Part shown: positions 1-64,000 of the stretch, one piece after another
Numbering within the stretch: position 1 is the first letter of the stretch
Layout: each line of letters begins with the position of its first letter
Origin: Myxococcales bacterium
GTDB taxonomy: Bacteria; Myxococcota; B64-G9
Length of the DNA stretch: 64,000 nt
Reading direction: 5' to 3'
NCBI GenBank assembly: GCA_012798435.1
Contig: JAAZNF010000009.1
Coordinates: forward strand, 54,208-118,207
Made by a program: the position numbers and the translations under genes
The notes under the pieces: generated by a model
What the model saw: the letters and a program-made list of their open reading frames with translations, nothing else
Database searches by the model: none
What the model was told of the DNA's origin: nothing

Positions 1-652
1 CCTCGAGCAGTCGCATCTCGAAGTCGGGGAGCGACTCGCTTCCGGCGTCCGCGTACAGCACCCAGCGGTCCAGGGACGTCACCTGCACCGGAATGAGCAG
101 GATCTCGGGCGGCACCACGCCCAGCACTGCAAAGAACTCCGGCGCCTGGCCCACCAGCCGGGGCGCACCGCGGAAGCTGTCCAGCTCGAAGACGGTGCCG
201 GTCAGGTCCCACAGCATGCGCCGCGGGATCTCGATGGTCAGCAGTTTCACCTCGGACAGCCCCATGCCCGAGGAGGCGAAGCCGTACAACGTCCCTCCCC
301 GCTCCCAGAACAAGAGGACGCGCGGCACCACGTTGGCTACCATCTCGGCGAGCACCCCCGCGACCTCCTCGACCGTGGCCGCCGCCCGCAGCACGTCCAG
401 GATCTCGCCAATGGGAATGACACCGCGACGCACCCGGGCGTCCTCGCGGGCGATCTCCAAAGTGTTCTCATCCTGTTGCGGCTGTTGCGAGCGCAGCCGC
501 TCCTCCTCGCGCCGGGCGATCTCGGCCATGGGGACCACCGCGGTCTTCTCACGGTCGTACCCCGTGCCCTTGCAGATCTGGATCTCTTCCCGCACCACCT
601 TGAGGTAGTTGTCGTAGGGGCGGGTCTTCTCGTCGAAACGGTCCGCGCTCAC
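1..652 (-). CDS. Partial hypothetical protein, GAF-like C-terminal half
   Basis: An open frame runs from a GTG at 652 off the left edge of the window, giving about 217 residues without a stop. The GTG overlaps the TGA of the upstream thrombospondin-repeat gene (GTGA at 649-652), which supports this start and implies translational coupling. The first 80 residues are charged and helical (EIARREEERL). The rest alternates hydrophobic strands in a way that resembles a GAF/PAS-type sensor fold (for example VPRVLLFWERGGTLYGFA and LLIPVQVTSLDRWVLYADAG). No catalytic motif is visible, so no function is assigned. Being a gene is likely from frame, coupling and amino-acid composition; the GAF assignment is only inference. 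Confidence 0.65.
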   Translation of the reverse strand, partial: MSADRFDEKTRPYDNYLKVVREEIQICKGTGYDREKTAVVPMAEIARREEERLRSQQPQQDENTLEIAREDARVRRGVIPIGEILDVLRAAATVEEVAGVLAEMVANVVPRVLLFWERGGTLYGFASSGMGLSEVKLLTIEIPRRMLWDLTGTVFELDSFRGAPRLVGQAPEFFAVLGVVPPEILLIPVQVTSLDRWVLYADAGSESLPDFEMRLLE

Positions 653-3003
653 GGGCAGGCGTCTCCCACGCCGTTGTTGTCGCTGTCCTCTTGCAGGGGG
701 TTGGGCACGAGCGGGCAGTTGTCGTCGCAACTTCCGGTGGCGCCGCCGCGGCAGGGGTTGTCGCCCGGGGTGCCACTCCCGTCCCCGTCGTCCAGGATGC
801 CGTCGCCGTCGATGTCGTCCTCGCAGGCGTCGCCGGTGCCGTCGCTGTCCGTGTCCTGCTGGCCGGGGTTGGGTGCCGCGGGGCAGTTGTCGCAGGCGTC
901 GCCCGGGCCGTCCGTGTCGCCGTCGGCCTGCGTCGGGTTGGCGTCGGCGGGACAGTTGTCGCAGGCGTCGCCCGCGCCGTCTCCGTCGCCGTCGGTCTGG
1001 GCCGAGTTGCTGTCGGCGGGGCAGTTGTCGCAGGTGTCGCCCAGCCCGTCCGCGTCGCCGTCGGTCTGGGCCGGGTTGGCGTCGGCGGGGCAATTGTCGC
1101 AGGCATCGCCCACCCCGTCGCCTTCCCCGTCCTGTTGCCCGCTGTTCGATACCGTCGGGCAGTTGTCGTTGCCGTCGACGACGCCGTCGCCGTCCCCGTC
1201 CGCGCCGCAGCTCGGCTGGCCGTTGCAGTTGCCGCGATCCTCGCCGGAGGGGATGACGCAGGTGCCGCCAGCGGCGGCGCACTCGGCGTCGCTCTGGCAC
1301 TCGGGGCGCGGATTGGGGATGAGCGGGCAACTGTCCTCGGCGTCCGGGACTTCGTCGTTGTCGTCGTCGTCGTCGCAGGCGTTGCCGCGGCCGTCGTGAT
1401 CGGTGTCCAGCTGGTCGGGGTTGGCCGTGTACGGGCAGTTGTCCTGGGTGTTGCGCCGGCCGTCGGCGTCGGCGTCGAAGTCGCAGGCGTCGCCCGCGCC
1501 GTTCCCGTCCGCGTCATGCTGATCCGGGTTGGCCACGAAGGGACAGTTGTCGGCGTTGTCGAGATCGCCGTCCCCGTCGCCGTCGCAGGCGTCGCCGATG
1601 CCGTCCGGCGGCTGGTTGGAGTCCTCCTGGTCGCTGTTCTTCACCAGGCGGCAGTTGTCTGAGCTATCGGGGATGCGATCGCCGTCGAAGTCGACGCTAC
1701 AGGAGGTCGGCTGGGAGACGCAGCGCCCCTGGGTCTGGCCCGAGGGGATGACGCAGCTCCCGCCGGCGGTGGTGCAGTCGGCGTTGGTCTTGCAGTCCGG
1801 GCGCGGGTTGTTGATGAGCGGGCAGTTGTCGTCGCCGTCGGGGACGCCGTCGTCGTCGTCGTCCGGATCGCAGGTGTCGCCCCGGCCGTCGCGATCGTTG
1901 TCCCACTGGTCGCTGTTGCGAGTGCCCGGACAGTTGTCATGGTCGTCGGCGACCTGATCCCTGTCGGCGTCGCAGGCGTCGCCCAGGCTGTCGCGGTTGG
2001 TGTCCTGCTGGTTGGCGTTCGGCACGCGAGGGCAGTTGTCCTGCGCGTTCGCCACCCCGTCTCCGTCCCGATCCCCGTCGCAGGCGTCCCCCTGGCGATC
2101 CCCGTCCTGATCGGCCTGGTCGGGGTTGGCGTTGCGGGGGCAGTTGTCCTGGGAGTTGGCCCAGCCGTCATCGTCGATGTCGGGATCGCAGGCGTCACCC
2201 AGGCCGTCGTCGTCCAGGTCGGCCTGATCCTGGTTCTTGACCTCCGGGCAGTTGTCGCGGTCGTTGGGGACGCCGTCCGCGTCGGTGTCGAAGTCGCAGG
2301 CGTCGCCCACGCCATTGCCGTTGGAGTCTTTCTGATCGGGGTTGACCGTCACCGGGCAGTTGTCCGCGCCCTGACAGGCCGAAGGGCGCTGGCCGGCCGG
2401 GGAGACGCAGTCGGCGCTGACCCGTCCCGGGTCGCAGATGCCGTCGGCGTCGCTGTCGCAGTCGCAGCCGTTGCCCGCGCCGTCGCGGTCGGTGTCCTCC
2501 TGCCCCGGATTGAAGTTGCGGCCGTTGTTGGGGTTGCCGTCCCAACAGTTGTCCCGGTTGTCGGGCACGCCGTCGTTGTCGTTGTCATTGTCACAGGCGT
2601 CCCCGCGGCCGTCGCCGTCCATGTCGGCCTGGTCGCCATTGGGCATGGCGGGACAGTTGTCGTCGCAGTTGGTGGTCTTTCCGCCGGTGCAGGGGTGATC
2701 GCCGCTCTGGCCGCTTTGATCGCCGTCGTCGGCGATCCCGTCGCCGTCGCTGTCCACCAGGCCGCCGTCGTTGGGCGGGTTGTTCTTGCATATCGCCTGG
2801 TCCAGGATCGGGTCGTACTCGCAGTGCTTTCCCGGCGGGCAGGTGAGGCCGCACACGCACACGCCGTCGCGGCAGGAGAAGCCGGTGGGACAACCGTTGC
2901 CACCGTCCGTGTCGGTGCAGGGGATCTCGGTGGTCTTCTCCCCGCAGGATGCCGCTGCCAGAGTGAGCGTAAAGACGAGGAGTCCCCGGAGAAATCGCGC
3001 CAT
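649..3003 (-). CDS. Large lipoprotein with thrombospondin type 3 calcium-binding repeats
   Basis: A 784-residue secreted protein. Residues 1-20 form a lipoprotein signal (LAAASC lipobox, Cys at about 20). A Cys-rich stretch with EGF-like spacing follows (about 29-75). From about 85 to the end it is built of some 20 Asp-rich units of the type DxDxDGxxDxxDNCP, the thrombospondin type 3 signature in which Asp side chains wrap calcium ions. Two or three interspersed segments of about 35 residues (NADCTTAGGSCVIPSGQ and a near copy) break the array. Such proteins are common in Myxococcota envelopes; a structural or adhesive role is inferred. The repeats make the DNA look repetitive with a strong GTC/GCC bias. 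The gene is divergent from the TPR lipoprotein at 3134. Confidence 0.9.
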   Translation of the reverse strand: MARFLRGLLVFTLTLAAASCGEKTTEIPCTDTDGGNGCPTGFSCRDGVCVCGLTCPPGKHCEYDPILDQAICKNNPPNDGGLVDSDGDGIADDGDQSGQSGDHPCTGGKTTNCDDNCPAMPNGDQADMDGDGRGDACDNDNDNDGVPDNRDNCWDGNPNNGRNFNPGQEDTDRDGAGNGCDCDSDADGICDPGRVSADCVSPAGQRPSACQGADNCPVTVNPDQKDSNGNGVGDACDFDTDADGVPNDRDNCPEVKNQDQADLDDDGLGDACDPDIDDDGWANSQDNCPRNANPDQADQDGDRQGDACDGDRDGDGVANAQDNCPRVPNANQQDTNRDSLGDACDADRDQVADDHDNCPGTRNSDQWDNDRDGRGDTCDPDDDDDGVPDGDDNCPLINNPRPDCKTNADCTTAGGSCVIPSGQTQGRCVSQPTSCSVDFDGDRIPDSSDNCRLVKNSDQEDSNQPPDGIGDACDGDGDGDLDNADNCPFVANPDQHDADGNGAGDACDFDADADGRRNTQDNCPYTANPDQLDTDHDGRGNACDDDDDNDEVPDAEDSCPLIPNPRPECQSDAECAAAGGTCVIPSGEDRGNCNGQPSCGADGDGDGVVDGNDNCPTVSNSGQQDGEGDGVGDACDNCPADANPAQTDGDADGLGDTCDNCPADSNSAQTDGDGDGAGDACDNCPADANPTQADGDTDGPGDACDNCPAAPNPGQQDTDSDGTGDACEDDIDGDGILDDGDGSGTPGDNPCRGGATGSCDDNCPLVPNPLQEDSDNNGVGDACP

Positions 3004-3133
3004 GACATCCTCCCGGCCCGCTGCCCGCTGCCGCCGGCCCGATCGGGCGATGGCAAAGCCTACCAGAGCCGAGCAGAGGTTTCAACGGAAGGGCGGGCGC
3101 TGGGGGATGTGATTTTATCCGTATTGCTTGAGT

Positions 3134-5374
3134 ATGCGGGCGAGAATACCTCGATGGTTGGTGTTGCTCGGCGCGGCCCTGGGAGTCGCGGCGTGTGTCC
3201 ATCGAACCGAGCGACCGAGCGTCGAGCCGGTCTCGGCGCCGGTCCTGGATCTCGGCGAGTTGGCGGACACGATCGATCCGGGGCCGGTGGAGCCACTGCT
3301 TTCGAACCTCCCTCCCTGGCTGGAGGCCATCCTGGCGAGCCGTCCCGGCAACCACGATCGGCCCGTGCGCCTCGATCTTCTGGAGAGGTTTTCGACTTGG
3401 CTGAGTAGCGGTCCCGAGCTGGCCGAGGGTCTGGAATCGCTTCTCGACATGCTCGCCTTGCTCCGCGACACCGAACGCCGTCTCCAAAAAGAGGATGCCC
3501 CTCTCGCGGATCTTGCCCTGGCGGCCAGGATTTACCACGCCCTGAATGTTCCCATGCTCTCGGATCCACAGGGCTTTTTTGCGCAGTTGTGGCGCCTCAT
3601 GGCGCAGGCCGCGGGTCAGGTGGGACAGGAAGGTGCGCAGGCCGGCGAGGTCATCGAGATGGTCCGCGGACTGATGAACCGGGCTCCGTCGCTCCACCGG
3701 CGCACCGCGGCCCGGATCCTCCGAAGGGCGCCGGAGGGAGCGGAGGCCTTGCAGGTGCTCGAGCAGGTCGCCAGGGATGCCCGGCAGCGGGACGACTTCG
3801 AGGTGTCCTGGCGCCTTTTTTCCGCGAGAGTCTCGCGCCTGGGTGACGCCGCGACGGGAGAGGACTGGTTGGATTTGGCGGAGAGCTGTGCTCGGGGATT
3901 GCGTGCGGATTGCGCCGAAAATGCGCTGCGCCGCGCGGAAAGCCACGACATGCGGCGCTCGGCGCGCTGGAGCAGTGCGGCGGCCCTGGTGGCGCTGGCC
4001 CGGGACGTTGTGGCCGAAAAAGAGCCGATTTCGCTCGAGGAGAACCTGGCGCGGGCCGAGCGGCTCAACCGGTTGGGACGGCGCGCGGACGCGGAGCAGA
4101 TCCTGGGGCGGATGATTCAGGCCCATCCCCGTGACGCGAGGCCCTGGCTCGGTCTCGCCAAGGTGGCCCTGGGGAGGCTCCGCATCCGGGAGGCCTATAC
4201 CTACATCCGGCAAGCGGATGGAATGGACAGGCGCGACGGTGATTACTTCGCCATGGCGCTGGGGACGTTCTGGGGCGTGATGATGGACGAGATCATGCCC
4301 ATCATCGCGGCGGAGAAGGACGGCCAGCCGGGCCGGATCGGAGCGCGGCTCGCACCCTATCTCGCTCAGGTTAAGGAGGACCTGGAGGGTTTGGCGCGCT
4401 TCTCGCCCGAACGGGCCGCCGCGCTGCAAGAGGCGGTCCGGCTCATCCACGAGATCTTCCGGCAACCCGATGGCGCTACAGATCTGGAGGAGCGCGTACG
4501 CATCGCCCGCCTGATGGACCAGGCGCTGGGCCGGGTGCTCGACCTGACGCTTCGCTATCCGGACGAAGCGGACGTCTATCGCTTGTGGCTGCTGCTGGCC
4601 AGATACACGGCCCGACCGGCGGCGGCGAGGCAGGCCGCGTTTGCGCCGATTCCGCCCGGGGTCCGCGATAGCGCGGGAGTGCTGCTGCTCCAGGCCCGCG
4701 TTCGCCTGGCGTTGCTGCTTCGCTCGAAAGACCCCTCCGGGATTCGAGCACTTCGTGCGTTAGTGGCGGATATCCCCCCGGACGAAAAACACGCCTTCGC
4801 CATCTCCGCCTTGCGGGCCGATCTGCTGGCCATCGAGGCGGGGCTTCCGGGCGGTGAGGGCCTGTGGCCCCGGGTGGTAAGGGATTACCAGAAGCTTCTC
4901 GCGAGCTCGCCCAAGGAGCACGAGCGGCGGTTGAAGTCGAACCTCGGTGTCGCCCTGCTGCGGACGGGGGAGTACCGCCGAGCGAGAGAGCTGTGGCGAG
5001 AGGCCAGCGAGGGAGATGAGGACGTCCTCGTCCCGCGGCTGCTCATGGCGGTCACGGCGCCGGGTCCCGATCATCGCAAGGAGGATCTTTCCGAAATCGA
5101 AGGGTATTCCCGGATCCCGGCTGTCAACTTCCAGGTTCGTCTGTGGTTGGCCAAGGAAGAACGCCTGCCGCCGGAAGAACTCGAGCTACGCTTGGCGAAC
5201 GCCTGGACCATCCTCAGCCAGACGATGCCAGGAAGGGAGGAGATCGACGGCTGGCACGGGGCGGTCCTGAATGAGAGCTACAATGTTTCAATGGGTTATT
5301 CAGAATCACAGGGCCTCGTTACCGTGTTCGAGCTGAATTCGGATCCTTGGCTCATCTTGCCAGCCAGAAGATAA
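3134..5374 (+). CDS. TPR-like repeat lipoprotein of unknown function
   Basis: A 746-residue protein. The ATG at 3134 puts a short basic N-terminus before a lipoprotein signal (LGAALGVAAC, lipid Cys at about 21); a TTG two codons upstream is a less likely start. The remainder is helical and Ala/Leu/Arg-rich with tetratricopeptide-like pairs, for example around residues 300-360 (AERLNRLGRRADAEQILGRM) and 560-650 (LGVALLRTGEYRRARELW). No enzymatic motif is seen. Outer-membrane TPR lipoproteins of this kind usually scaffold envelope complexes, but no partner can be named. It is transcribed divergently from the thrombospondin-repeat gene with about 130 bp between them, and two GGGGACAGGCCCC-type repeats lie just after its stop. 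Confidence 0.75.
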   Translation: MRARIPRWLVLLGAALGVAACVHRTERPSVEPVSAPVLDLGELADTIDPGPVEPLLSNLPPWLEAILASRPGNHDRPVRLDLLERFSTWLSSGPELAEGLESLLDMLALLRDTERRLQKEDAPLADLALAARIYHALNVPMLSDPQGFFAQLWRLMAQAAGQVGQEGAQAGEVIEMVRGLMNRAPSLHRRTAARILRRAPEGAEALQVLEQVARDARQRDDFEVSWRLFSARVSRLGDAATGEDWLDLAESCARGLRADCAENALRRAESHDMRRSARWSSAAALVALARDVVAEKEPISLEENLARAERLNRLGRRADAEQILGRMIQAHPRDARPWLGLAKVALGRLRIREAYTYIRQADGMDRRDGDYFAMALGTFWGVMMDEIMPIIAAEKDGQPGRIGARLAPYLAQVKEDLEGLARFSPERAAALQEAVRLIHEIFRQPDGATDLEERVRIARLMDQALGRVLDLTLRYPDEADVYRLWLLLARYTARPAAARQAAFAPIPPGVRDSAGVLLLQARVRLALLLRSKDPSGIRALRALVADIPPDEKHAFAISALRADLLAIEAGLPGGEGLWPRVVRDYQKLLASSPKEHERRLKSNLGVALLRTGEYRRARELWREASEGDEDVLVPRLLMAVTAPGPDHRKEDLSEIEGYSRIPAVNFQVRLWLAKEERLPPEELELRLANAWTILSQTMPGREEIDGWHGAVLNESYNVSMGYSESQGLVTVFELNSDPWLILPARR

Positions 5375-5400
5375 CAACCTGATAAACTTGAAAAAAATTT

Positions 5401-5449
5401 GGGGACAGGCCCCGGGTTTTTAGGAGAGACTCTGGGGACAGGCCCTGGG
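5401..5449 (+). repeat. Two copies of the GGGGACAGGCCCC dispersed repeat
   Basis: GGGGACAGGCCCCGGG lies at 5401-5416 and GGGGACAGGCCCTGGG at 5434-5449, directly after the TPR lipoprotein gene. An AT-rich tract follows at about 5455-5500, unlike the GC-rich surroundings. The same core recurs in other gaps of the window. Confidence 0.85.
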
Positions 5450-5488
5450 CCGTTTTGGTTGTATCTATTTGTTTTTATTTGATAAAGA

Positions 5489-6337
5489 TCAATATACGAC
5501 CCAGCTCGCCATGTACTCGAGGTCGTCGGCCGGGATTCGGGGAGGGCGCCGCGTCCAGTTTCCAGAAAAATTTGCTTCGCGGGCCGAGAGGTCGAAGTGG
5601 CACATCGCGATGCCCATGTCCACGACTTGGAGATCCACCGGCAACCGCCGGTAACCTATGGTACGCTTCAGAAAGAAGTGAAATGCTCTCCCGTCCGCGT
5701 CTCGCACGATCCGCCAGGGCTGCTTGTTCGATGCCGAAGGAGCGCGGCGGACGGCGAGCAGCACCGGCCCGAACGGCCCGGCTTTCATCTCGGTGAGCGG
5801 TAGTCCCGCCTCTCCGTTGAAGAACAGCTCCCCGAAAGGTTTTCGCCCGTCGGAGCCCGCGATGTACCGAAATGCCCGGTCGACCAGCGAGCGACTTTCG
5901 CGCGGCACGCCCACCGGGCTCACCGCCGGGATCACCTGGCCGGGGCCAAGCTGGACGACCTCGGCGAACGCCGAGCGCGAAAAGGTCCCGCCCAGCCAGC
6001 AGGTGGCGAGCCCGAGGTCGGTGGCCTTGAGCACGGTGGCCTCGAAAAGATACCCGAAGTCGAGCAGCGCGTCGGCGAGGCCGTTCTCCACGGCGCCCAC
6101 CAGGAAGTTCCTCGCCCCCTTGATGACCCCGTACGTCCCGAGCTTGATCTTCCGTGCCTCCGCGTCGAAGGCGCGCACCAGCGAAAGATGCACGCGGGAG
6201 GCGAACGGCGGCTCGGGCAGGGCGGCGAGGAAGGCTGAAAGCTCCCGGGCTTGCGGGTCCGGCAGAGGTTCTGGCAGAAACGAGCGGTAGGAGCGGCGCT
6301 GGTCGATGATCTCCGTGACAGGATGGGAGAATATCAT
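5489..6337 (-). CDS. Nitroreductase-family flavoprotein
   Basis: A 282-residue protein with nitroreductase-fold hallmarks: an N-terminal RRSYRSFLPEPL motif that would contact FMN phosphate (residues about 14-25), a central GYLFEATVLKATDLGLATCW helix-strand unit (about 95-115) and a late SASNKQPWRIVRD motif (about 202-214), the usual asparagine/proline turn of the family. These enzymes use FMN and NAD(P)H to reduce nitro compounds, quinones or enones; the substrate cannot be told. The two flavin-binding regions sit further apart than in short nitroreductases, as in the TM1586-like group. Its 3' end lies in an AT-rich patch and its promoter side faces the triple repeat at 6427. Confidence 0.8.
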   Translation of the reverse strand: MIFSHPVTEIIDQRRSYRSFLPEPLPDPQARELSAFLAALPEPPFASRVHLSLVRAFDAEARKIKLGTYGVIKGARNFLVGAVENGLADALLDFGYLFEATVLKATDLGLATCWLGGTFSRSAFAEVVQLGPGQVIPAVSPVGVPRESRSLVDRAFRYIAGSDGRKPFGELFFNGEAGLPLTEMKAGPFGPVLLAVRRAPSASNKQPWRIVRDADGRAFHFFLKRTIGYRRLPVDLQVVDMGIAMCHFDLSAREANFSGNWTRRPPRIPADDLEYMASWVVY

Positions 6338-6426
6338 GCCTCAATAATTGGTGGCGGATGTTCTCTTGTCAACCGGCGGCAACTTTATGAAATATCGAAT
6401 GAAAAACGGGTAAAAACGGGGGAAAA

Positions 6427-6493
6427 ACAGGGGGGACAGGCCCCGTGAAAACAGGGGGACAGGCCCCGTGAAAACAGGGGGACAGGCCCCGTG
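6427..6493 (+). repeat. Tandem triplet of the GGGGACAGGCCCC repeat
   Basis: Three head-to-tail copies of a roughly 23-bp unit, core GGGGGACAGGCCCCGTGAAA, begin at 6427, 6451 and 6474. They lie between the nitroreductase start and the acyl-CoA-binding protein gene. This is the densest occurrence of the dispersed repeat in the window. Confidence 0.9.
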
Positions 6494-6578
6494 CGTTCCG
6501 GGTTGACTACACAGATGTCTGGGCGATACCGTTCGGTGCTGAGTCGGCCGACACATCGCCTGGCTGAAAGGAGCCTCT

Positions 6579-6833
6579 ATGTCTTCCCAGGAATTCGAGA
6601 AGGCGTTGGAGAAGGTCAAGACCCTGCCGGAGCAGCCGCCCAACGTGCTGCTCGAGCTTTATGGGCTGTTCAAGCAGGCGAGCGTTGGCGACGTGACCGG
6701 CAGCCGGCCCGGAATGCTGGATTTCAAGGGTCGAGCCAAGTTCGACGCCTGGGCCTCTCGAAAGGGGATGTCCAAGGAGGCCGCCATGGCCGCTTATATC
6801 GAGTTGGTCGAGCGGCTGGCCCAGGCAAAGTAA
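6579..6833 (+). CDS. Acyl-CoA-binding protein (ACBP family)
   Basis: An 84-residue protein of the usual ACBP length. It has the four-helix pattern and the conserved core motifs: FEKALEKVKTLP near the N-terminus, LLELYGLFKQASVGD (about 25-39), the family's YxLYKQAxxGD signature, and KFDAWASRKGMSKEAAMAAYI (about 51-70). It binds long-chain acyl-CoA in the cytosol and buffers it for metabolism. A good ribosome site (GAAAGGAGC) precedes the ATG. It stands alone, with no fatty-acid genes adjacent; the nearest CoA genes in the window are the thiolases at 47-49 kb. ACBP occurs only patchily in bacteria. Confidence 0.9.
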   Translation: MSSQEFEKALEKVKTLPEQPPNVLLELYGLFKQASVGDVTGSRPGMLDFKGRAKFDAWASRKGMSKEAAMAAYIELVERLAQAK

Positions 6834-6969
6834 CCCGCCGTCTCGTTGCGGGAGTGGTCTGCATCTTCCGGAAGGGCCATTCTCTGCATGTTGCATTCGG
6901 GCCCTGGTCCGGTGCCACATGAGCAATCTGGGCCCGGATCGAGGGGCCGGCGCTCATAGGGTGACGAGC

Positions 6970-6982
6970 GGGGCCTGTCCCC
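6970..6982 (-). repeat. Dispersed repeat copy, inverted
   Basis: GGGGCCTGTCCCC, the reverse complement of the common core, sits in the 211-bp gap between the ACBP gene and the zinc-ribbon gene. No gene is supported elsewhere in that gap. Confidence 0.8.
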
Positions 6983-7044
6983 TTTATTTTCCGCCTGCGG
7001 TTTCGGGCAACCCGAAAAGCCAATCGTAACAAAAGCCTCGACCT

Positions 7045-7938
7045 TCAATCTACAACGAAAATTCCATACAGAAGCAGACCCAGCAATGCCAGCAACATAA
7101 GAGAAATCAGGAGCCTGTTGAAGGGCGTGAATCCCCCTACTCTCTCGCGCCGGGCCGCGGGTACGCGAGAGAGATCGGGCAATCCGGCCGTCGGATCCAT
7201 TTTCGCGAGCGTTGCTTCGGCTCGCTGGCGGGCTCGAGAGAGTTGGGCTCGCAGGCCGGCAGAAATCGGCAGAACGCGGTTCACCGGATGCCCCCCCGGT
7301 GTTCGATAACGGACTTCTGTCGCCGCCAGACGGTCGAGGGCAATAAACGAGCTTGGTAGCGTGGGCTCATCCGGCGAAAACGTTTGGAGGTTTTCGAGCA
7401 TGCCCAAGACGCTTCGCAAACGCCTCTCGTACTCCCGGAGCGCCGCCTCCTCGACGCCGTGTTCGAGAATGAACTGCTCGAAGTAGTGATGGATTCGCTC
7501 GACGTGCTGGTGCGCCAGGTCCGGCAACCGGACGAGCATCTGGTGGCGGGCCCACTTCTTCTCTTGCTCCGAAGTGGCCACATCGATTGCCCGGCGGTAG
7601 AACCCTTCGGCATCCACCAGGTGAAATTCGCGATGGTCGTTCCATTCCTCGGCGCACGCGGCCTTGGCCAACCATGCCTGGTGGTGGTCGGGCGCCAGGG
7701 CCAGCACCTGGTCGAGCTCGCCCATCGCCGACGCGTACAAACGGTTGGACATCTTGTCCCGAGCCTCTTCCATGCGCTCTCGGATTTCTCGACGAACGAC
7801 CAGATCGGCCACCGCACCATCGAGCTTGGGCTCCAGAGAAAACCGGTTGCCGCAGAACTCGCAAACGACCCATTTTTTTTCCTCTGTCTCCTGAATCGCC
7901 GCTCCACACGTCGGACACTTGACAGGTTGGATTTTCAT
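7045..7938 (-). CDS. Zinc-ribbon membrane-anchored protein
   Basis: A 297-residue protein starting at the ATG at 7938 (MKIQPVKCPTCGAAI). A CPTC...CEFCG pair (residues about 8-33) forms a rubredoxin-type zinc ribbon. A helical region of about 200 residues follows, including a TPR-like stretch (ALAPDHHQAWLAKAACAEEW). A hydrophobic helix closes the protein (LISLMLLALLGLLLYGIFVV, about 276-295), suggesting a tail-anchored protein with the bulk in the cytoplasm. The frame is open upstream to 8010 but that stretch has no hydrophobic or domain character. Function unknown; similar architectures occur in bacterial stress or envelope modules, but nothing nearby fixes the role. Confidence 0.75.
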   Translation of the reverse strand: MKIQPVKCPTCGAAIQETEEKKWVVCEFCGNRFSLEPKLDGAVADLVVRREIRERMEEARDKMSNRLYASAMGELDQVLALAPDHHQAWLAKAACAEEWNDHREFHLVDAEGFYRRAIDVATSEQEKKWARHQMLVRLPDLAHQHVERIHHYFEQFILEHGVEEAALREYERRLRSVLGMLENLQTFSPDEPTLPSSFIALDRLAATEVRYRTPGGHPVNRVLPISAGLRAQLSRARQRAEATLAKMDPTAGLPDLSRVPAARRERVGGFTPFNRLLISLMLLALLGLLLYGIFVVD

Positions 7939-8052
7939 TTCCAGCTCAACCTCATTTACTGGACGCCGCTGATTCCTTATGTGAAGACCCGGCGCCTTCT
8001 CTCGGGGCACCTTCTCGGGACATCCAACCCCACAGCCCCAAGCAAGCTGCCG

Positions 8053-9624
8053 TCACACCGGTGTCGAGGCGCGGTGCTCGATTCGACGCACTCTTCGATT
8101 CACGCGGAAGACGATTCCGGCGAGCAGGAACACCGCGCCCCAGCACTCGCTTCTGGTATTTTCGGTCGCAACGTCACAGCCGCAGCCGCCGCTCTTGGGC
8201 CGCCCCCCGTCGTCGCCGTCCGCTGGCGAATCGCCGCCGTCGCTTTCCGGATCTCCCCCATCGATCGAGGCATCGCCGCGCTCTTCGCTGCCCCCGTCGT
8301 CGCCGTCCCCCCCGTCATCCTCCACGGGCGAAAGCCCGATGCTTCCCCAGATGGTAACGCCAGCCTGGACCGTCCGCTCGACCGAGCCCGGCAAGAAGCC
8401 CTCGGCGCGCGCCGTCACCGTGTACGTGCCCGGGTCCAGCTCGAACGACCAGGGTGTGACGCCGTCATAGACCACCGTCGGCCCGCCCGAAAGCGTCACC
8501 TCGGCGCCCGCGATGCGGTCCTGAAGGTCGGGGGCGCGGTATACCACGCCCTTGAGGGTGCCCTTCTGCGGCGCCCCCATCTCGCGGATGGCGCAGTTGG
8601 GCTGGTAGTGGCCCAGGATGTCGCGGAAGGTCTCGCCGTTCATGGAGCGCTCGACCGAGCCCCACTGGCAGGTGCCCCACACCAGGCACCGGTCCGAGCC
8701 GGGGACCTCGGGGTTGTCGGCGTGGCCGGCGCAGTTGTCGTGGCCGCACCAGCTCCCCACGCAGGCGCGCACCGGGGTCGCGTCGGGGATGATGGTGCCG
8801 GTGGCGTAGCCGGGCTCGGTGCCGTGCTCGGCGCAGGAGGCGGCGTAGAAGTAGCGGTCGATGACGTCGGGGTCGGCCTTTTTCACCAGGATCATGCCGG
8901 CGGTGGCGTCGGCCGCGGCGGAGACGTCGGCGTCGCGGTTGTCGTTGTACACCTGGTTGCAGGCGCCGTCCTTGATGTCGTAGCCGTCGTACGGTTGCGT
9001 GAGGATGAAGTGCAGCGCATACGAGCGCGCCGCCACGGCGAAGGCCTTCCAACACTCGGCCGCGGCCGCCGGGCCGCCCGCCACCCCGCGGAACACCCCG
9101 ACCTCGGCGTTCACCACCCCACGCACGTAGTCCTGAAAGTCGATCTCGTCGATGCGCTGGATGGAGCCGGTGCAAGAGGTGTTGAAGTAGCGGGCCACCC
9201 GGATGGTGGCGGGGAGCTGCGCCGGCACGCTCGCCCGCAGGAGACCCTGCAAGGACACCGGGCCGCGCGGCTCGGGACCCAGGCCCGTCCCCGGTCCGAG
9301 GCCGAACGCCGGAGGACTTCCAGGGGCGAGCCACAGCCTTTCCGGGTAAAGGCGCGCCTGGCCGGGCGGCCCGCCGGGGCGCTGGTTGGCGAGCTCGCCC
9401 GGCACGTAACCGGGTGCCTCGACAAGGACGCGCCAGGCATCGTCGCCGGGGACGAGGACGCGATATTCGCCGTTCGCGTCAGCGATGGCGGTATTGTCCA
9501 GACCCACCACCCGTAGCCGGGCCGCGGGTACGGGCCGGCCGTCCACCGCGTCGGTGACCTTGCCCCAAAGGACGGCCGGGGCCGGCGGCGCGGCCAGGAG
9601 CACAAGCAACAATAACTCGGTCAT
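8053..9624 (-). CDS. SpoIID-domain secreted protein with MYXO-CTERM-like sorting tail
   Basis: A 523-residue protein from the ATG at 9624 (AGGGAGGC ribosome site), opening with a signal peptide (MTELLLLVLLAAPPAPA). An N-terminal carboxypeptidase-regulatory-like beta domain (about 17-80) precedes a SpoIID/LytB-type domain (about 150-330), recognisable by the VSLQGLLRASVP, DFQDYVRGVVNAEVG and AFAVAARSYALHF segments; this family cleaves peptidoglycan glycan strands. A second regulatory-like domain follows. An Asp/Gly/Ser linker then leads to GGCGCD, a hydrophobic helix and RRVRR. This Cys-motif, helix and basic-cluster order is the MYXO-CTERM-like surface-sorting signal of Myxococcota. Extra cysteines in the catalytic region suggest disulfides. 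Peptidoglycan remodelling at the surface is inferred. Confidence 0.8.
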   Translation of the reverse strand: MTELLLLVLLAAPPAPAVLWGKVTDAVDGRPVPAARLRVVGLDNTAIADANGEYRVLVPGDDAWRVLVEAPGYVPGELANQRPGGPPGQARLYPERLWLAPGSPPAFGLGPGTGLGPEPRGPVSLQGLLRASVPAQLPATIRVARYFNTSCTGSIQRIDEIDFQDYVRGVVNAEVGVFRGVAGGPAAAAECWKAFAVAARSYALHFILTQPYDGYDIKDGACNQVYNDNRDADVSAAADATAGMILVKKADPDVIDRYFYAASCAEHGTEPGYATGTIIPDATPVRACVGSWCGHDNCAGHADNPEVPGSDRCLVWGTCQWGSVERSMNGETFRDILGHYQPNCAIREMGAPQKGTLKGVVYRAPDLQDRIAGAEVTLSGGPTVVYDGVTPWSFELDPGTYTVTARAEGFLPGSVERTVQAGVTIWGSIGLSPVEDDGGDGDDGGSEERGDASIDGGDPESDGGDSPADGDDGGRPKSGGCGCDVATENTRSECWGAVFLLAGIVFRVNRRVRRIEHRASTPV

Positions 9625-9733
9625 GACGCCTCCCTGGGGGACGCATCTTACCATGATCGAGCGAACCTGAAAAAGCAGACCCGGGCGCCGTGAGCGCTTG
9701 AAGCGGGGGCGTAAAGAGGCGGGGAATCGTCGC

Positions 9734-11575
9734 TCAGGGGACCGTCGCAAAGCCCGAGGCCGGACAACGATGTCCGCTCACGGTGAGGTAGCCGCCCAGA
9801 GGCACGACGAACACCTGATCGCCGCTCTCGAGCGCGGGCGGGGTGCCGCTCTGGGGGTTGACCTGCATCGCGCCGGGAGGCACCGTGCCGTAGGTGACCG
9901 GCGGCAGAAAGCCCGCCTCCGCGAAGATCTGCCATTTGATCATGGCGCTGGACACGCCGATCGCGCTCAGGGTGCCCGCCTTGATCTCCGGCTGCCAGGC
10001 GATTCGGTTCGTGGCCTTGTCTACCTGGATCTTCGGCAACGAGGCGTGACAGCTGCTCACGTTGAGGTGCAGGCGGACCGGCGCCGAGGGGCAAGCGAAA
10101 AGCCGCTGCTTGCTCTCCAGAACCAGCATCACGTCGGGCTCGCTACGCACCGTCTGCGCCGCCAGCTCGAACGACTCTCCGAAGGCCGTGGTCACCTCGA
10201 ACGAGCCGTCCGCTCCCGACATGGCGGAGGCGAGGCAGGCCCCGCCGCAGACGCGGTTTGCGATTTCATCGGGTACGGTCGGATCCTCGGCGATCACGGC
10301 GATCCCGGCCGCGGGCTGGCCGTTCTCCATCACGGTGCCGCGCACGGTGCATGCGGTGATCTGCAGCTCGTGCTCGGCGTCCAGCTTGACCGGGCCGGGG
10401 TGCAGCCCGCCGTCCGGGCACACGCCGCTCTCGGCCGGTAGCTCGATGGCCGGGAAGCGGTAGTACTTGTCCTTCCAGATGCACACGATCTGGACCCGGA
10501 ACTTTTCTCCTTGGATACCGTTGCCGTCCAGATCCTCGCCCGGGCCCTCCGAGCGGCGCACCTCGATGCACTCGACCCCCGTGCCGGAGGCGTGGGGCGG
10601 CGATACCCCGGGGAAATTCTCCCCGCGCAAAAAGCAGGTGGCGTTCTTCACCGGCTGGCCCTCCGGGTCCTGCGGCTCCACGATCACCACCGTCTTCTCG
10701 CTCTGCGGCCAGTCGCAGTTCCAGTAGCTGAAGTGCGACACCTCGGCCACCACGTACACCTGCGAAGGAAAGCTGCCGTCGCGCAGGCCGGCCAGGTCGG
10801 TCTCCTCGATCAGGCTGCCGTCGGCGTCCTCTAGCCAGCCGGTCCCGTCCGCCCGCCACTGGCCGGAGGCCTCATCGAATGAGTACATGGGCACCTCGAT
10901 GCGATCGGTGCCGGGGATGAGATCGCCCATGGTTCCGAAGGTGTCTCGTGGGAGCAGCATCTCGAGGCGGGCCTTCTTTCCGGCGGGCAGCTCACGGATC
11001 TCCTTGTCGGAAGCGTCGTAGAGCTCGAAGGAGGCGAACACCGAGGAGATGAGCAGGTTCCCCTGGTCGTCGGCGAACTCCCCCGGAAAGGCGTCGACCT
11101 CGGTGACGGGATTGAAGACTCGCGCGTGGCCATGGGCGATCTCGATGCCGCTCACCCGCACCGCTCCGGAGTCGTCCTGGCACGCGGCGCCCTCGCAGGA
11201 GAGCGACGCGCTCGAGTACAGCACCACCGTCAGCGTGGCGGAGCCGCCGGTCTGCGCCGCCACCGTGCGGAGCTGCCTGGCGTACCCGGCGCGGGTGAAA
11301 GACAGCGTGGTCTTCTTGCCGTCCGCGGCCGGCGCCGCCAGAGAATAGGTTCCGTCCTCGCCGGTCTGGGTTTGCGTCGACTCGGACGCTGAGATGACGC
11401 CATCGCCGTCGCGATCGACCCAGGCCCGGACCTCCACCTCTTCGCCGGGATCGTCTCCCGGCGCATCGAGCCACACCGTCCCCGATACCGCGAAGGTGGG
11501 GCCTGCGGGCCCGCCGCCTCCCGAGCTGCAGGCCGCCAGGGCCAGCAAGAGCCAAAGACAGATCGCTTTTTTCAT
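9734..11575 (-). CDS. Large lipoprotein with carboxypeptidase-regulatory-like domains
   Basis: A 613-residue protein from the ATG at 11575 (GGAGGAAAGCG ribosome site). MKKAICLWLLLALAAC is a clear lipoprotein signal with the Cys at 16, followed by a flexible SSGGGG linker. Residues about 25-110 (FAVSGTVWLDAPGDDPGEEV to TLTVVLY) form a SdrD/carboxypeptidase-regulatory-like beta domain. A second such unit appears at about 400-480 (CTVRGTVMENGQPAAGIAV). Between them lies an unassigned segment with several cysteine pairs. No enzyme motif is seen. It is probably an envelope-surface protein. It is co-oriented with the SpoIID gene 109 bp downstream and may be co-transcribed with it. Confidence 0.75.
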   Translation of the reverse strand: MKKAICLWLLLALAACSSGGGGPAGPTFAVSGTVWLDAPGDDPGEEVEVRAWVDRDGDGVISASESTQTQTGEDGTYSLAAPAADGKKTTLSFTRAGYARQLRTVAAQTGGSATLTVVLYSSASLSCEGAACQDDSGAVRVSGIEIAHGHARVFNPVTEVDAFPGEFADDQGNLLISSVFASFELYDASDKEIRELPAGKKARLEMLLPRDTFGTMGDLIPGTDRIEVPMYSFDEASGQWRADGTGWLEDADGSLIEETDLAGLRDGSFPSQVYVVAEVSHFSYWNCDWPQSEKTVVIVEPQDPEGQPVKNATCFLRGENFPGVSPPHASGTGVECIEVRRSEGPGEDLDGNGIQGEKFRVQIVCIWKDKYYRFPAIELPAESGVCPDGGLHPGPVKLDAEHELQITACTVRGTVMENGQPAAGIAVIAEDPTVPDEIANRVCGGACLASAMSGADGSFEVTTAFGESFELAAQTVRSEPDVMLVLESKQRLFACPSAPVRLHLNVSSCHASLPKIQVDKATNRIAWQPEIKAGTLSAIGVSSAMIKWQIFAEAGFLPPVTYGTVPPGAMQVNPQSGTPPALESGDQVFVVPLGGYLTVSGHRCPASGFATVP

Positions 11576-11930
11576 CGCTTTCCTCCCGAGGTGTGACGAC
11601 ATTTTCTGGTTCTCGGCAGAACCAGCAAGCCAGCGACGTTTTTCTACACCTTTTTGTTCAAGAGGATCAACATGCTCTTTTAATACATGAAAAAAACGGG
11701 AAATGCATCATAACCCCAAGCGAAAACAAAGGAAACCTTGGGGACAGGCCCGCGTTTGCGTTGGGGACAGGCCCGCGTTTGCGTCTAAAACATTGGGACA
11801 GGCACCCGTTTATGTATTTGATTTTGTGTTGTATTTTCCGCGAGAATCCCGCGCCTGCTTGTGTAACATATTGATTATGAACGATAAATTTTGTCAACGG
11901 GCGCGCCCGTTGACTGATTTTTCATATATT
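11576..11930. other. AT-rich intergenic block between two minus-strand genes
   Basis: This 355-bp gap holds no supportable gene. It is markedly AT-rich from about 11590 to 11710 and from 11810 to 11935, against a GC-rich background, and contains three tandem copies of the dispersed repeat. It presumably carries the promoter of the lipoprotein gene ending upstream at 11575, but no clear -35/-10 pair is claimed. Confidence 0.7.
11738..11812 (+). repeat. Three tandem copies of the dispersed repeat
   Basis: TTGGGGACAGGCCCGCGTTT occurs at 11738 and again at 11761 (a 23-bp period), and a third, diverged copy TTGGGACAGGCACCCGTTT starts at 11793. The third copy has the GGCACC ending that also appears in the palindrome at 38651. 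Confidence 0.85.
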
Positions 11931-13781
11931 TCAATTTGTTACTGGGGGCCTGTCCCCGCCAGTGCCCGCCAGTGCGGTGGTGCAGTATGTCTTGGCTGGT
12001 GCCGGCAGCGTCATCTCACCGCCCACCACCGGCGGGATAAGCCGCCGCCAGCGGCACCCGTCAAACGCCAATAGCCACACCCGGTTGTCGTCCAACGGCA
12101 GCGTCAGCGAGACGTCCAGGGCAAGGACTTTTTCGTCGACGACCCGGGCCAAGGTCACGGAGAGCTCGCCCCGCCGGGCCGTCCTGCCTTCCCGCGGCGC
12201 CTCGTCCGTGACCAGTCGCTCGAACGCCGAACCCAGAAAGCTCCCCGTCTTCGCCTCCATGCGGAAGCTCCCCAGCCCGGTACGCGAAAACAGGAGCTCT
12301 TCGCGCGACACCGTCACAGCCCACGCGCCGGCCGGCGCGGGAATCCCCAAACTGTGCAGGTACGCCGGAAGGTACATCCCATGCTCCGGGCCGTTCAGAA
12401 GCAGCACCCGGGCCTCGGTGGCTTCGGGCTCGCCGGGGAACGCGGAGCGGGCCACCGTCTCCTCCATCCAATCCCCGCCGGCCGCGTACTGGCCTCGATG
12501 AATGACGGTCTGCACGAGCGATACGACGAGGTGGACGAGTACAAAGACCACGGCACCGGTCCGCAGACAGAGTCGCCGCAGGCGCCCGGCTTCCCGCCCC
12601 GCGGCCATGCCGTCGAAGACCGCCCCGGCGAAGAGGAGCGCGGACGGCATGGTGGCGACGATGAGCAGCCGGTTCATGGGCCAGGCGGAGGTCGTCGCCA
12701 GCATGGCGAAGAGCGAACCCGCGAGCAGCCCGCGGCTCGTGCGCGATCGCGCAAGGTGCGCGCCGAGCAGCAACAGCACGATGCCGACCAGAGAGAGCGC
12801 GAGCAGGACCGGCCACAACGCCCCGCGCGCGGACGGCAGCAGCGAGATCTCCGGCGGCACGGTGGTGAACGCACCCATGGCGAGGAGCAGCAGGCGGGAC
12901 AGCAGCGCTTCCCGGGCGAACTCCAGCGGCTGCGCGAAAGGCTGCCGGTACCAGTCGGAGCCGCCGGCGCCAGCGCCGAGCGCAGCGTAAAGGGCGAGGT
13001 ACGCTCCCGAGAGCAGCAGCACCGGCGCCACCGCCGAGATCCTCCGGGCGGGGTGTTCCTCCCGGAAAATCTCGATGGCCACGATCCACGCCACCGCGGC
13101 CAGCGCGGTCTCGCTTGAAAGGAGCCCCAGCGCGAGAAGACCCAGCGCGCGCGCGCGGTCCCGGAAAGCGCCGCTTCTTCTCCAGTCGAAGTACGCCCCC
13201 ACCGAAAGGGCCGAGAAGAGCCCGGCCAACAAGGCGTGCCGGCTGGCGATCCAGTGGACGTTCAACACGTGCGCCTCGTCCACGGCGAAGAACACGGCGC
13301 CCAGAAGAGCGATGGCCCGGGCCGAGCCGCGCTCGAAGGAGAAGCGCAAGAACAGCCGCCACAGGAGAAAAACCAGCGCGGCGTAGAGGAGGATGTTCGT
13401 GAGGTGATACCCGGCCGGCGAGCGCCCGTAGATGGCCCGATCGAGCCACAGGCTAACACACCCGAGCGGCCGCAAGAAATCCAGCCGAAAAGACTCGGCC
13501 GCCCACCAGGGGACCACGTCGCCCTGGATGCCGGACAACCGATCCGTGTCGCCCTCGGCGAAGGTGTAGAGTCTCCACCATGGCTGCGGCGGGACCGACG
13601 CCGCGCCGTCCATCAGCGCCTGGTGATAGAAATCATCGATGTAGAACCCGCTCCACAGGCTCGGAAGATAGAGCAGCACCGCGAGCGCCGGCGCCAGCCA
13701 GGGAGCGATTCGTCGCCCGGACACATGTTCCAGCGCCGATGTGATTCGCGAAGGCCGACTCTGCGCCGACATGCAACGCAT
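11931..13781 (-). CDS. GT-C type polytopic membrane protein (glycosyltransferase-like)
   Basis: A 616-residue protein with about ten to twelve membrane segments (for example PALAVLLYLPSLW, ILLYAALVFLLWRLFL, VLLLSGAYLALYAALG). An acidic DD pair in the first outer loop (YIDDFYH, residues about 49-55) and the sequence WIASRHALLAGLF further on fit the GT-C fold of lipid-linked sugar transferases such as the PMT/ArnT/TMTC families. The soluble C-terminal third is beta-rich and unassigned. It would move sugars from a polyprenyl carrier on the periplasmic face; acceptor unknown. The last ten or so codons (GDRPPVTN) run through a copy of the GGGGACAGGCCCC repeat, so the original C-terminus may have been rewritten. 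Confidence 0.75.
   Translation of the reverse strand: MRCMSAQSRPSRITSALEHVSGRRIAPWLAPALAVLLYLPSLWSGFYIDDFYHQALMDGAASVPPQPWWRLYTFAEGDTDRLSGIQGDVVPWWAAESFRLDFLRPLGCVSLWLDRAIYGRSPAGYHLTNILLYAALVFLLWRLFLRFSFERGSARAIALLGAVFFAVDEAHVLNVHWIASRHALLAGLFSALSVGAYFDWRRSGAFRDRARALGLLALGLLSSETALAAVAWIVAIEIFREEHPARRISAVAPVLLLSGAYLALYAALGAGAGGSDWYRQPFAQPLEFAREALLSRLLLLAMGAFTTVPPEISLLPSARGALWPVLLALSLVGIVLLLLGAHLARSRTSRGLLAGSLFAMLATTSAWPMNRLLIVATMPSALLFAGAVFDGMAAGREAGRLRRLCLRTGAVVFVLVHLVVSLVQTVIHRGQYAAGGDWMEETVARSAFPGEPEATEARVLLLNGPEHGMYLPAYLHSLGIPAPAGAWAVTVSREELLFSRTGLGSFRMEAKTGSFLGSAFERLVTDEAPREGRTARRGELSVTLARVVDEKVLALDVSLTLPLDDNRVWLLAFDGCRWRRLIPPVVGGEMTLPAPAKTYCTTALAGTGGDRPPVTN
11945..11957 (-). repeat. Dispersed repeat copy inside the 3' end of the GT-C gene
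   Basis: GGGGCCTGTCCCC lies within the last codons of the membrane glycosyltransferase-like gene and supplies residues of its C-terminus. An adjoining short direct repeat, CCGCCAGTGC, follows at about 11957-11975. Confidence 0.8.
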
Positions 13782-13945
13782 CCTAGCTGAAGTGGTGTCG
13801 CGTGTCTCGCTCGGCCGGGTTTGCCCAGGTCCCGCCCCACTCGGCGATTGACTTCACAGGGGCCGGTTGGTACAAGGATGCGCCGGCGCGGGGCCGCGGC
13901 GGCCTCCCCGGCGAGGACTTCGCTTACAAACCCTGGAGGTGTTTC

Positions 13946-14950
13946 ATGACGATCAAGATCGGAATCAACGGATTCGGCCGTATCGGGCGCTGCGTGACCC
14001 GCATCGCAGCGGACAAGGGCAAGAAGTTCGAGATCGTGCACATCAACGACATCACCGACGCCAAGACCCTGGCCCACCTGCTCAAGTACGACTCGGTGCA
14101 CGGGACCTTCGCCGGCGAGGTGAAGTCCACCGAGAAGAGCATCATCGTCAGTGGCAAGGAGATCGAGGTCAGCGCCATCAAGGAGCCCGAAAAGCTCCCC
14201 TGGAACAGCAAGAAGGTGGACGTGGTGCTGGAGTGCACCGGCAAGTTCACCGACCGGCCGGGCTGCGAGAAGCACCTTGCGGCCGGCGCGCGCCGGGTCA
14301 TCCTGTCGGCGCCGCCCAAGAGCAAGGACATCCGGGCCTTCGTGTACGGCGTCAACCACAAGAGCTTCGACCCCAAGGCCGACGCGGTGATCTCCAACGC
14401 CTCGTGCACCACCAACTGCCTGGCCCCGGTGGCCAAGGTGCTGCACGAGAAGTTCAAGATCCTGCACGGCCTGATGACCACCATCCACTCCTACACCAAC
14501 GATCAGCGGGTGCTGGATCTCCCCCACAGCGATCTGCGCCGCGCCCGAGCCGCCGCGCTCTCCATGATCCCCACCACCACCGGCGCCGCCAAGGCGGTGG
14601 GCGAGGTGCTGCCCGAGCTCAAGGGGAAGCTCAACGGCCTGTCGGTGCGGGTGCCCACCCCCAACGTCTCGCTGGTGGACCTGGTGGCGGTGGTGGAGAA
14701 GAAGACCAACAAGGACGAGGTCAACGCGGCGCTGAAGGCCGCCGCCGAGGGAGAGCTCAAGGGCATCCTGGGCTTCTCCACCGAACCGGTGGTGAGCATC
14801 GACTTCAACGGCGACACCCGCTCCTCGATCGTGGACGGCGACCAGACCATGGTCATGCAGGACACCATGGTGAAGGTGCTCTCCTGGTACGACAACGAGT
14901 GGGGCTTCTCCGAGCGCATGCTGGACCTGGTGGCCCACGTGGCGGGGTAG
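13946..14950 (+). CDS. gap: Glyceraldehyde-3-phosphate dehydrogenase, type I
   Basis: A 334-residue enzyme from the ATG at 13946, preceded by CTGGAGGT. The Rossmann motif INGFGRIGR is at residues 7-15, HINDITD (32-38) indicates NAD preference, and the catalytic Cys is C154 in ASCTTNCLAP, with the His partner in TTIHSYTNDQ. Length is normal. It oxidises and phosphorylates glyceraldehyde 3-phosphate to 1,3-bisphosphoglycerate. pgk follows after 3 bp and tpiA and secG continue on the same strand, so the run is probably one transcript. It would receive the triose released by the aldolase of the microcompartment encoded 12 kb away. Confidence 0.97.
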   Translation: MTIKIGINGFGRIGRCVTRIAADKGKKFEIVHINDITDAKTLAHLLKYDSVHGTFAGEVKSTEKSIIVSGKEIEVSAIKEPEKLPWNSKKVDVVLECTGKFTDRPGCEKHLAAGARRVILSAPPKSKDIRAFVYGVNHKSFDPKADAVISNASCTTNCLAPVAKVLHEKFKILHGLMTTIHSYTNDQRVLDLPHSDLRRARAAALSMIPTTTGAAKAVGEVLPELKGKLNGLSVRVPTPNVSLVDLVAVVEKKTNKDEVNAALKAAAEGELKGILGFSTEPVVSIDFNGDTRSSIVDGDQTMVMQDTMVKVLSWYDNEWGFSERMLDLVAHVAG

Positions 14951-14953
14951 GCC

Positions 14954-16129
14954 ATGGCCATCAAGTTCATCGAGGAGCTGCCGATCGGCGGCAAGCGCAC
15001 CTTCGTGCGGGTGGACTTCAACGTGCCGCTCTCGGGCGGCAAGGTCAGCGATGACACCCGCATCCGCGAGGCGCTGCCCACCATCAAGCACGCCATCTCC
15101 CGCGGGGCGCGGCTGATCCTGGCCTCGCACCTGGGCCGGCCCAAGGGCAAGCGCAACCCGGACTTCTCGCTGATGCCGGTGGGGGAGCGGCTGCGCGAGC
15201 TTCTGGAGATGGAGATCATCGTCGCCGAGGACTGCGTGGGCGACGGGGTGCGCAAGCTGGCCGCCGACCTGCGGGAAGGGCAGGTGCTGCTGCTCGAGAA
15301 CCTGCGCTTCTACAAGGAAGAGGAGGCCAACGATCCGGGCTTCTCGGAGAAGCTGGCGCAGCTCGCCGACGTGTACGTGAACGACGCCTTCGGTTGCGCC
15401 CACCGGGCCCACGCCTCCACGGCCGGCATGGTGGCCCACGTCAAGCACAAGGGCATCGGCTACCTGATGCGCAAGGAGCTCAAGTACCTGGGCGAGCTGT
15501 TGGGGAAGCCCAACCGTCCCTTCGTGGCGGTGCTGGGCGGGGCCAAGGTGTCCGATAAGATAGCGGTGATCTCGTCGCTGCTCGCCAAGGCCGACGCGGT
15601 GCTCATCGGCGGCGCCATGGCCTACACCTTCCTCAAGGCCCAGGGGGTGGCGGTGGGCAAGTCCCTGGTGGAGGAGGACAAGCTCAAGGTGGCCTCCGAA
15701 ATCCTCAAGCAGGCCCGCGAGCGCAAGGTGGAGATCCTGCTGCCGGTGGACCACGTGGTGGCCGCCTCGCCCGACGACGCCAAGGGCGAGGTGGTGAAGG
15801 GCGCCATCCCCGAGGGCCGCATGGGGCTCGACATCGGGCCGTCCAGCGTGGCCGCCTTCGGCACCCGCATCGCCTCGGCGCGCACCGTGTTCTGGAACGG
15901 CCCGCTGGGGATGTTCGAGCGGCCGGCCTTCGCCGAGGGCACGCTCTCCATGGCGCGCGCACTGGCCGACTCCAAGGCCGTGACCGTGGTGGGCGGCGGC
16001 GACTCGGTGGCCGCCATCCAGCAGAGCGGCGTGGCCGAGCGCATCACCCACATCTCCACCGGCGGCGGCGCCTCGCTGGAGCTGGTGGAGGGCAAGACCC
16101 TGCCGGGCGTGGCCGCCCTGGAGGAGTAG
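14954..16129 (+). CDS. pgk: Phosphoglycerate kinase
   Basis: A 391-residue enzyme of standard length. Motifs include RVDFNVPL (N-terminal substrate site, about 18-25), HLGRPKG, the basic loop LLENLRFYKEEEANDP (about 112-127), DAFGCAHRAHAS, VLGGAKVSDKI and the C-terminal nucleotide region VVGGGDSVAAI and STGGGASLELVEGK. It transfers the acyl phosphate of 1,3-bisphosphoglycerate to ADP in the cytosol. The gene begins 3 bp after gap, so the two are surely co-transcribed and probably translationally coupled. Confidence 0.97.
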   Translation: MAIKFIEELPIGGKRTFVRVDFNVPLSGGKVSDDTRIREALPTIKHAISRGARLILASHLGRPKGKRNPDFSLMPVGERLRELLEMEIIVAEDCVGDGVRKLAADLREGQVLLLENLRFYKEEEANDPGFSEKLAQLADVYVNDAFGCAHRAHASTAGMVAHVKHKGIGYLMRKELKYLGELLGKPNRPFVAVLGGAKVSDKIAVISSLLAKADAVLIGGAMAYTFLKAQGVAVGKSLVEEDKLKVASEILKQARERKVEILLPVDHVVAASPDDAKGEVVKGAIPEGRMGLDIGPSSVAAFGTRIASARTVFWNGPLGMFERPAFAEGTLSMARALADSKAVTVVGGGDSVAAIQQSGVAERITHISTGGGASLELVEGKTLPGVAALEE

Positions 16130-16262
16130 CGGGCCGCCCGCCGGGCCGCGCCCCAGATCCCGACCCCCTGTGGTGGCGCGAACGCGGGGCCAGCCCGGCC
16201 GGCGCTTTGGCGCGCGCGTGTTGCGGCCGAGGGCCGCGCAATTGCCAATCACGGAGAAAACG

Positions 16263-17036
<774 letters not shown>

Positions 17037-17110
17037 GGGCGCGATAGAACTTGCATCGGGGTCCGCTTTTTGTTAGGAAGGCCCCCCGACCCTCTTTGCG
17101 AGGTGACGCC

Positions 17111-17638
17111 ATGTACACCCTCATGGTCATTCTCTTCGTCATCGCCAGCATCTTCCTCATCCTGGTGGTGCTGCTACAGCAGGGCAAAGGCGCTGGCATG
17201 GGCGCGGCCTTCGGCGGCGGCAGCCAGACCCTGTTCGGCGGCCGGGGCCAGGCCACGCCGCTGCAGAAGGCCACCGTGGTGATGGCCCTGCTGTACATGG
17301 CGCTCTCGGTGGTGCTGGCCTCGCTCTCGACCGGGCAGCGCTCGGCGCTGGCGGGCGAGGAGCCCCCGCCCGATCACGAGGCCGGCCTCGATCCCGAGAA
17401 TGCGGCGGACGCGCCGGGCGGCGAAGGCGCGAAGGAGCAGCCGGGCGAGGCGGCGCCGAACGCGGCTCCCTCGGCCCCCGCCGAGAAGGCACCGGCCGTT
17501 CCCGAGGCGCCGGCCCCGGCCCCGGCGGCAGCACCAGCTCCCGCGCCTGCTGCCGCTCCCGCGGCTCCCGCGCCCGCACCTGCTCCTGCTCCGGCTCCCG
17601 CACCTGCTCCTGCTCCGGCCGCGCCCCCGGCGCCTTGA
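17111..17638 (+). CDS. secG: Preprotein translocase subunit SecG with long Pro/Ala tail
   Basis: A 175-residue protein. Residues 1-75 are a normal SecG: first membrane helix (MVILFVIASIFLILVVLLQQ), the conserved GKGAGMGAAFGGGSQTLFGG loop, then a second helix (ATVVMALLYMALSVVLASL). From residue about 80 on it adds a low-complexity tail, first acidic and Gly-rich, then about 55 residues of alternating Pro and Ala. SecG assists SecA-driven export through SecYEG. Pro/Ala-rich SecG extensions are known in deltaproteobacteria but vary. The tail could be a flexible spacer; a function is not evident. It starts 74 bp after tpiA. Confidence 0.93.
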   Translation: MYTLMVILFVIASIFLILVVLLQQGKGAGMGAAFGGGSQTLFGGRGQATPLQKATVVMALLYMALSVVLASLSTGQRSALAGEEPPPDHEAGLDPENAADAPGGEGAKEQPGEAAPNAAPSAPAEKAPAVPEAPAPAPAAAPAPAPAAAPAAPAPAPAPAPAPAPAPAPAAPPAP

Positions 17639-17833
17639 TTGCCTTGATGCGCTCGAACTCGATCCCGCATCGCCGTGAGCCGCAACTGTGACGTTACCAG
17701 GTGTTTCTGAAAATCTGACCGGAGTGCTTCAATGATTCCAAGCGCGACCGGCTGCGGGGCCCACAGAGCCAGCACAGACGGGCGCGCGAGAATTGGTCGC
17801 AGCCCAAGGCGACGCCGAGCTTGACCCGAAAAA

Positions 17834-17847
17834 CTAGCATCTGCTAG
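17834..17847. promoter_or_regulatory. Perfect 14-bp palindrome upstream of tryptophanase
   Basis: CTAGCATCTGCTAG has 6-bp arms (CTAGCA / TGCTAG) around a 2-bp centre. It ends about 31 bp before the tnaA start in a 240-bp gap with no gene. Position and symmetry suggest a repressor or activator site; this is inference and no regulator gene is adjacent. Confidence 0.35.
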
Positions 17848-17878
17848 CGTGGGCGCGCCGCATAGCCAAGGAGCGCCC

Positions 17879-19258
17879 ATGAAGACCATCATCGAGCCGT
17901 TCAAGATCAAGGCCGTCGAACCGCTGCGCTTGACCAGCCGTGACGAGCGCCGGGCGCTCATCGCCGAGGCCGGCTACAATCTGTTCAACCTGCGCGCCGA
18001 GGACGTGCTCATCGACCTGCTCACCGACTCCGGCACCGCCGCCATGAGCCAGGAGCAGTGGGCCGCGGTGATGCGCGGCGACGAGGCCTACGCCGGGAGC
18101 CGCAGCTTCTACGAGTTCGAGTCGAAGATCCGCGAGATCACCAACCTAAAGCACGTCATCCCCACCCACCAGGGCCGCGCCGCCGAGCGCATCCTGTTTT
18201 CGGTGGCGCTCCGCCCCGGCCAGGTCGTCCCCAGCAACAACCACTTCGACACCACGCGGGCCAACATCGAGTTCCAGCGGGCGGAGGCGATCGACCTGGT
18301 CATCCCCGAGGGCAAGGTGCCGGCGCTGGAACACCCCTTCAAGGGCAACCTGGACGTGGCGCGCCTGGAAAAATTGATCGCAGAGCGGGGCGCAAAGAAC
18401 ATCCCCCTGTGCATGCTCACCGTCACCAACAACACCGGCGGCGGGCAACCGGTGAGCCTGGAGAACATCCGCGCCGTGTCCCAGGTGTGTCGCAAGCACG
18501 GCATCCCCTTCTTCCTGGACGCCTGCCGCTTCGCCGAGAACGCCTACTTCATCAAGCTGCGGGAGCCGGGGCAGGCGGAGCGCACGCCCCTCGAGATCGC
18601 CCGGGACATGTTCCGTCACGCCGACGGTTGCACCATGAGCGCCAAGAAGGACGGCCTGGCCAACATCGGTGGCTTCATCGCCCTCAACGACGACGCCTGG
18701 GCGAGGGACATGCGCAACCTGCTCATCCTTACCGAGGGCTTCCCCACCTACGGCGGGTTGGCCGGACGGGATCTGGCGGCCATCGCCCGCGGCCTGGAGG
18801 AGGTCCTGGACGAGGACTACCTGCGCTACCGGCTGGCCTGCGTGCGCTACCTGGGCGATCATCTCACCCGTCTGGGCGTGCCCATCGTGCGGCCGCCGGG
18901 GGGCCACGCGGTGTTCGTGGACGCGCGCGCCATGCTGTCGCACATCCCGCCCGGGGAGCTCCCCGGCCAGGCGCTCTCCTGCGCCCTGTACGTCGAAGGC
19001 GGCATCCGCTCGGTGGAGATCGGAACGGTGATGTTCGGGCGGCGCGACCCGGAGTCGGGCCGGGAGATCGTCGCCGACATGGACCTGGTGCGGTTGGCCA
19101 TCCCGCGCCGCGTGTACACCCAGAGCCACGTGGACTACGTCATCGAGGTGTTCGAGGAGTTGGTCCGGCGCAAGGATGACATCCGTGGCCTGGCCTTCGA
19201 GTACCAGCCGCCCTTCCTGCGGCACTTCACCGCCCGCTTCCGACCGATCGCCGCATGA
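17879..19258 (+). CDS. tnaA: Tryptophanase (tryptophan indole-lyase)
   Basis: A 459-residue PLP enzyme of the beta-eliminating lyase family. The PLP lysine is K257 in CTMSAKKDGL. Two positions decide between tryptophanase and tyrosine phenol-lyase: where the phenol-lyase has the Arg of SMERG, this protein has SVEIG, and where it has Phe in LRFFTARF, this one has LRHFTARF. Both match tryptophanase, from memory of the two families. It would split tryptophan into indole, pyruvate and ammonia. No TnaC-like leader peptide or TnaB permease is seen. The next gene overlaps its stop (ATGA at 19255-19258), so at least the V4R gene is coupled to it. Confidence 0.9.
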   Translation: MKTIIEPFKIKAVEPLRLTSRDERRALIAEAGYNLFNLRAEDVLIDLLTDSGTAAMSQEQWAAVMRGDEAYAGSRSFYEFESKIREITNLKHVIPTHQGRAAERILFSVALRPGQVVPSNNHFDTTRANIEFQRAEAIDLVIPEGKVPALEHPFKGNLDVARLEKLIAERGAKNIPLCMLTVTNNTGGGQPVSLENIRAVSQVCRKHGIPFFLDACRFAENAYFIKLREPGQAERTPLEIARDMFRHADGCTMSAKKDGLANIGGFIALNDDAWARDMRNLLILTEGFPTYGGLAGRDLAAIARGLEEVLDEDYLRYRLACVRYLGDHLTRLGVPIVRPPGGHAVFVDARAMLSHIPPGELPGQALSCALYVEGGIRSVEIGTVMFGRRDPESGREIVADMDLVRLAIPRRVYTQSHVDYVIEVFEELVRRKDDIRGLAFEYQPPFLRHFTARFRPIAA

Positions 19259-19782
19259 GCAAGCCCTCCGGCAGCTTCGACTGGGATCCGGTGACGGGGC
19301 GCCTCGAGTTCGAGGGCCTGCGCCATCTGTTGCTGCGCCCGGAGACGCTGGCCGAGATCCAGAAAGGCGTGGAGGACCGCCTGGCCGGCAAGGCCGCCGA
19401 GTTCATGTACGCCGCCGGGGCCGCCTGGGCGGTGGGCGCCTGCCGCCGCCTGCGCAAGGGCGACGACTTGGCGGCCCTGGCGAGAGAGGTGTGCGCCCAG
19501 GCCACCGCCCTGGGCTGGGGCGTGTGGACGGTGCAGGCGTTCGAGCCCGGCGCGCGCCGGCTCCAGGTGGAGATCCAGGGCTCGCCGTTCGCCGAGGCCT
19601 ACGGCGCGGCCGACCACCCGGTGTGCCACCTGGCCTGCGGCGCGGTGGCGGGCCTGGCGGAGAGCCTGCTGGCCATGCCGGCCGGCTGCGGCGAACGCAC
19701 CTGCCGGGCCATGGGGCACCCCTCCTGCGTCTTCGTGGCGGAGGGGCAGGATCTGGCCGGCAAGGAGAGCTGGGGCTGGTAG
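19255..19782 (+). CDS. V4R-domain (4-vinyl reductase-like) protein
   Basis: A 175-residue protein whose C-terminal half matches the V4R small-molecule binding domain: QVEIQGSPFAEAYG (about 103-116), PVCHLACGAVAGLAESLLA (about 121-139) and the Cys pair region GERTCRAMGHPSCVF (about 144-158), which in this family can bind metal or disulfide. V4R domains sense hydrophobic ligands upstream of signalling or in bacteriochlorophyll/benzoyl-CoA contexts. It overlaps tnaA by 4 bp and precedes a response regulator by 15 bp, suggesting a sensor for an aromatic compound such as indole; that link is inference. Confidence 0.8.
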   Translation: MSKPSGSFDWDPVTGRLEFEGLRHLLLRPETLAEIQKGVEDRLAGKAAEFMYAAGAAWAVGACRRLRKGDDLAALAREVCAQATALGWGVWTVQAFEPGARRLQVEIQGSPFAEAYGAADHPVCHLACGAVAGLAESLLAMPAGCGERTCRAMGHPSCVFVAEGQDLAGKESWGW

Positions 19783-19797
19783 GCCCGGGGAGCGCGC

Positions 19798-20175
19798 ATG
19801 GCCGAACACAAGAAGATCCTGGTGATCGACGACGACCCGTTCATCCTGGAGGCGGTGGGCTCGCTGCTGCAAAAAGCCGGCTACCGGGTGGCCACCGCCA
19901 GCAACACCATGGGCGCGGGGTACCTGCTGCGCGACTTCGCGCCCGACCTGGTGGTGCTGGACATCATGCTCCCCGGCTCCTTCAGCGGCGATCAGGCCTG
20001 CGCCACCCTGCGAGACCTCAGCCCGGGGATCCGCATCGTCTTCTACTCCGGCATCGACCAGGCGCAGCTGCGGCGGCTGGCGGAGCAGAACCACGCCGAC
20101 GCCTGGCTCAACAAGGGCGGCCGGGTGTCCGAGCTCATCCAGATCATCGATGGACTGCTGGGGGTCCAGCGATGA
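19798..20175 (+). CDS. Single-domain response regulator
   Basis: A 125-residue receiver domain with nothing attached. It has the acidic pocket at VIDDDPF (residues 9-15), the phosphorylatable Asp in LVVLDIMLPG (about 52), a Ser in FYSGID and the conserved Lys in LNKGG (about 105). It must act through a partner protein. No histidine kinase is adjacent. It lies between the V4R gene and a zinc-finger gene, overlapping the latter by 4 bp (ATGA at 20172-20175). Confidence 0.9.
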   Translation: MAEHKKILVIDDDPFILEAVGSLLQKAGYRVATASNTMGAGYLLRDFAPDLVVLDIMLPGSFSGDQACATLRDLSPGIRIVFYSGIDQAQLRRLAEQNHADAWLNKGGRVSELIQIIDGLLGVQR

Positions 20176-20867
20176 CGCCGGCGCCGGGCGGCGTCTGCGC
20201 GTTTTGCGGGGGCGCGCTGGACGAGGCCATCCGGCTCGACGCGCGAGGGGCCTGCTGCAGCGCCTGTCTCCTGTCCGGTCGAGTGTTGAGCGGCTCTGCG
20301 CTCCGGCTCGCGGACGTGGCCGAGCGGCTCCTGGACGTATGCAGCACGGCCCGGCACATGGTGAGCTCGGCCGTAGAGATCGCCGAGCAGGCCCTCCGGC
20401 GCGAGGAGTACGAGCTGGGGCGGGAGACGCTGCGCCGCCGGGCCGAGCAGGCGCTGGCCGAGAGCCGGCCGCTGCTGGCGGCGTGTCTTCTGTTGCGGGC
20501 GCTGCGCATCCCGGGCCAGGCGGCCCGGGTGTACCACGACCTGGCCGCGACCGCGACGACGCTGGGCCTGACGCGCGAGGCCGGCCTGCACCTCAAGACC
20601 GGTAGTTGGCTGGCCATCAAGGCGGGCGACGTTCCGCTGGCGCGAGTCATGTTGGAGCGGCTGCGCGCCCTCGATCCCGCGGACGAGTGGATCGCCAAGG
20701 CCGAGGCGCTCCTGCCTGTCCAGGCCGGCGAGGAGAAGGCCGAGCCGCGCTGTAGCTTCTGCGGCCGAACTGCCCGCGAGGCCGGCCCCCTGGTGAGCGG
20801 CTCCGAGGCCGCGGTGTGCGCCGGCTGCGTGCGCAAGATGATGAACCTGGACCGGGGACACAACTGA
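20172..20867 (+). CDS. Protein with two zinc-finger ends, C-terminal ClpX-type C4 finger
   Basis: A 231-residue protein starting at the ATG that overlaps the response-regulator stop. The N-terminus has a four-Cys ribbon (CAFCGGALDE ... CCSACL, residues 9-33). The middle is an Arg/Ala/Leu-rich helical block with TPR-like spacing (AACLLLRALRIPGQAARVYH). The C-terminus has CSFCGRTAREAGPLVSG ... VCAGCV, the zf-C4 motif found at the start of ClpX, where it binds substrates and adaptors. There is no AAA ATPase domain, so it is not a ClpX. It may be an adaptor or output protein for the response regulator; no direct evidence. Confidence 0.75.
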   Translation: MTPAPGGVCAFCGGALDEAIRLDARGACCSACLLSGRVLSGSALRLADVAERLLDVCSTARHMVSSAVEIAEQALRREEYELGRETLRRRAEQALAESRPLLAACLLLRALRIPGQAARVYHDLAATATTLGLTREAGLHLKTGSWLAIKAGDVPLARVMLERLRALDPADEWIAKAEALLPVQAGEEKAEPRCSFCGRTAREAGPLVSGSEAAVCAGCVRKMMNLDRGHN

Positions 20868-21069
20868 CGTGATGAACCCGTCCGGCGGCCGCGCAATATG
20901 CTGAATTTCCGCGGCGCGCCAGGCGGGTCCTCCATGCAGCGGAGCCGGCTCGGCGGCGAGCAGTTAGGAGAACCCGCCGTTAAGCAGCCGCGCCTCCGGC
21001 CACCCGCCCGCAGCGCGCCAGATCGGGATTTTTTGACTTCGGCGCACCCTCCCGTACAATCAAGCACCC

Positions 21070-22293
21070 ATGGCCCGTCGAAAGACAACCACCCCCGTGA
21101 AAGGTGAAAACCGTCGCGTGGTGGTGATCGTGCTCGACAGCGCCGGCATCGGCGAGCTGCCAGACGCCGGGGCGTACGGCGACGGTGGCGCCGCCACCCT
21201 GCCCAACCTGGCGCGCGCGGTCGGCGGGCTTACGCTCCCCCACCTCGCCGCGCTGGGCCTGGGCCGTATCGCGCCCATCGCCGGGGTCTCGGTGGCGGCG
21301 CGGCCGGAGGGGTGGTTCGGCAAAATGGCCGAGCGCTCCCCCGGCAAGGACACCACCACTGGGCACTGGGAGCTCATGGGGCTGGTGCTCGCCGAGCCGT
21401 TCGCTACCTTCCCCAAGGGCTTCCCCGAGGAGATCGTCCGCGAGTTTTCGCGCCGCACCGGCCGCGGGGTGCTGGGCAACAAGGCGGCCTCGGGGACCGC
21501 CATCATCGACGAGCTCGGGAGAGAGCACCAGCGAACCGGCCAGTGGATCGTGTACACCTCCGCCGACAGCGTGTTCCAGGTGGCGGCCCACGAGGAAACC
21601 ATCCCCCTCGAGGAGCTGTACCGCGCCTGTCGCGCGGCCCGGGAGTTCCTGGACGCCTACCGGGTGGGCCGGGTGATCGCCCGGCCCTTCGTGGGCGCGC
21701 CGGGAGCGTACCGGCGGACCTACCACCGGCACGATTTCTCCATGAAGCCCACCGGCCCCACGGTGCTCGATGCCCTGCGGCAGGCCGGGGTCCCGGTGTG
21801 GGGCGTGGGAAAGATCGGCGACATCTTCGCGGGCCAGGGGGTGGAGCGTAGCGAGCCCACCGAGGGCAACGCGAGCGGCATCGAAAAGACGCTCAAGCTT
21901 CTGGATGAGCTTTCGCGCGGGCTGCTATTCGTCAACCTGGTGGACTTCGACATGACCTTCGGCCACCGGCGGGACGCGGCGGGGTACGCTCGGGCGCTGG
22001 TCGATTTCGATGCTGCCCTGCCCCGCATCCAGGAGCGCCTGCGGCCGGGTGACCTGCTGCTGATCACCGCCGACCACGGCTGCGACCCGACCTTCGCCGC
22101 GCACACCGATCACACCCGCGAGTACGTGCCGCTTGTGGCCTGGCGCCCGCGCGGTGGCGGTGGCGAGCTCGGCGTGCGCCGCTCGTTCGCCGATCTGGGG
22201 GCCACCGTAGCCGAGGCCCTGGGCGTGCCCTGGGCGGGCCCGGGGGAGAGCTTCTTTCCGGCGCTCGCCGCCGACGCGGAGGCAAAGTCATGA
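21070..22293 (+). CDS. deoB: Phosphopentomutase
   Basis: A 407-residue enzyme of the alkaline-phosphatase-like metalloenzyme superfamily. LDSAGIGELPDA (residues about 22-33) supplies the first metal Asp, SPGKDTTTGHWELMG carries the threonine that is phosphorylated in the active enzyme, and FVNLVDFDMTFGHRRD and ITADHGCDPTF complete the Mn sites. It converts (deoxy)ribose 1-phosphate to the 5-phosphate, producing the substrate of DeoC. It heads a four-gene salvage operon and overlaps the next gene by 4 bp (ATGA). A 200-bp gap upstream presumably holds the promoter. Confidence 0.96.
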   Translation: MARRKTTTPVKGENRRVVVIVLDSAGIGELPDAGAYGDGGAATLPNLARAVGGLTLPHLAALGLGRIAPIAGVSVAARPEGWFGKMAERSPGKDTTTGHWELMGLVLAEPFATFPKGFPEEIVREFSRRTGRGVLGNKAASGTAIIDELGREHQRTGQWIVYTSADSVFQVAAHEETIPLEELYRACRAAREFLDAYRVGRVIARPFVGAPGAYRRTYHRHDFSMKPTGPTVLDALRQAGVPVWGVGKIGDIFAGQGVERSEPTEGNASGIEKTLKLLDELSRGLLFVNLVDFDMTFGHRRDAAGYARALVDFDAALPRIQERLRPGDLLLITADHGCDPTFAAHTDHTREYVPLVAWRPRGGGGELGVRRSFADLGATVAEALGVPWAGPGESFFPALAADAEAKS

Positions 22294-23594
22294 GGATGTA
22301 CGACATCATCCGCAAGAAGCGCGATCGGGTGGCGCTCACGCCCGAGGAGATTCGCTTCTTCGTCCAGGGCGTGGCCTCGGGCGAGATCCCCGACTACCAG
22401 GCCTCGGCGCTGTGCATGGCCATCTATCTCAACGGCGCCTCGGACGAGGAGACCGTGGCCTTGACCGGCGAGATGGTCCACTCGGGCGCGGTCATGGACT
22501 GGTCGGACATCCCGGGGCGCAAGGTGGACAAGCACTCCACCGGCGGGGTGGGCGACAAGACCTCCTTGATCCTCGCGCCCATCGCCGCGGCCGCCGGGGT
22601 GGTGGTGCCCATGGTGTCGGGGAGGGGCCTGGGTCACACCGGCGGCACTCTGGACAAATTGGAGAGCATCCCCGGCTTCGACGTGCGCCTGAGCGCCGAG
22701 CGCTTCCGCGAGGTGCTGAAGACCTGCAAGCTGGTGCTGGCCGGTCAGACCGCCGAGCTGGCGCCGGCCGACCGCAAGCTGTACGCGCTGCGGGACGTGA
22801 CCGCCACGGTGGAGAGCATCCCGCTCATCGCCTCGTCGATCCTGTCGAAGAAGCTGGCCGAGGGCATCGACGCTCTGGTGCTCGACGTCAAGGTGGGCAG
22901 CGGCGCCTTCATGAAGAAGCCCTCCGACGCGCTGCGCCTGGCCCGCACCCTGGTGGCCATCGGGCGCAGCCAGGGCAAGCAGATGGTGGCCCTGCTCACC
23001 GACATGGATCAACCGCTCGGCACCCACGTGGGCAACAGCCTGGAGGTGATCGAGTCGGTGAACGTGCTGCGCGGCCAGGTCGAGAACGATCTGTCCGAGC
23101 TGTCCTTCGAGCTGGCGGCCCACATGCTGGTGCTGGGCCAGGTGGCCGCCACGCTGTCGCAGGCGCGGCGCCGGGTGCGTGAGCTGGTGCAGAAGGGTGC
23201 GGCGCTGAAGAAGTTCCAGGAGGTGGTGGCCGCCCAGGGCGGCGACGCGCTGGCGCTGGAGGACTTCTCGCGCCTGCCGGCCGCCAAGCGCACCGAGGTG
23301 GTGGCCGCGCCGGCGCGGGGGTTCGTGCAGCGCATCCAGGCGGAGGAGGTCGGCATCAGTGCCATGCTGCTCGGTGCCGGACGGGCGCGGGCGGAAGATC
23401 CCATCGACCACGGCGCCGGCATCGTGCTGCACCGTAAGGTGGGCGACGCGGTGGAAGAGGGCGCCCCGCTGGCCACGCTGTACTTCAACGACGCCGCCCA
23501 CCGGGACGAGGCGCGCGCGCGTTTGTTTTCGGCCTACACCCTGGGGGCGCAGCCGCCCCCGCGTGGCAAGCTCATCCGCCGTATCATCTCTTGA
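22290..23594 (+). CDS. pdp: Pyrimidine-nucleoside (thymidine) phosphorylase
   Basis: A 434-residue enzyme. VDKHSTGGVGDKTSL (about 80-94) is the phosphate/base signature of the family, followed by SGRGLGHTGGTLDKLES (about 111-127) and KLYALRDVTATVESIPLI. The opening MRMYDIIRKKRD resembles the Bacillus Pdp branch that accepts uridine and thymidine, rather than strict DeoA. It releases uracil or thymine and (deoxy)ribose 1-phosphate, feeding deoB, whose stop it overlaps. The purine phosphorylase gene follows after 17 bp. Confidence 0.93.
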   Translation: MRMYDIIRKKRDRVALTPEEIRFFVQGVASGEIPDYQASALCMAIYLNGASDEETVALTGEMVHSGAVMDWSDIPGRKVDKHSTGGVGDKTSLILAPIAAAAGVVVPMVSGRGLGHTGGTLDKLESIPGFDVRLSAERFREVLKTCKLVLAGQTAELAPADRKLYALRDVTATVESIPLIASSILSKKLAEGIDALVLDVKVGSGAFMKKPSDALRLARTLVAIGRSQGKQMVALLTDMDQPLGTHVGNSLEVIESVNVLRGQVENDLSELSFELAAHMLVLGQVAATLSQARRRVRELVQKGAALKKFQEVVAAQGGDALALEDFSRLPAAKRTEVVAAPARGFVQRIQAEEVGISAMLLGAGRARAEDPIDHGAGIVLHRKVGDAVEEGAPLATLYFNDAAHRDEARARLFSAYTLGAQPPPRGKLIRRIIS

Positions 23595-23611
23595 CCAGGG
23601 GCGGAGGACGC

Positions 23612-24436
23612 ATGATCACGGTTCTGGAGCAACTGGACGAGGCCTGTGCGCGGGTGCGCGAATCCAGCGAGATCGTGCCCGAGATCGGGCTCATCCTGGG
23701 TTCGGGCCTGGGTTTTCTCGGCGATCGGGTGGACCAGGCGACGCGCATCGCCTACGCCGACCTGCCGGGCTTTCCGGTTTCCACCGTCGAGGGGCACGCC
23801 GGGCGGCTGGTGCTGGGGTTCCTCGCCGGGCGGAGAGTGGCGGTGATGCAGGGGCGCTTCCACTACTACGAGGGCTACTCTCTGGAGCAGGTCGCCATGG
23901 GGGTGCGCCTCATGGGACGGCTGGGCGCGCGCATTTTGATCGTCACCAACGCCGCCGGCGGCATCCGCGAGGATCTACAGGCGGGCGATCTCATGCTCAT
24001 CTCCGATCACATCAACCTCATGGGCGGGAACCCGCTCGTGGGGCGCAACCTGGCCGCGCTGGGGCCGCGCTTTCCCGATCTCAGCGACGCCTACAGCCGC
24101 GAGCTTCGCGAGCAGGCGCGCGCGGTGGCCGGGCGGGAGAACATCCAGCTGCGCGAGGGCGTGTACGCGGCCTTCAGCGGGCCTTCCTACGAGACCCCCG
24201 CCGAGATCCGGGCGCTTCGCTCCCTGGGCGCCGACGCGGTGGGCATGTCGACCATCCCCGAGGTGATCGCCGCTTGCCACATGGGGCTGCGGGTCCTCGG
24301 GATCTCCTGCATCTCCAACCTAGCCGCGGGAATTGGCAAGAACCCGCTCTCCCATGACGAGGTTCAGGAGACGACAAAGCGCGTGCAGGAGACCTTCAGC
24401 CGGCTCGTGCTGGCTCTGGTGGGCCAGCTCCGCTGA
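23612..24436 (+). CDS. punA: Purine-nucleoside phosphorylase, trimeric type
   Basis: A 274-residue enzyme from the ATG at 23612 (GCGGAGGACGC ribosome site); a TTG 21 bp upstream is less likely. Phosphate-site and base-site motifs of the low-molecular-mass trimeric class are present: LILGSGLGFLG, QGRFHYYEGYS, VTNAAGGI, FSGPSYETPAEIRALRSLG (with the base-binding Glu) and SCISNLAAGI, whose Asn favours 6-oxopurines. It cleaves inosine and guanosine nucleosides, including deoxy forms, to sugar 1-phosphate. A T8 tract follows the stop without a convincing hairpin. Confidence 0.94.
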   Translation: MITVLEQLDEACARVRESSEIVPEIGLILGSGLGFLGDRVDQATRIAYADLPGFPVSTVEGHAGRLVLGFLAGRRVAVMQGRFHYYEGYSLEQVAMGVRLMGRLGARILIVTNAAGGIREDLQAGDLMLISDHINLMGGNPLVGRNLAALGPRFPDLSDAYSRELREQARAVAGRENIQLREGVYAAFSGPSYETPAEIRALRSLGADAVGMSTIPEVIAACHMGLRVLGISCISNLAAGIGKNPLSHDEVQETTKRVQETFSRLVLALVGQLR

Positions 24437-24510
24437 ATCTTTTTTTTGCGCGACCGGCAGCGGCGCCGAGAACGCCTCGCGGTCGGGCGTGCTTTCTTAA
24501 GGGAGGCCGC

Positions 24511-24948
24511 ATGTCGAAACGACCCCAGCGACGCAAGATGCGGCGCGCTCGCCTGAACGCGGGTGACGCGGAGCTCATCCGGCGCGCGCTCGAGGTGCGC
24601 CGCAACGCCCACGCGCCCTACTCGCGTTTCGCGGTGGGGGCGGCGGTGCGCTGCGCGGACGGGACGATCTTCACCGGCTGCAACGTGGAGAATGCCTCGT
24701 ACGGCGCCACGGTGTGCGCCGAGCGAAACGCCATCGCCGCTGCGGTGGCCGCGGGGAAGCGGGACTTTCTGGCGCTCGCCATCGCCACCGTGAACGCGCC
24801 CCCGGCCGCTCCCTGTGGCTTGTGCCGACAGGTGATCTCGGAGTTTTCGCCGGATCTTCGGCTGCTCCTCTGCAACCCGCGCGGCGACATCATGCGTACT
24901 TCCCTCGGCCGCCTGCTCCCCCTCCAGTTCTCCCGCAGGGACCTGTAA
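24511..24948 (+). CDS. cdd: Cytidine deaminase
   Basis: A 145-residue enzyme. It has the zinc site and catalytic Glu in TVCAERNAIAAAV (Cys and Glu at about 70-72) and the other two zinc cysteines in PCGLCRQVI (about 97-105), plus HAPYSRFAVGAA and CNVENASYG for substrate binding. It deaminates (deoxy)cytidine to (deoxy)uridine, which pdp can then cleave. The N-terminus carries an extra basic stretch of about 12 residues. It completes the deoB-pdp-punA-cdd salvage series. Confidence 0.95.
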   Translation: MSKRPQRRKMRRARLNAGDAELIRRALEVRRNAHAPYSRFAVGAAVRCADGTIFTGCNVENASYGATVCAERNAIAAAVAAGKRDFLALAIATVNAPPAAPCGLCRQVISEFSPDLRLLLCNPRGDIMRTSLGRLLPLQFSRRDL

Positions 24949-25036
24949 CAGGAAGAAATCACAAGATAAAAAAATGAAAATACGGCCGGCGGCTCCACGC
25001 CAGCTTTCAACTTCTCGAAAAACAAGCACTTTAACT

Positions 25037-25049
25037 GGGGACAGGCCCC
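25037..25049 (+). repeat. Dispersed repeat copy
   Basis: GGGGACAGGCCCC followed by GGGCGGGCCCTGGG sits in the 222-bp convergent gap between cdd and the small membrane-protein gene. No gene is supported in that gap. Confidence 0.85.
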
Positions 25050-25170
25050 GGGCGGGCCCTGGGTCACACTCGTCGTTTGGACAATACAAACAGCGCAAGA
25101 GGGTGCGCGGTTTAGGCCCCCAATAAATGTTTTAGGGTACGGTCCGGGGGAGGTGGGTGCAGCGCTGGGA

Positions 25171-25575
25171 TTACTTCGCGGGAGCGGCGGGGGGAGCGGC
25201 GGGGGCGGCGCCGGAGTCGTACTTCACCGCGAAGGCCAGCAACCCGGCCAGGATCATGGGCACGCCGAAGACGGCTTTGGTAGCGAAAACCAGCGGCAGC
25301 GCGCCACACACGATGAGCAGCACGGCGTTCGCCCAGCGGTTGAACTTGCGCATGATGACCAGCACCGAGACGATCAGGCCCAGCACGCCGCAGATGAGCA
25401 GGGCGTAGGTCGCGGTCTTCATGCTGCTGAGCTCTTTCCCGGCCTCGCCGGCCGATGCGGCCATGGCGGCGGCCATCTGGCCGAGCTCGGAGTTGAGATC
25501 CGATAGCCACTTGAAGCCCAGCAAGAGGCCCGCCAACGCGCCGATGATGCCGATGATGCCAGCTGCCCACTTCAT
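25171..25575 (-). CDS. Small membrane protein with three hydrophobic segments
   Basis: A 134-residue protein from the ATG at 25575, with an ideal ribosome site (AAAGGAGGAAATC). Three hydrophobic segments are visible: AAGIIGIIGALAGLLLGF (4-21), TYALLICGVLGLIVSVLVIM (about 55-75) and a closing pair (AVLLIVCGALPLVF, VPMILAGLLAFAV). The tail is Ala/Pro-rich (APAAPPAAPAK). It has no recognised domain. It lies downstream of the BMC operon but is separated from deoC by 261 bp that include a dispersed repeat, so it probably has its own promoter. Function unknown. Confidence 0.75.
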   Translation of the reverse strand: MKWAAGIIGIIGALAGLLLGFKWLSDLNSELGQMAAAMAASAGEAGKELSSMKTATYALLICGVLGLIVSVLVIMRKFNRWANAVLLIVCGALPLVFATKAVFGVPMILAGLLAFAVKYDSGAAPAAPPAAPAK

Positions 25576-25772
25576 GATTTCCTCCTTTGGAAATTGTGGC
25601 ACGATAGAAGAAAACCGGGATCCTGTCAAACGCTTTCTGTTCTTTTTCAGACTCCTCGCCTCGAGCGCAGGCGCAATTTACGGATCGTTTCACCTTTTTC
25701 TGCTGGAGATTGAGAAAACAGTTCTGGCCGGTCAACGTGCCGATAAACCTCTGGAAAATGTGGGGAAAATGT

Positions 25773-25785
25773 GGGGACAGGCCCC
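25773..25785 (+). repeat. Dispersed repeat copy next to the BMC operon end
   Basis: GGGGACAGGCCCC lies 51 bp beyond the deoC stop in a 261-bp gap, preceded by the near-duplicate pair TGTGGGGAAAATGTGGGG. It marks the downstream edge of the microcompartment operon. Confidence 0.85.
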
Positions 25786-25836
25786 GGGGAAAGACTCTTT
25801 TCCGATCTGGTGAGTTGAGAGGCTTGCGCTCTCGGG

Positions 25837-27303
25837 TCAGTACCCGCCCCCGGTGCCGCCGGAGCCCTTGGCGATGGCCACTGAGGCCGAGGCGCCGATG
25901 CGGGTGGCGCCGGCCGCCACCATGGCCTCGGCGGTGGCCCGGTCACGGATGCCGCCCGAGGCCTTGACGCCCATCTCGGGCCCCACCGTCTCGCGCATGA
26001 GCGCGATGTCCTCGACCGTGGCCCCACCCGGTCCGAAGCCGGTGGAGGTCTTGACGAAGTCGGCGCCGGCCTGCTTGGCCAGCAGGCAGGCCTTGATCTT
26101 CTCCTCGCGCGTGAGCAGCGCCGTCTCCAGGATGACCTTCACCAGGGCTTGTCCTTTGGCGGCCTGCACCACCGCCTCGATGTCCCGGCGCACGAGCTCG
26201 TCGTTCCCGGACTTGAGCGCGCCCACGTTGATCACCATGTCGATCTCGTGCGCCCCGTTGGCGATGGCGTCACGGGCCTCCACCGCCTTGGTGGTGGGGG
26301 TGGTGGCCCCGAGCGGGAAACCGATCACGGTGCACACCTTCACCGGGCTGCCGGCGAGGAGCTTCGCGCACAGCGGTACCCAGGCCGGGTTGACGCACAC
26401 CGAGGCGAAGGAAAACTGCCGGGCCTCCTCGCACAGTTTCCGCACCTGCGCCTCGGTGGCGTCGGGTTTCAGCAGGGTGTGGTCGATGAGACGGGCCAGA
26501 TCCGGGTGCTGCGCCCGCACGCCCCCCGCCGCAGAGATGCGTCCGGCGCCGCTCTGGACGATCTTCTGCACCGTCTCGACATGGTGCTCCACGCACAAGC
26601 CGCAACCGCTGCACTCGCCGGTGGTGAGCCGTTCGCAGCCGATGGCCACCCTGGCCGTCGGAGAAGACGGCGCCGTTCCCGTTTGTGGTGCGCTCTCGGA
26701 TAGCTGCTCGAGCTGGAAGAAGCGCACGCCCATGTCGGAAAGCGTCTTTTGCAGCCAGTCCAGGCGTGCGCGGACCCCGGCGGGAAGCCCGCCCGGTTTG
26801 ACTCCCTCGGGAAGCAGCGAGTCTGCCGAGGCCCACACCGGGATGCCGCAGAGCAGCGCCCGGATGGCCAGGATACACACCAGGCTGTCGGGGAGGAGGT
26901 TCGCCATCTTGGCGGCCGCGTTGAGCGACAGGTTTGGAAGCACCACCCGGACGACGCCCTCGAGCAGCCGCTCGACCGGGAGTTCCGGTTGAAGCTCGGC
27001 TTCGGGTGCCGCCCGGCGCACTGCGGCGCGTCCCAGCACTCGTTCCGCGGTGGGTGACATCACCACCACCGAGCGGGGAGCCCGCGCGCACAAGAGGCCC
27101 ACCTGGCGCAGCACATCGTCCGCGCGCGCGTCTCCGCCGGTGAGCAGGACGAGCGTCGTGCCCTTCCCCGGGGCCGCAGCCGTGGCCGGGCCGGACCGCT
27201 CCGGCGCGGGTGCGCCCTGGCCGTTCGATGACGCCGGCGAGATCCCGGCCAGCCGGCGCAGGACCTCCTGGCTGATCTTCTGAACGAGATCATTCGTATC
27301 CAT
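25837..27303 (-). CDS. deoC: BMC-associated deoxyribose-phosphate aldolase with N-terminal extension
   Basis: A 488-residue protein, about twice the usual DeoC. Residues 1-20 ([20 protein letters not shown]) form an amphipathic encapsulation-type helix followed by a Ser/Pro/Gly linker. Residues about 48-198 are an alpha/beta domain ([20 protein letters not shown]) related to the whole of the protein at 33390-34127. C223, C231, C234 and C237 form a Cx7CxxCxxC cluster with H240/H241 next to it, perhaps an iron-sulfur or zinc site. Residues about 262-480 are DeoC: D355 in [10 protein letters not shown], Schiff-base K418 in [12 protein letters not shown], and K447 in VKASGGIR. It splits deoxyribose 5-phosphate to acetaldehyde and glyceraldehyde 3-phosphate, here probably inside the shell. 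Last gene of the operon. Confidence 0.93.
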
Positions 27304-27374
27304 CGGGTGCCTCCCGGGACACACGTCCCCTCCGCAATGGGGTCATGGGCGGCGGAGGGGGGGCGCCGCGGACG

Positions 27375-27659
27375 CTACTTGCCGATCTTGGGCAGGATGC
27401 CCTCGACCTGGTCGTCCGGGCGCGGGATGACATGTACCGACACCAGCTCGCCGACCTTCTTGGCCGCCACCGCGCCGGCTTCCACCGCGGCCTTCACCGC
27501 GCCCACGTCCCCGCGCACCATCACGGTGACGTAACCGCCGCCGATGAACTCCTTGCCCACCAGCGACACCTTGGCGGCCTTGACCATGGCATCCGCCGCC
27601 TCGACGGCGCCGACCAGTCCGCGAGTCTCGATCATTCCCAGGGCTTCCTTGGTTTCCAC
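27375..27659 (-). CDS. BMC-H hexameric shell protein
   Basis: A 94-residue single-BMC-domain protein starting at GTG 27659, chosen because AGGAGG lies 6 bp upstream; the ATG codons further up would add a non-homologous tail. It shows the canonical [20 protein letters not shown] opening (about 6-25), the [19 protein letters not shown] strand with the pore-lining Gly-rich turn, and [18 protein letters not shown] hexamers tile the facets of the shell. It is the only BMC-H gene in the operon, 71 bp upstream of deoC. Confidence 0.96.
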
Positions 27660-27685
27660 GTTCGACCTCCTCATTGGGTTGTCCA

Positions 27686-27988
27686 CTAGGGTCTCCAGGG
27701 TTCCACACGGCCGCCGGGTTCACGCTCGACGGCCGACTCGTCCACGTAGCCGATGATGGTGGCGTCCACCGGGGGCTTGTCGCCGAGCGCGATGGCCGCG
27801 TCCCGTTTGGTGGCCAGATACACCACATCCCCGACGCCGGCGCAACGAATTCCGTCCACCGCGGCCAGGGGCTTTCCGGCCGGCCGCAACTGCGCGTCCA
27901 GAGGCTGTACCACGAAGATGCGCAGTCCCGCCAGATTGGCGTCCTTCACCGTGGCCACCACCTGGCCAATGACGCGGCCCACGATCAC
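27686..27988 (-). CDS. BMC-P pentameric vertex shell protein (EutN/CcmL family), copy 1
   Basis: A 100-residue protein starting at the GTG that overlaps the RpiB-like stop (GTGA at 27985-27988). [20 protein letters not shown] is the typical CcmL/EutN first strand, followed by [30 protein letters not shown] (Asp-Gly turn) and [16 protein letters not shown] pentamers cap the twelve vertices of the icosahedral shell. The tail is slightly longer than the other two copies ([13 protein letters not shown]). Confidence 0.94.
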
Positions 27989-28457
27989 TTGCCGCCTCCC
28001 TGGTAGCGCTTCTCGATGCCGGCGATCTTGTCGAGCCGCCGCTGGTGCCGGCCGCCGCCGTACGGTGTGGCCAGCCACAGGTCGACCAGATCCTTCGCCC
28101 AGCCCGCACCGTGCACCTGGCCCCCCAGGCACAGCACGTTGGCGTCGTTGTGCTCGCGGCTGCTCTTGGCCGCGTAGGCGTCGCTGGCCATCACCGCCCG
28201 GATGCCCGGCACCTTGTTGGCGGCGATGGCGCTGGCCTGGCCGATGCTGTCGACCAGGATGCCGAAGGCTGCTCCACCCGCCTCCTGCACCCCCCGCACC
28301 GCCTGTGCCACCAGCAGGGCGAAGTCCGGGTAGTCCACCGCCTCGGTGCCGAAGGTGCCGAAGTCGCCCACCGGATACCCCTGCTTCTCCAGGTGCGCGC
28401 GCAGCTCTTGCTTGAGGTTGTAGCCGCCGTGATCGGCGCCGAAAAAGACACGCGGCT

Positions 28458-28461
<4 letters not shown>
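27985..28461 (-). CDS. RpiB-like (LacAB/RpiB family) sugar-phosphate isomerase homologue
   Basis: A 158-residue protein of RpiB size and fold: FFGADHGGYNLK (residues 6-17), FALLVAQAVRGV, SIAANK-equivalent AIAANKVPGIRAVMASDAYA (79-98) and REHNDANVLCLGGQV. The active-site loop that reads ICGTGIG in E. coli RpiB reads VDSIGQA here, so the catalytic Cys is replaced by Asp (D71). It may have changed chemistry or substrate, or be inactive. RpiB-like genes accompany DeoC in sugar-phosphate BMCs. It has no encapsulation-type extension. It overlaps the TPI stop by 4 bp (ATGA) and the downstream BMC-P start (GTGA). Confidence 0.88.
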
Positions 28462-29326
<865 letters not shown>

Positions 29327-29330
<4 letters not shown>

Positions 29331-29638
29331 CGCGTCTCCTCCCGCGGCGGCGCCAGCAGCCGCTGCCGCCCACCGACCTCCACGTAGTCGATCACGCCGG
29401 CCACCACCGCCTCGCACGGAGCCTTGTCGTTCCCCATCACCGCGCGGGCGCTCTTTCCTTCCTGGACCACGAGCACGTAGTCGCCGATGCCCGCCTGGGC
29501 GCCGTCCACCGCGACGAGCGGCGGATCCGCAGGGTGGCCCGCGTCGTCCACCGGCTGCACCCACAAGAGCTTGTGGCCGATGAAAGCCTCGTGCTGCACG
29601 GTGGAGACCAGGGTTCCGATGACGCGGGCGAGGCGCAT
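29327..29638 (-). CDS. BMC-P pentameric vertex shell protein, copy 2
   Basis: A 103-residue EutN/CcmL-family protein from the ATG at 29638. MRLARVIGTLVSTVQHEAFI is the family opening, then HKLLWVQPVDD, PPLVAVDGAQAGIGDYVLVV and CEAVVAGVIDYVEVG. It ends with a charged tail (PPREETR). It lies 8 bp after the BMC-T gene and overlaps the TPI start. Three diverged BMC-P copies in one operon recall the Haliangium-type shell. Confidence 0.94.
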
Positions 29639-29646
29639 GCGTTTCC

Positions 29647-30258
29647 TCACATCAGGCGCGAAAGCAGGTCGGGGTGCGGCGCCGGGATCACCGTGGTCCC
29701 GAGCAGCAGCCCCTGCTTGCGGGCCGCCGCCGCGCCGGCTTCCACCGCCGCGCGCACCGCCGCCACCTCGCCGGTGAGTAGCACATAGGCCTTGCCGCCC
29801 AGCGCGCGGGCCAGGCGGATCTCCAGAAGATCCACCCGCGCCGCTTTCACCGCGGCGTCGCCCCCCACTACCGCCGCGGCCACCGAGAAAGTCTCGAGCA
29901 CGCCCACCGCGGCGAGGTGTTCGGGGAAGGTGGTGGCCGAGAAGGCCTGGAGCACCTGCGGGTGGACGTTGGGGATGACCAGCGCGTCCACCAGGGTGTC
30001 GGCCGCCGCTGCCTCGCCGGCGCGCACCGCGCTCTCCACCTCGGCCACCGCCCCGCCCACCAGGGCCACGTACTTCCCCGGACACACCGGGTTGCCGGCC
30101 AGAAGCTCCACCCGCGCCGCCTTGAGCATGGCGTCGGTGGCCTCGATGCCGCGGGCGATGCTGGATGTCTCGATCCCGCCCAGCGCCCGCGGGGCCGGCC
30201 CCTCCCGTCCGTGGAAGGGATCGTGCAGCGTCGGATCGGGACAGTTCATGGTGGCCAT
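29647..30258 (-). CDS. BMC-T trimeric shell protein (tandem BMC domains)
   Basis: A 203-residue protein with two BMC domains: residues about 25-105 (RALGGIETSSIARGIEATDA ... VIPNVHPQVL) and about 112-198 (AAVGVLETFSVAAAVVGGDA ... VIPAPHPDLL). An N-terminal extension of about 24 polar residues precedes the first. BMC-T trimers form pseudohexamers with a larger, often gated pore that passes cofactors or bulky substrates. There is no Cys in the pore region, so no [4Fe-4S] pore cluster is expected. It begins 1 bp after the PduS-like gene. Confidence 0.94.
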   Translation of the reverse strand: MATMNCPDPTLHDPFHGREGPAPRALGGIETSSIARGIEATDAMLKAARVELLAGNPVCPGKYVALVGGAVAEVESAVRAGEAAAADTLVDALVIPNVHPQVLQAFSATTFPEHLAAVGVLETFSVAAAVVGGDAAVKAARVDLLEIRLARALGGKAYVLLTGEVAAVRAAVEAGAAAARKQGLLLGTTVIPAPHPDLLSRLM

Positions 30259-30259
30259 G

Positions 30260-31606
30260 TCATCCCACCTCGATACGAAGAGCGGCGTCCGTCACCTCGA
30301 CCACCTTCCCCGCTCGGCTGGCGTGGAGCGCGGCGCCCAGCTTGCCCTCGGGCACGTCGGCCAGAAGCTCGCCGGCCTTCACGCGCTGGCCGGGCTTCAC
30401 CCGCGGCACGGCCGGCATGCCAGCGTGCTGCTTGAGCGGGAACGTAAGCGAACCGATCGTCTCGGAAAACTCCCGGATCGGCGCCGGCCGGTCGTAGGGG
30501 GTGAGCCCCAGGCGGGCGATCAGGCGCTTGCTGGGCACGGCGCGCAGCGGGCCGAACACGCGCTCTGAGGTTTGCCGCGGCTCGGGGCGCGGCACCCCGG
30601 CCCGGCTCATGCGGGCCTTGAGCTCGCGGTGCACCGCCGCCGGATCGAGGCTCATCACGCAGCCGTACACCGCGCACAGGCCGCACTCGGAGCACAGGTA
30701 GGCGCCCTGGTAGGCCGAGAGGTCCTCGGTTACCGAGGCCGCCAGCGAGCGCATGAGCCGGTCGGGGTACAGGCGGTGGCCGAGCAGGTTGCGCGGGCAC
30801 ACCTCGGTGCACATCATGCACTTGAGGCAGGCGCTGCGGGTGAGCTGGATCTGGCGGGCGGCGTTGCGGCGGCGGCGCTGGACCACCGGGTGCTGCTCCG
30901 GCAAAACGAGCAAGGTGTTCAAGGTCTTCGTCACCGGGGCCTCGGGGCCGGAGGCCAGCGCGCCCATCATGGGCCCGCCCGCGATGAGCGCCGGGTTCGG
31001 GGTGGCCGGGCCGCCGGCGGCGCGCAAAAGGAGCGCGAGCGGCGTCCCCAGCGGCACCTCGAAGGTCGCCGGGCTCGCCACCGCACCGGTCACGGTGACG
31101 AAGCGGCTCGTCACCGGGCGCTCTCCGTCCACCGCGGCGGCGACGTCGATGAGGGTGGAGACGTTCTGCACCACCGCGCCCACCGAGAGCGGCAGCCCGA
31201 ACTCCGGGATGACCCGGCCCAGCACCTCGCGCACCAGCACGAACTCGTCGCCCGCCGGGTAGAAGTCGTTGAGGAGGTGCAGGCGCACCTCTGGCCCCGG
31301 CTTTTCCAGCCGCAGCCGCGTCTCGAGCGCCTCGATGGCGTCGTGGTACTTCGCCTTCAAGGCCACGACGCCCTGCTTCGCCCCCACCGCCCGCATGGCC
31401 AGGCGCAGCCCGCGCAGCAGCCGCTCCGGCTCGCGCTGCATGCGCTGCTGGTCCACCCGCGACAGCGGCTCGCACTCGGCGCCGTTGGCGATCACCACCT
31501 CGGCCTGGGCCGCAAGCTTTGCGTGGGCCGGGAAGCCGCCACCGCCCGCGCCGACCACGCCGGCGCGGCGCACGCGTTCGAGGATGGTGTCGCGGGACGG
31601 CTCCAT
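30260..31606 (-). CDS. PduS/RnfC-like iron-sulfur flavoprotein
   Basis: A 448-residue protein with the PduS layout: an NADH/FMN-binding RnfC core (VVGAGGGGFPAHAKL, residues 17-31; ANGAECEPLSRVD), an SLBB-type segment (VTGAVASPATFEVPLG), two [4Fe-4S] motifs (CLKCMMCTEVCP and CSECGLCAVYGC) and a C-terminal lipoyl-like barrel (PGQRVKAGELLADVPEG). PduS normally reduces cobalamin for diol dehydratase, but no B12 enzyme is encoded in this operon. It more likely shuttles electrons from NADH made by the aldehyde dehydrogenase to an acceptor, regenerating NAD. It has no evident targeting peptide. It sits between the aldehyde dehydrogenase (7 bp) and BMC-T (1 bp). Confidence 0.9.
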   Translation of the reverse strand: MEPSRDTILERVRRAGVVGAGGGGFPAHAKLAAQAEVVIANGAECEPLSRVDQQRMQREPERLLRGLRLAMRAVGAKQGVVALKAKYHDAIEALETRLRLEKPGPEVRLHLLNDFYPAGDEFVLVREVLGRVIPEFGLPLSVGAVVQNVSTLIDVAAAVDGERPVTSRFVTVTGAVASPATFEVPLGTPLALLLRAAGGPATPNPALIAGGPMMGALASGPEAPVTKTLNTLLVLPEQHPVVQRRRRNAARQIQLTRSACLKCMMCTEVCPRNLLGHRLYPDRLMRSLAASVTEDLSAYQGAYLCSECGLCAVYGCVMSLDPAAVHRELKARMSRAGVPRPEPRQTSERVFGPLRAVPSKRLIARLGLTPYDRPAPIREFSETIGSLTFPLKQHAGMPAVPRVKPGQRVKAGELLADVPEGKLGAALHASRAGKVVEVTDAALRIEVG

Positions 31607-31613
31607 GCCTCCC

Positions 31614-33086
31614 TCAGATGATGCGGAAGCCGCCGGCCAGCACGCAGCGACGCTGCCGGGTGAAGGTGCGGGCCGAGGTCAGCCCCTCGCCGGTGGGGCC
31701 GGCGATGGACAGGGTGGCGTACCCCTCACCGCCGTAGCCCAGGCCGGCGTAGGAGGGGGCGTTCTTGACGAAGATGGTGCACTCCACCTCGCGCGCCACC
31801 CGGGTCATGTTGCTCACGCTCTCGCTGTGCATCATGGCCGAGTGGCGGAAGCCGTGCTCGGCCGCCCGGGCGCACTCGAGCGCCTGGTCGAGGTCGCGCA
31901 CGCGCATGATGGGCAGGATGGGCATGAGCATCTCGGCCTGGATGAGGGGGTGGGCGAGCTCGCCCACTTCGGCGATGAGCAGTCGGGTCTCGGGCGGGAC
32001 CGATACGCCGATGGCCTGCGCCAGGATCGCCGCGTCCTTGCCCACGAACTTCTTGTGGGGGTGCGGGTACGGAGTCCCCGGCTCGACCAGGGTCTTCACC
32101 GCGGCCTCGATCTGCCCGCCGCGCAACTCGAATGCTCCGTAGCGCTGCATCTCCTGCTTGAGCGCATCGGCCATGCTCTCGAAGACGAAGACCTCCTTCT
32201 CCGCGGTGCACAGCACGTTGTTGTCGAAGGAGGCGCCGTCTACGATGCAGCGCGCGGCCTTCTTGACGTCGGCGGTGTCGTCCACGATCACCGGCGGGTT
32301 GCCCGGCCCGGCGGCCACGCAGCGCTTGCCCGAGGCCAGCGCGAGTTTCACCACCTCGCCGCCGCCGGTGACGAGCAGCAAGCGCACCGCCGGGTGCTTC
32401 ATCAGGGCCTGGGAGCTCTCCATGCTGGGGCGGGCCAGCGAGCACAACAGGCGATCCGGCCCGCCGGCGCGTCGGATGGCGCCGTTCAGGGCGGCCACCG
32501 CGGCGTTCGACACCCGGCGCGCCGAGGGGTGCGGGTTGAACACCACCGCGTTGCCGGCCGAGACGATGGACAGGCTGTTGTTGATGATGGTGGCGGCGGG
32601 GTTGGTGCAGGGGGTGATGGCCCCGATGACGCCGAAGGGCGCCGGCTCCACCAAGGTCATGCCGTCGTCGCCGGTGTAGCACAGCGGGACGAGGTCCTCG
32701 ACGCCGGGGGTCTTTCGCGCCGCCAGCAGGTTCTTCTGGATCTTGTGCTCCACCCGGCCCAGGCCGGTCTCCTCCACCGCCAGGCGGGCCCAGGCCTCGG
32801 CGTTCTGCACCGCGCACTCGCGCATGGCCTCGACAAACACTTTGCGCCGAGCCAGGCTCACCTCCTCGAAGGCGGCGTAGCTCTGGCGGGCCGCCTCGAT
32901 GGCTTGCTCCATGTCGGCGAAGATCCCGTCCTGGGGCCTCGCGTCCGCGGCGGCGCCGGCGTCGACCGCCGGGGCGAGCATGGCCGCGGGCCGCCCGCCC
33001 GAGCGGGCGGAGAGCTCCTCCTGCACCCGCGCCGCCACCAGCGCCACCAGGCGATCCAGCTCTTTCTCGTTCACGGATACGGCCAT
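31614..33086 (-). CDS. CoA-acylating aldehyde dehydrogenase, PduP/EutE type
   Basis: A 490-residue enzyme. Residues 5-26 (VNEKELDRLVALVAARVQEE) form an encapsulation-type helix, then an Ala/Gly/Asp linker to about 52. The catalytic core follows, with AITPCTNPAATIINN (157-170), VTGGGEVVKLAL (239-250) and the nucleophilic Cys C293 in ASFDNNVLCTAEKEVF. It oxidises acetaldehyde with NAD and CoA to acetyl-CoA, the step next to DeoC, and consumes the toxic aldehyde inside the shell. PduL would then release CoA. Confidence 0.95.
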   Translation of the reverse strand: MAVSVNEKELDRLVALVAARVQEELSARSGGRPAAMLAPAVDAGAAADARPQDGIFADMEQAIEAARQSYAAFEEVSLARRKVFVEAMRECAVQNAEAWARLAVEETGLGRVEHKIQKNLLAARKTPGVEDLVPLCYTGDDGMTLVEPAPFGVIGAITPCTNPAATIINNSLSIVSAGNAVVFNPHPSARRVSNAAVAALNGAIRRAGGPDRLLCSLARPSMESSQALMKHPAVRLLLVTGGGEVVKLALASGKRCVAAGPGNPPVIVDDTADVKKAARCIVDGASFDNNVLCTAEKEVFVFESMADALKQEMQRYGAFELRGGQIEAAVKTLVEPGTPYPHPHKKFVGKDAAILAQAIGVSVPPETRLLIAEVGELAHPLIQAEMLMPILPIMRVRDLDQALECARAAEHGFRHSAMMHSESVSNMTRVAREVECTIFVKNAPSYAGLGYGGEGYATLSIAGPTGEGLTSARTFTRQRRCVLAGGFRII

Positions 33087-33095
33087 GGCTCAACC

Positions 33096-33389
33096 TCACG
33101 ACTTGGCGAAGGTCCGCTTGCCCTCGATGTCCACGTAGTCCACGATGGCCATCACCGTGGCGTCCACCGGCGTGTCCTTGGTGGTCTCGGTGAGGCGCGC
33201 CGACGATCCCTGCACCACCAGCACGATCTCGCCCTCGCCAGCGCCCACCGAGTCGATGGCCACCAGCGGCTTGCCGTCGGCCTTCTGCTTCTGAAAGTCC
33301 ACCGGCTCGATGATGAGCAGCTTGGTGCCGGTGAGCTTTTCGCTCTTTCGGGTGCTGACCACTGTGCCGATCACGCGGGCGAGCAGCAT
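33096..33389 (-). CDS. BMC-P pentameric vertex shell protein, copy 3
   Basis: A 97-residue EutN/CcmL-family protein: MLLARVIGTVVSTRKSEKLT, TKLLIIEPVDF, PLVAIDSVGAGEGEIVLVVQ, VDATVMAIVDYVDIEG. It abuts the stop of the preceding gene (33390) with no gap and lies 9 bp before the aldehyde dehydrogenase gene. It is closer in length and ending to the classical CcmL/EutN form than copy 1. Confidence 0.94.
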   Translation of the reverse strand: MLLARVIGTVVSTRKSEKLTGTKLLIIEPVDFQKQKADGKPLVAIDSVGAGEGEIVLVVQGSSARLTETTKDTPVDATVMAIVDYVDIEGKRTFAKS

Positions 33390-34127
33390 CTAGTCCTCCT
33401 CGCGTTCGAGAATCAGGCCGAGCTCGGCGGCCCGGCTGCGGGCGAGCGGCGTGACGGCGGTGCGGCGCGAAAGCCGGAGCTTGCGCTCGCCGGCGGCGAA
33501 CAGGCGCTCCACGTCGGACTCGGTGAGCAAGCCGCCGAGTTCGCGCGCGGCGGTGCCGGGCTGCGCCTCCAGCCGGCGCAGGGCGGTCTCCAGCCCCGCG
33601 CTGGAGATCGCCGTCATGCCCAGGCCGGTGAGCTCGCGCACGCGCTCGGCCGCCTCCCGGCCCAGCGGGCCCTCGCCTTCCACGTCGTCGCAAACCATGA
33701 GCACCGGGCAGCCCCGCAGCCGCGCCGAGAGCAACAGGCGCACACAGGGATCGTCGTCTTCACGTTCGGCCAGGCGCCGCAGCAAGGAGAGACTCGCGCT
33801 TCCCAGGACGAACACCTCGCGGCTCTCGAGGCCGCGCATGAGCCGTTCGGCCGCCGCGGCCTCCAGCGGTTGGAGCGAACCCGCAGCGGCGAGACCTGTC
33901 TTTCGCAATGCCGCCTCCGCCTGCGGCGCGGTGAGGATGTCGACGTCGTTCCCGCGCCGGGCGAGTTCGGTGGCGGCCGAGAGCAACCGCGGCAGGGCGC
34001 GGCCGGGGAGCGGCAGCAAGAAGGCGAAGGCGCGTCTCGCCAAAGCGCCACGGGCGGCGTTCAGGCGGCCCATGACCTCGGCGGTGACGGCGGCGACCAG
34101 GGCCTCGATGTCGTTGGCAGAACTCAT
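33390..34127 (-). CDS. BMC cargo protein with encapsulation peptide, flavoprotein-like fold, function unknown
   Basis: A 245-residue protein. Residues 5-22 (NDIEALVAAVTAEVMGRL) are an encapsulation-type helix matching that of the BMC triosephosphate isomerase. From about 33 it is an alpha/beta domain: FAFLLPLPGRALPRLLSAAT, DVDILTAPQAE, EVFVLGSASLSLLRRL, CPVLMVCDDVEG. The same order of strands and helices, with a GCPVLM/GIPVWA match, occurs in residues 48-198 of the operon's DeoC, so the two are paralogous domains. Flavoprotein-like Rossmann domains occur in several BMC types, but no cofactor residues are certain. It is the second gene of the operon. Confidence 0.8.
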   Translation of the reverse strand: MSSANDIEALVAAVTAEVMGRLNAARGALARRAFAFLLPLPGRALPRLLSAATELARRGNDVDILTAPQAEAALRKTGLAAAGSLQPLEAAAAERLMRGLESREVFVLGSASLSLLRRLAEREDDDPCVRLLLSARLRGCPVLMVCDDVEGEGPLGREAAERVRELTGLGMTAISSAGLETALRRLEAQPGTAARELGGLLTESDVERLFAAGERKLRLSRRTAVTPLARSRAAELGLILEREED

Positions 34128-34142
34128 GCTTGGCGCGGCCTC

Positions 34143-34829
34143 TCAGCGAAACGAGCGGGTCCGGGTGAAGTCGCAGAACGGCCGGCCCTGGCCGTCCGTG
34201 ACCGAGGCGGCGATGGGGCAGTCCGCCACGGAGCAGCTCTCGCGGCACAGGCTGGCCACGATCTCGGCCCGGTCGCCGGTCTTCACCCCGGCTGCGTTGC
34301 CCTCGTCGGTGTCGAGGTGCAGCTCGAGCCGGGCCGCGTCCGCCACGCGCACCACCACCTCGTCGAAGATGATGCCGCGCGCGCCGAGCAGCCGGGCATA
34401 GACCTTCTGGCCGTCGCGCAGGCCCAGGCGCTCGGCGTCTTTCGGCGTGGCGTGGAGGTGGCGGGCCGCGGCGATGGCGCCCTGACGCAGTTTCACCGCG
34501 CCGCGCGGCCCGACCAGGTGCACCCCGGGCGTGCCCGCGAGGTTTCCGGAGAGCCGGTTGGGCAGGGCAATCCCCAGCAGCACTCCGTCAGAGATCGACA
34601 GCTCGACCTGGGTGCTCCCCCGCGGCGGGCCCAGCACGCGCACGCCGGGGATGGAGCGGCGCGGCCCGACCACCTCGACGCACTCCTTGGCGGCGAACTG
34701 GCCGGGCTGGGAGAGGTCGACCTGCGGGGTGAGGCGGTAGCCGGGGCCGAACAGCGCCTCGACGTGTTCCTTGGACAAGTGAACGTGCCGGGCGGACAGG
34801 GCGACGGGGACGGTGCGATCGGCGGTCAT
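34143..34829 (-). CDS. pduL: Phosphate acyltransferase PduL type
   Basis: A 228-residue enzyme from the ATG at 34829. It has both PduL zinc-site motifs: ALSARHVHLSKEHVEALFG (residues 10-28) and AARHLHATPKDAERLGL (about 123-139), plus GPRRSIPGVRVLGPPR and VHLVGPRGAVKLRQG between them. The C-terminal extension has a Cys trio (CRESCSVADC) of unknown use. It converts acetyl-CoA to acetyl phosphate, recycling CoA in the shell lumen. There is no N-terminal encapsulation helix, which many BMC PduLs carry. First gene of the operon; the promoter must lie in the 82-bp gap upstream or further back. Confidence 0.92.
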   Translation of the reverse strand: MTADRTVPVALSARHVHLSKEHVEALFGPGYRLTPQVDLSQPGQFAAKECVEVVGPRRSIPGVRVLGPPRGSTQVELSISDGVLLGIALPNRLSGNLAGTPGVHLVGPRGAVKLRQGAIAAARHLHATPKDAERLGLRDGQKVYARLLGARGIIFDEVVVRVADAARLELHLDTDEGNAAGVKTGDRAEIVASLCRESCSVADCPIAASVTDGQGRPFCDFTRTRSFR

Positions 34830-34911
34830 CGGCGTCGGACACCTCGGGCGTGGGCCGGGGGCGGAAACAGCCGAAAAATCCAGGGCATTCGACCAAAATC
34901 GCGCAGGCTTG

Positions 34912-36714
34912 TCAAATGGCGCGCGCACGATGGGCGAAGAGTTCTCCCGCCCGGACCAGGTGGAGGCCGGCGCGCGCGACGACCCCGGCGAGCAGGAAGC
35001 GCGCCGCGCATTCTTCATGGATGGCCGCGGCGACATAGGAAAGACGCGCCGCCTCTGGCGATGGCGCGGGGGCGAGGTCGGCCGGCAGGAAGACCTTTTC
35101 CCAGGCCAGGCTTTCTTCGACGAGCATGGCAGCACCCCGGAGATCCCCGGCGGCGGCGAGCCGGTCGGCCCGGGGCGCGGTGAAGAACAGGTGGGGCTGG
35201 GCCAGGTAGGCGGGGCGCGGCACGCGCATACGCTCGGCAGAAGGCAGGTTGACGGCGAGGAGCAGCGCGAGCAGCGCGCCCAGCGCGGCGACGAGGCAGC
35301 GCAGCCGTCCGGCCCGCGCCAGCCCGGCCAGCCACACCAGGGCGGCCGCGGCGAAGGGCACGAGCGCGGCGGTCATGGGGGCGCGGTAGCGCGAGCAGGG
35401 GTGCATGACCAGCATGGCCAGAAGGTGCACCAGCGCGAGCGCGAGCAGCGGCCAGAACCGGTGGATCCCGCGCCGAAAGAACACCGCCATCCCCAGGAGC
35501 GCGAGCGGCCCGAGCAGGCCGAACACGACCGGCAGGCGCAGGATGGGGGCGTAGGTGCGAAAGACGTAGAAGTCGGTGTTCACCGGGATCTCGTACCAGT
35601 GGAAACTGTAGGCGAGCTTGGCGACGAGCAGGCCGAGCCAGCGCAGGACGTTCGAGTGGGTGCCGACGGTGAGGCCCAGGGCGGGGAGGAAGCGGCCCTC
35701 GCTCTCCCACAGGATGCGCGCCAGGTGGGCCGGGCTGACGAAGAACCCCTCTCCCGCCGGCGCGTCGGCGGTGTTCGCCGCCACGAAGGTCACCGTACCC
35801 ACGCTGGCGAAAGCGAAGGGCGGTGCCCCCACCGCCACGTTGCGCGAGACGGCCGGCGCGAGCGCCAGGACGAAACCCAGGACGGCGGGGAGGAGCGCAC
35901 GGAGCAGCGCGCGCGGCTCTCTGCGGCGCCGGACGAGCAGCCAGGCCAGCATAGCGGCAAGCAGCAGGGCGAAGGTGCTCTTGAGCAAGACGGCCATTCC
36001 GCCGGCGACACCGCCCAGGGCCCACAGCCAGGGCCGCTCCCGCTCGAGGGCCAGCAGCCACAACCACACCAGAAGGAGCCCCCAGAAGACGATGACGCTG
36101 TCGCGAAGCAGCAGGCACTCGTAGTAGAAGACGGGGCCGCACAGCGCCGCCAGCACGCCCGCCACGGCGCCGCACAGCTCCCCGAACATGCGGCGCGCGA
36201 TCCCGAACACGAGCAGCACCGCCAGAACGCCCAGTACCATCTGCCATGCGAACACGAAGCGCGGGTCGGGGCCGAACAGCCGGTAGGTGAGCCCGACCAG
36301 GTAGGGGTATAGCGGCTCCTGGTGGAAGGTCGCGCCGCCGTACCAGCGGTCCCACAGCCGCCGGGCGGCGTCCTCCTCGGAGGCGGGCGGCGTATCGTCC
36401 GGTCCGGCGAGCGTGCGCAGGGCCTCGGGGCGCTGCCGAAAGAGCTCGCGCGCGACATCGAGGTGCCAGTCGAAGAACGGGTGGAGCGGCTCGCGTTGCA
36501 GAAGATCCCCGGCGGCGATGCGCTGTGCCCACTGGTGGAAGAAGCGCGTGTCCGCCTGTTCGAAGCGGTGCCAGTGGAGCCCCGGCCCGCCGGCGAGCTG
36601 GAGAAAGTACACAAGACGCACCAGCAGAGCGAGCGCGAACAGGCTGGCGATCACGAGGTGGCGGCGGGCGGCGAGCCAGGCCTCGACCCGCGCGAAAGGA
36701 GCGTCACCGGGCAT
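34912..36714 (-). CDS. GT-C (PMT/ArnT-like) glycosyltransferase family membrane protein
   Basis: About 600 residues from the ATG at 36714; in-frame ATG 36735 and GTG 36750 are alternatives. At least ten membrane helices are present (LVIASLFALALLVRLVYFL; MVLGVLAVLLVFGIA; YYECLLLRDSVIVFWGLLLV). The first outer loop has the acidic EQADTRFFHQWAQRI motif (residues about 52-66) expected of GT-C enzymes that use polyprenyl-phosphate sugars, and FHQEPLYPYLVGLTYRLFGP, shared with the dolichyl-phosphate-mannose transferase group. The C-terminal 80 residues look like a soluble TPR-type helix pair. Acceptor unknown. It precedes the BMC operon by 82 bp on the same strand but has no evident link to it. Confidence 0.78.
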   Translation of the reverse strand: MPGDAPFARVEAWLAARRHLVIASLFALALLVRLVYFLQLAGGPGLHWHRFEQADTRFFHQWAQRIAAGDLLQREPLHPFFDWHLDVARELFRQRPEALRTLAGPDDTPPASEEDAARRLWDRWYGGATFHQEPLYPYLVGLTYRLFGPDPRFVFAWQMVLGVLAVLLVFGIARRMFGELCGAVAGVLAALCGPVFYYECLLLRDSVIVFWGLLLVWLWLLALERERPWLWALGGVAGGMAVLLKSTFALLLAAMLAWLLVRRRREPRALLRALLPAVLGFVLALAPAVSRNVAVGAPPFAFASVGTVTFVAANTADAPAGEGFFVSPAHLARILWESEGRFLPALGLTVGTHSNVLRWLGLLVAKLAYSFHWYEIPVNTDFYVFRTYAPILRLPVVFGLLGPLALLGMAVFFRRGIHRFWPLLALALVHLLAMLVMHPCSRYRAPMTAALVPFAAAALVWLAGLARAGRLRCLVAALGALLALLLAVNLPSAERMRVPRPAYLAQPHLFFTAPRADRLAAAGDLRGAAMLVEESLAWEKVFLPADLAPAPSPEAARLSYVAAAIHEECAARFLLAGVVARAGLHLVRAGELFAHRARAI

Positions 36715-36804
36715 GGGGCGAATATAGCCTCCCATCCGGCGGATTGCCACGGCACCGGCCAGGTGCTACAGATCGTGCGGTCGAGATCGCTCAGGAGCCT
36801 GTGA

Positions 36805-38598
36805 ATGGGGCACGGTGCGGTTGGGTGGAAGCGGCTTTGGTGCACGGCGCTCGTCGCTGCGTGTTTCCTCGCCGCCTGTCGGGGCAACCTGCCGCCGGCC
36901 GAGAGCGAAATCTCGCCTTTCGAGGTGTTGTTTCCGCAAGAGCGTTTCCTCGAAATTCGCATCGAGATGGATGGCGCGGACTGGGTGCTCCTCAACGGGC
37001 AGAACCGCGACATCTGGGACCTCCTCGGCCAGGACTGCCTCAACCCGCGGCAGAGCCCGTTCACCTACTTTCCGGCGAACATCGAGGTCGACCCCGGCGA
37101 CGGCCGTCCGTCCCTCCGCCTCACGAAGGTCGGCATTCGCAAGAAGTGCTTCTTCGGGTCCTGCAACCAGGGGTTCGACTTCGAAAATCCGCTGGAAAAA
37201 CCCGCGCTCAAGATCAAGGCCGACCACTACGTCTCCGGCCAGCGCCTGTTGGGGATGCGCCACCTCACCCTGAACAACTGTCGCCAGGATCCCTCGTACA
37301 TCCGGCAGTGCCTGGGGTACTTGCTTTTCGAGCGCGCCGGGGTGCCGAGCCCGCGTTGCGCCTTCGCCCACGTGACGGTGTCCGTCGACGGGCGCGAGGC
37401 CGACCTCGGCGTGTACGCGCACGTGCAGGCGGTGCAGAAGGAGTTTTTGGCGCAGCGGTTCTTGCACACGCACGGAAATCTCTACGAGGGCGCGGTGTCG
37501 GACTTTCGCCCGGCGTTCGTCGAGACCTTCGTGCAGAAGACCAACCGGCGCCGCGCCGACCGCTCGGATCTCGACCGGGTGGTGGAGGCGCTGGAGAAGC
37601 CCGACTCGGAGCTGCTGCCCGCGCTCGAGCCGCTGATCGCGCTGGACGAGTTTGTGAGCTTCTGGGCCATGGAGGTGCTACTCGGCCACTGGGACGGCTA
37701 CAACAGCAACCGCAACAACTTCTACCTGTACCACGACCCGTTCGACGGGCGTTTCCACTTCATCCCCTGGGGGATCGACGCCATCCTCGTGGACGAGCCA
37801 ACGCGGAGGGAGCAAGGCAAACCCGAGACGGTCCTGGCAGAGAGCCTGCTGGGCCGGAGGCTCTACCTGCACCCCGAGGGCCAGCGGGCCTACCTCGAGC
37901 GGTTGCGCGCGCTGCTCGATTCGGTGTTCGTGGAGCCCGCGGTCGTCTCGGTCATCGATCGCTTTGAAGCGATGCTGAGGCCGGTGGCCGATCCGGCGGG
38001 GACGGGGGAGTTCTCGGCCCGGGTGAACGAGGTGCGCTCCTGGGTCCAGGCCCGGCGCGGCGTGCTCGAGGCCGAGCTCTCGCAGGGGCCGGCCCGGTGG
38101 GATTTTCCGCTGAGCGGCCCGCCGTGCTTCAACGAGCTTGGCGAGCTTTCGGGTTCTTTCGAGACCACCTACGGGACGTTGGGGGCGCCGGATCCGTTCC
38201 AGACAGGGACCGGGAGCCTCACCGGCCGCTACCGCGGGCAGCTCTTCGATACAGTGCTCACAGGCTCGATGGCGGGCCTGGATCCGAACCCGGACCTCCC
38301 GCCCGAGCGGAGGGCGGTGCTGGTCGAGATCGCGGCCTGGCAGCGCGACAACACGGCGCTGGTCGCGCTCATATCGATCCCGCCGTGGGCGTTCGTGCCC
38401 GGGATCGACCTGGATCTTGGGTTTTGGAGCGCGGTTGGAATTCTTTACAAATACGACCCCTCCCAGCCGCCGGGATCCGAAGTCAGTATGCTCGGGATAT
38501 TGATGAACGGCACGCTGCACCTCGACTCGGCTTCCATGATCTCGGGAGAGGCGGTGAGGGGCCACCTGGCTTCGAAGATCTTCGAGACCGCCAACTAA
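36805..38598 (+). CDS. CotH-family lipoprotein, copy 1
   Basis: A 597-residue protein with a lipoprotein signal (LVAACFLAAC, Cys at about 25). The CotH kinase-like core includes LRLTKVGIRKKCFFGSC (about 98-114), KPALKIKADHY (Lys in the VAIK-like strand, about 131-141), LLGMRHLTLNNCRQDPSYIR (about 149-168), FVSFWAMEVLLGHWDGY (about 280-296) with the catalytic-type Asp, and NNFYLYHDPFDGRFHFIPWGID (about 300-320), the metal-binding segment. CotH proteins are atypical secreted protein kinases of spore coats and surface assemblies. The last 150 residues are a separate beta domain. It is divergent from the GT-C gene and followed by a second CotH gene. Confidence 0.88.
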   Translation: MGHGAVGWKRLWCTALVAACFLAACRGNLPPAESEISPFEVLFPQERFLEIRIEMDGADWVLLNGQNRDIWDLLGQDCLNPRQSPFTYFPANIEVDPGDGRPSLRLTKVGIRKKCFFGSCNQGFDFENPLEKPALKIKADHYVSGQRLLGMRHLTLNNCRQDPSYIRQCLGYLLFERAGVPSPRCAFAHVTVSVDGREADLGVYAHVQAVQKEFLAQRFLHTHGNLYEGAVSDFRPAFVETFVQKTNRRRADRSDLDRVVEALEKPDSELLPALEPLIALDEFVSFWAMEVLLGHWDGYNSNRNNFYLYHDPFDGRFHFIPWGIDAILVDEPTRREQGKPETVLAESLLGRRLYLHPEGQRAYLERLRALLDSVFVEPAVVSVIDRFEAMLRPVADPAGTGEFSARVNEVRSWVQARRGVLEAELSQGPARWDFPLSGPPCFNELGELSGSFETTYGTLGAPDPFQTGTGSLTGRYRGQLFDTVLTGSMAGLDPNPDLPPERRAVLVEIAAWQRDNTALVALISIPPWAFVPGIDLDLGFWSAVGILYKYDPSQPPGSEVSMLGILMNGTLHLDSASMISGEAVRGHLASKIFETAN

Positions 38599-38650
38599 TG
38601 GATTTGCATATAACACCATGAAAACAAAAAACAATATATTAAATTCCACA

Positions 38651-38696
38651 GGTGCCAGGCACCCCGGATTCACCGGATTCCACGGGGACAGGCCCC
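38651..38696 (+). repeat. Palindrome plus dispersed repeat before the second CotH gene
   Basis: GGTGCCAGGCACC (38651-38663) is a palindrome with 6-bp arms around a single A. GGGGACAGGCCCC follows at 38684-38696. Both sit in an AT-rich gap between the CotH genes and would be translated if an upstream ATG at 38618 were used, which argues for the start at 38729. Confidence 0.85.
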
Positions 38697-38728
38697 AGGA
38701 TAAGCCATTGATTAATAAAGAAAGACGC

Positions 38729-40540
38729 ATGAAATTCGGCGGCCTTGGCGGGTGCCTTTGTGGATTTTATTGTTTTATTTCTGCATGTTGCGCGATTTTT
38801 ATCGGTTGCGCGCCGGCGGGTGACATGCCCCCGGAATTTGACCGGGTATTCGATTCGAACCGGATCGCGACCTGGGAGATCGACTTTTCCATGGATGACT
38901 GGCGGCGGCTGTGGACGTTTTCTGAAGAGCCTGTCCCGGTTGCGCTGGCGGTGGACGGCCAGCCGGTGGAAGGCGCGGCCGCGAGGCTCTCCGGTTCCGT
39001 GTCCAACGCCAAGACCTCGCTCGTGCTGCGCTTGGGCGAAGAGGTCCGCGGCCAGGGATTTTTTGGCGTTCGCCGGGTGTACCTGCACCGGCCCGGTGAC
39101 GACCCATCGCTCATCCGAGAGGTGCTCGCGCTTTTACTGATGCGCGAGGCGGGGATCCCGGCGCCCCGCGCCAGCCTGGTGTGGGTGGTGAAGAACGGCC
39201 TGCCCTGGGGCATCTTCACTCTCGTCGAGGCGGTGAACGGCGCCTTCCTGGAAGACCGCTTCGGGGACAGCAGCGGAAACCTCTATCGGCTCGAGCGGGT
39301 GTTCGAGGACGAGCGCGACCCGCAACCCACGCTGGAAGACCTGGGAGACGACCCGGCCGCCTACCTCACCACGCCGCCCATCTACGAGCTGCGCACCAAC
39401 GAAGAAGACCTGCGCGGGCGGGAGCTCGCCGACCTTGTCGATTTCATTCGCGAATTCTCCCGGACACCGCAGGAGGAACTTGCGGCCTGGCTGTCGGATC
39501 AGCTCGACCTCGACGGGTGGCTGCGGCTGCTCGCGGCCCTGACCTGGCTTTCCGACCTGGATTCCTATCCCGGACTCGGCGGGAACCTCTTTTTATATCG
39601 CTGGCCGGGCACCGGCGCCGAACGCCCGGGCCGGCGTGTCGCGTTCGTCCCCTGGGACCTGCGCGCGGCGTTCGGGTTGTTCGAGCCGCTCGATTGCGAT
39701 CCGTCGGACGGGGACTGTCTCGATCTCGCCGGGCACCGCGCCTGCCGGGACGTCACCGCCGACGATCTCCTCGCCTGGCCTGCCGGCTCGCCCACCTGCG
39801 GAAAGTTCCGGCCGCTCGTCGATCGGCTGCTCGAGCTGCCTGCCGTGCGCGCGCGGTATCTCGTCCATCTTTCCGAGCTGATGACCGGGCCTTTTTCGGG
39901 CACGCATGTCGAGGAGGAGGCGCGTCGGCTGTACCGGATGCTCGAGCCGTTCGTCGTGCTCGATCCTTCTCTGGAGTACGCCCTCGACCAGTGGCGAGCC
40001 GCCCTGGACGAGGACATTCCGCTATCGCCTCCTGCGGAGGACGTGAGCCAGCGCAAGGACGATTCGCCCCGTTGCCAGAACGGCCTCGACGACGACGGCG
40101 ACGGGCTCGTCGATGCGGCCGACCCCGGCTGCGAAAGCGCACTCGACGGCGACGAGTCGGGTTCGCAACCGACCGGTTGCAGCGACGGCGCTGACAACGA
40201 TCGTGATGGCTGGCGCGACGGAGCCGATCCGGACTGCATCGCTGGACGGGAAGAGTCCGGCACGGGCGCGACCGCTTGCAACGACGGCCTCGACAACGAC
40301 CGGGACCGGGACTGGGACGGCGAGGATCCCGGCTGCGACAGCGCCTCCGACCCGACCGAGCACTCCGGCGCCCGTTCGTGCCGGGACGGCCTCGACAACG
40401 ACCAGGACGGCTGGTCCGACGGGGCCGACCCGGATTGCTGGCAGGCGAAGGACCCGCGCACCTTCGTCCCGGGGCTCGTCCGTTTCGCGCTCGAACGCGA
40501 GCGGCGCTTGCGGGCCGAGCTGGAAGGGGCAGGGGAGTGA
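38729..40540 (+). CDS. CotH-family lipoprotein, copy 2, with C-terminal Asp-rich repeats
   Basis: A 603-residue protein starting at the ATG at 38729, giving a lipoprotein signal (FISACCAIFIGC, Cys at about 28); an upstream ATG would translate repeat DNA. CotH-like motifs: TSLVLRLGEEVRGQGFFGVR, VYLHRPGDDPSLIREVLAL, WGIFTLVEAVNGAFLEDRFG, GNLYRL, and GNLFLYRW ... RVAFVPWDLRAAFG for the catalytic/metal region. The last 150 residues hold four units of the type CxDGxDNDxDGxxDxxDPxC, typical of calcium-binding metal-loop repeats that span the envelope in Myxococcota. The two CotH genes are diverged and probably arose by old duplication. Confidence 0.85.
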   Translation: MKFGGLGGCLCGFYCFISACCAIFIGCAPAGDMPPEFDRVFDSNRIATWEIDFSMDDWRRLWTFSEEPVPVALAVDGQPVEGAAARLSGSVSNAKTSLVLRLGEEVRGQGFFGVRRVYLHRPGDDPSLIREVLALLLMREAGIPAPRASLVWVVKNGLPWGIFTLVEAVNGAFLEDRFGDSSGNLYRLERVFEDERDPQPTLEDLGDDPAAYLTTPPIYELRTNEEDLRGRELADLVDFIREFSRTPQEELAAWLSDQLDLDGWLRLLAALTWLSDLDSYPGLGGNLFLYRWPGTGAERPGRRVAFVPWDLRAAFGLFEPLDCDPSDGDCLDLAGHRACRDVTADDLLAWPAGSPTCGKFRPLVDRLLELPAVRARYLVHLSELMTGPFSGTHVEEEARRLYRMLEPFVVLDPSLEYALDQWRAALDEDIPLSPPAEDVSQRKDDSPRCQNGLDDDGDGLVDAADPGCESALDGDESGSQPTGCSDGADNDRDGWRDGADPDCIAGREESGTGATACNDGLDNDRDRDWDGEDPGCDSASDPTEHSGARSCRDGLDNDQDGWSDGADPDCWQAKDPRTFVPGLVRFALERERRLRAELEGAGE

Positions 40541-40545
40541 CACGC

Positions 40546-41358
40546 ATGGATGAGGCGAAGGTCGAGAAAGCCCTGCGCGTCGCCCGGGAGGCCGCCCGGC
40601 GCGCGGGAGAGATCCAGCGGCAGCGTCTGCGCCAGGGCCACCGGGTCGAGCACAAGGGCACCTTCAACCTGGTCACCGAGGTGGACCGGTTGTGCGAGGA
40701 GGCCATCCTGGAGATCCTGCGCGCCGAGTTTCCCGGAGTGCCGGTGCTGGCCGAGGAGAGCCGGCCGGACACGCGCGCGGAAGGCCCGTTGTGGGTCGTC
40801 GATCCGCTCGACGGCACCACCAACTATGCCCACGGCTATCCCATGTTCTGTTGCGCCATCGCGCTCGTGGAAGGCGGCCGGCCGCTCGCCGGCGCGGTGT
40901 ACGAGCCGCTGCGCGACGAGATGTTCAGCGCGCGGCGCGGGGGCGGTGCCACCCTCAACGGCGCGCCCATCCGGGTGAGCCGCACCGCCGAGCTTTCCAA
41001 TGCGCTCCTGGCCACCGGGTTTCCATACGATCGGCACCAGCAGCCCGAAACCAACCTGGACCGCTTCTGCGCGCTCACCCTGCTCACGCGCGGGGTGCGG
41101 CGGGGCGGCTCGGCGGCCATGGACTTGTGTCTGACGGCCTGCGGGCGGCTCGACGGCTACTGGGAGATCCGCCTGCGGCCCTGGGACGTCACCGCCGGCG
41201 CCTTGATCGTGGAAGAGGCGGGCGGGCGTGTCACGGACGTGGCGGGGCGGCCGTACGATTACAGCGGCGCCTCCACCCTGGCTACGAACGGCCTGTTGCA
41301 CGAGATATTGCTGGCCGCTCTGGCGCAGCCCGCCCCGCACGGGCGGTGCTTCGGCTGA
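40546..41358 (+). CDS. Inositol monophosphatase family protein
   Basis: A 270-residue enzyme of normal IMPase length. The three metal motifs are present: VLAEESRPD (Glu, about 66-74), WVVDPLDGTTNYAHGYP (about 85-101, the DPxDGT signature) and LRPWDVTAGALIVEEAGG (about 209-226, the WDxxAG signature). HKGTFNLVTEVDRLCEEAI provides the first Asp. It hydrolyses inositol phosphates or a related sugar monophosphate with Mg; some relatives act on NADP or PAP. It starts 5 bp after the CotH gene, so may be co-transcribed with it, without an obvious functional link. Confidence 0.93.
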   Translation: MDEAKVEKALRVAREAARRAGEIQRQRLRQGHRVEHKGTFNLVTEVDRLCEEAILEILRAEFPGVPVLAEESRPDTRAEGPLWVVDPLDGTTNYAHGYPMFCCAIALVEGGRPLAGAVYEPLRDEMFSARRGGGATLNGAPIRVSRTAELSNALLATGFPYDRHQQPETNLDRFCALTLLTRGVRRGGSAAMDLCLTACGRLDGYWEIRLRPWDVTAGALIVEEAGGRVTDVAGRPYDYSGASTLATNGLLHEILLAALAQPAPHGRCFG

Positions 41359-41582
41359 GGGAAAGCGGCCGCGCGAACGGTTGCACCAAACGCAACTTCC
41401 CGCGCCAGCTCTATCGGCATGGCGGAAAGTCGCTCACAGAACGTACATTCGCCTGGTCGCGCTGGCTCTTGCCGCTCCGGCTTCGTCCCCCTGGAGCCGG
41501 CTGTTGCCTGTGGCCGCAGGTTTTTGTTGCAGTGGAAGGCCGTCGTGCGTTAAAGGTGAAAACGTATGTATTGGAGGACGCT
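41359..41582. other. Intergenic leader upstream of the selenium cassette
   Basis: No gene is supported in the first 220 bp of this 374-bp gap. The sequence turns less GC-rich from about 41515 (runs such as GTTTTTGTTGC, AAAGGTGAAAACG) just before the UGA-containing small frame at 41583. A promoter for the downstream operon is expected here, but no confident -35/-10 pair is claimed. Confidence 0.5.
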
Positions 41583-41681
41583 GTGAAGGAATTGTGGAAG
41601 AAGTGCAACTGACGCGCTTTCCGGGAGGCAGGTCTGCCTCCGAGGAAGGCGCGCCCCCACCCTGAGCGCCCGCCCGCCTGA
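41583..41681 (+). CDS. Probable small selenoprotein with in-frame UGA (Sec), 32 residues
   Basis: A GTG at 41583 preceded by GGAGG at a 5-bp spacing opens VKELWKKCN, then TGA at 41610-41612, then RAFREAGLPPRKAR and a Pro/Arg tail to TGA at 41679-41681. Conventional translation stops after nine residues. The first TGA is followed at once by a hairpin that matches the E. coli fdhF SECIS (see 41613-41653), so the TGA can be read as selenocysteine, giving Cys-Asn-Sec, a plausible redox pair. An in-frame GTG at 41556 would add nine residues (VKTYVLEDA) but lacks a ribosome site. The genes that follow make and handle selenophosphate. Alternatively the element is a SelB-responsive leader like that of E. 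coli selAB. Confidence 0.6.
41613..41653 (+). promoter_or_regulatory. Bacterial SECIS-like hairpin directly after the UGA
   Basis: Starting with the base after TGA, ten base pairs form (CGCGCTTTCC with GGAAGGCGCG, one G-U), then a one-by-two internal loop, then seven pairs (GGAGGCA / TGCCTCC region) closed by the loop GGTC at 41631-41634. The apical sequence GCAGGTCTGC is the same as that of the fdhF SECIS as I recall it, and the 18 nucleotides between UGA and the GGUC loop are the same number. SelB reads this loop to deliver Sec-tRNA. Chance occurrence of loop identity, spacing and a 17-bp stem together is very unlikely. Confidence 0.8.
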
Positions 41682-41732
41682 GCGCCTCGCGCCGCGGGCG
41701 GAGGCGATCCGTTCGCGGACAGGAGGCGCACG

Positions 41733-43013
41733 ATGGCGACCGATTACCGACCGATGTGGAAGGAGCTGGGCCTCGATCTCGAGGCGCACGACGCGCTGCT
41801 CGGCGTCTTGGGACCGCTGTACCAGCAGACGTTCATGTCCCAGCCGGACCGGCCCGAGGGCATGAAGTACTTCGACTTCGTGATGAGCGAGGTCCATGGG
41901 CTGCGCATCCAGGAGCTGGTGGAGGCCAAGAAGGCCGGCCGCAAGGTGGTGGGGGCGTTCTGCACCTTCGTGCCCGAGGAGATCGTGCTGGCCCTGGATG
42001 GCATCCTGGTCGGCTTGTGCGCCGGGGCGGAGTTCGCCACCGCCGAGGCCGAGAAGCTCTTGCCGCGCAACATGTGCGCGCTGATCAAGGGGGCCTTCGG
42101 CTTCGCGCTGGCGCGGGTGTGCCCCTACCTTCTGGCCAGCGACGTCATCGTGGGCGAGAACACCTGTGACGGCAAGAAGAAGAGCTACGAGATCTTCAAG
42201 GACCTCGTGGCGCGCTTGTACACCATGGACCTTCCCCAGACGAAGAGCGCCGAGGGCCGGGCCCTGCTGCGCGCAGAATTCTCGCGCTTCGCCTCGTTTC
42301 TCGAGAAACTGACCGGCAAGAAGCTCACCGCCGCCGCGCTGAAGAAGGGCATCGCCGCCGTGAACGCCAAGCGCGCGGTCATGCACCGGCTGGCGAAACT
42401 GCGCGCCGCCGACCCGGCGCCGATCTCGGGCCTGGACGGGCTGCTCGTCAACCAGGTGTACTTCTACGACGATCCCGCCCGCTTCACCGCCTCGGTGGCC
42501 AAGATCTGCGACGAACTCGAGGCGCGCATCGAGCGCAAGGCCGGGGTGGCCCCCCTGGGCACGCCGCGCATCCTGGTCTCGGGCTGTCCCATGGCGGTGC
42601 CGAACTGGAAGCTTCCCGCCATCGTGGAGCGCGCCGGCGCCGTCATCGTGGGCGAGGAGTCGTGCGTGGGCGAGCGCGGCACCCAGGCGCTCACCGCGGA
42701 TAGCGGGCCCACCAAGGACCAGCTCCTCGACGCCATCGTGGAGCGCTACCTCAAGATCGACTGCGCCATCTTCACCCCCAACGAGTCGCGCCTCGAGCAC
42801 ATCCTCTCCATGGCGCGCTCGCTGAGGGCCGACGGGGTGATCCACTACGGGTTGCAATTCTGCTCGCCCTACCAGATCGAGGCCGGGCCGGTGGAGAAGC
42901 GGCTGGAGAAGGAGGGCCTGCCGACGCTGCGCATCGACACCGACTACGGGCAGGAGGACGTGGGCCAGATCCGCACCCGGGTCGAGGCCTTCGTCGAGCG
43001 CCTGCGTGGGTAG
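41733..43013 (+). CDS. yjiM: Double-cubane-cluster reductase (YjiM/2-hydroxyacyl-CoA dehydratase family)
   Basis: A 426-residue protein with AGGAGG before the ATG. It belongs to the HgdB/BadD/YjiM superfamily: VVGAFCTFVPEEIVLA (about 70-85), RVCPYLLASDVIVGENTCDGKKK (near 128-150), VSGCPMAVPNWKLP (about 286-299), GEESCVGERG and HYGLQFCSPYQIE. The conserved cysteines would hold a [8Fe-9S] double-cubane cluster that, after ATP-driven electron injection, reduces small unactivated molecules. The next gene encodes the cognate ATPase. Together with SelD and YedF downstream, a role in reductive sulfur or selenium chemistry is often proposed but not proven. Confidence 0.88.
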   Translation: MATDYRPMWKELGLDLEAHDALLGVLGPLYQQTFMSQPDRPEGMKYFDFVMSEVHGLRIQELVEAKKAGRKVVGAFCTFVPEEIVLALDGILVGLCAGAEFATAEAEKLLPRNMCALIKGAFGFALARVCPYLLASDVIVGENTCDGKKKSYEIFKDLVARLYTMDLPQTKSAEGRALLRAEFSRFASFLEKLTGKKLTAAALKKGIAAVNAKRAVMHRLAKLRAADPAPISGLDGLLVNQVYFYDDPARFTASVAKICDELEARIERKAGVAPLGTPRILVSGCPMAVPNWKLPAIVERAGAVIVGEESCVGERGTQALTADSGPTKDQLLDAIVERYLKIDCAIFTPNESRLEHILSMARSLRADGVIHYGLQFCSPYQIEAGPVEKRLEKEGLPTLRIDTDYGQEDVGQIRTRVEAFVERLRG

Positions 43014-43016
43014 CGC

Positions 43017-43772
43017 ATGCGCAGCGCAGGCATCGACATCGGCTCGCGGGCGGTGAAGCTGGTGCTGGTCGAGGACGGCCAGGTCGCTGAGCGCGCCGTG
43101 GCGGACACCGGCTCGGACCCGCTGGCGGTGTGCCGACGCTTGCTCGACGGCGTGCGCTGCGATGTCCTGGTGGCCACCGGCTACGGTCGGCACCTCTTTC
43201 GCGAGCACTGGCAACAGGCCGAGGTCATCACCGAGATCAAGGCGGTCGCGCTGGGGGCGGCCGCCTTGATCCCGTACTGTCGCGCCATCATCGACATCGG
43301 TGGCCAGGACAGCAAGGCCGTCGCGCTGGACGCGGCCGGGCGGGTGCAGAAGTTCGCCATGAACGACCGCTGCGCCGCCGGCACGGGGCAGTTCCTGGAG
43401 ATGATGGCCACCGCGCTCTCGTACACTCGCGAGGAGTTCGTGGCCGCGGCGCGCAGGGCGGCGCGGGCGCAGAAGCTCACCAGCCTGTGCTCGGTGTTCG
43501 CCCAGAGCGAGGTGGTGTCGCTCATCGCGCGCGGCGCGCCCCGGGAGGAGGTGGCGCTGGGGATCCACCAGTCGATCGCAAGCCGCGTGGCCGCGCTGGC
43601 CGGCGCGGTGCCGCTGGAGGCGCCGCTGGCCTTCACCGGCGGCTGCGCGCACAACGAGTGCCTGGCCGCGCTGCTCGGCGAGGCGCTTCGTCTTCCCCTG
43701 CAGGTGCCCGATTCGCCGCAGACCGTGGCCGCGCTGGGTTGCGCGCTGCACGCTGCGGTGGCAAGGAGGTAG
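43017..43772 (+). CDS. yjiL: ASKHA-fold ATPase activator of the double-cubane reductase (YjiL/HgdC type)
   Basis: A 251-residue protein of the HgdC/BadF family. It has the ATPase phosphate loops GIDIGSRAVKLVL (5-17) and IIDIGGQDSKAVAL (about 90-103), the cluster-binding cysteines in MNDRCAAGTGQFLEMM (about 115-130) and LCSVFAQSEVVSLI, and FTGGCAHNECL. The dimer holds one [4Fe-4S] cluster between subunits and drives low-potential electrons into its partner at the cost of ATP. It starts 3 bp after the reductase gene, as in the E. coli yjiML pair. Confidence 0.9.
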   Translation: MRSAGIDIGSRAVKLVLVEDGQVAERAVADTGSDPLAVCRRLLDGVRCDVLVATGYGRHLFREHWQQAEVITEIKAVALGAAALIPYCRAIIDIGGQDSKAVALDAAGRVQKFAMNDRCAAGTGQFLEMMATALSYTREEFVAAARRAARAQKLTSLCSVFAQSEVVSLIARGAPREEVALGIHQSIASRVAALAGAVPLEAPLAFTGGCAHNECLAALLGEALRLPLQVPDSPQTVAALGCALHAAVARR

Positions 43773-43776
43773 CCGC

Positions 43777-44856
43777 ATGGCCATCGTCGATCTCTTCGAA
43801 TCCGTAACCGAGTGTGGTTGCGCCGCCAAGGTGCCGGCGCAAGAACTTTCGGGCCTGCTGCGCGGGGTCGAGCTGCCGGCGGACCCGGCGGTGCTGGTCG
43901 GCCCCGACACGCTCGACGACGCGGGGATCTACAAGCTCTCGGAAGAACAATGCCTGGTGCAGACGGTGGACTTCTTTCCGCCGGTGGCGCGCCGGCCGGA
44001 GGACTACGGCCGCATCGCTGCGGCGAACGCCCTCTCCGACGTCTACGCCATGGGCGGCCGGCCGCTCACCGCCCTGGCCATCGTGTGCATGCCCTCGCGG
44101 CTGGTGAAGGACGGCGTGCTGCGCGACATCACTCGCGGCGCCGCCGAGAAACTGCGCGAGGCGGGCTGCACGCTCCTGGGCGGGCACTCGGTGCTCGATC
44201 CGCAGGCCAAGTTCGGCCTGAGCGTGACCGGGCTCATCCACCCCAAGGATGTCCTCAGCAATGCCGCCGCCCGGCCCGGCGACGTGCTGGTCCTCACCAA
44301 GCCGGTCGGTACCGGCGTCACCATCATGGCCGTGCGGGCGCAGCTCGCTTCCGCCGAACAGGAGGCGGCCATGAACCGCTGCATGGCCACCCTCAACGCC
44401 AAGGCCGCGGCGCTGGCCCGCCGCTGCGGCGTCCGCTGCGTCACCGACGTCACCGGCTTCGGCCTGCTGGGGCACGCCATGCAGCTCGCGCGAGCGAGCG
44501 ACGTGGCGCTGGAGATCGGCGCCGAGGGCGTGCCGCTCCTCGACGGCGCGCTGACGTTCGCCGAGGAAGGCTTGCTCTCCGCCGCCGCCTACACCAACCA
44601 GGACTACGTGGCGCCCGAGGTCGTGTACGACGAGGAGGTGCCGCAGCCGCAGAAGGACATCCTGTGCGATCCGCAGACCTCGGGCGGGCTGCTCATCTGT
44701 TGCCCACCCGGCCGGCTGCGCGAGCTGGTTTCGTGGGCCCGCGAGGAGCTGGCAACACCGTGCGGGGTGGTAGGCCGGGTGGTGGCGGCCTCCGGCGGCC
44801 CGCGCTTGCGGGTGCGGCGGCGGGCCTTCTCCCTAGAGGAGGCGAGCGCGTCGTGA
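43777..44856 (+). CDS. selD: Selenide, water dikinase (selenophosphate synthetase)
   Basis: A 359-residue enzyme. The N-terminal catalytic loop TECGCAAKVP gives Cys15 and Lys18, the usual Cys/Sec-x-x-Lys pair, here a plain Cys. Other motifs: GPDTLDDAGIYKL (metal-binding Asp), VDFFPPVARRPEDYGRIAAANALSDVYAMGG and TDVTGFGLLGHAMQ. It makes selenophosphate from selenide and ATP for selenocysteine, selenouridine or the labile Mo-enzyme selenium. The stop overlaps the next start (GTGA at 44853-44856), linking it to a cysteine desulfurase. Its presence supports a working selenium pathway and thus the upstream SECIS call. Confidence 0.96.
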   Translation: MAIVDLFESVTECGCAAKVPAQELSGLLRGVELPADPAVLVGPDTLDDAGIYKLSEEQCLVQTVDFFPPVARRPEDYGRIAAANALSDVYAMGGRPLTALAIVCMPSRLVKDGVLRDITRGAAEKLREAGCTLLGGHSVLDPQAKFGLSVTGLIHPKDVLSNAAARPGDVLVLTKPVGTGVTIMAVRAQLASAEQEAAMNRCMATLNAKAAALARRCGVRCVTDVTGFGLLGHAMQLARASDVALEIGAEGVPLLDGALTFAEEGLLSAAAYTNQDYVAPEVVYDEEVPQPQKDILCDPQTSGGLLICCPPGRLRELVSWAREELATPCGVVGRVVAASGGPRLRVRRRAFSLEEASAS

Positions 44857-46007
44857 TCTACTTCGACAACGCCGCCACCTCGTGGCCCAAGCCGGACGCC
44901 GTGCCTGAAGCCATGGCGCGCTTCTTGCGCGAGTGCGGCGCCAACCCGGGCCGCTCGGGTCACGCGCTCTCCATCCAGGCGGGGCGGGTCGTGTACGAGG
45001 CGCGGGAACGGGTGGCGCGCCTTCTCGGGCTTGACGACCCGCTTTCGGTGGCCTTCACCAAGAACGCCACCGAGGCGCTCAACGTCGCGCTCCTGGGGTT
45101 GCTCGCGCCCGGTGACCACGTCATCACCAGCGTCATGGAGCACAACTCGGTGCTGCGCCCCCTGCGTCACCTGGAAGAAAGGGGCGTGGGGGTCACCCGG
45201 CTGCCTTGCCCCGAGGGCGCGCTCGACCCCGCCGCGGTGGCCCGCGCCATCACGCCCGGCACCCGGCTGGTGGTGCTGGGCCACGCCTCCAACGTCACCG
45301 GCGCGCTGGCGCCCATCGGGGAGGTCGGCGAGCTTGCCCGCGCGCGAGGAATCCTCTTCTGCGTCGACGCGGCCCAGAGCGCGGGCTGCCTCCCCATCGA
45401 CATGGGGGCGATGAACATCGACCTCGTGGCCTTCACCGGCCACAAGGCGCTCTATGGGCCGCAGGGGACCGGCGGGTTGTGCCTCGGCGAGCGCGCGCGA
45501 GGAAAGCTGCGGCCGTTGCTACGCGGTGGCACGGGGAGCGCCTCGGACTCCGACACGCAGCCGGACTTTCTGCCCGACGCCCTCGAGGCCGGGACGCTGA
45601 ACGCGGTGGGCATCGCCGGGCTGGCGGCGGGGCTCGCCTTCGTCGAGGAGCGGACGGTGGAGGCCATCCGGCGGCACGAGCTGGCGCTCACCGAGCGGCT
45701 GCTCGAGGGGTTGCGCTCGATCCCCGGGGCGCGCATCCTGGGTCCGGGCGCCGCTGCCCGGCGGGTCGCGGTGGTGTCGTTCAACCTCGAAGGCCAGAGC
45801 TGCTCCGAGGTGGCCACCGCGCTCGAGGAGCGCGCCGGGATCTACTGCCGCGCCGGGTTGCACTGCGCCCCGCTGGCGCACCGGCAGCTCGGCACCTTTC
45901 CCGAGGGGGCGGTGCGCTTCAGCCTGGGAGCCTTCAATACCGCGTCGCAGATCGACGCCGCGCTCGAGGTGGTACGCGAGCTTTCGGTGTCAGCGAAAGG
46001 AGCATGA
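44853..46007 (+). CDS. Cysteine desulfurase-like / selenocysteine lyase-family aminotransferase
   Basis: A 384-residue PLP enzyme of the SufS/CsdA/NifS family starting at the GTG overlapping the selD stop. YFDNAATSWPKP is the usual opening (about 3-14), FTKNATEALNVALLG and VMEHNSVLRPL follow, the PLP lysine lies in FTGHKALYGPQGTGGL (about 196-210), and RAGLHCAPLAHRQLG (about 325-340) carries the mobile catalytic Cys. It removes S or Se from (seleno)cysteine. Its place between selD and yedF suggests it delivers selenium for SelD; this branch is often found with orphan selD genes. Confidence 0.9.
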   Translation: MIYFDNAATSWPKPDAVPEAMARFLRECGANPGRSGHALSIQAGRVVYEARERVARLLGLDDPLSVAFTKNATEALNVALLGLLAPGDHVITSVMEHNSVLRPLRHLEERGVGVTRLPCPEGALDPAAVARAITPGTRLVVLGHASNVTGALAPIGEVGELARARGILFCVDAAQSAGCLPIDMGAMNIDLVAFTGHKALYGPQGTGGLCLGERARGKLRPLLRGGTGSASDSDTQPDFLPDALEAGTLNAVGIAGLAAGLAFVEERTVEAIRRHELALTERLLEGLRSIPGARILGPGAAARRVAVVSFNLEGQSCSEVATALEERAGIYCRAGLHCAPLAHRQLGTFPEGAVRFSLGAFNTASQIDAALEVVRELSVSAKGA

Positions 46008-46009
46008 AC

Positions 46010-46618
46010 ATGAAACAGACCGTGGACGCGCGCGGGCTGCTGTGCCCGCAACCGGTGGTGTTGACGCTCAAGGCGCTCGTCTCGGCCGACGAGGTGGTCA
46101 CCATCGTCGACAACCAGACCGCCGTCGAGAACGTGACGCGCCTGGCCCGCTCGAAGGGGTGCGCCATCGCTATCGACAAGAAGGCGGACGGCATCTACCT
46201 CACCATCCACAAGGGAGACGCGCCCGTGGAGATGACGCAGGCGGATGCCGCGGTGACCTGCCCGAGCGGCGAACCGGCCGCGGGGCCGCTGGTGCTGTTC
46301 GTTCCGTCGGATTGCTTCGGCCGCGGGCCCGAGGAACTCGGCGAGCGGCTCATGGGCGCGTTCTTCCATACCCTGCGGGACGTCGAGCCGAAGCCGGCCA
46401 CCATCGTCTTCATGAACACGGGCGTCAAGCTGGTGGTGGAGGGCTCGCGCGCGCTCGAGGACATCCGCGCCCTGGCCGATTCGGGCATCGAGGTGCTGGC
46501 CTGCGGCACCTGCCTGGGGTATTTCAAGCTGATGGAGAAGCTTTCGGTGGGCCGGGTGTCGAACATGTTCGACATCGCCAGCATCCTTCTCAAGGCGGGC
46601 AAGATTGTCGAGCTGTGA
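46010..46618 (+). CDS. yedF: YedF-type sulfurtransferase-like selenium-metabolism protein
   Basis: A 202-residue protein starting at the ATG at 46010, 7 bp from GGAG; an ATG at 46004 is also possible. Residues 1-70 are a TusA domain with VDARGLLCPQPVVLTLKAL, including the CPxP motif that carries persulfide or perselenide. Residues about 95-200 are a DsrE-like domain (LVLFVPSDCFGRGPEELGE, VFMNTGVKLVVEGS, VLACGTCLGYF). This fusion is the selenium-metabolism YedF family and partners selD in many genomes. It probably passes activated Se or S among the neighbouring proteins. Confidence 0.9.
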   Translation: MKQTVDARGLLCPQPVVLTLKALVSADEVVTIVDNQTAVENVTRLARSKGCAIAIDKKADGIYLTIHKGDAPVEMTQADAAVTCPSGEPAAGPLVLFVPSDCFGRGPEELGERLMGAFFHTLRDVEPKPATIVFMNTGVKLVVEGSRALEDIRALADSGIEVLACGTCLGYFKLMEKLSVGRVSNMFDIASILLKAGKIVEL

Positions 46619-46844
46619 TGCCGAGACCCCGTACGGCGTGGTGCTGTTCCGCTCGGTGCAGGCCGCCCTGGCGGCGGAGAAGATCCTGGCCGGCGAAAAG
46701 ATCGCGCACAAGCTGATCGCGGTGCCGCGCCACATCAGCTCGAACTGCGGCTTCTGCCTGCGCATCCAGTGGGCCGACCGCGAGGCGGTGGAGCGGCTGC
46801 TGCCGGCCGAGAAGCTCGGCGTCGAGGGGATCGTGCCGCTCTGA
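46605..46844 (+). CDS. DUF3343 putative Se/S carrier-like protein
   Basis: A 79-residue protein that overlaps the end of yedF by 14 bp. The best start is TTG at 46605; the ATG at 46618 is in another frame. YGVVLFRSVQAALAAEKILA, KLIAVPRHISSNCGFCLRI (with a Cys pair around residues 48-51) and VEGIVPL match DUF3343, a small family that follows yedF, SelD and YjiML genes and is thought to carry sulfur or selenium. The weak ribosome site and overlap suggest translational coupling. It ends the selenium cassette, converging on the thiolases. Confidence 0.82.
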   Translation: MSSCDAETPYGVVLFRSVQAALAAEKILAGEKIAHKLIAVPRHISSNCGFCLRIQWADREAVERLLPAEKLGVEGIVPL

Positions 46845-46861
46845 TGCGGCTGTCCGGCGTC

Positions 46862-48043
46862 TCAGCGCTCGACGGCGAGCGCCGCGCCCTGGCCGCCGCC
46901 GATGCACAGGGTGGCCAGACCCTTCTTGGCGGAGCGCTTCTGCATCTCGTGGAGCAAGGTGACCAGGATGCGCGCCCCGGAGGCGCCGATGGGGTGGCCG
47001 AGCGCGATGGCGCCGCCGTTGACGTTGGTTTTTTGCGGATCGAGCTCGAGCTCGCGCATGACCGCCAGGCACTGCGCGGCGAAGGCCTCGTTGGCCTCCA
47101 CCAGGTCGAGGTCGGCCACCCGCCAGCCGGCGCGCTCCAGCGCCAGGCGCGAGGCGGGGATGGGCCCGGTGCCCATGAAGGCCGGATCGACCCCGGCGCA
47201 GGCATAGCTTACGATCCGCGCCAACGGGGCGACTCCCAGCTCGCGGGCGGTGTCCTCGCGCGCCAGCACGAAGGCCGCCGCCGCATCGTTGATGCCCGAG
47301 GCGTTGCCGGCGGTCACCGTGCCGCCGTCCTTCTTGAAGGCGGGCTTGAGCGCGGCCAGCTTCTCCATGGTGGTGTCGCGCGGGTGCTCGTCGGTGTCGC
47401 ACAGCTTGGGCTCGCCCTTCTTCTGCGGGACCGGGACGGCCACGATCTCGTCCTGGAACCTCCCCGCGTGGATGGCGGCGCGGGCGCGCTTCTGGCTCTC
47501 CAGGCCGAAAGCGTCCTGCTGCTCGCGAGAGAGCTTGTACTTCTCGGCCACGTTCTCGGCGGTGATGCCCATGTGGTAGCCGTAGAAGTGGTCCCACAGC
47601 CCGTCGTGGATCATGAGATCGAGCGCCTCGGTGGCGCCCATGCGCGCGCCCCAGCGGGCGTTCATGAGGCCGTACGGTGCCTGGCTCATGTTCTCGGTGC
47701 CGCCGGCCACCACCAGGCGGGCGTCGCCGGACTTGAGCGCCTGGGCCGCCAGCATGACGGCCCGTAGACCCGAGCCGCACACCATGTTCACGGTGACGCC
47801 GGTCTTCTCCTTGGGGATGCCGGCGTGGATCTGGACCTGGCGGGCGATGTTCTGGCCCACGCCGGCCTGGAGCACGCAGCCCAGGATCACCTCGTCGATG
47901 CGGGCCGGGTCGACATGGGCGCGGGCCATGGCCTCGCGCACGGCGATCTCGCCGAGCTTCACCGCCGGGACGTCCTTGAACATCCCCCCGAAGCTCCCCA
48001 CCGCGGTGCGCACCGCCGACAGGATGACGATGTCGTTCTTCAT
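46862..48043 (-). CDS. Acetyl-CoA acetyltransferase (thiolase) A
   Basis: A 393-residue thiolase of biosynthetic length. The nucleophilic Cys is in [13 protein letters not shown] (about residue 89), [20 protein letters not shown] carries the His of the catalytic triad (about 349), and [14 protein letters not shown] the final Cys. It condenses two acetyl-CoA or cleaves acetoacetyl-CoA. It lies 12 bp downstream of a second thiolase on the same strand, so the two are co-transcribed; no dehydrogenase of the same pathway is adjacent. Confidence 0.93.
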
Positions 48044-48055
48044 GGTCGGTTCCTT

Positions 48056-49234
48056 TCAGGGACGCTCGACGATCAGGCTCACCGCCTCGCCACCGCCGAG
48101 GCACAGCGAAGCCATGCCGCGCCGCAGCTTGCGCTGGGCCAGCGCGTGGAGCAGCGTGACCAGCACCCGGCAGCCGCTGGCCCCGATGGGGTGGCCCAGC
48201 GACACCGCGCCGCCGTGGACGTTGAGCCTTTCTTCGGGGATGTGCAGGGTGCGCATGACCGCCACGGTGGACACCGAGAAGGCCTCGTTCACCTCGTGCA
48301 GATCGATGTCCTCGACCTTGAGACCGGCCTTGGCGAGAACCTTGGGGATGGACAGGATGGGAGTGACCAGCACGTCCAGCGGCTCCTGGGCCGCGGCACC
48401 CTGGGCCACCACGCGGGCCAGCACCGTGGCGCCGGCGGCGCGCGCCCGCTCGGGGGTGGTCACCACCACTGCCGCCGCGCCGTCCGAGATCTTGGAGCTG
48501 TTGCCGGCGGTCACCACCCCGTCCTTCTTGAACGCCGGCCGCAGGCTCGCGAGCGCCTCCAGGCTGGTCTCGCGCGGCACCTCGTCCTTGGCGAAAGATT
48601 CGACCTTGCCCTTGCCGGCCTGCACCGGCACCGGCACGATCTCGTCGGCGAAACGTCCCTCGCGCTGGGCGAGGAGCGCCCGGTCGTAGCTCTGCTTGGC
48701 GAAACGGTCCATCTCCTGGCGGCTCACCGAGAACTTCTTCGCGATCAGCTCGGCGGTGTTGCCCATGTGGAAGTTGTTGTTCACGTCCCACAGCCCGTCG
48801 TACACCATGCCGTCGAGGATCTCGGTGTTGCCCATGCGGGCGCCAGCGCGCATCTTGGGGACCAGGAAGGGCGCCAGGTTCATGTTCTCCATGCCGCCGG
48901 CCACCACCACCTCGGCGTCGCCGCACTGCACCGCGTGGGCGGCCAGCATGACCGCCTTCAACCCCGAACCGCACACCTTGTTGATGGTGAGGCACTCGAT
49001 CTTCAGGGGGAGCTTCCCCCATAGCACCGCCTGACGGGCGGGGTTCTGCCCCATGCCGTGCGGCAGCACGCAGCCCATGATGACCTCGTCCACCTGCTCC
49101 TCGGCGAACTTCGAGCGCCGGATGGCCTCGCGGATGACGATGGCCCCGAGCTCCTTGGCCGGCACGCTCTTGAGGGCGCCACCGAAGTCCCCGATGGCCG
49201 TACGACAGGCCGCGACGATGACCGCTTCGCGCAT
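48056..49234 (-). CDS. Acetyl-CoA acetyltransferase (thiolase) B
   Basis: A 392-residue thiolase: catalytic Cys in KVCGSGLKAVMLAAH (about 88), [21 protein letters not shown] with the His, and LCLGGGEAVSLIVERP with the second Cys. It is clearly homologous but not identical to the thiolase that follows; the pair probably differ in acyl-chain preference. It heads the two-gene unit with a good ribosome site (GGAGGAACGC). Confidence 0.93.
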   Translation of the reverse strand: MREAVIVAACRTAIGDFGGALKSVPAKELGAIVIREAIRRSKFAEEQVDEVIMGCVLPHGMGQNPARQAVLWGKLPLKIECLTINKVCGSGLKAVMLAAHAVQCGDAEVVVAGGMENMNLAPFLVPKMRAGARMGNTEILDGMVYDGLWDVNNNFHMGNTAELIAKKFSVSRQEMDRFAKQSYDRALLAQREGRFADEIVPVPVQAGKGKVESFAKDEVPRETSLEALASLRPAFKKDGVVTAGNSSKISDGAAAVVVTTPERARAAGATVLARVVAQGAAAQEPLDVLVTPILSIPKVLAKAGLKVEDIDLHEVNEAFSVSTVAVMRTLHIPEERLNVHGGAVSLGHPIGASGCRVLVTLLHALAQRKLRRGMASLCLGGGEAVSLIVERP

Positions 49235-49444
49235 GCGTTCCTCCTCCGAAGATGGGAAAACGGCGCGAAGGTAGCAGAGGCTTCGGCATTGTGCAACTAG
49301 AACAGGAGGATTACCTCCAGGGGACGGCGTCCCCCGGGAGCCCCACGGTGCGAGCGACCGAGCGGAGCATCGGGCCGCCGAGCCGCTAGCGCGAACGCGG
49401 CCCGCCGCAGTCCGAAAATCCTGAGGCGGTGGGTGAAGACGGCT

Positions 49445-49888
49445 TCATTTTCTCCGAACGGGGTACTCGACGGTCACCACGGTGTGCAGGCCGCCGCGCG
49501 GGCGGTAGTCGAGGCGCACCTGCATGCGCCGGGGGCGCACCGCGGCGACGAGGTCCTTGAGGATGCGCGCCGCGGCGTGTTCCTGCACGATGCCCACCTG
49601 GCGAAAGCTGAGCAGGTAGAACTTGAGCGACTTGAGCTCGAGGAGCTTTTCGCGCGGCACGTAGCGTACGGCGAGCGAACCCTGGTCTGGCAGCCCCGTC
49701 CACGGGCACAAGGCGGAGAACTCCTCGCTGTCGATGCTCACCTCGGCGGGTTGGCCGCGGTACCAGTAGGGGATGGCCAGCAGCACGTCGGCGCGGATCT
49801 CGCGCTCGCTCTTGCGATCGATTTTGACCTTGGCGTCGAGCGCGCGGTAGCGGCGCGAGAGATTTTCCTTGGGGTTCCTGGCTTTCAT
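49445..49888 (-). CDS. queF: NADPH-dependent 7-cyano-7-deazaguanine reductase (preQ1 synthase)
   Basis: A 147-residue QueF of the short, unimodular YkvM type. FSALCPWTGLPDQGSLAVRY (about 57-76) contains the nucleophilic Cys and the Asp partner, and ELKSLKFYLLSFRQVGI (about 87-103) the QueF signature. It reduces preQ0 to preQ1 in queuosine synthesis. It is alone in this window without other que genes. A 210-bp gap separates it from the thiolases, with no gene seen and one copy of a short GC-rich motif. Confidence 0.93.
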   Translation of the reverse strand: MKARNPKENLSRRYRALDAKVKIDRKSEREIRADVLLAIPYWYRGQPAEVSIDSEEFSALCPWTGLPDQGSLAVRYVPREKLLELKSLKFYLLSFRQVGIVQEHAAARILKDLVAAVRPRRMQVRLDYRPRGGLHTVVTVEYPVRRK

Positions 49889-50010
49889 CAGCGTTCCTCA
49901 CTGGTTGCGGGAATGGCTGATCTCGATGATACACGTCCGACGGCGTTCGACCAACTGATTCTTGCCCCCCCCCTTGACCGGGTCTGGGCTCGATATATGA
50001 TGGACCGGCC

Positions 50011-52128
50011 GTGGCAGGCGAGACGAAACTTTTCGGAAAATACCGCCTGGCGAAACGCATTGGCGTCGGCGGGATGGCCGAGGTGTGGCTGGCCACCGCC
50101 GCCGGTCCGGGCGGCATCACCCGCCCGGTGGCCATCAAGCGCATCCTGCCCCACCTGGCCGAGGACCGGGAGTTCCTGAGCATGTTCTTCGACGAGGCGC
50201 GCTTGCTGGCGCGCCTCAACCATCCCAACATCGTGCAGATCTACGAAATGGGGAAGACCGAGGGCGGCTACGCGCTGGTGATGGAGTTCGTCCACGGCGC
50301 CAGCATGGAAAAATTGCTCCGGGTGTGCGCCCGCCAGGGCCGCAAGCTGCCCATCGAGTACGCGGTAAAGATCGTGAGCTACGTGTGCGAGGGCCTGGAG
50401 TACGCCCACAACTTCTCCGCGCCCGACGGCCGCTCGCTCGGCCTGGTGCACCGCGACCTCAGCCCGGGCAACATCATGATCAGCTTCGACGGGGTGGTGA
50501 AGATCCTGGACTTCGGGGTGGCCAAGGCCGCCGGCAACCTCACCAAGACGCGGCCGTCGTTCCTCAAGGGCAAGGCCGCCTATATGGCCCCGGAGCAGAT
50601 CTCGCAGGCCGAGGACTTGGACCGGCGAGTGGACGTGTTCTCGCTGGGGGTGTCGCTCTTTGAGTTCGTGACCGGCAAGCGGCCCTTCGAGGGTGCCACC
50701 GAGCTCCAGATCATGATGAGTATCACCCAGAAGCCCGCGCCCGACGCGACCGCCGTCGATCCCGAGGTGCCGCGTGAGCTTTCGGACATCCTCCATCGCG
50801 CCCTGGCCAAGAAGCGCGAGGAGCGCTACGGCTCCGCGCGAGAGATGCGGGCCGATCTGGAAACGTTCTTGTTCAACCGGCGCATGCTGGTGGATCAGGT
50901 GACGCTGGCCGGTTTCCTGCGCGAGCTGGCGCGCACCCGGACCACTGGGTCGATTCCCGCGCCCTCGGCCGGGCCGATCCCGACCCCGTCGGCCGTCCCG
51001 GTCGCACCCGCGGCGGCGAAGACCCCGGCGTCGGGGGTGCCGGTCGCGCCTGTGGTGGCACCAGCGCCAGCCAGGTCCCCGACCCCGGCTGCCGTGACGC
51101 CCGCTCCGCCGGTGAAATCTCCGCCGGTGACGAACGCTCCGACTGGGTCTCCGGCAGAGCCGGGGGGAGTCTTCGCCTCGGCTGCCGCTCCCGCGGCCCC
51201 GGCCGCCGCGCCCGAGCCGCCGCGGCCGGTGGCCTTCGGGTTGGGCACCATGCCTGGAGAGGATGAAAAACTTAGAGCGCGGCGGTTTTCGCCTTTGCTC
51301 ATCGTGGTGATCCTTTTCGTGCTCGGTGGGGCGAGCGCGGTGGTGTATTTCGGGATCCGCTCGGGCGGGTCTTCCCGGTCCGTCTCGCCCGAGCCGCCGG
51401 CGACCTCGGATGCGGCACCGGCCGCTGCTGAACCCAGGATGGCGGTCTATGAGGAACTGGCGCCTTCGCCGGACGCGGGAGCGGTGGAGACGCCCGACGC
51501 CGCGGCGAGCGCCGAGGCGGTCCCGCCCGCGCCGGCCGTGAAACCGGCACCGCCCCCACCGGCGTTGGCGGCCGCGGGACGGCCTCCGGCGAAGAGACCG
51601 GCCGTGCCGCGGGAGATTCCGGCGCCCGTGCCGTCGCCTGCGAAGACAGGGCAACCCACCAAGGAAGACGACGTGCTCGTGGAGTCTCCACGAGATCCCA
51701 TGGATAGCGCGCCTACGGCTACAGAGGTCGTGCCTCCGCCGGTGCCACCTCCACCCCCTCCTATCGCCCCCACCCCCTCGCCCCCGGAGCCGGCTCCGGC
51801 CAGCGCAGCACCGGTACCCGCACCCACGCCGACGGCCGCGCCGACGTACCAGCCACCAGAAGTCGTGCGCAAGCGGAGGATCGCCGGTGCCGAGCCGGAG
51901 TACCCGCCGATAGCGCGGCAGACCCGGCGCGAGGCGACGCTCATGGTCAAGATCCGGATCTCGGCACAGGGCGAGGTGGCCGAGATCCGTTTTCTTCGGA
52001 CCGACCCTTTGTTTGAGGACACCGTCCGCGAGGCGATCAAGGCCTGGCGTTTCTCTCCGACCACCATCAACGGGCGGCCGATCGAGACGTACACCGTTTA
52101 CAAGTTCATCTTCTCCCTGGCGCCGTGA
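50011..52128 (+). CDS. Ser/Thr protein kinase fused to a TonB C-terminal domain
   Basis: A 705-residue protein from the GTG at 50011. Residues about 10-290 are a complete Hanks-type kinase: Gly-rich loop RIGVGGMAEVW, Lys43 in VAIKRI, HRDLSPGN catalytic loop (about 148) and DFG (about 169), then APE in MAPEQ. A long Pro/Ala linker, one membrane helix (LLIVVILFVLGGASAVVYFG, about 430-449) and a second Pro/Ala/Thr linker follow. Residues about 622-705 are a TonB/TolA-type C-terminal domain (AEPEYPPIARQTRREATLMV, AIKAWRFSPTTINGRPIE). The kinase would be cytoplasmic and the TonB end periplasmic, so it could couple phosphorylation to outer-membrane contact. TonB-tailed kinases are known mainly in Myxococcota. 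Confidence 0.92.
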   Translation: MAGETKLFGKYRLAKRIGVGGMAEVWLATAAGPGGITRPVAIKRILPHLAEDREFLSMFFDEARLLARLNHPNIVQIYEMGKTEGGYALVMEFVHGASMEKLLRVCARQGRKLPIEYAVKIVSYVCEGLEYAHNFSAPDGRSLGLVHRDLSPGNIMISFDGVVKILDFGVAKAAGNLTKTRPSFLKGKAAYMAPEQISQAEDLDRRVDVFSLGVSLFEFVTGKRPFEGATELQIMMSITQKPAPDATAVDPEVPRELSDILHRALAKKREERYGSAREMRADLETFLFNRRMLVDQVTLAGFLRELARTRTTGSIPAPSAGPIPTPSAVPVAPAAAKTPASGVPVAPVVAPAPARSPTPAAVTPAPPVKSPPVTNAPTGSPAEPGGVFASAAAPAAPAAAPEPPRPVAFGLGTMPGEDEKLRARRFSPLLIVVILFVLGGASAVVYFGIRSGGSSRSVSPEPPATSDAAPAAAEPRMAVYEELAPSPDAGAVETPDAAASAEAVPPAPAVKPAPPPPALAAAGRPPAKRPAVPREIPAPVPSPAKTGQPTKEDDVLVESPRDPMDSAPTATEVVPPPVPPPPPPIAPTPSPPEPAPASAAPVPAPTPTAAPTYQPPEVVRKRRIAGAEPEYPPIARQTRREATLMVKIRISAQGEVAEIRFLRTDPLFEDTVREAIKAWRFSPTTINGRPIETYTVYKFIFSLAP

Positions 52129-52173
52129 TGGCGCACGCCGGTCGGCCGGCTTGCGGAGGCGGCTGGGGCGGCT

Positions 52174-52310
52174 GGGGCCTGTCCCCTTGTTTTTTATTAT
52201 ATATCATGGTGTTACAGCGGAACTACGCTGTTCGCGTGCCCGGATGGGATGGAATTAAATAATGCCAATATAATCAATATGTTGCAATGATAATCACGGG
52301 GCCTGTCCCC
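52174..52310 (-). repeat. Two inverted dispersed-repeat copies flanking an AT-rich patch
   Basis: GGGGCCTGTCCCC occurs at 52174-52186 and 52298-52310, either side of an AT-rich stretch of about 110 bp. The second copy sits immediately before a TTG (52318) that could otherwise be taken as the MMPL start. No gene is supported in the gap. Confidence 0.85.
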
Positions 52311-52368
52311 AGGGGGCTTGAAGAGCTCGAACGAAAACCCGTCGAAATTGCAAGGAATCCTTGACACC

Positions 52369-55191
52369 ATGCGAGCCTCCGAAAATAATGCCGCGTCTGA
52401 CCTTACCGGGGGCCGACTCGAGCGCCGGCCCGCCAGCGACGGGCCCCGGCCGGAGAACAAAGTGTCCCTAAAAGCCATCGTCGAGGCTCAAAGCCGGTTT
52501 TGCGGAAGAAACCCGGTCAAAGTGCTGCTGATCGCCGCTGTCATGTCCGTGCTGGCCGGCATCGCGGTGGCGCACCTCCCCATCCTCACGGCACGCCAGG
52601 CGTTGCTCCCCAAGGACGAGGACGTCTCCAAGCGGTTCGAACGTTTCCTCAAGACCTTCGGTGCCGCGTCCGATCTCATCGTGGTCCTGGAGGGGGGGAC
52701 GCCGGCGGAGAACGAGCGGTACGCGCTGGCCCTCGCCGAACGCATGCGCGAGCTGCCCGAGGTCGGATCCGTGACCGAGCACCTCGACATCCGCTTCTTC
52801 CTCGAGCACGCCTACCTGCTCATCCCGGAGGAGCGTCTGGCGCAATTCGCCTCGGTGATGGACCTTCTGGAGGGCATGCAGGTGGCCGAGGAAACCAGCC
52901 TCGACGAGAGCCTGCGCGCGGCCCTCGACTGGGTGGAGAACCACCCGCCCCTCAGCAAGATCGCCATCGACATCCCCACCGCCCAGGGGGGCTTGGAAAT
53001 CCTGCATTTCCTGCTGGACGAGTGGCGGCGCTGGTTGGACGCGCCCGAGGTGCCCGCCGCCCTGGCCTGGGAAAAGCTCTTGGTCCGCTATGGCGCCGAG
53101 GGGATGGCCAAGGGCTTCTTCGCCTCGCGCGACGGCCGGATGCTCTTTGTCTTCGTCCACCCCCGCGATCCGTCGGAGGAATTCGAGTCGCTGCGCCCCT
53201 TCATCGAGGGCGTGCGTCGGGCCGCGGCCGCGCTGGACGAAGAGACGCGCCGGTCGGGACGCACCCCGCCCCGGGTCGCGCTTACCGGGCTCCCCGCCAT
53301 CGTCTTCGAGGAGTACATCTCCCTGCGCGGCGACATCTTGATGGTGGTGTTCACGGCGGCCGCGCTCATCGTGCTGCTTGTGATGCTGGCCTATCGATCG
53401 CTGCGCTGGGGGATCTGTATCTTTCTCCCCATGCTGCTGGGGGTGCTGTGGAGCACGGGGCTCACGCTGTTCCTCGAAGGTCACCTCACCATCATCACCT
53501 TTGCCTTCACCGCCATCCTGTTCGGGCTCGGCGCGGACTACGGCATCTTCACCACCTCGCGCATCTCCGAGGAACGTCGCCGAGGCGCGCCGCTGCTCGA
53601 CGCCATCGCCGCCGGCATGGCCGCCGCCTTCCGGGCCGTGCTCACCGCCGGTGGCGCGGCGGTGGTGATCTTCGGCGCCCTGGGCACGGTGAGCTTCACC
53701 GGCTTCGCCGAGCTGGGCCGGGTGGCGGCGGTCGGCGTACTCATGGTGCTCGTTTCCACCTACACCGTCGGGCCCGCGCTGTACGCCCTGTTGCCGCCCC
53801 GGCTCCGGGGCGGGGGGACAACCGAGGCGGAGCCGGCCGCTGTGACGGCGCCGCCCGAGGCGCGGCGAGCCGCACCGCGCTGGCCGGCCGCCGCCGCCGT
53901 TGGCTTGGGGATCGGCGCCGCGGTGCTCGGAACCCTGGCCGCTCGTGGCATCGTCTTCGACTACGACGTGTTGTCGTTGCTGCCCCGCGACTCCGAGGCC
54001 GCCGAGTTCCAGCGGCGCATGGTGGCCGAGAGCGACTACCAGGGAGAGGTGGTTATCTTCCTGGCGCCCTCCATGGAAGAGGCGCGTCGCATCGCCAACG
54101 ACGCCGCGCGCCTGCCGAGCATCGCCCGGGTGCAGGCGCTCACCAACCTCTTTCCCCAGAACGCCTCCGCGCTGGCCGAGAAGGCCCGCCCCATCGGTGC
54201 CTCAATCGCTCGCGCCGCCTACGCCCGGAAGACCATGGCCATGCAGCGGGTGAACCTGGCGCCGGAGGCCTTCTCGAAGCTGGTCGGGCTCATCGCCCGC
54301 GGCCAGACGCTCATCGACGAGGCCGAGGAGCAGGCCTTCTCTGCCGGGCACGGGGAGCTGGTGCAGGTCATCGACCGGGTGCGTGCCCGCATCCAGGGCG
54401 TGCTGGAGAGCGTCAGGCGCGACCCCGAGAAGGCGCGGCAGCGCAGCGAGCTGTTCTTCCAGACCCTGCTTTTCATGACCCAGGAAGGATTTCGCGTCAT
54501 CGAGAAGTGGCAGCAGGCCGAGCCGCTCACGCCGCAGGCCCTGCCCGCCTCGCTGCGGGACCGCTTCTTCACCCAGGACGGCAAGCAGGTCGTGGTGTAT
54601 GCCTTCCCCTCCGAGTCGGTCTACGACCCGAACGCGTTGGATCGCTTGATGAAGGATGTGTACCGCGTCTCCCCCGAGGCCACCGGCTTCCCTACCACGC
54701 ACCAGGTGTTCTCCCGCGCGGTGGTGGAGAGCTTCACCCACGGCACCTACCTGGCGCTCGTGGCCTGCCTGGTGTGGATCCTGCTGGTGCTGCGCTCGCT
54801 GAAGCTCTTCCTGGTGGCCGCCCTGCCCATGCTGCTCGGTGGCGGCTGGCTGCTGGGGCTGATGGTCGCGGGCGGCTTCAAGTACACCTACGCCAACATC
54901 ATCGCCTTGCCGCTGGTGATGGGCCTGGCGGTGGACTATGGCGTGTGGTACGCCCATCGCCTGAGCGAGTTCCCCGGCCTCGACGCCTGGCAGGTGATGC
55001 GCCGCTCGGCGGCCACCATCGTGATGGCCGCGGGCACGGTGCTGTCGGGGCTGGGCGCCATCGCCCTGGCCCGCTACCGCGGCGTGTCCGGCATGGGTTT
55101 CGCTCTCACCGCAGGCTTGCTGTGCTGTCTTGTGGCCGCGCTGGGACTGGCCCCGGCGGCGGCCCGGCTGCTGTTCCGGAGGAAATCATGA
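52369..55191 (+). CDS. MMPL/RND-superfamily exporter
   Basis: About 940 residues from the ATG at 52369; the frame is open to a TTG at 52318 beside the repeat. It has the duplicated RND layout with about 12 membrane helices: one after the N-terminus (VLLIAAVMSVLAGIAVAHL), a six-helix block near 330-500 (AALIVLLVMLAYRSLRWGI; FGLGADYGIFTTSRISEERR, the helix-4 Asp-containing segment) and its repeat near 800-935 (VMGLAVDYGVWYAHRLSEFP). Large periplasmic loops separate them. Members move lipids or hopanoids to the outer membrane using the proton gradient. The next gene overlaps its stop and encodes a periplasmic binding protein. Confidence 0.9.
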   Translation: MRASENNAASDLTGGRLERRPASDGPRPENKVSLKAIVEAQSRFCGRNPVKVLLIAAVMSVLAGIAVAHLPILTARQALLPKDEDVSKRFERFLKTFGAASDLIVVLEGGTPAENERYALALAERMRELPEVGSVTEHLDIRFFLEHAYLLIPEERLAQFASVMDLLEGMQVAEETSLDESLRAALDWVENHPPLSKIAIDIPTAQGGLEILHFLLDEWRRWLDAPEVPAALAWEKLLVRYGAEGMAKGFFASRDGRMLFVFVHPRDPSEEFESLRPFIEGVRRAAAALDEETRRSGRTPPRVALTGLPAIVFEEYISLRGDILMVVFTAAALIVLLVMLAYRSLRWGICIFLPMLLGVLWSTGLTLFLEGHLTIITFAFTAILFGLGADYGIFTTSRISEERRRGAPLLDAIAAGMAAAFRAVLTAGGAAVVIFGALGTVSFTGFAELGRVAAVGVLMVLVSTYTVGPALYALLPPRLRGGGTTEAEPAAVTAPPEARRAAPRWPAAAAVGLGIGAAVLGTLAARGIVFDYDVLSLLPRDSEAAEFQRRMVAESDYQGEVVIFLAPSMEEARRIANDAARLPSIARVQALTNLFPQNASALAEKARPIGASIARAAYARKTMAMQRVNLAPEAFSKLVGLIARGQTLIDEAEEQAFSAGHGELVQVIDRVRARIQGVLESVRRDPEKARQRSELFFQTLLFMTQEGFRVIEKWQQAEPLTPQALPASLRDRFFTQDGKQVVVYAFPSESVYDPNALDRLMKDVYRVSPEATGFPTTHQVFSRAVVESFTHGTYLALVACLVWILLVLRSLKLFLVAALPMLLGGGWLLGLMVAGGFKYTYANIIALPLVMGLAVDYGVWYAHRLSEFPGLDAWQVMRRSAATIVMAAGTVLSGLGAIALARYRGVSGMGFALTAGLLCCLVAALGLAPAAARLLFRRKS

Positions 55192-56030
55192 AAAACGTCG
55201 TCGCGCCGTGGCTTGTGTTCCTTGCGCTGCTCGCCGCTCCGTCTCGTGCCTTGCCCGCCCAACCCATCCTGGTGTGCTACCCCGGTGGCCCGGTGGACGC
55301 CACCGAGGCCGGCAACGCCCTGGGCTCCATGCTGCGGGTGGTGGAGCGGGTGGGGCAGTGGAAGAGCGGCACCTTCGAGAGCGCCTTCACCTCCCGCGCC
55401 GACGAGTGCCGCAAGCTGCTGGCAGAACGCAAGCCGGCCTTTGCCATCACCTCGCTAGGGCTGTACCTGGAGCTGGCCGCCCGGCATCACCTGGTGCCGG
55501 TGGTCCAGCCGCGCATCAAGGGCCAGACCGCGGAGCGCTACCGGGTCATGGTGAAGAAGGGCGCCTTCGCCGACCTGGCCGCCCTCAAGGGAAAGAGCCT
55601 GGGGGGCAGCGTGCTGGAGGAGACGGAGTTCCTGCGCCGCATCGTGTTCGCGGGGAGCCTCGATCCGGCCAAGCACTTCTCGCTCAAGCCCTCGCGCCAG
55701 GCGCTGCGCTCGCTGCGGGCCCTGGCCAAGGGCGAGCTCGACGCGGTGCTGGTGAACCAGCAGCAGTTCGACGCCCTGGGTGGGTTGCCCTTCGCCAAGG
55801 ACCTGGAGGCGGTGTTCACCTCCGAGGCCATCCCGCTCATGGGGCTGGTGGCCGACGAGAAGGCCACCAACGCCAGCGAACGCGAGCGCCTGACGCGCGC
55901 CTTGCAGGGCATGTGCCAGGACGCCGAGGGCAAGAAGCTGTGCGAGCTCTTCGGGGTGGAGTCGTTCGAGCCGGTGAAGGCCGGGACCTTCGACACCGCC
56001 CGCACCTTATGGGAGGCGGGCTCGAAATGA
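55188..56030 (+). CDS. PhnD-like periplasmic substrate-binding protein
   Basis: A 280-residue protein with a signal peptide (VVAPWLVFLALLAAPSRALP). The mature part resembles type 2 periplasmic binding proteins of the PhnD/NMT1 group: ILVCYPGGPVDATEAGNAL, FAITSLGLYLELAARHHLVP, LAALKGKSLGGSVLEETEFL, KGELDAVLVNQQQFDAL. No ABC permease is nearby. Instead it overlaps the MMPL gene (ATGA) and the TatT-like gene (ATGA), so it probably serves the exporter or a lipid-related step. Ligand unknown. Confidence 0.8.
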   Translation: MKNVVAPWLVFLALLAAPSRALPAQPILVCYPGGPVDATEAGNALGSMLRVVERVGQWKSGTFESAFTSRADECRKLLAERKPAFAITSLGLYLELAARHHLVPVVQPRIKGQTAERYRVMVKKGAFADLAALKGKSLGGSVLEETEFLRRIVFAGSLDPAKHFSLKPSRQALRSLRALAKGELDAVLVNQQQFDALGGLPFAKDLEAVFTSEAIPLMGLVADEKATNASERERLTRALQGMCQDAEGKKLCELFGVESFEPVKAGTFDTARTLWEAGSK

Positions 56031-56821
56031 CGCGTGTTCTTTCGCTCGCGCTCCTTGGGGGGATCCTCGCCGGCGGGTGCGGGCACCTGGTCACCGATCT
56101 GGCCCCGCTCGAGCTCGGCGACTGCCCGGAAGGCGCCGAGCTCCTGCAACGCTCGTTCGGCTGCGAGAGCGACGGCCCGCTCCTCGCCTGCGCCCTGGGC
56201 GCGTTGCGCGAGGACGACCGGCCTGCTCTCCGTCGCACCGCGTTCGGCGCGCGCCTGTGCAAGCTGCTCGCCGAGCGTGAGACCGACCCCGGGCGCCGCG
56301 AGAAGCTCGCCGCCGAGGGGGTGCGCCTGGCCGAGGAGGCGCTGGCCCTCGGCGCCACCGATGACGGCGCGGTGTATTACTACCTGGGCGCGAACCTGGG
56401 CATCGCGGTGCGCGACCACTCCATGCTGGCCTTCCAGAACCTGTCCCGGTTGCACGAGGTCATGCAGAAGGCGCAGGCGCTCGCGCCGGCGGAGGACCAG
56501 GGCGGTCCGGGGCGGATCCTGGGCGTGCTGTACCTCAAGGCTCCGCCCTGGCCCAAGGGCATCGGCGACGTGGACAAGGCCCTGGATGTCCTGGCCCAGC
56601 TCGTCCAGGCGCATCCCGAGCACCCGCTGAACCACCTCTTCTACGCCCAGGCGTTGTGGCAGGCGGAGGAGGACGACGCCCGCGCCCAGGTGGACCGGGA
56701 GCTCGCCGAGGTCGCGCGCCTGCTCGCGAACGGCGCTTGGGGCCTGTGCGCCGAGCCGTGGCGCAAGGAGATGCAGACCTTCGTCTCCAAGCTGCCCGCC
56801 GCGGCCGCGGATGGCAAGTAG
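56027..56821 (+). CDS. TatT-like TPR lipoprotein
   Basis: A 264-residue protein with a lipoprotein signal (LALLGGILAGGC, Cys at about 18). The helical body resembles the TRAP-transporter TatT family: AEEALALGATDDGAVYYYLG (about 103-122), AFQNLSRLHEVMQKAQALAP and GPGRILGVLYLKAPPWPKGI (about 164-183), the typical PPxWP turn of that family. It is third in a coupled set with the MMPL exporter and the binding protein. A lipoprotein scaffold for that set is inferred. Confidence 0.82.
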   Translation: MTRVLSLALLGGILAGGCGHLVTDLAPLELGDCPEGAELLQRSFGCESDGPLLACALGALREDDRPALRRTAFGARLCKLLAERETDPGRREKLAAEGVRLAEEALALGATDDGAVYYYLGANLGIAVRDHSMLAFQNLSRLHEVMQKAQALAPAEDQGGPGRILGVLYLKAPPWPKGIGDVDKALDVLAQLVQAHPEHPLNHLFYAQALWQAEEDDARAQVDRELAEVARLLANGAWGLCAEPWRKEMQTFVSKLPAAAADGK

Positions 56822-56964
56822 GAGCGCGGCGCTACCGTACGGGCGGCCAAGGAGCGGAGCCTTTTCGCGCGAACGCGGGGTGAAAAGAGCCAGCGCGTTC
56901 GCGCAAGCCGATGCGGTGCGGCCGAGGGCCATATTGAGAGTTGGCTCGAGCGCCAGGAGGAAGC

Positions 56965-58281
56965 ATGAACCAGGTGTGGATTCGCGGCGGCACGGTGTGG
57001 ACCGGTGGAGAAACGGCGCGCGTGCTCTCGGGTGGCGTACTGTGCCGGGGAGATCGCATCGAGGCGGTGGGCTCGGACAGCGAGCTCGAGCCGCTCGCCC
57101 GCGGGGCCGAGGTCATCCCGGCCGCGGGCCGGCTGGTGACCCCGGGGTTCATCAACGCCCACATGCACCTGTACTCCACCCTGGCCCGCGGCATGGCGTT
57201 GAAAGACCCGCCGGCCGAGAACTTCCGCGAGATCCTGGAGCGCCTGTGGTGGCGGCTGGACAAGGCGCTCACCCTCGCGGACCTGGGGGTTTCGGCGGAG
57301 CTCGCGCTGGCGGATGCCCTGCACGCCGGCGTGACCACCCTGATCGACCACCACGCCAGCCCCTCCTGCATCGCCGGGTCGCTCGATGAGCTGGCCGCGG
57401 CCGCGCAGCGGCTGGGGGTGCGCCTGTGCACCTGCTACGAGGTTTCCGATCGCGACGGGCCCGACAAGGCGCGCGCCGGCATCGCGGAAAACGTGCGCTT
57501 CGCCGCCGCGGTGCGGGCGGAGCCGACGCTGCGGGGCCTGTTCGGGCTGCACGCCTCGTTCACGCTCGAGGACGAGACGCTGCGCCGCGCGGCCGAGGCG
57601 GGCGCGGGCATGGCCTTCCACGTGCACGCGGCCGAGGCGGCCTCGGACGTGGCCGACGCCCGGAGGAGGGGCGCCGCAGGCGCGGTGGCCCGCCTGCACC
57701 GTCTGGGTGTTCTCCCGCGCGGCAGCATCGCCGCTCACTGTGTTCACACCTCCGAGGAGGAGTGGGCGCTGCTGCGGGAGGCCGGCGTGTTTTGCGTGCA
57801 CAACCCCCAGTCCAACATGAACAACGCGGTGGGCGCGGCGCGCGTGGCCGAGATGGTGGCGGCCGGCCTCATGGTTGGCATCGGCAGCGACGGAATGGAG
57901 GCCGACGTGCGCGAAGAGCTGCGGGCCGCCTTCCTGCTCGATCACCACCGGCGGGCCGACCCGCGCGGGATGTGGGCGGAGCTTTCACGCTTGCTGCTCG
58001 CCAACCAACGCCTGGCGAGCGGAATCTTCGGCCTTGCGCTCGGCGAACTCGCCCCGGGGGCGGCGGCGGACGTGGTGGTTTACGACTATCGCCCGCCCAC
58101 GCCGCTTGTGGCGCAGAACTTCCTCGGGCACTTCTTGTTCGGCGCCTACCGCGCCCCGGCGCGCGAGGTGCTGGTGGGGGGGCGCCGCCGGCTGCGGGGC
58201 GGCGAGATCCCCGGCTTCGATCCCGAGGCGCTGGCCTTGCGCGCCCGCGCGCGCGCCGAGGCTCTGTGGCAAAGGTTCTAG
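56965..58281 (+). CDS. ssnA: SsnA-type putative aminohydrolase (selenium-metabolism associated)
   Basis: A 438-residue amidohydrolase-superfamily protein with GGAGGAAGC before the ATG. Metal ligands: NAHMHLYS (about 64-71), FHVHAAEA and GIGSDGMEA. Several blocks are diagnostic of SsnA as I recall it: LWWRLDKALT (about 94), LIDHHASPSCIAGSL (about 127-141), CTCYEVSDRDG, VHNPQSNMNNAVG (about 281) and YDYRPPTPLVAQNFLGH. SsnA occurs with selenium-dependent molybdenum hydroxylase genes, but its substrate is unsettled. No such hydroxylase is in this window. The selD cassette lies 10 kb away. The next gene, LarA-like, starts 31 bp on. Confidence 0.85.
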   Translation: MNQVWIRGGTVWTGGETARVLSGGVLCRGDRIEAVGSDSELEPLARGAEVIPAAGRLVTPGFINAHMHLYSTLARGMALKDPPAENFREILERLWWRLDKALTLADLGVSAELALADALHAGVTTLIDHHASPSCIAGSLDELAAAAQRLGVRLCTCYEVSDRDGPDKARAGIAENVRFAAAVRAEPTLRGLFGLHASFTLEDETLRRAAEAGAGMAFHVHAAEAASDVADARRRGAAGAVARLHRLGVLPRGSIAAHCVHTSEEEWALLREAGVFCVHNPQSNMNNAVGAARVAEMVAAGLMVGIGSDGMEADVREELRAAFLLDHHRRADPRGMWAELSRLLLANQRLASGIFGLALGELAPGAAADVVVYDYRPPTPLVAQNFLGHFLFGAYRAPAREVLVGGRRRLRGGEIPGFDPEALALRARARAEALWQRF

Positions 58282-58312
58282 TCGCACTCGTGACCAGGGG
58301 ACGAGGTGAGGC

Positions 58313-59617
58313 ATGCGCGCTTCGGTGAGCCTGCCCTGTGGCAAGGGGTTCGAGACGGCCGGGCTGCCCGACGGTTGGGTCATGGATCTCGTCGAATCCA
58401 GCGGCCCGGGGGACCTCCCCGATCCCGAGACGGCGCTGCTCGACGCGTTGGAGCGGCCCATCGGTTGCCCGCCGCTCTCGGCTCGCGCGGCGGCCGCCGG
58501 CCGCATCCTGCTCGTGGTCTCGGACATCACCCGCAAGGATGGCAAGGCCGAGCTGCTGCCGTGGCTCCAGGCCTACCTGTCGCGGGCCGGGGTGGGGCCG
58601 GAGCGGGTGGATGTGATGCTGGCCCGCGGCACCCACCGCGCGGCCAGCGACGCGGAACTTTCGGAGGCCCTGGGCGCCGAGACGGTGCGGCGCCACGCCG
58701 TATATCAACACGATTGCGATCGGGATCTGCGCGATCTGGGCGTCACCTCGCGCGGCACGCCGGTGCTGCTCAACCGGCGCCTGTGGGACTACGACCTTCT
58801 GGTGGTGGTGACCGGGGTGGTGCACCATTACTTCGCTGGGTTCGGCGGCGGCTGCAAGATGATCGTCCCCGGCGTGGCAGGCCGTTCGACCATCCGCCGC
58901 TCGCACGCGCTGGTGTTCCAGGACGAGTCGCAGGGCGGGGGACGGCGGCCGGGCGTGGAGCCGGGCCGGCTCACGGGCAACGCGGTGCACGAGGACTTCG
59001 CCGAGGCGAGCCGGCGGCTCGACCGGCCGGTGTTCCTCATCGACAGCGTGCGCGGCAGCCGCGCCGGCCGGTTCGCCGGTTTCTGGGCGGGGGACCTGTT
59101 CAAGGCGCACCGGCTGGCCTGCGACGCCTACCTGGGCTGGCGGGCCTATCCTTTCCTTGCGCCGTACCCGCTGGTGCTCTCGGGGAGCGGGGGCTTCCCC
59201 ACCGATCGCAACCTGGTCCAGGCGCACAAGGGGTTGGTGGGCGCGGTGCGGCTGGCCGCGCCGGGCGGGGTCATCGTCCACTGCGCCGAGTGCTCCGACG
59301 GCCTGGGGGGAGATGACCTGGAGCGCTGGCTCGCCATGGAGACACTATCCGAGATGGAGCGCGAGCTGCGGCGCGACTACGTCATCTACGGCCAGACCCT
59401 GTACGCGCTGCGGGAGAAGGCGGCCGCGCACCGCATCCACCTGGTGTCGCGGCTCCCGCCGGAACAGGTGCGCGCGCTGGGGATGCACCCGGCGGCATCC
59501 CTGGAGCAGGCGCTTTCTGAGGTCATCCCCGGCCTGCCCCCGAACCACGCCACCGCGGTGTTCCCCGACGGAGGAAGCCTGTTGCCTGTGCCTGCCGCCC
59601 GGGGATGCGACGCATGA
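58313..59617 (+). CDS. LarA-family nickel-pincer racemase/epimerase homologue
   Basis: A 434-residue protein with the LarA active-site series: VSDITRKDG (Asp and Arg, about 69-77), LARGTHRAA (His), and VVHHYFAGFGGGCKMIVPG (about 170-188) with the His and the Lys that in LarA is bonded to the nickel-pincer nucleotide. LarA racemises lactate; relatives act on other 2-hydroxy acids. The cofactor genes larB, larC and larE are not in this window. It shares an operon with ssnA upstream and overlaps the helicase gene downstream (ATGA). Substrate unknown. Confidence 0.85.
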   Translation: MRASVSLPCGKGFETAGLPDGWVMDLVESSGPGDLPDPETALLDALERPIGCPPLSARAAAAGRILLVVSDITRKDGKAELLPWLQAYLSRAGVGPERVDVMLARGTHRAASDAELSEALGAETVRRHAVYQHDCDRDLRDLGVTSRGTPVLLNRRLWDYDLLVVVTGVVHHYFAGFGGGCKMIVPGVAGRSTIRRSHALVFQDESQGGGRRPGVEPGRLTGNAVHEDFAEASRRLDRPVFLIDSVRGSRAGRFAGFWAGDLFKAHRLACDAYLGWRAYPFLAPYPLVLSGSGGFPTDRNLVQAHKGLVGAVRLAAPGGVIVHCAECSDGLGGDDLERWLAMETLSEMERELRRDYVIYGQTLYALREKAAAHRIHLVSRLPPEQVRALGMHPAASLEQALSEVIPGLPPNHATAVFPDGGSLLPVPAARGCDA

Positions 59618-61782
59618 CCGGGCGGGGCAAGCGAGCCGGGGCGGTCGGCGCGGGAAAGCTCGAGCGGTTGTTCTCGCCGCGCGGGCGGCTTTCTCGCGAG
59701 CTCCCCGGCTTCGAGCGGCGTCCGGGGCAGATGGAGGTGCTGCGCGCCGCCGCCCGGGCCTTTCGCGAGGACGGGGTGTTGCTGGCCGAGGCCGGGACGG
59801 GGATAGGCAAGAGCCTGGCCTACGGCGTCCCGGCGGCGGATTTCGCGCTGGAACACCACCAGGCGGTGGTGATCTCCACCGCCACCATCAACCTCCAGGA
59901 GCAACTCTACCGCAAGGACCTGCCGCTCATCGCGCGGGTGATGGGGGGCGATCTCAAGGTGGTGTTGGTCAAGGGGCGCGCCAACTACCTGTGCCGACGC
60001 CGCCTCTCCGAGCGCTTGCGGCAGGGGAACCTTTTCGCCGACGACGAGGGCGCCCTGTCAGCGCTTTCGCGGTTCGTCGAGCGCACCCGCGACGGCAGCC
60101 GCTCGGACCTGGAAGAACCCGTGCCGCCGGACGTCTGGGAGGAGGTGTCGTCGGACGCGGACGCCTGCCCGGGCCGCCGCTGCCCCTTTCGCAAGGAGTG
60201 CTTTTTTCGCGCGGCCCGCCGCCAGGTCCATGACGCCGACCTCCTGGTGGTCAACCACCACCTGCTGTTCGCCGACCTGGCGGTGCGCCTGGAGCGGGAG
60301 GACTGGGAGGAGCGGGCGGTGCTGCCGGCCTTCTCGCGGGTGGTGCTGGACGAGGCCCACGAGGTCGAGGACGCGGCCTCGAGTTTCTTCGGCGAACGGC
60401 TGACCCGACGGGGCCTCATGTGGCTGCTCGGAAGGATGACGGGCTCGCGCCGCAAGGGGCGCGCGGGCATCCTGGAAGAGGTGTCGAAGGAGCTCGAGGA
60501 TCGCGCGCCGCTGGAGGCGCTCTCGCGGGTGCAGGATTGCCGCCGGCGTTGCGGCCGGGCCTTCGACGGGCTGGAGGCGTTCTGTTCCCAGCGCTTCTCC
60601 GGCGGCGGGCCGTCTGAGCGCAGGTTGCGCCTCACCCGCGAGATCCTGGAGTCGGTGGAATTCCTCCCGGCGCGCGAGGAGCTGCTGGAACTCGCCGGGC
60701 GGCTCCAGCGAGCGGCCGAGGACGTGGCGGCGCGTCTCGCGAGGGTGCGCCTGCTGCGCGAGGAGAGCGGGGCCATGCTCGAGGCGCGGGGCGCCTCGGA
60801 GCGCCTGCGCCAGCACGCCTCCGCGCTGCGCCGGCTGCTGGACCCGGAAGACGAGACCAACGTGCGCTGGGTGGAGTTCGAGCCCGATCGGTCGCGCCGC
60901 ATCGCGCTCCGTTCCGCGCCGCTGGATGTCGGGCCGCTCCTGGAGCGGGCGCTGCTCCGCCCCCTGCGAACGGTGATCTTCACCTCGGCCACGCTCTCGG
61001 TGGGCGGCGACTTCTCGTACTTTGCGCGCCAGTGCGGCGCCGATCGGATCGAAGCGGAGCGGGTGCGAAACCTCAAGGCGGAAAGCCCCTTCGACTTCGG
61101 CCAGCAAGCGTTGCTGGCGGTCCCGCTCGATCTGCCGAACCCCAGGGAACGCTCGTTCGAGAGCGATCTTCCGGGCGCGCTCCTGCCCGTCATCCAGGCC
61201 AGCTCCGGGCGGGCGCTGGTGCTGTTCACCTCGCACGCGCTGCTGCGGCGTACGGCCGAGGCGCTGCGCGCCGAGCTTGCGGCGTTGGGCATTCGCCTGC
61301 TGGTGCAGGGAGAGGCGCCGCGCGACAGGCTGCTCGAGGACTTTCGTCGCGACGAGACCTCGGTGTTGTTCGGGGCGGACTCCTTCTGGCAGGGGGTGGA
61401 CGTGCCGGGCCCGGCGCTGTGCAACGTGATCGTCACCCGGCTGCCCTTCGACGTGCCGGACGAACCGTTGCAGGAGGCGCGGGCCGAGGCCATCGAACGG
61501 AGCGGCCGGAGCTCCTTCGAAGAGCTCTCCCTGCCGCGAGCGGTGTTGCGGCTCAAGCAGGGGTTCGGGCGCCTCATTCGCAACGGGCGCGACTTCGGCA
61601 CGGTGGTGGTGCTCGACCACCGCCTGCTCTCGCGCCCGTACGGCCGGTTGTTTTTGGAGAGCCTGCCCCCGGCGCCCGTGTGTCGGGGGACGCTCGACGA
61701 GGTGCGCGGGCGGCTTTCGGAGTTCTTCGAACGCTACTTGGAGACCACGCCAGACCAGGCCTCCAAGATCCACCCCAAGTGA
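59614..61782 (+). CDS. dinG: DinG/XPD-type ATP-dependent DNA helicase
   Basis: About 722 residues from the ATG at 59614 overlapping the LarA stop (ATG at 59605 also possible). Helicase motifs: LAEAGTGIGKSLAY (Walker A, about 54-67), STATINLQEQL (Ia), DEAHEVEDAA (DEAH box, about 247) and, in the second domain, FTSATLSV, LFTSHALLR, DSFWQGVDVPG and QGFGRLIRN. Four cysteines (YLCRRR, then CPGRRCPFRKEC at about 184-195) would hold the [4Fe-4S] cluster of the XPD family. It unwinds DNA 5' to 3' in repair or R-loop removal. Its end overlaps the convergent gene by 49 bp. Confidence 0.93.
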   Translation: MTGRGKRAGAVGAGKLERLFSPRGRLSRELPGFERRPGQMEVLRAAARAFREDGVLLAEAGTGIGKSLAYGVPAADFALEHHQAVVISTATINLQEQLYRKDLPLIARVMGGDLKVVLVKGRANYLCRRRLSERLRQGNLFADDEGALSALSRFVERTRDGSRSDLEEPVPPDVWEEVSSDADACPGRRCPFRKECFFRAARRQVHDADLLVVNHHLLFADLAVRLEREDWEERAVLPAFSRVVLDEAHEVEDAASSFFGERLTRRGLMWLLGRMTGSRRKGRAGILEEVSKELEDRAPLEALSRVQDCRRRCGRAFDGLEAFCSQRFSGGGPSERRLRLTREILESVEFLPAREELLELAGRLQRAAEDVAARLARVRLLREESGAMLEARGASERLRQHASALRRLLDPEDETNVRWVEFEPDRSRRIALRSAPLDVGPLLERALLRPLRTVIFTSATLSVGGDFSYFARQCGADRIEAERVRNLKAESPFDFGQQALLAVPLDLPNPRERSFESDLPGALLPVIQASSGRALVLFTSHALLRRTAEALRAELAALGIRLLVQGEAPRDRLLEDFRRDETSVLFGADSFWQGVDVPGPALCNVIVTRLPFDVPDEPLQEARAEAIERSGRSSFEELSLPRAVLRLKQGFGRLIRNGRDFGTVVVLDHRLLSRPYGRLFLESLPPAPVCRGTLDEVRGRLSEFFERYLETTPDQASKIHPK

Positions 61783-62849
61783 TAGGGCCTGCAAGTGCGG
61801 TTGATCTCGACGGGGGTCTTGACGGGGATGTTGGGCACTCGTGGCAGGCCCCTGGGAAGCTTCGACCTCACGATGGCCAGGCCCGACTGCGACCAGAGCG
61901 TCAGGCGATCCCAGGGTTTCCTCCTGCGGATGGAACGAAAAATGAACCCGTGACCGTCCTGGAGCATGTTCTGCCCGAGTTCATTCTGGCCAAAGATCCA
62001 GTCCACGCTCTTTCTGGATATCTCCAGGTAACGCGCATCCTGCGTCAATCGGTAGAGGGCGAGAAGCGCCATGGGGGCCATGGCGTCCTGGTGCACGGAG
62101 TAGATTTCGTACGGCTCCACCACCACGCCCTCATCGGCCGAGAATATCCAGGGCCAGCCGCCATCCGAGAGCTGGCTCCTGAGCATAGCTTCGGCCAATC
62201 TCACGGCCGCCTGCCGGTAGCGCTCCGGCGCGTCTTCCAGTCCCGCCCGAGCGGCCATCGACAGCGCCAGCAGTCCATAGATCTGGGTGGCGAAATTCGG
62301 CAACGGCCGGCGCAGATCCCGTTTTCCGTGTTGGTAGAGGAGCCCGCTCAAAGACACCATTTCGTCAAACAAGAAGCGGCCGATATTCTCCGCAAGACGC
62401 CGGGCGGCGTCGTCCTGGAACACGCGGGCGTATTCCACAAGGCCGATCATCAGCCAGGCGACCTCCATACCCTCGAGGCTGCGGAGCAGGGCGACGTTCT
62501 CGGTGGCGGTTTTTACCCGTTGCAGGAGTTGCGGGCCTTCGCTCGCGCCGAGCCGGGCTGCGTTCCAGAGGTACAATCCCACATCTCCGCGGGTGAGCTG
62601 CGGCGAATCCACGCGTTCCAGGAGTCGTCGCCACAGTTTCTTTCGGTCGGTGCGGCAGTCGATGCCATGCTCTTCGGCGCGGCTGGTTCCGAGAAGCACC
62701 ATCAAGCTGTAGCGCAGGGAAGTCCCTCGCGGGCGGGCGTCCTTGCCGGCGATTTCGTGGGCGAAGAGAAGGGGATCCTCGACCGAACGCATCCGGCCTA
62801 GTCCGTTCGCTGCCAGGCGGACCAGCTCGCGTATGGCCTCGTCGGTCAC
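61734..62849 (-). CDS. Hypothetical alpha/alpha-toroid protein
   Basis: A 371-residue protein rich in regularly spaced helices, with DGGWPWIFSADEGVVVEPYE (about 228-247), SVHQDAMAPMALLALYRLT and YLEISRKSVDWIFGQNELG (about 272-290), a pattern typical of (alpha/alpha)6 toroids in glycan epimerases and glycosidases. No signal peptide is seen and no catalytic set can be named. It overlaps the upstream AAC(3)-family gene (ATGA at 62846-62849), so the two act or are regulated together. Its 3' end overlaps the convergent dinG gene by 49 bp. Confidence 0.72.
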   Translation of the reverse strand: MTDEAIRELVRLAANGLGRMRSVEDPLLFAHEIAGKDARPRGTSLRYSLMVLLGTSRAEEHGIDCRTDRKKLWRRLLERVDSPQLTRGDVGLYLWNAARLGASEGPQLLQRVKTATENVALLRSLEGMEVAWLMIGLVEYARVFQDDAARRLAENIGRFLFDEMVSLSGLLYQHGKRDLRRPLPNFATQIYGLLALSMAARAGLEDAPERYRQAAVRLAEAMLRSQLSDGGWPWIFSADEGVVVEPYEIYSVHQDAMAPMALLALYRLTQDARYLEISRKSVDWIFGQNELGQNMLQDGHGFIFRSIRRRKPWDRLTLWSQSGLAIVRSKLPRGLPRVPNIPVKTPVEINRTCRPYHLGWILEAWSGVVSK

Positions 62850-63763
62850 TCTCCCCTCCCGGTGGGCAGCGCGTAGATGGTGAGTCCTTCCGCGAGGAGG
62901 CGCTCGAACGCGGCGAACAGGGGGCGCGCGCGCGCCGCCATGATTTCACCCTTGCCCAGGCGGAGAGACTGGAGGGCACCCTCTTGTATAAGGCGGAGCT
63001 TGAACCGAGCCTCCAGGTCGGGCCGGCGATCGATGCGGTACGGCGCCAGCCGGGGGTCGTGGACCGGCGTGTGGACGATCACCGGCTCGCCCGAAGCGTT
63101 CCGGCAGCGAGCGGCGAACGTCGAGTCGCTGAACACCCGGATGGGGAACGAAGGTTGTAGGCATTCGAAGGCGTGATAGAGCGTGATGGCCCACAACCGG
63201 CAGCCGAACCAAACCTGCAGGGCGTTCTGCTCGACCAGCCGGGCGAAGGGAGTACCCTCTCCGAAAGGCGTCGCCGCCTGTTCGTGTCCCGCCACGAATT
63301 CCTCGGCGCGGGAACCCCAGGCGCAAACGGAGTGCGTCGGGTGCAGGCTGCGAAAGACGTCCTTGCGCTTTCGGAAGGCCTCGGTGATGGCGCCCATGGT
63401 CGAAGGGGTGTTGCGGACGTCGAACAGAGGATCTCTCGACAAGTGTTCCCGGCCCGTACCATCGATGGGGAAAGCCGGCATTACGACCAGGCCCTCGGGT
63501 CCCACCAGGGCCTTCAGGGATTCGATCACGGTTTCGGCGCCTCCCTGGATGCGGCCGAAGGCGCTCATGGAAGACTGCAGGAAAATCCAGTCCCCTCGCG
63601 TCAGGCCCAGGCGCCGGAATGCCTCGGTGATCTGCGTGGCGGAGACCTCCGTTGGGTCCCAGATCTGCGACAGGCGAAAGATCAGGCCGCGATATGCCTT
63701 GCGAAACCTTCGCAGGATTGGTTTGAGGCGGTCCGGGACGGCAGCTGAGAACATCAATGGCAT
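62846..63763 (-). CDS. AAC(3)-family N-acetyltransferase
   Basis: About 305 residues from the ATG at 63763 (or 63754); the open frame extends further up without domain character. The antibiotic_NAT fold is recognised by GDWIFLQSSMSAFGRIQGGA (about 57-76), GLVVMPAFPIDGTG, NTPSTMGAITEAFRKRKDV and HPTHSVCAWGSRAEEF (about 142-157). The family uses acetyl-CoA to acetylate aminoglycoside amines, but chromosomal members often serve sugar or natural-product biosynthesis. Being coupled to a toroid protein of likely glycan chemistry favours a biosynthetic role here over resistance. The remaining 240 bp to the window end hold no supported gene. Confidence 0.8.
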   Translation of the reverse strand: MPLMFSAAVPDRLKPILRRFRKAYRGLIFRLSQIWDPTEVSATQITEAFRRLGLTRGDWIFLQSSMSAFGRIQGGAETVIESLKALVGPEGLVVMPAFPIDGTGREHLSRDPLFDVRNTPSTMGAITEAFRKRKDVFRSLHPTHSVCAWGSRAEEFVAGHEQAATPFGEGTPFARLVEQNALQVWFGCRLWAITLYHAFECLQPSFPIRVFSDSTFAARCRNASGEPVIVHTPVHDPRLAPYRIDRRPDLEARFKLRLIQEGALQSLRLGKGEIMAARARPLFAAFERLLAEGLTIYALPTGRGE

Positions 63764-64000
63764 AGCCGATACCACTGTAGACGATCCCCTCGCCGTGCTC
63801 AACGGCTCAACGATGGAGATGTGATATGCGAGATCCGAGATCCCGAGAGCCCCCGAGAGCGGTTCCACCCACCCCGGTTCGCCCATGCTGAAAACGAGAC
63901 TGTTATTTCTTGAATTGATGCCAGGTGAAGACTCTCGCATTGTTAAAGAGCGACTTCCCGGCAGTTTTTTGCTTCTTGCCGCCCAAAAACAATCAGACCC

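Follow-up and report, generated by a model that had tools for sequence, protein, structure and literature searches.

A UGA-bearing leader ahead of a bacterial selD operon is a likely ribosome-read sensor of selenocysteine supply

Introduction

In attenuators of the trp and his type, translation of a leader open reading frame (ORF) past a sensor codon selects between an antiterminator and a terminator, and the operon is on when charged tRNA is low. In translational attenuators, a parked ribosome frees a ribosome site, and in the case of the B12 riboswitch on metE the supply of a cofactor shuts off the cofactor-free isozyme. The selenocysteine (Sec) insertion element (SECIS) of fdhF carries a GGUC loop at 18 nt from the UGA and a bulged base below the loop. 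A SECIS-like element 5' of selAB in E. coli was reportedly described by Thanbichler and Boeck in 2002 and is said to act via binding of SelB, with neither a UGA nor a leader ORF. To our knowledge, bacterial selenium sensing and the exchange of a selenoenzyme for its Cys copy are largely open.

In Methanococcus, HrsM represses Cys isogenes at adequate selenium, and a YedE family gene and other transporter genes are up on selenium depletion (PMC11097638, excerpt). HrsM is an archaeal LysR-type protein repressor, and how selenium is sensed there is not known according to the same excerpt. In the fdhF Cys/Sec switch of Treponema primitia, the transcript of the Cys formate dehydrogenase drops with trace selenite (PMC6288185, excerpt).

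Here we describe an RNA leader at 41573-41732 of a 64,000-nucleotide stretch of a Myxococcales genome (assembly GCA_012798435.1, contig JAAZNF010000009.1), the whole of which is called the window below. Like the trp and his attenuators, it combines a leader ORF, a sensor codon, exclusive folds and an operon predicted to be on at low supply. Unlike them, its sensor is a UGA with a SECIS-like hairpin of its own, low supply would lead to termination at the UGA and not to a stall, and read-through to a second stop (stop 2) would mask the antiterminator arm. With the E. coli selAB element it shares a SECIS-like hairpin ahead of a Sec-pathway operon and a predicted feedback by Sec supply, but the window leader has a UGA, an ORF and stop 2. 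The HrsM system works through a protein repressor in archaea, whereas here an RNA leader would be read by the ribosome; the T. primitia switch, as far as the excerpt describes it, likewise lowers the Cys isozyme with selenium. The B12 riboswitch on metE differs in being a ligand-binding aptamer that involves no translation, and what is shared is that supply silences the cofactor-free isozyme.

Among the open-licence papers that matched our search terms, no title or abstract opening dealt with a Sec-sensing attenuator. We think it likely that the leader represents the first ribosome-read Sec attenuator. It would belong to a class of RNA leaders, spread over several phyla, that gauge Sec-tRNA through read-through of a SECIS-tagged UGA instead of an aptamer or a protein and that run a whole selenium-starvation regulon. 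In this reading the regulon comprises a Cys-for-Sec switch (formate dehydrogenase, HdrA) together with selB, selD, csd, yedF and perhaps yedE. If this is true, it is the decoding of the 21st amino acid itself that serves to sense it, and the device is to a stop codon what trp attenuation is to a sense codon. The proposal would also give concrete target operons, explain UGA-bearing leaders missed by gene callers, and provide a genome-readable marker of selenium-starvation genes, including a likely role in selenium metabolism for the double-cubane reductase.

Results and Discussion

Leader and selenium operon of the window

The leader is made up of the following parts, where R1 is a model built from relatives (see below) and SD stands for Shine-Dalgarno.

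41573..41577, plus strand: leader ribosome site GGAGG, 5 nt ahead of GTG 41583
41583..41681, plus strand: leader ORF with GTG start, in-frame UGA 41610 and second stop UGA 41679
41610..41612, plus strand: sensor codon UGA, predicted Sec; TGA in 30 of 32 R1 hits read, and TGA by selection in 21 leaders
41613..41653, plus strand: SECIS-like hairpin of 17 bp, apical loop GGUC at 41631-41634, 18 nt past the UGA
41670..41677, plus strand: segment P, CCGCCCGC, last codons ahead of stop 2, able to pair with R
41682..41688, plus strand: anti-SD GCGCCUC, immediately 3' of stop 2; the fold pairs 41723-41729 with it
41691..41720, plus strand: R:S hairpin within the SD-hiding stem, R being GCGGGCGG at 41694-41701
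41721..41726, plus strand: AGGAGG, the SD of the first gene in the operon; the anti-SD hides part of it (mean probability unpaired 0.33 in the fold)

An earlier reading of the letters alone (the sequence-only reading) had proposed a small selenoprotein or a SelB-controlled leader here, and the parts it named were all recovered. The GGAGG site, GTG 41583 and TGA 41610 are present, and so is the 17-bp hairpin with its GGUC loop 18 nt past the UGA. The predicted read-through frame of 32 residues with Cys-Asn-Sec, MKELWKKCN-U-RAFREAGLPPRKARPHPERPPA, ends at TGA 41679, and the distance of about 50 bp to a selD-holding operon corresponds to 51 nt between stop 2 and ATG 41733. The fold of 41606-41665 reaches -32.4 kcal/mol against -21.2 (sd 2.7) in shuffled sequences (z -4.1; none of 200 as good), and the whole 5' region of the window folds moderately better than its shuffles (z -2.7). 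Bacterial SECIS elements are recognized by a stable hairpin directly 3' of an in-frame UGA and by a loop G at a set distance from it, and the window has both (GGUC, 18 nt). The fdhF-type bulged base below the loop was absent from the window stem on inspection; one base is unpaired at that position in the consensus of 17 leaders.

The leader in the window had no Rfam match at gathering score, and in six relatives the sole such match was a tRNA-Sec downstream of the leader and no leader family. A scan of window positions 41350-41760 revealed no sigma-70-like promoter and no terminator-like site inside the leader. Two overlapping terminator-like sites lie at 41498-41521, between the upstream gene and the leader.

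The leader is followed by an operon on the same strand.

41733..43013, plus strand: double-cubane cluster protein (DCCP, HGD-D family); PF06050 381 bits, NF040772 453 bits
43017..43772, plus strand: likely DCCP reductase/activator of the BadF/BcrA ATPase family; PF01869 149 bits
43777..44856, plus strand: selD, selenide water dikinase; TIGR00476 357 bits, sole match over cut-off in the genome
44853..46007, plus strand: aminotransferase class V of the cysteine desulfurase / Sec lyase type; PF00266 308 bits
46010..46618, plus strand: yedF, selenium metabolism protein; TIGR03527 193 bits
46617..46844, plus strand: putative Se/S carrier (DUF3343) with a putative start codon; PF11823 67 bits

DCCP matches PDB entries 6eno and 7yyl at E 1e-135 or better and has been described as provisionally linked to selenium metabolism (PMC10418091, excerpt). 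The genes yedF, DUF3343 and yedE have been tied to selenium through gene context (PMC5322559, excerpt). The window genome (5.05 Mb, 129 contigs) holds selA (539 bits), selB (271 bits), tRNA-Sec (75.6 bits) and selD (357 bits), each over cut-off; the sequence-only reading had staked its case on selA, selB and selC, and none is missing. Around the operon, naming by eye indicated a protein with repeated CxDGxDNDxDGxxDGxDPDC-like segments (38618-40540), which an inositol-monophosphatase-like ORF (40276-41358) adjoins. Two adjacent thiolase-like genes on the opposite strand (46862-49234), also named by eye, lie just beyond the selenium operon.

Leaders of the same plan in other genomes

Among 58 genomes, that of the window included, the leader is shared by G001, a member of another genus of the window's family, where it precedes a gene of the cysteine desulfurase type. 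G001 keeps the UGA, the spacing, the loop, the frame, the codon count past the UGA and stop 2. Comparison of the 17 stem pairs shows A-U replaced by U-A beside the loop, U-A by G-C elsewhere and one U-G by C-G, with two mid-stem pairs lost. G003 and G004, which belong to this family as well, have DCCP behind a leader of the same plan whose peptide is unrelated.

An alignment scan with DCCP yielded named loci that are the best 80 of 131, and together with the window, G001, G003 and G004 the upstream regions of 84 loci were examined for a UGA that has a start codon before it, a suitably spaced hairpin after it and another stop further on in the same frame. The stop-plus-hairpin arrangement occurred with TGA in 21 regions, with TAA in one and with TAG in none, under a stricter criterion chosen after a looser first one had given 16, 5 and 1, respectively. 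Four loci unlike the rest (L068, L083, L089, L103) were dropped by eye, L102, missed by the script, was added, and L088 is the same locus as G003. After these edits the plan was found in 17 distinct loci. Their records' own labels include Eisenbacteria, Deltaproteobacteria, Syntrophaceae, Syntrophorhabdus, Syntrophus, Spirochaetes and Armatimonadetes, so that the plan, judged by labels, occurs in bacteria of several phyla. Common to these leaders are a short ORF, a UGA, a hairpin, a second stop and a hairpin hiding the ribosome site of the next gene. The loop lies 17-18 nt past the UGA in the criterion-selected leaders, a distance partly set by the criterion.

Among the named DCCP loci (best 80 of 131), 14 have the leader, or 15 when L118 is counted, in which a similar element is located further upstream; 65 of the 80 lack it. 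As selB exceeded its cut-off in 16 of 17 other leader genomes (that of L118 included) and also in 9 of 11 leaderless genomes, selB alone does not predict the leader.

In one order, that of G205, model R1 picked up 41 leaders, which are spread over 22 of the 46 genomes and have E values down to 1e-28; nine of the 41 had built the model, and 32 lie beyond it, several of them weak. The codon at the sensor site in the 32 R1 hits read was TGA in all but two, one with TAA and one with CGA, and a Cys codon replaced it in none of them. In 392 Spirochaetota genomes R1 gave 9 hits, three of them previously known, in 8 genomes, and it matched three of ten leaders tried outside the model (L081, L048, L076). 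R1 does not match the window leader, and the window type and the R1 type are therefore joined by plan and first gene, not by sequence.

Genes behind the leaders

Several genes downstream of R1 leaders were named by eye. R1 leaders precede DCCP and also a second double-cubane gene with csd and yedF, as well as selB, identified by model in L179 and by eye in L190. Formate dehydrogenase FdhA scores 808 bits and exceeds its cut-off, whereas the best NCBIfam match of the HdrA-like proteins is below its cut-off. Further genes behind R1 leaders, all with scores short of the respective cut-offs, encode a MetN/MetQ-like transporter, which is accompanied by DUF169, a DoxX-type protein together with a rhodanese resembling a selenoprotein family, and an MtaA/CmuA-like methyltransferase. 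A spirochaete yedE (TIGR04112, 500 bits) has a weak partial R1 hit (34 bits, 90 nt) 231 nt upstream. The controlled genes fit a lack of the sensed amino acid: Cys isozymes, selB, csd and yedF in relatives, and selD in the window.

HdrA and FdhA were sought in 20 of the 22 R1-positive genomes (G235 and G238 left out). All nine leader-linked HdrA-like copies carry Cys with no internal stop; five are the first full gene, two stand behind FdhA and two behind selB. Seven genomes with a leader-linked HdrA also hold a 72-75% identical paralog with one in-frame TGA. Such a TGA (Sec) is present in 13 of 16 unlinked close paralogs, the other three having Cys; Cys HdrA without an R1 leader is found at G260:C52, G240:C31:30384 and G201:C145. 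The Sec of HdrA (PTNDCSM-U) aligns on the Cys of the leader-linked copies (PTNDCSM-C) in the eight aligned of the 13. The association of leader and Cys in HdrA (Fisher p 1e-4) comes from related genomes and hence from non-independent observations. The count excludes G202:C183, whose leader is on a different contig, G260:C48, where the contig breaks off ahead of the site, three copies that begin past it (G260:C31, G250:C150 and G201:C170) and rows below 68% identity.

FdhA follows the same pattern. The leader-linked copies have Cys in two of two cases (G234, G232), as does the 5' part in G202, and the leaderless close paralogs have Sec (one TGA) in eight of eight, at the same site in the four aligned (Fisher p 0.02, again from related genomes). 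Excluded were the G202 pieces on C97 and C183, G202:C112 and G201:C379 (site not covered) and rows below 70% identity; a distant FdhA (46%) at G250:C219 has neither stop nor leader. One spirochaete with two R1 hits has Cys FdhA and Cys HdrA, each behind its own leader. The leader thus precedes genes that the cell requires when Sec runs short, which makes read-through the likely off state.

Alternative folds of the leader

The 17 distinct loci plus L137, L141, L142 and L143 gave 21 leaders for folding. In all 21, the fold 3' of stop 2 pairs the SD of the next gene wholly or partly (probability unpaired 0.00-0.43), and in the window, too, the ribosome site is sequestered, as it can be in peptide-leader attenuators in place of an intrinsic terminator. 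In many of them, including many from the order of L109, the inner part of this fold is a G+C hairpin with a U-run behind it.

A second helix was indicated by RNAalifold, between the codons ahead of stop 2 and the terminator-like hairpin. In relatives P comprises roughly the last 16 nt ahead of stop 2 and can pair, with covariation, with the loop and arms of that hairpin, so that the two folds are mutually exclusive, as in trp attenuation. Compared with shuffled P, the P:RS pairing reached a combined z of -7.0 over the 21 leaders, with 8 of 21 at f <= 0.05. Taken singly, 13 of 21 were non-significant, among them the window (z +0.24), and G003 and L130 were no better than shuffles either. P is the best partner of R among sliding windows in five of 21 leaders and among the top three in 12. 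In the window, P and R can form a G+C helix of 8 bp that stops 2 nt short of stop 2; G001 has exactly this helix, and L052 has it with one G-U.

In 12 aligned leaders 84.8% of P:RS cells are paired, against 32.5-50.0% in slid controls. On 44 distinct rows, which are related, the value is 81.1% against 34.5-55.9%; since the helix had been traced on one of the aligned sequences, the contrast with the slid control comes out too favourable. This alignment had been fitted to the SECIS and the terminator, not to the P:RS helix. Cells with both sides changed numbered 33 versus 17.9 in shuffles (0/500), and the covariation score was 0.219 versus 0.166 (0/500); two of five measures, both-sides-changed pairs (178/500) and pair types (22/500), were not clearly above shuffles. 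For the SECIS and terminator helices, to which the alignment was fitted, 92.6% of cells are paired and both sides changed in 14 of 17 pairs. Positions of the S arm covary both with the bases they face in P and with those in R, a pattern expected of bases shared between two exclusive folds; at the two S-arm positions that vary most, pairing with P is missing in 15 and 12 of the 44 rows. Covariation of exclusive folds is thus found in the relatives, and the window taken alone gives no significant signal.

Forcing P:R left the SD more open than masking P in 16 of 21 leaders. It did not open the SD in the window (0.32 vs 0.33) or in four other leaders.

Proposed mechanism and alternative explanations

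We consider it quite likely that the leader at 41573-41732 is a ribosome-mediated attenuator sensing selenocysteyl-tRNA, off when Sec is plentiful and on when it is scarce. With plentiful Sec, translation would continue past UGA 41610 as far as stop 2 at 41679, and with P masked by the ribosome the hairpin hiding the DCCP-selD ribosome site would form. With scarce Sec, the ribosome would leave at UGA 41610, and P would be free to pair with R, turning the operon on. In relatives with a U-run after the R:S hairpin, control would be by transcription attenuation. The window copy has no U-run at this place, and control there would thus be at translation of the first gene. The proposal draws on the parts themselves, their conservation in G001, the covarying exclusive folds of relatives, the full Sec gene set and the kinds of genes behind the leaders; we infer that Sec is inserted at the UGA, that the ribosome masks P, and which way control runs. 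For the window copy, support is good for the type of device and weaker for its sign. Recoding of fdhF in vivo amounts to 30-40% and depends on selenium (PMC4513850, abstract), and such a level would likely be enough for a graded switch.

The sign bears on the best surviving alternative, that read-through to stop 2 opens the hairpin and so switches the operon on at high Sec, in the manner of translational attenuators whose parked ribosome frees a ribosome site. This was the version favoured first, on account of the SD-hiding hairpin, and was demoted after the P:RS helix and the Cys isozymes were found. A ribosome footprint extends about 12 nt past the stop. In the window the anti-SD follows stop 2 directly and would be covered as well, and a mask to stop 2 +12 frees the SD to 0.95 (0.88 in G001, 0.97 in L052, 0.98 in L062), which favours the opposite sign for the window copy. 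In L095, L102, L107 and L109, which have the terminator-like hairpin, the SD-hiding stem begins roughly 8-11 nt downstream of stop 2; the same mask leaves SD access at 0.00, and one 3 nt longer gives 0.00-0.43. A ribosome at stop 2 would thus cover P and hardly touch the stem, in agreement with read-through as the off state. The opposite sign would moreover leave the covarying P:RS helix useless and would place the Cys versions of Sec enzymes, which the cell requires when Sec runs short, under the wrong control, and we regard it as unlikely.

Far less probable is that SelB with Sec-tRNA binds the hairpin and blocks expression independently of leader translation. The GGUC-loop hairpin and the Sec genes would suit such a block, but the kept UGA, the leader ORF and the in-frame stop 2 would be needless, even though the R1 hits read include the TAA and the CGA copy. 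The selAB-like label of the sequence-only reading accordingly holds for the sensor role and fails for the likeness itself, as the UGA in a short ORF and stop 2 belong to the device.

A true small selenoprotein gene, whose peptide has a function of its own, is equally improbable and was rejected because peptides diverge between lineages while the plan persists. The leader peptide reads MKELWKKCN-U in the window, M..IANIFIPLG-U-..YREPGWLPVVTVFAVSPP in one order, and DLRTRR-U or ISQLMT-U in others; Cys-Asn-Sec is common only to the window and G001 among the leaders read. Within the one order, the frame and a tail (AVSPP) are kept past the UGA, and 35 of 39 leaders have stop 2 at +63. Nonsynonymous changes in that order reach 0.43 of expectation before the UGA and 0.30 in the last codons, rough values from related pairs. 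These features would suit a selenoprotein, and the synonymous bias before the UGA and near stop 2 also fits translation past the UGA. However, the same codons are constrained by RNA pairing, and up to three R1 hits per genome stand ahead of different operons. Of the two options left by the sequence-only reading, the leader or sensor is thus upheld by the regulon, the plan across phyla and the covarying fold in relatives, and the small selenoprotein is not. The conservation check it had called for came out positive in G001 for UGA, hairpin, loop and spacing, and negative for the peptide flanks between lineages. Pro-Pro occurs among the last four residues ahead of stop 2 in 15 of 21 leaders, where a slow stop is possible.

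A chance hairpin or ordinary GC-rich intergenic structure, to which the GC-rich region and the z of only -2.7 for the whole 5' region might point, was rejected and has practically no probability given the conservation in G001, the covariation and the 32 R1 hits beyond the model-building sequences.

Observations on individual leaders

In one spirochaete genome, separate leaders (L210, L215) stand on Cys FdhA and Cys HdrA about 3 kb apart, and L185 has tandem leaders (201-345 and 538-682) ahead of a single HdrA gene. The short frames after the leaders of L168, L173 and L175 start like DCCP (MSDYT.MW, MSNYTQMW, LLNYTQMW) and end after 25-35 codons, which would fit a joint duplication of the leader and the DCCP start with re-use for other genes, or a loss of DCCP. 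The leader copies at L191:2823-2962 and L195 have TAA or CGA where the UGA would be expected, and the L191 leader is predicted to be always on.

A tRNA gene lies between leader and selB at L179:568-660 and L190:3391-3482, called by ARAGORN as tRNA-Cys with anticodon GCA at both loci. According to Rfam, the L179 tRNA is a tRNA-Sec (47.4 bits, cut-off 47), which would make it a Sec-type tRNA with a Cys anticodon beside a SelB gene and a Cys HdrA. The title of one paper reportedly concerns Cys recoding with SelB.
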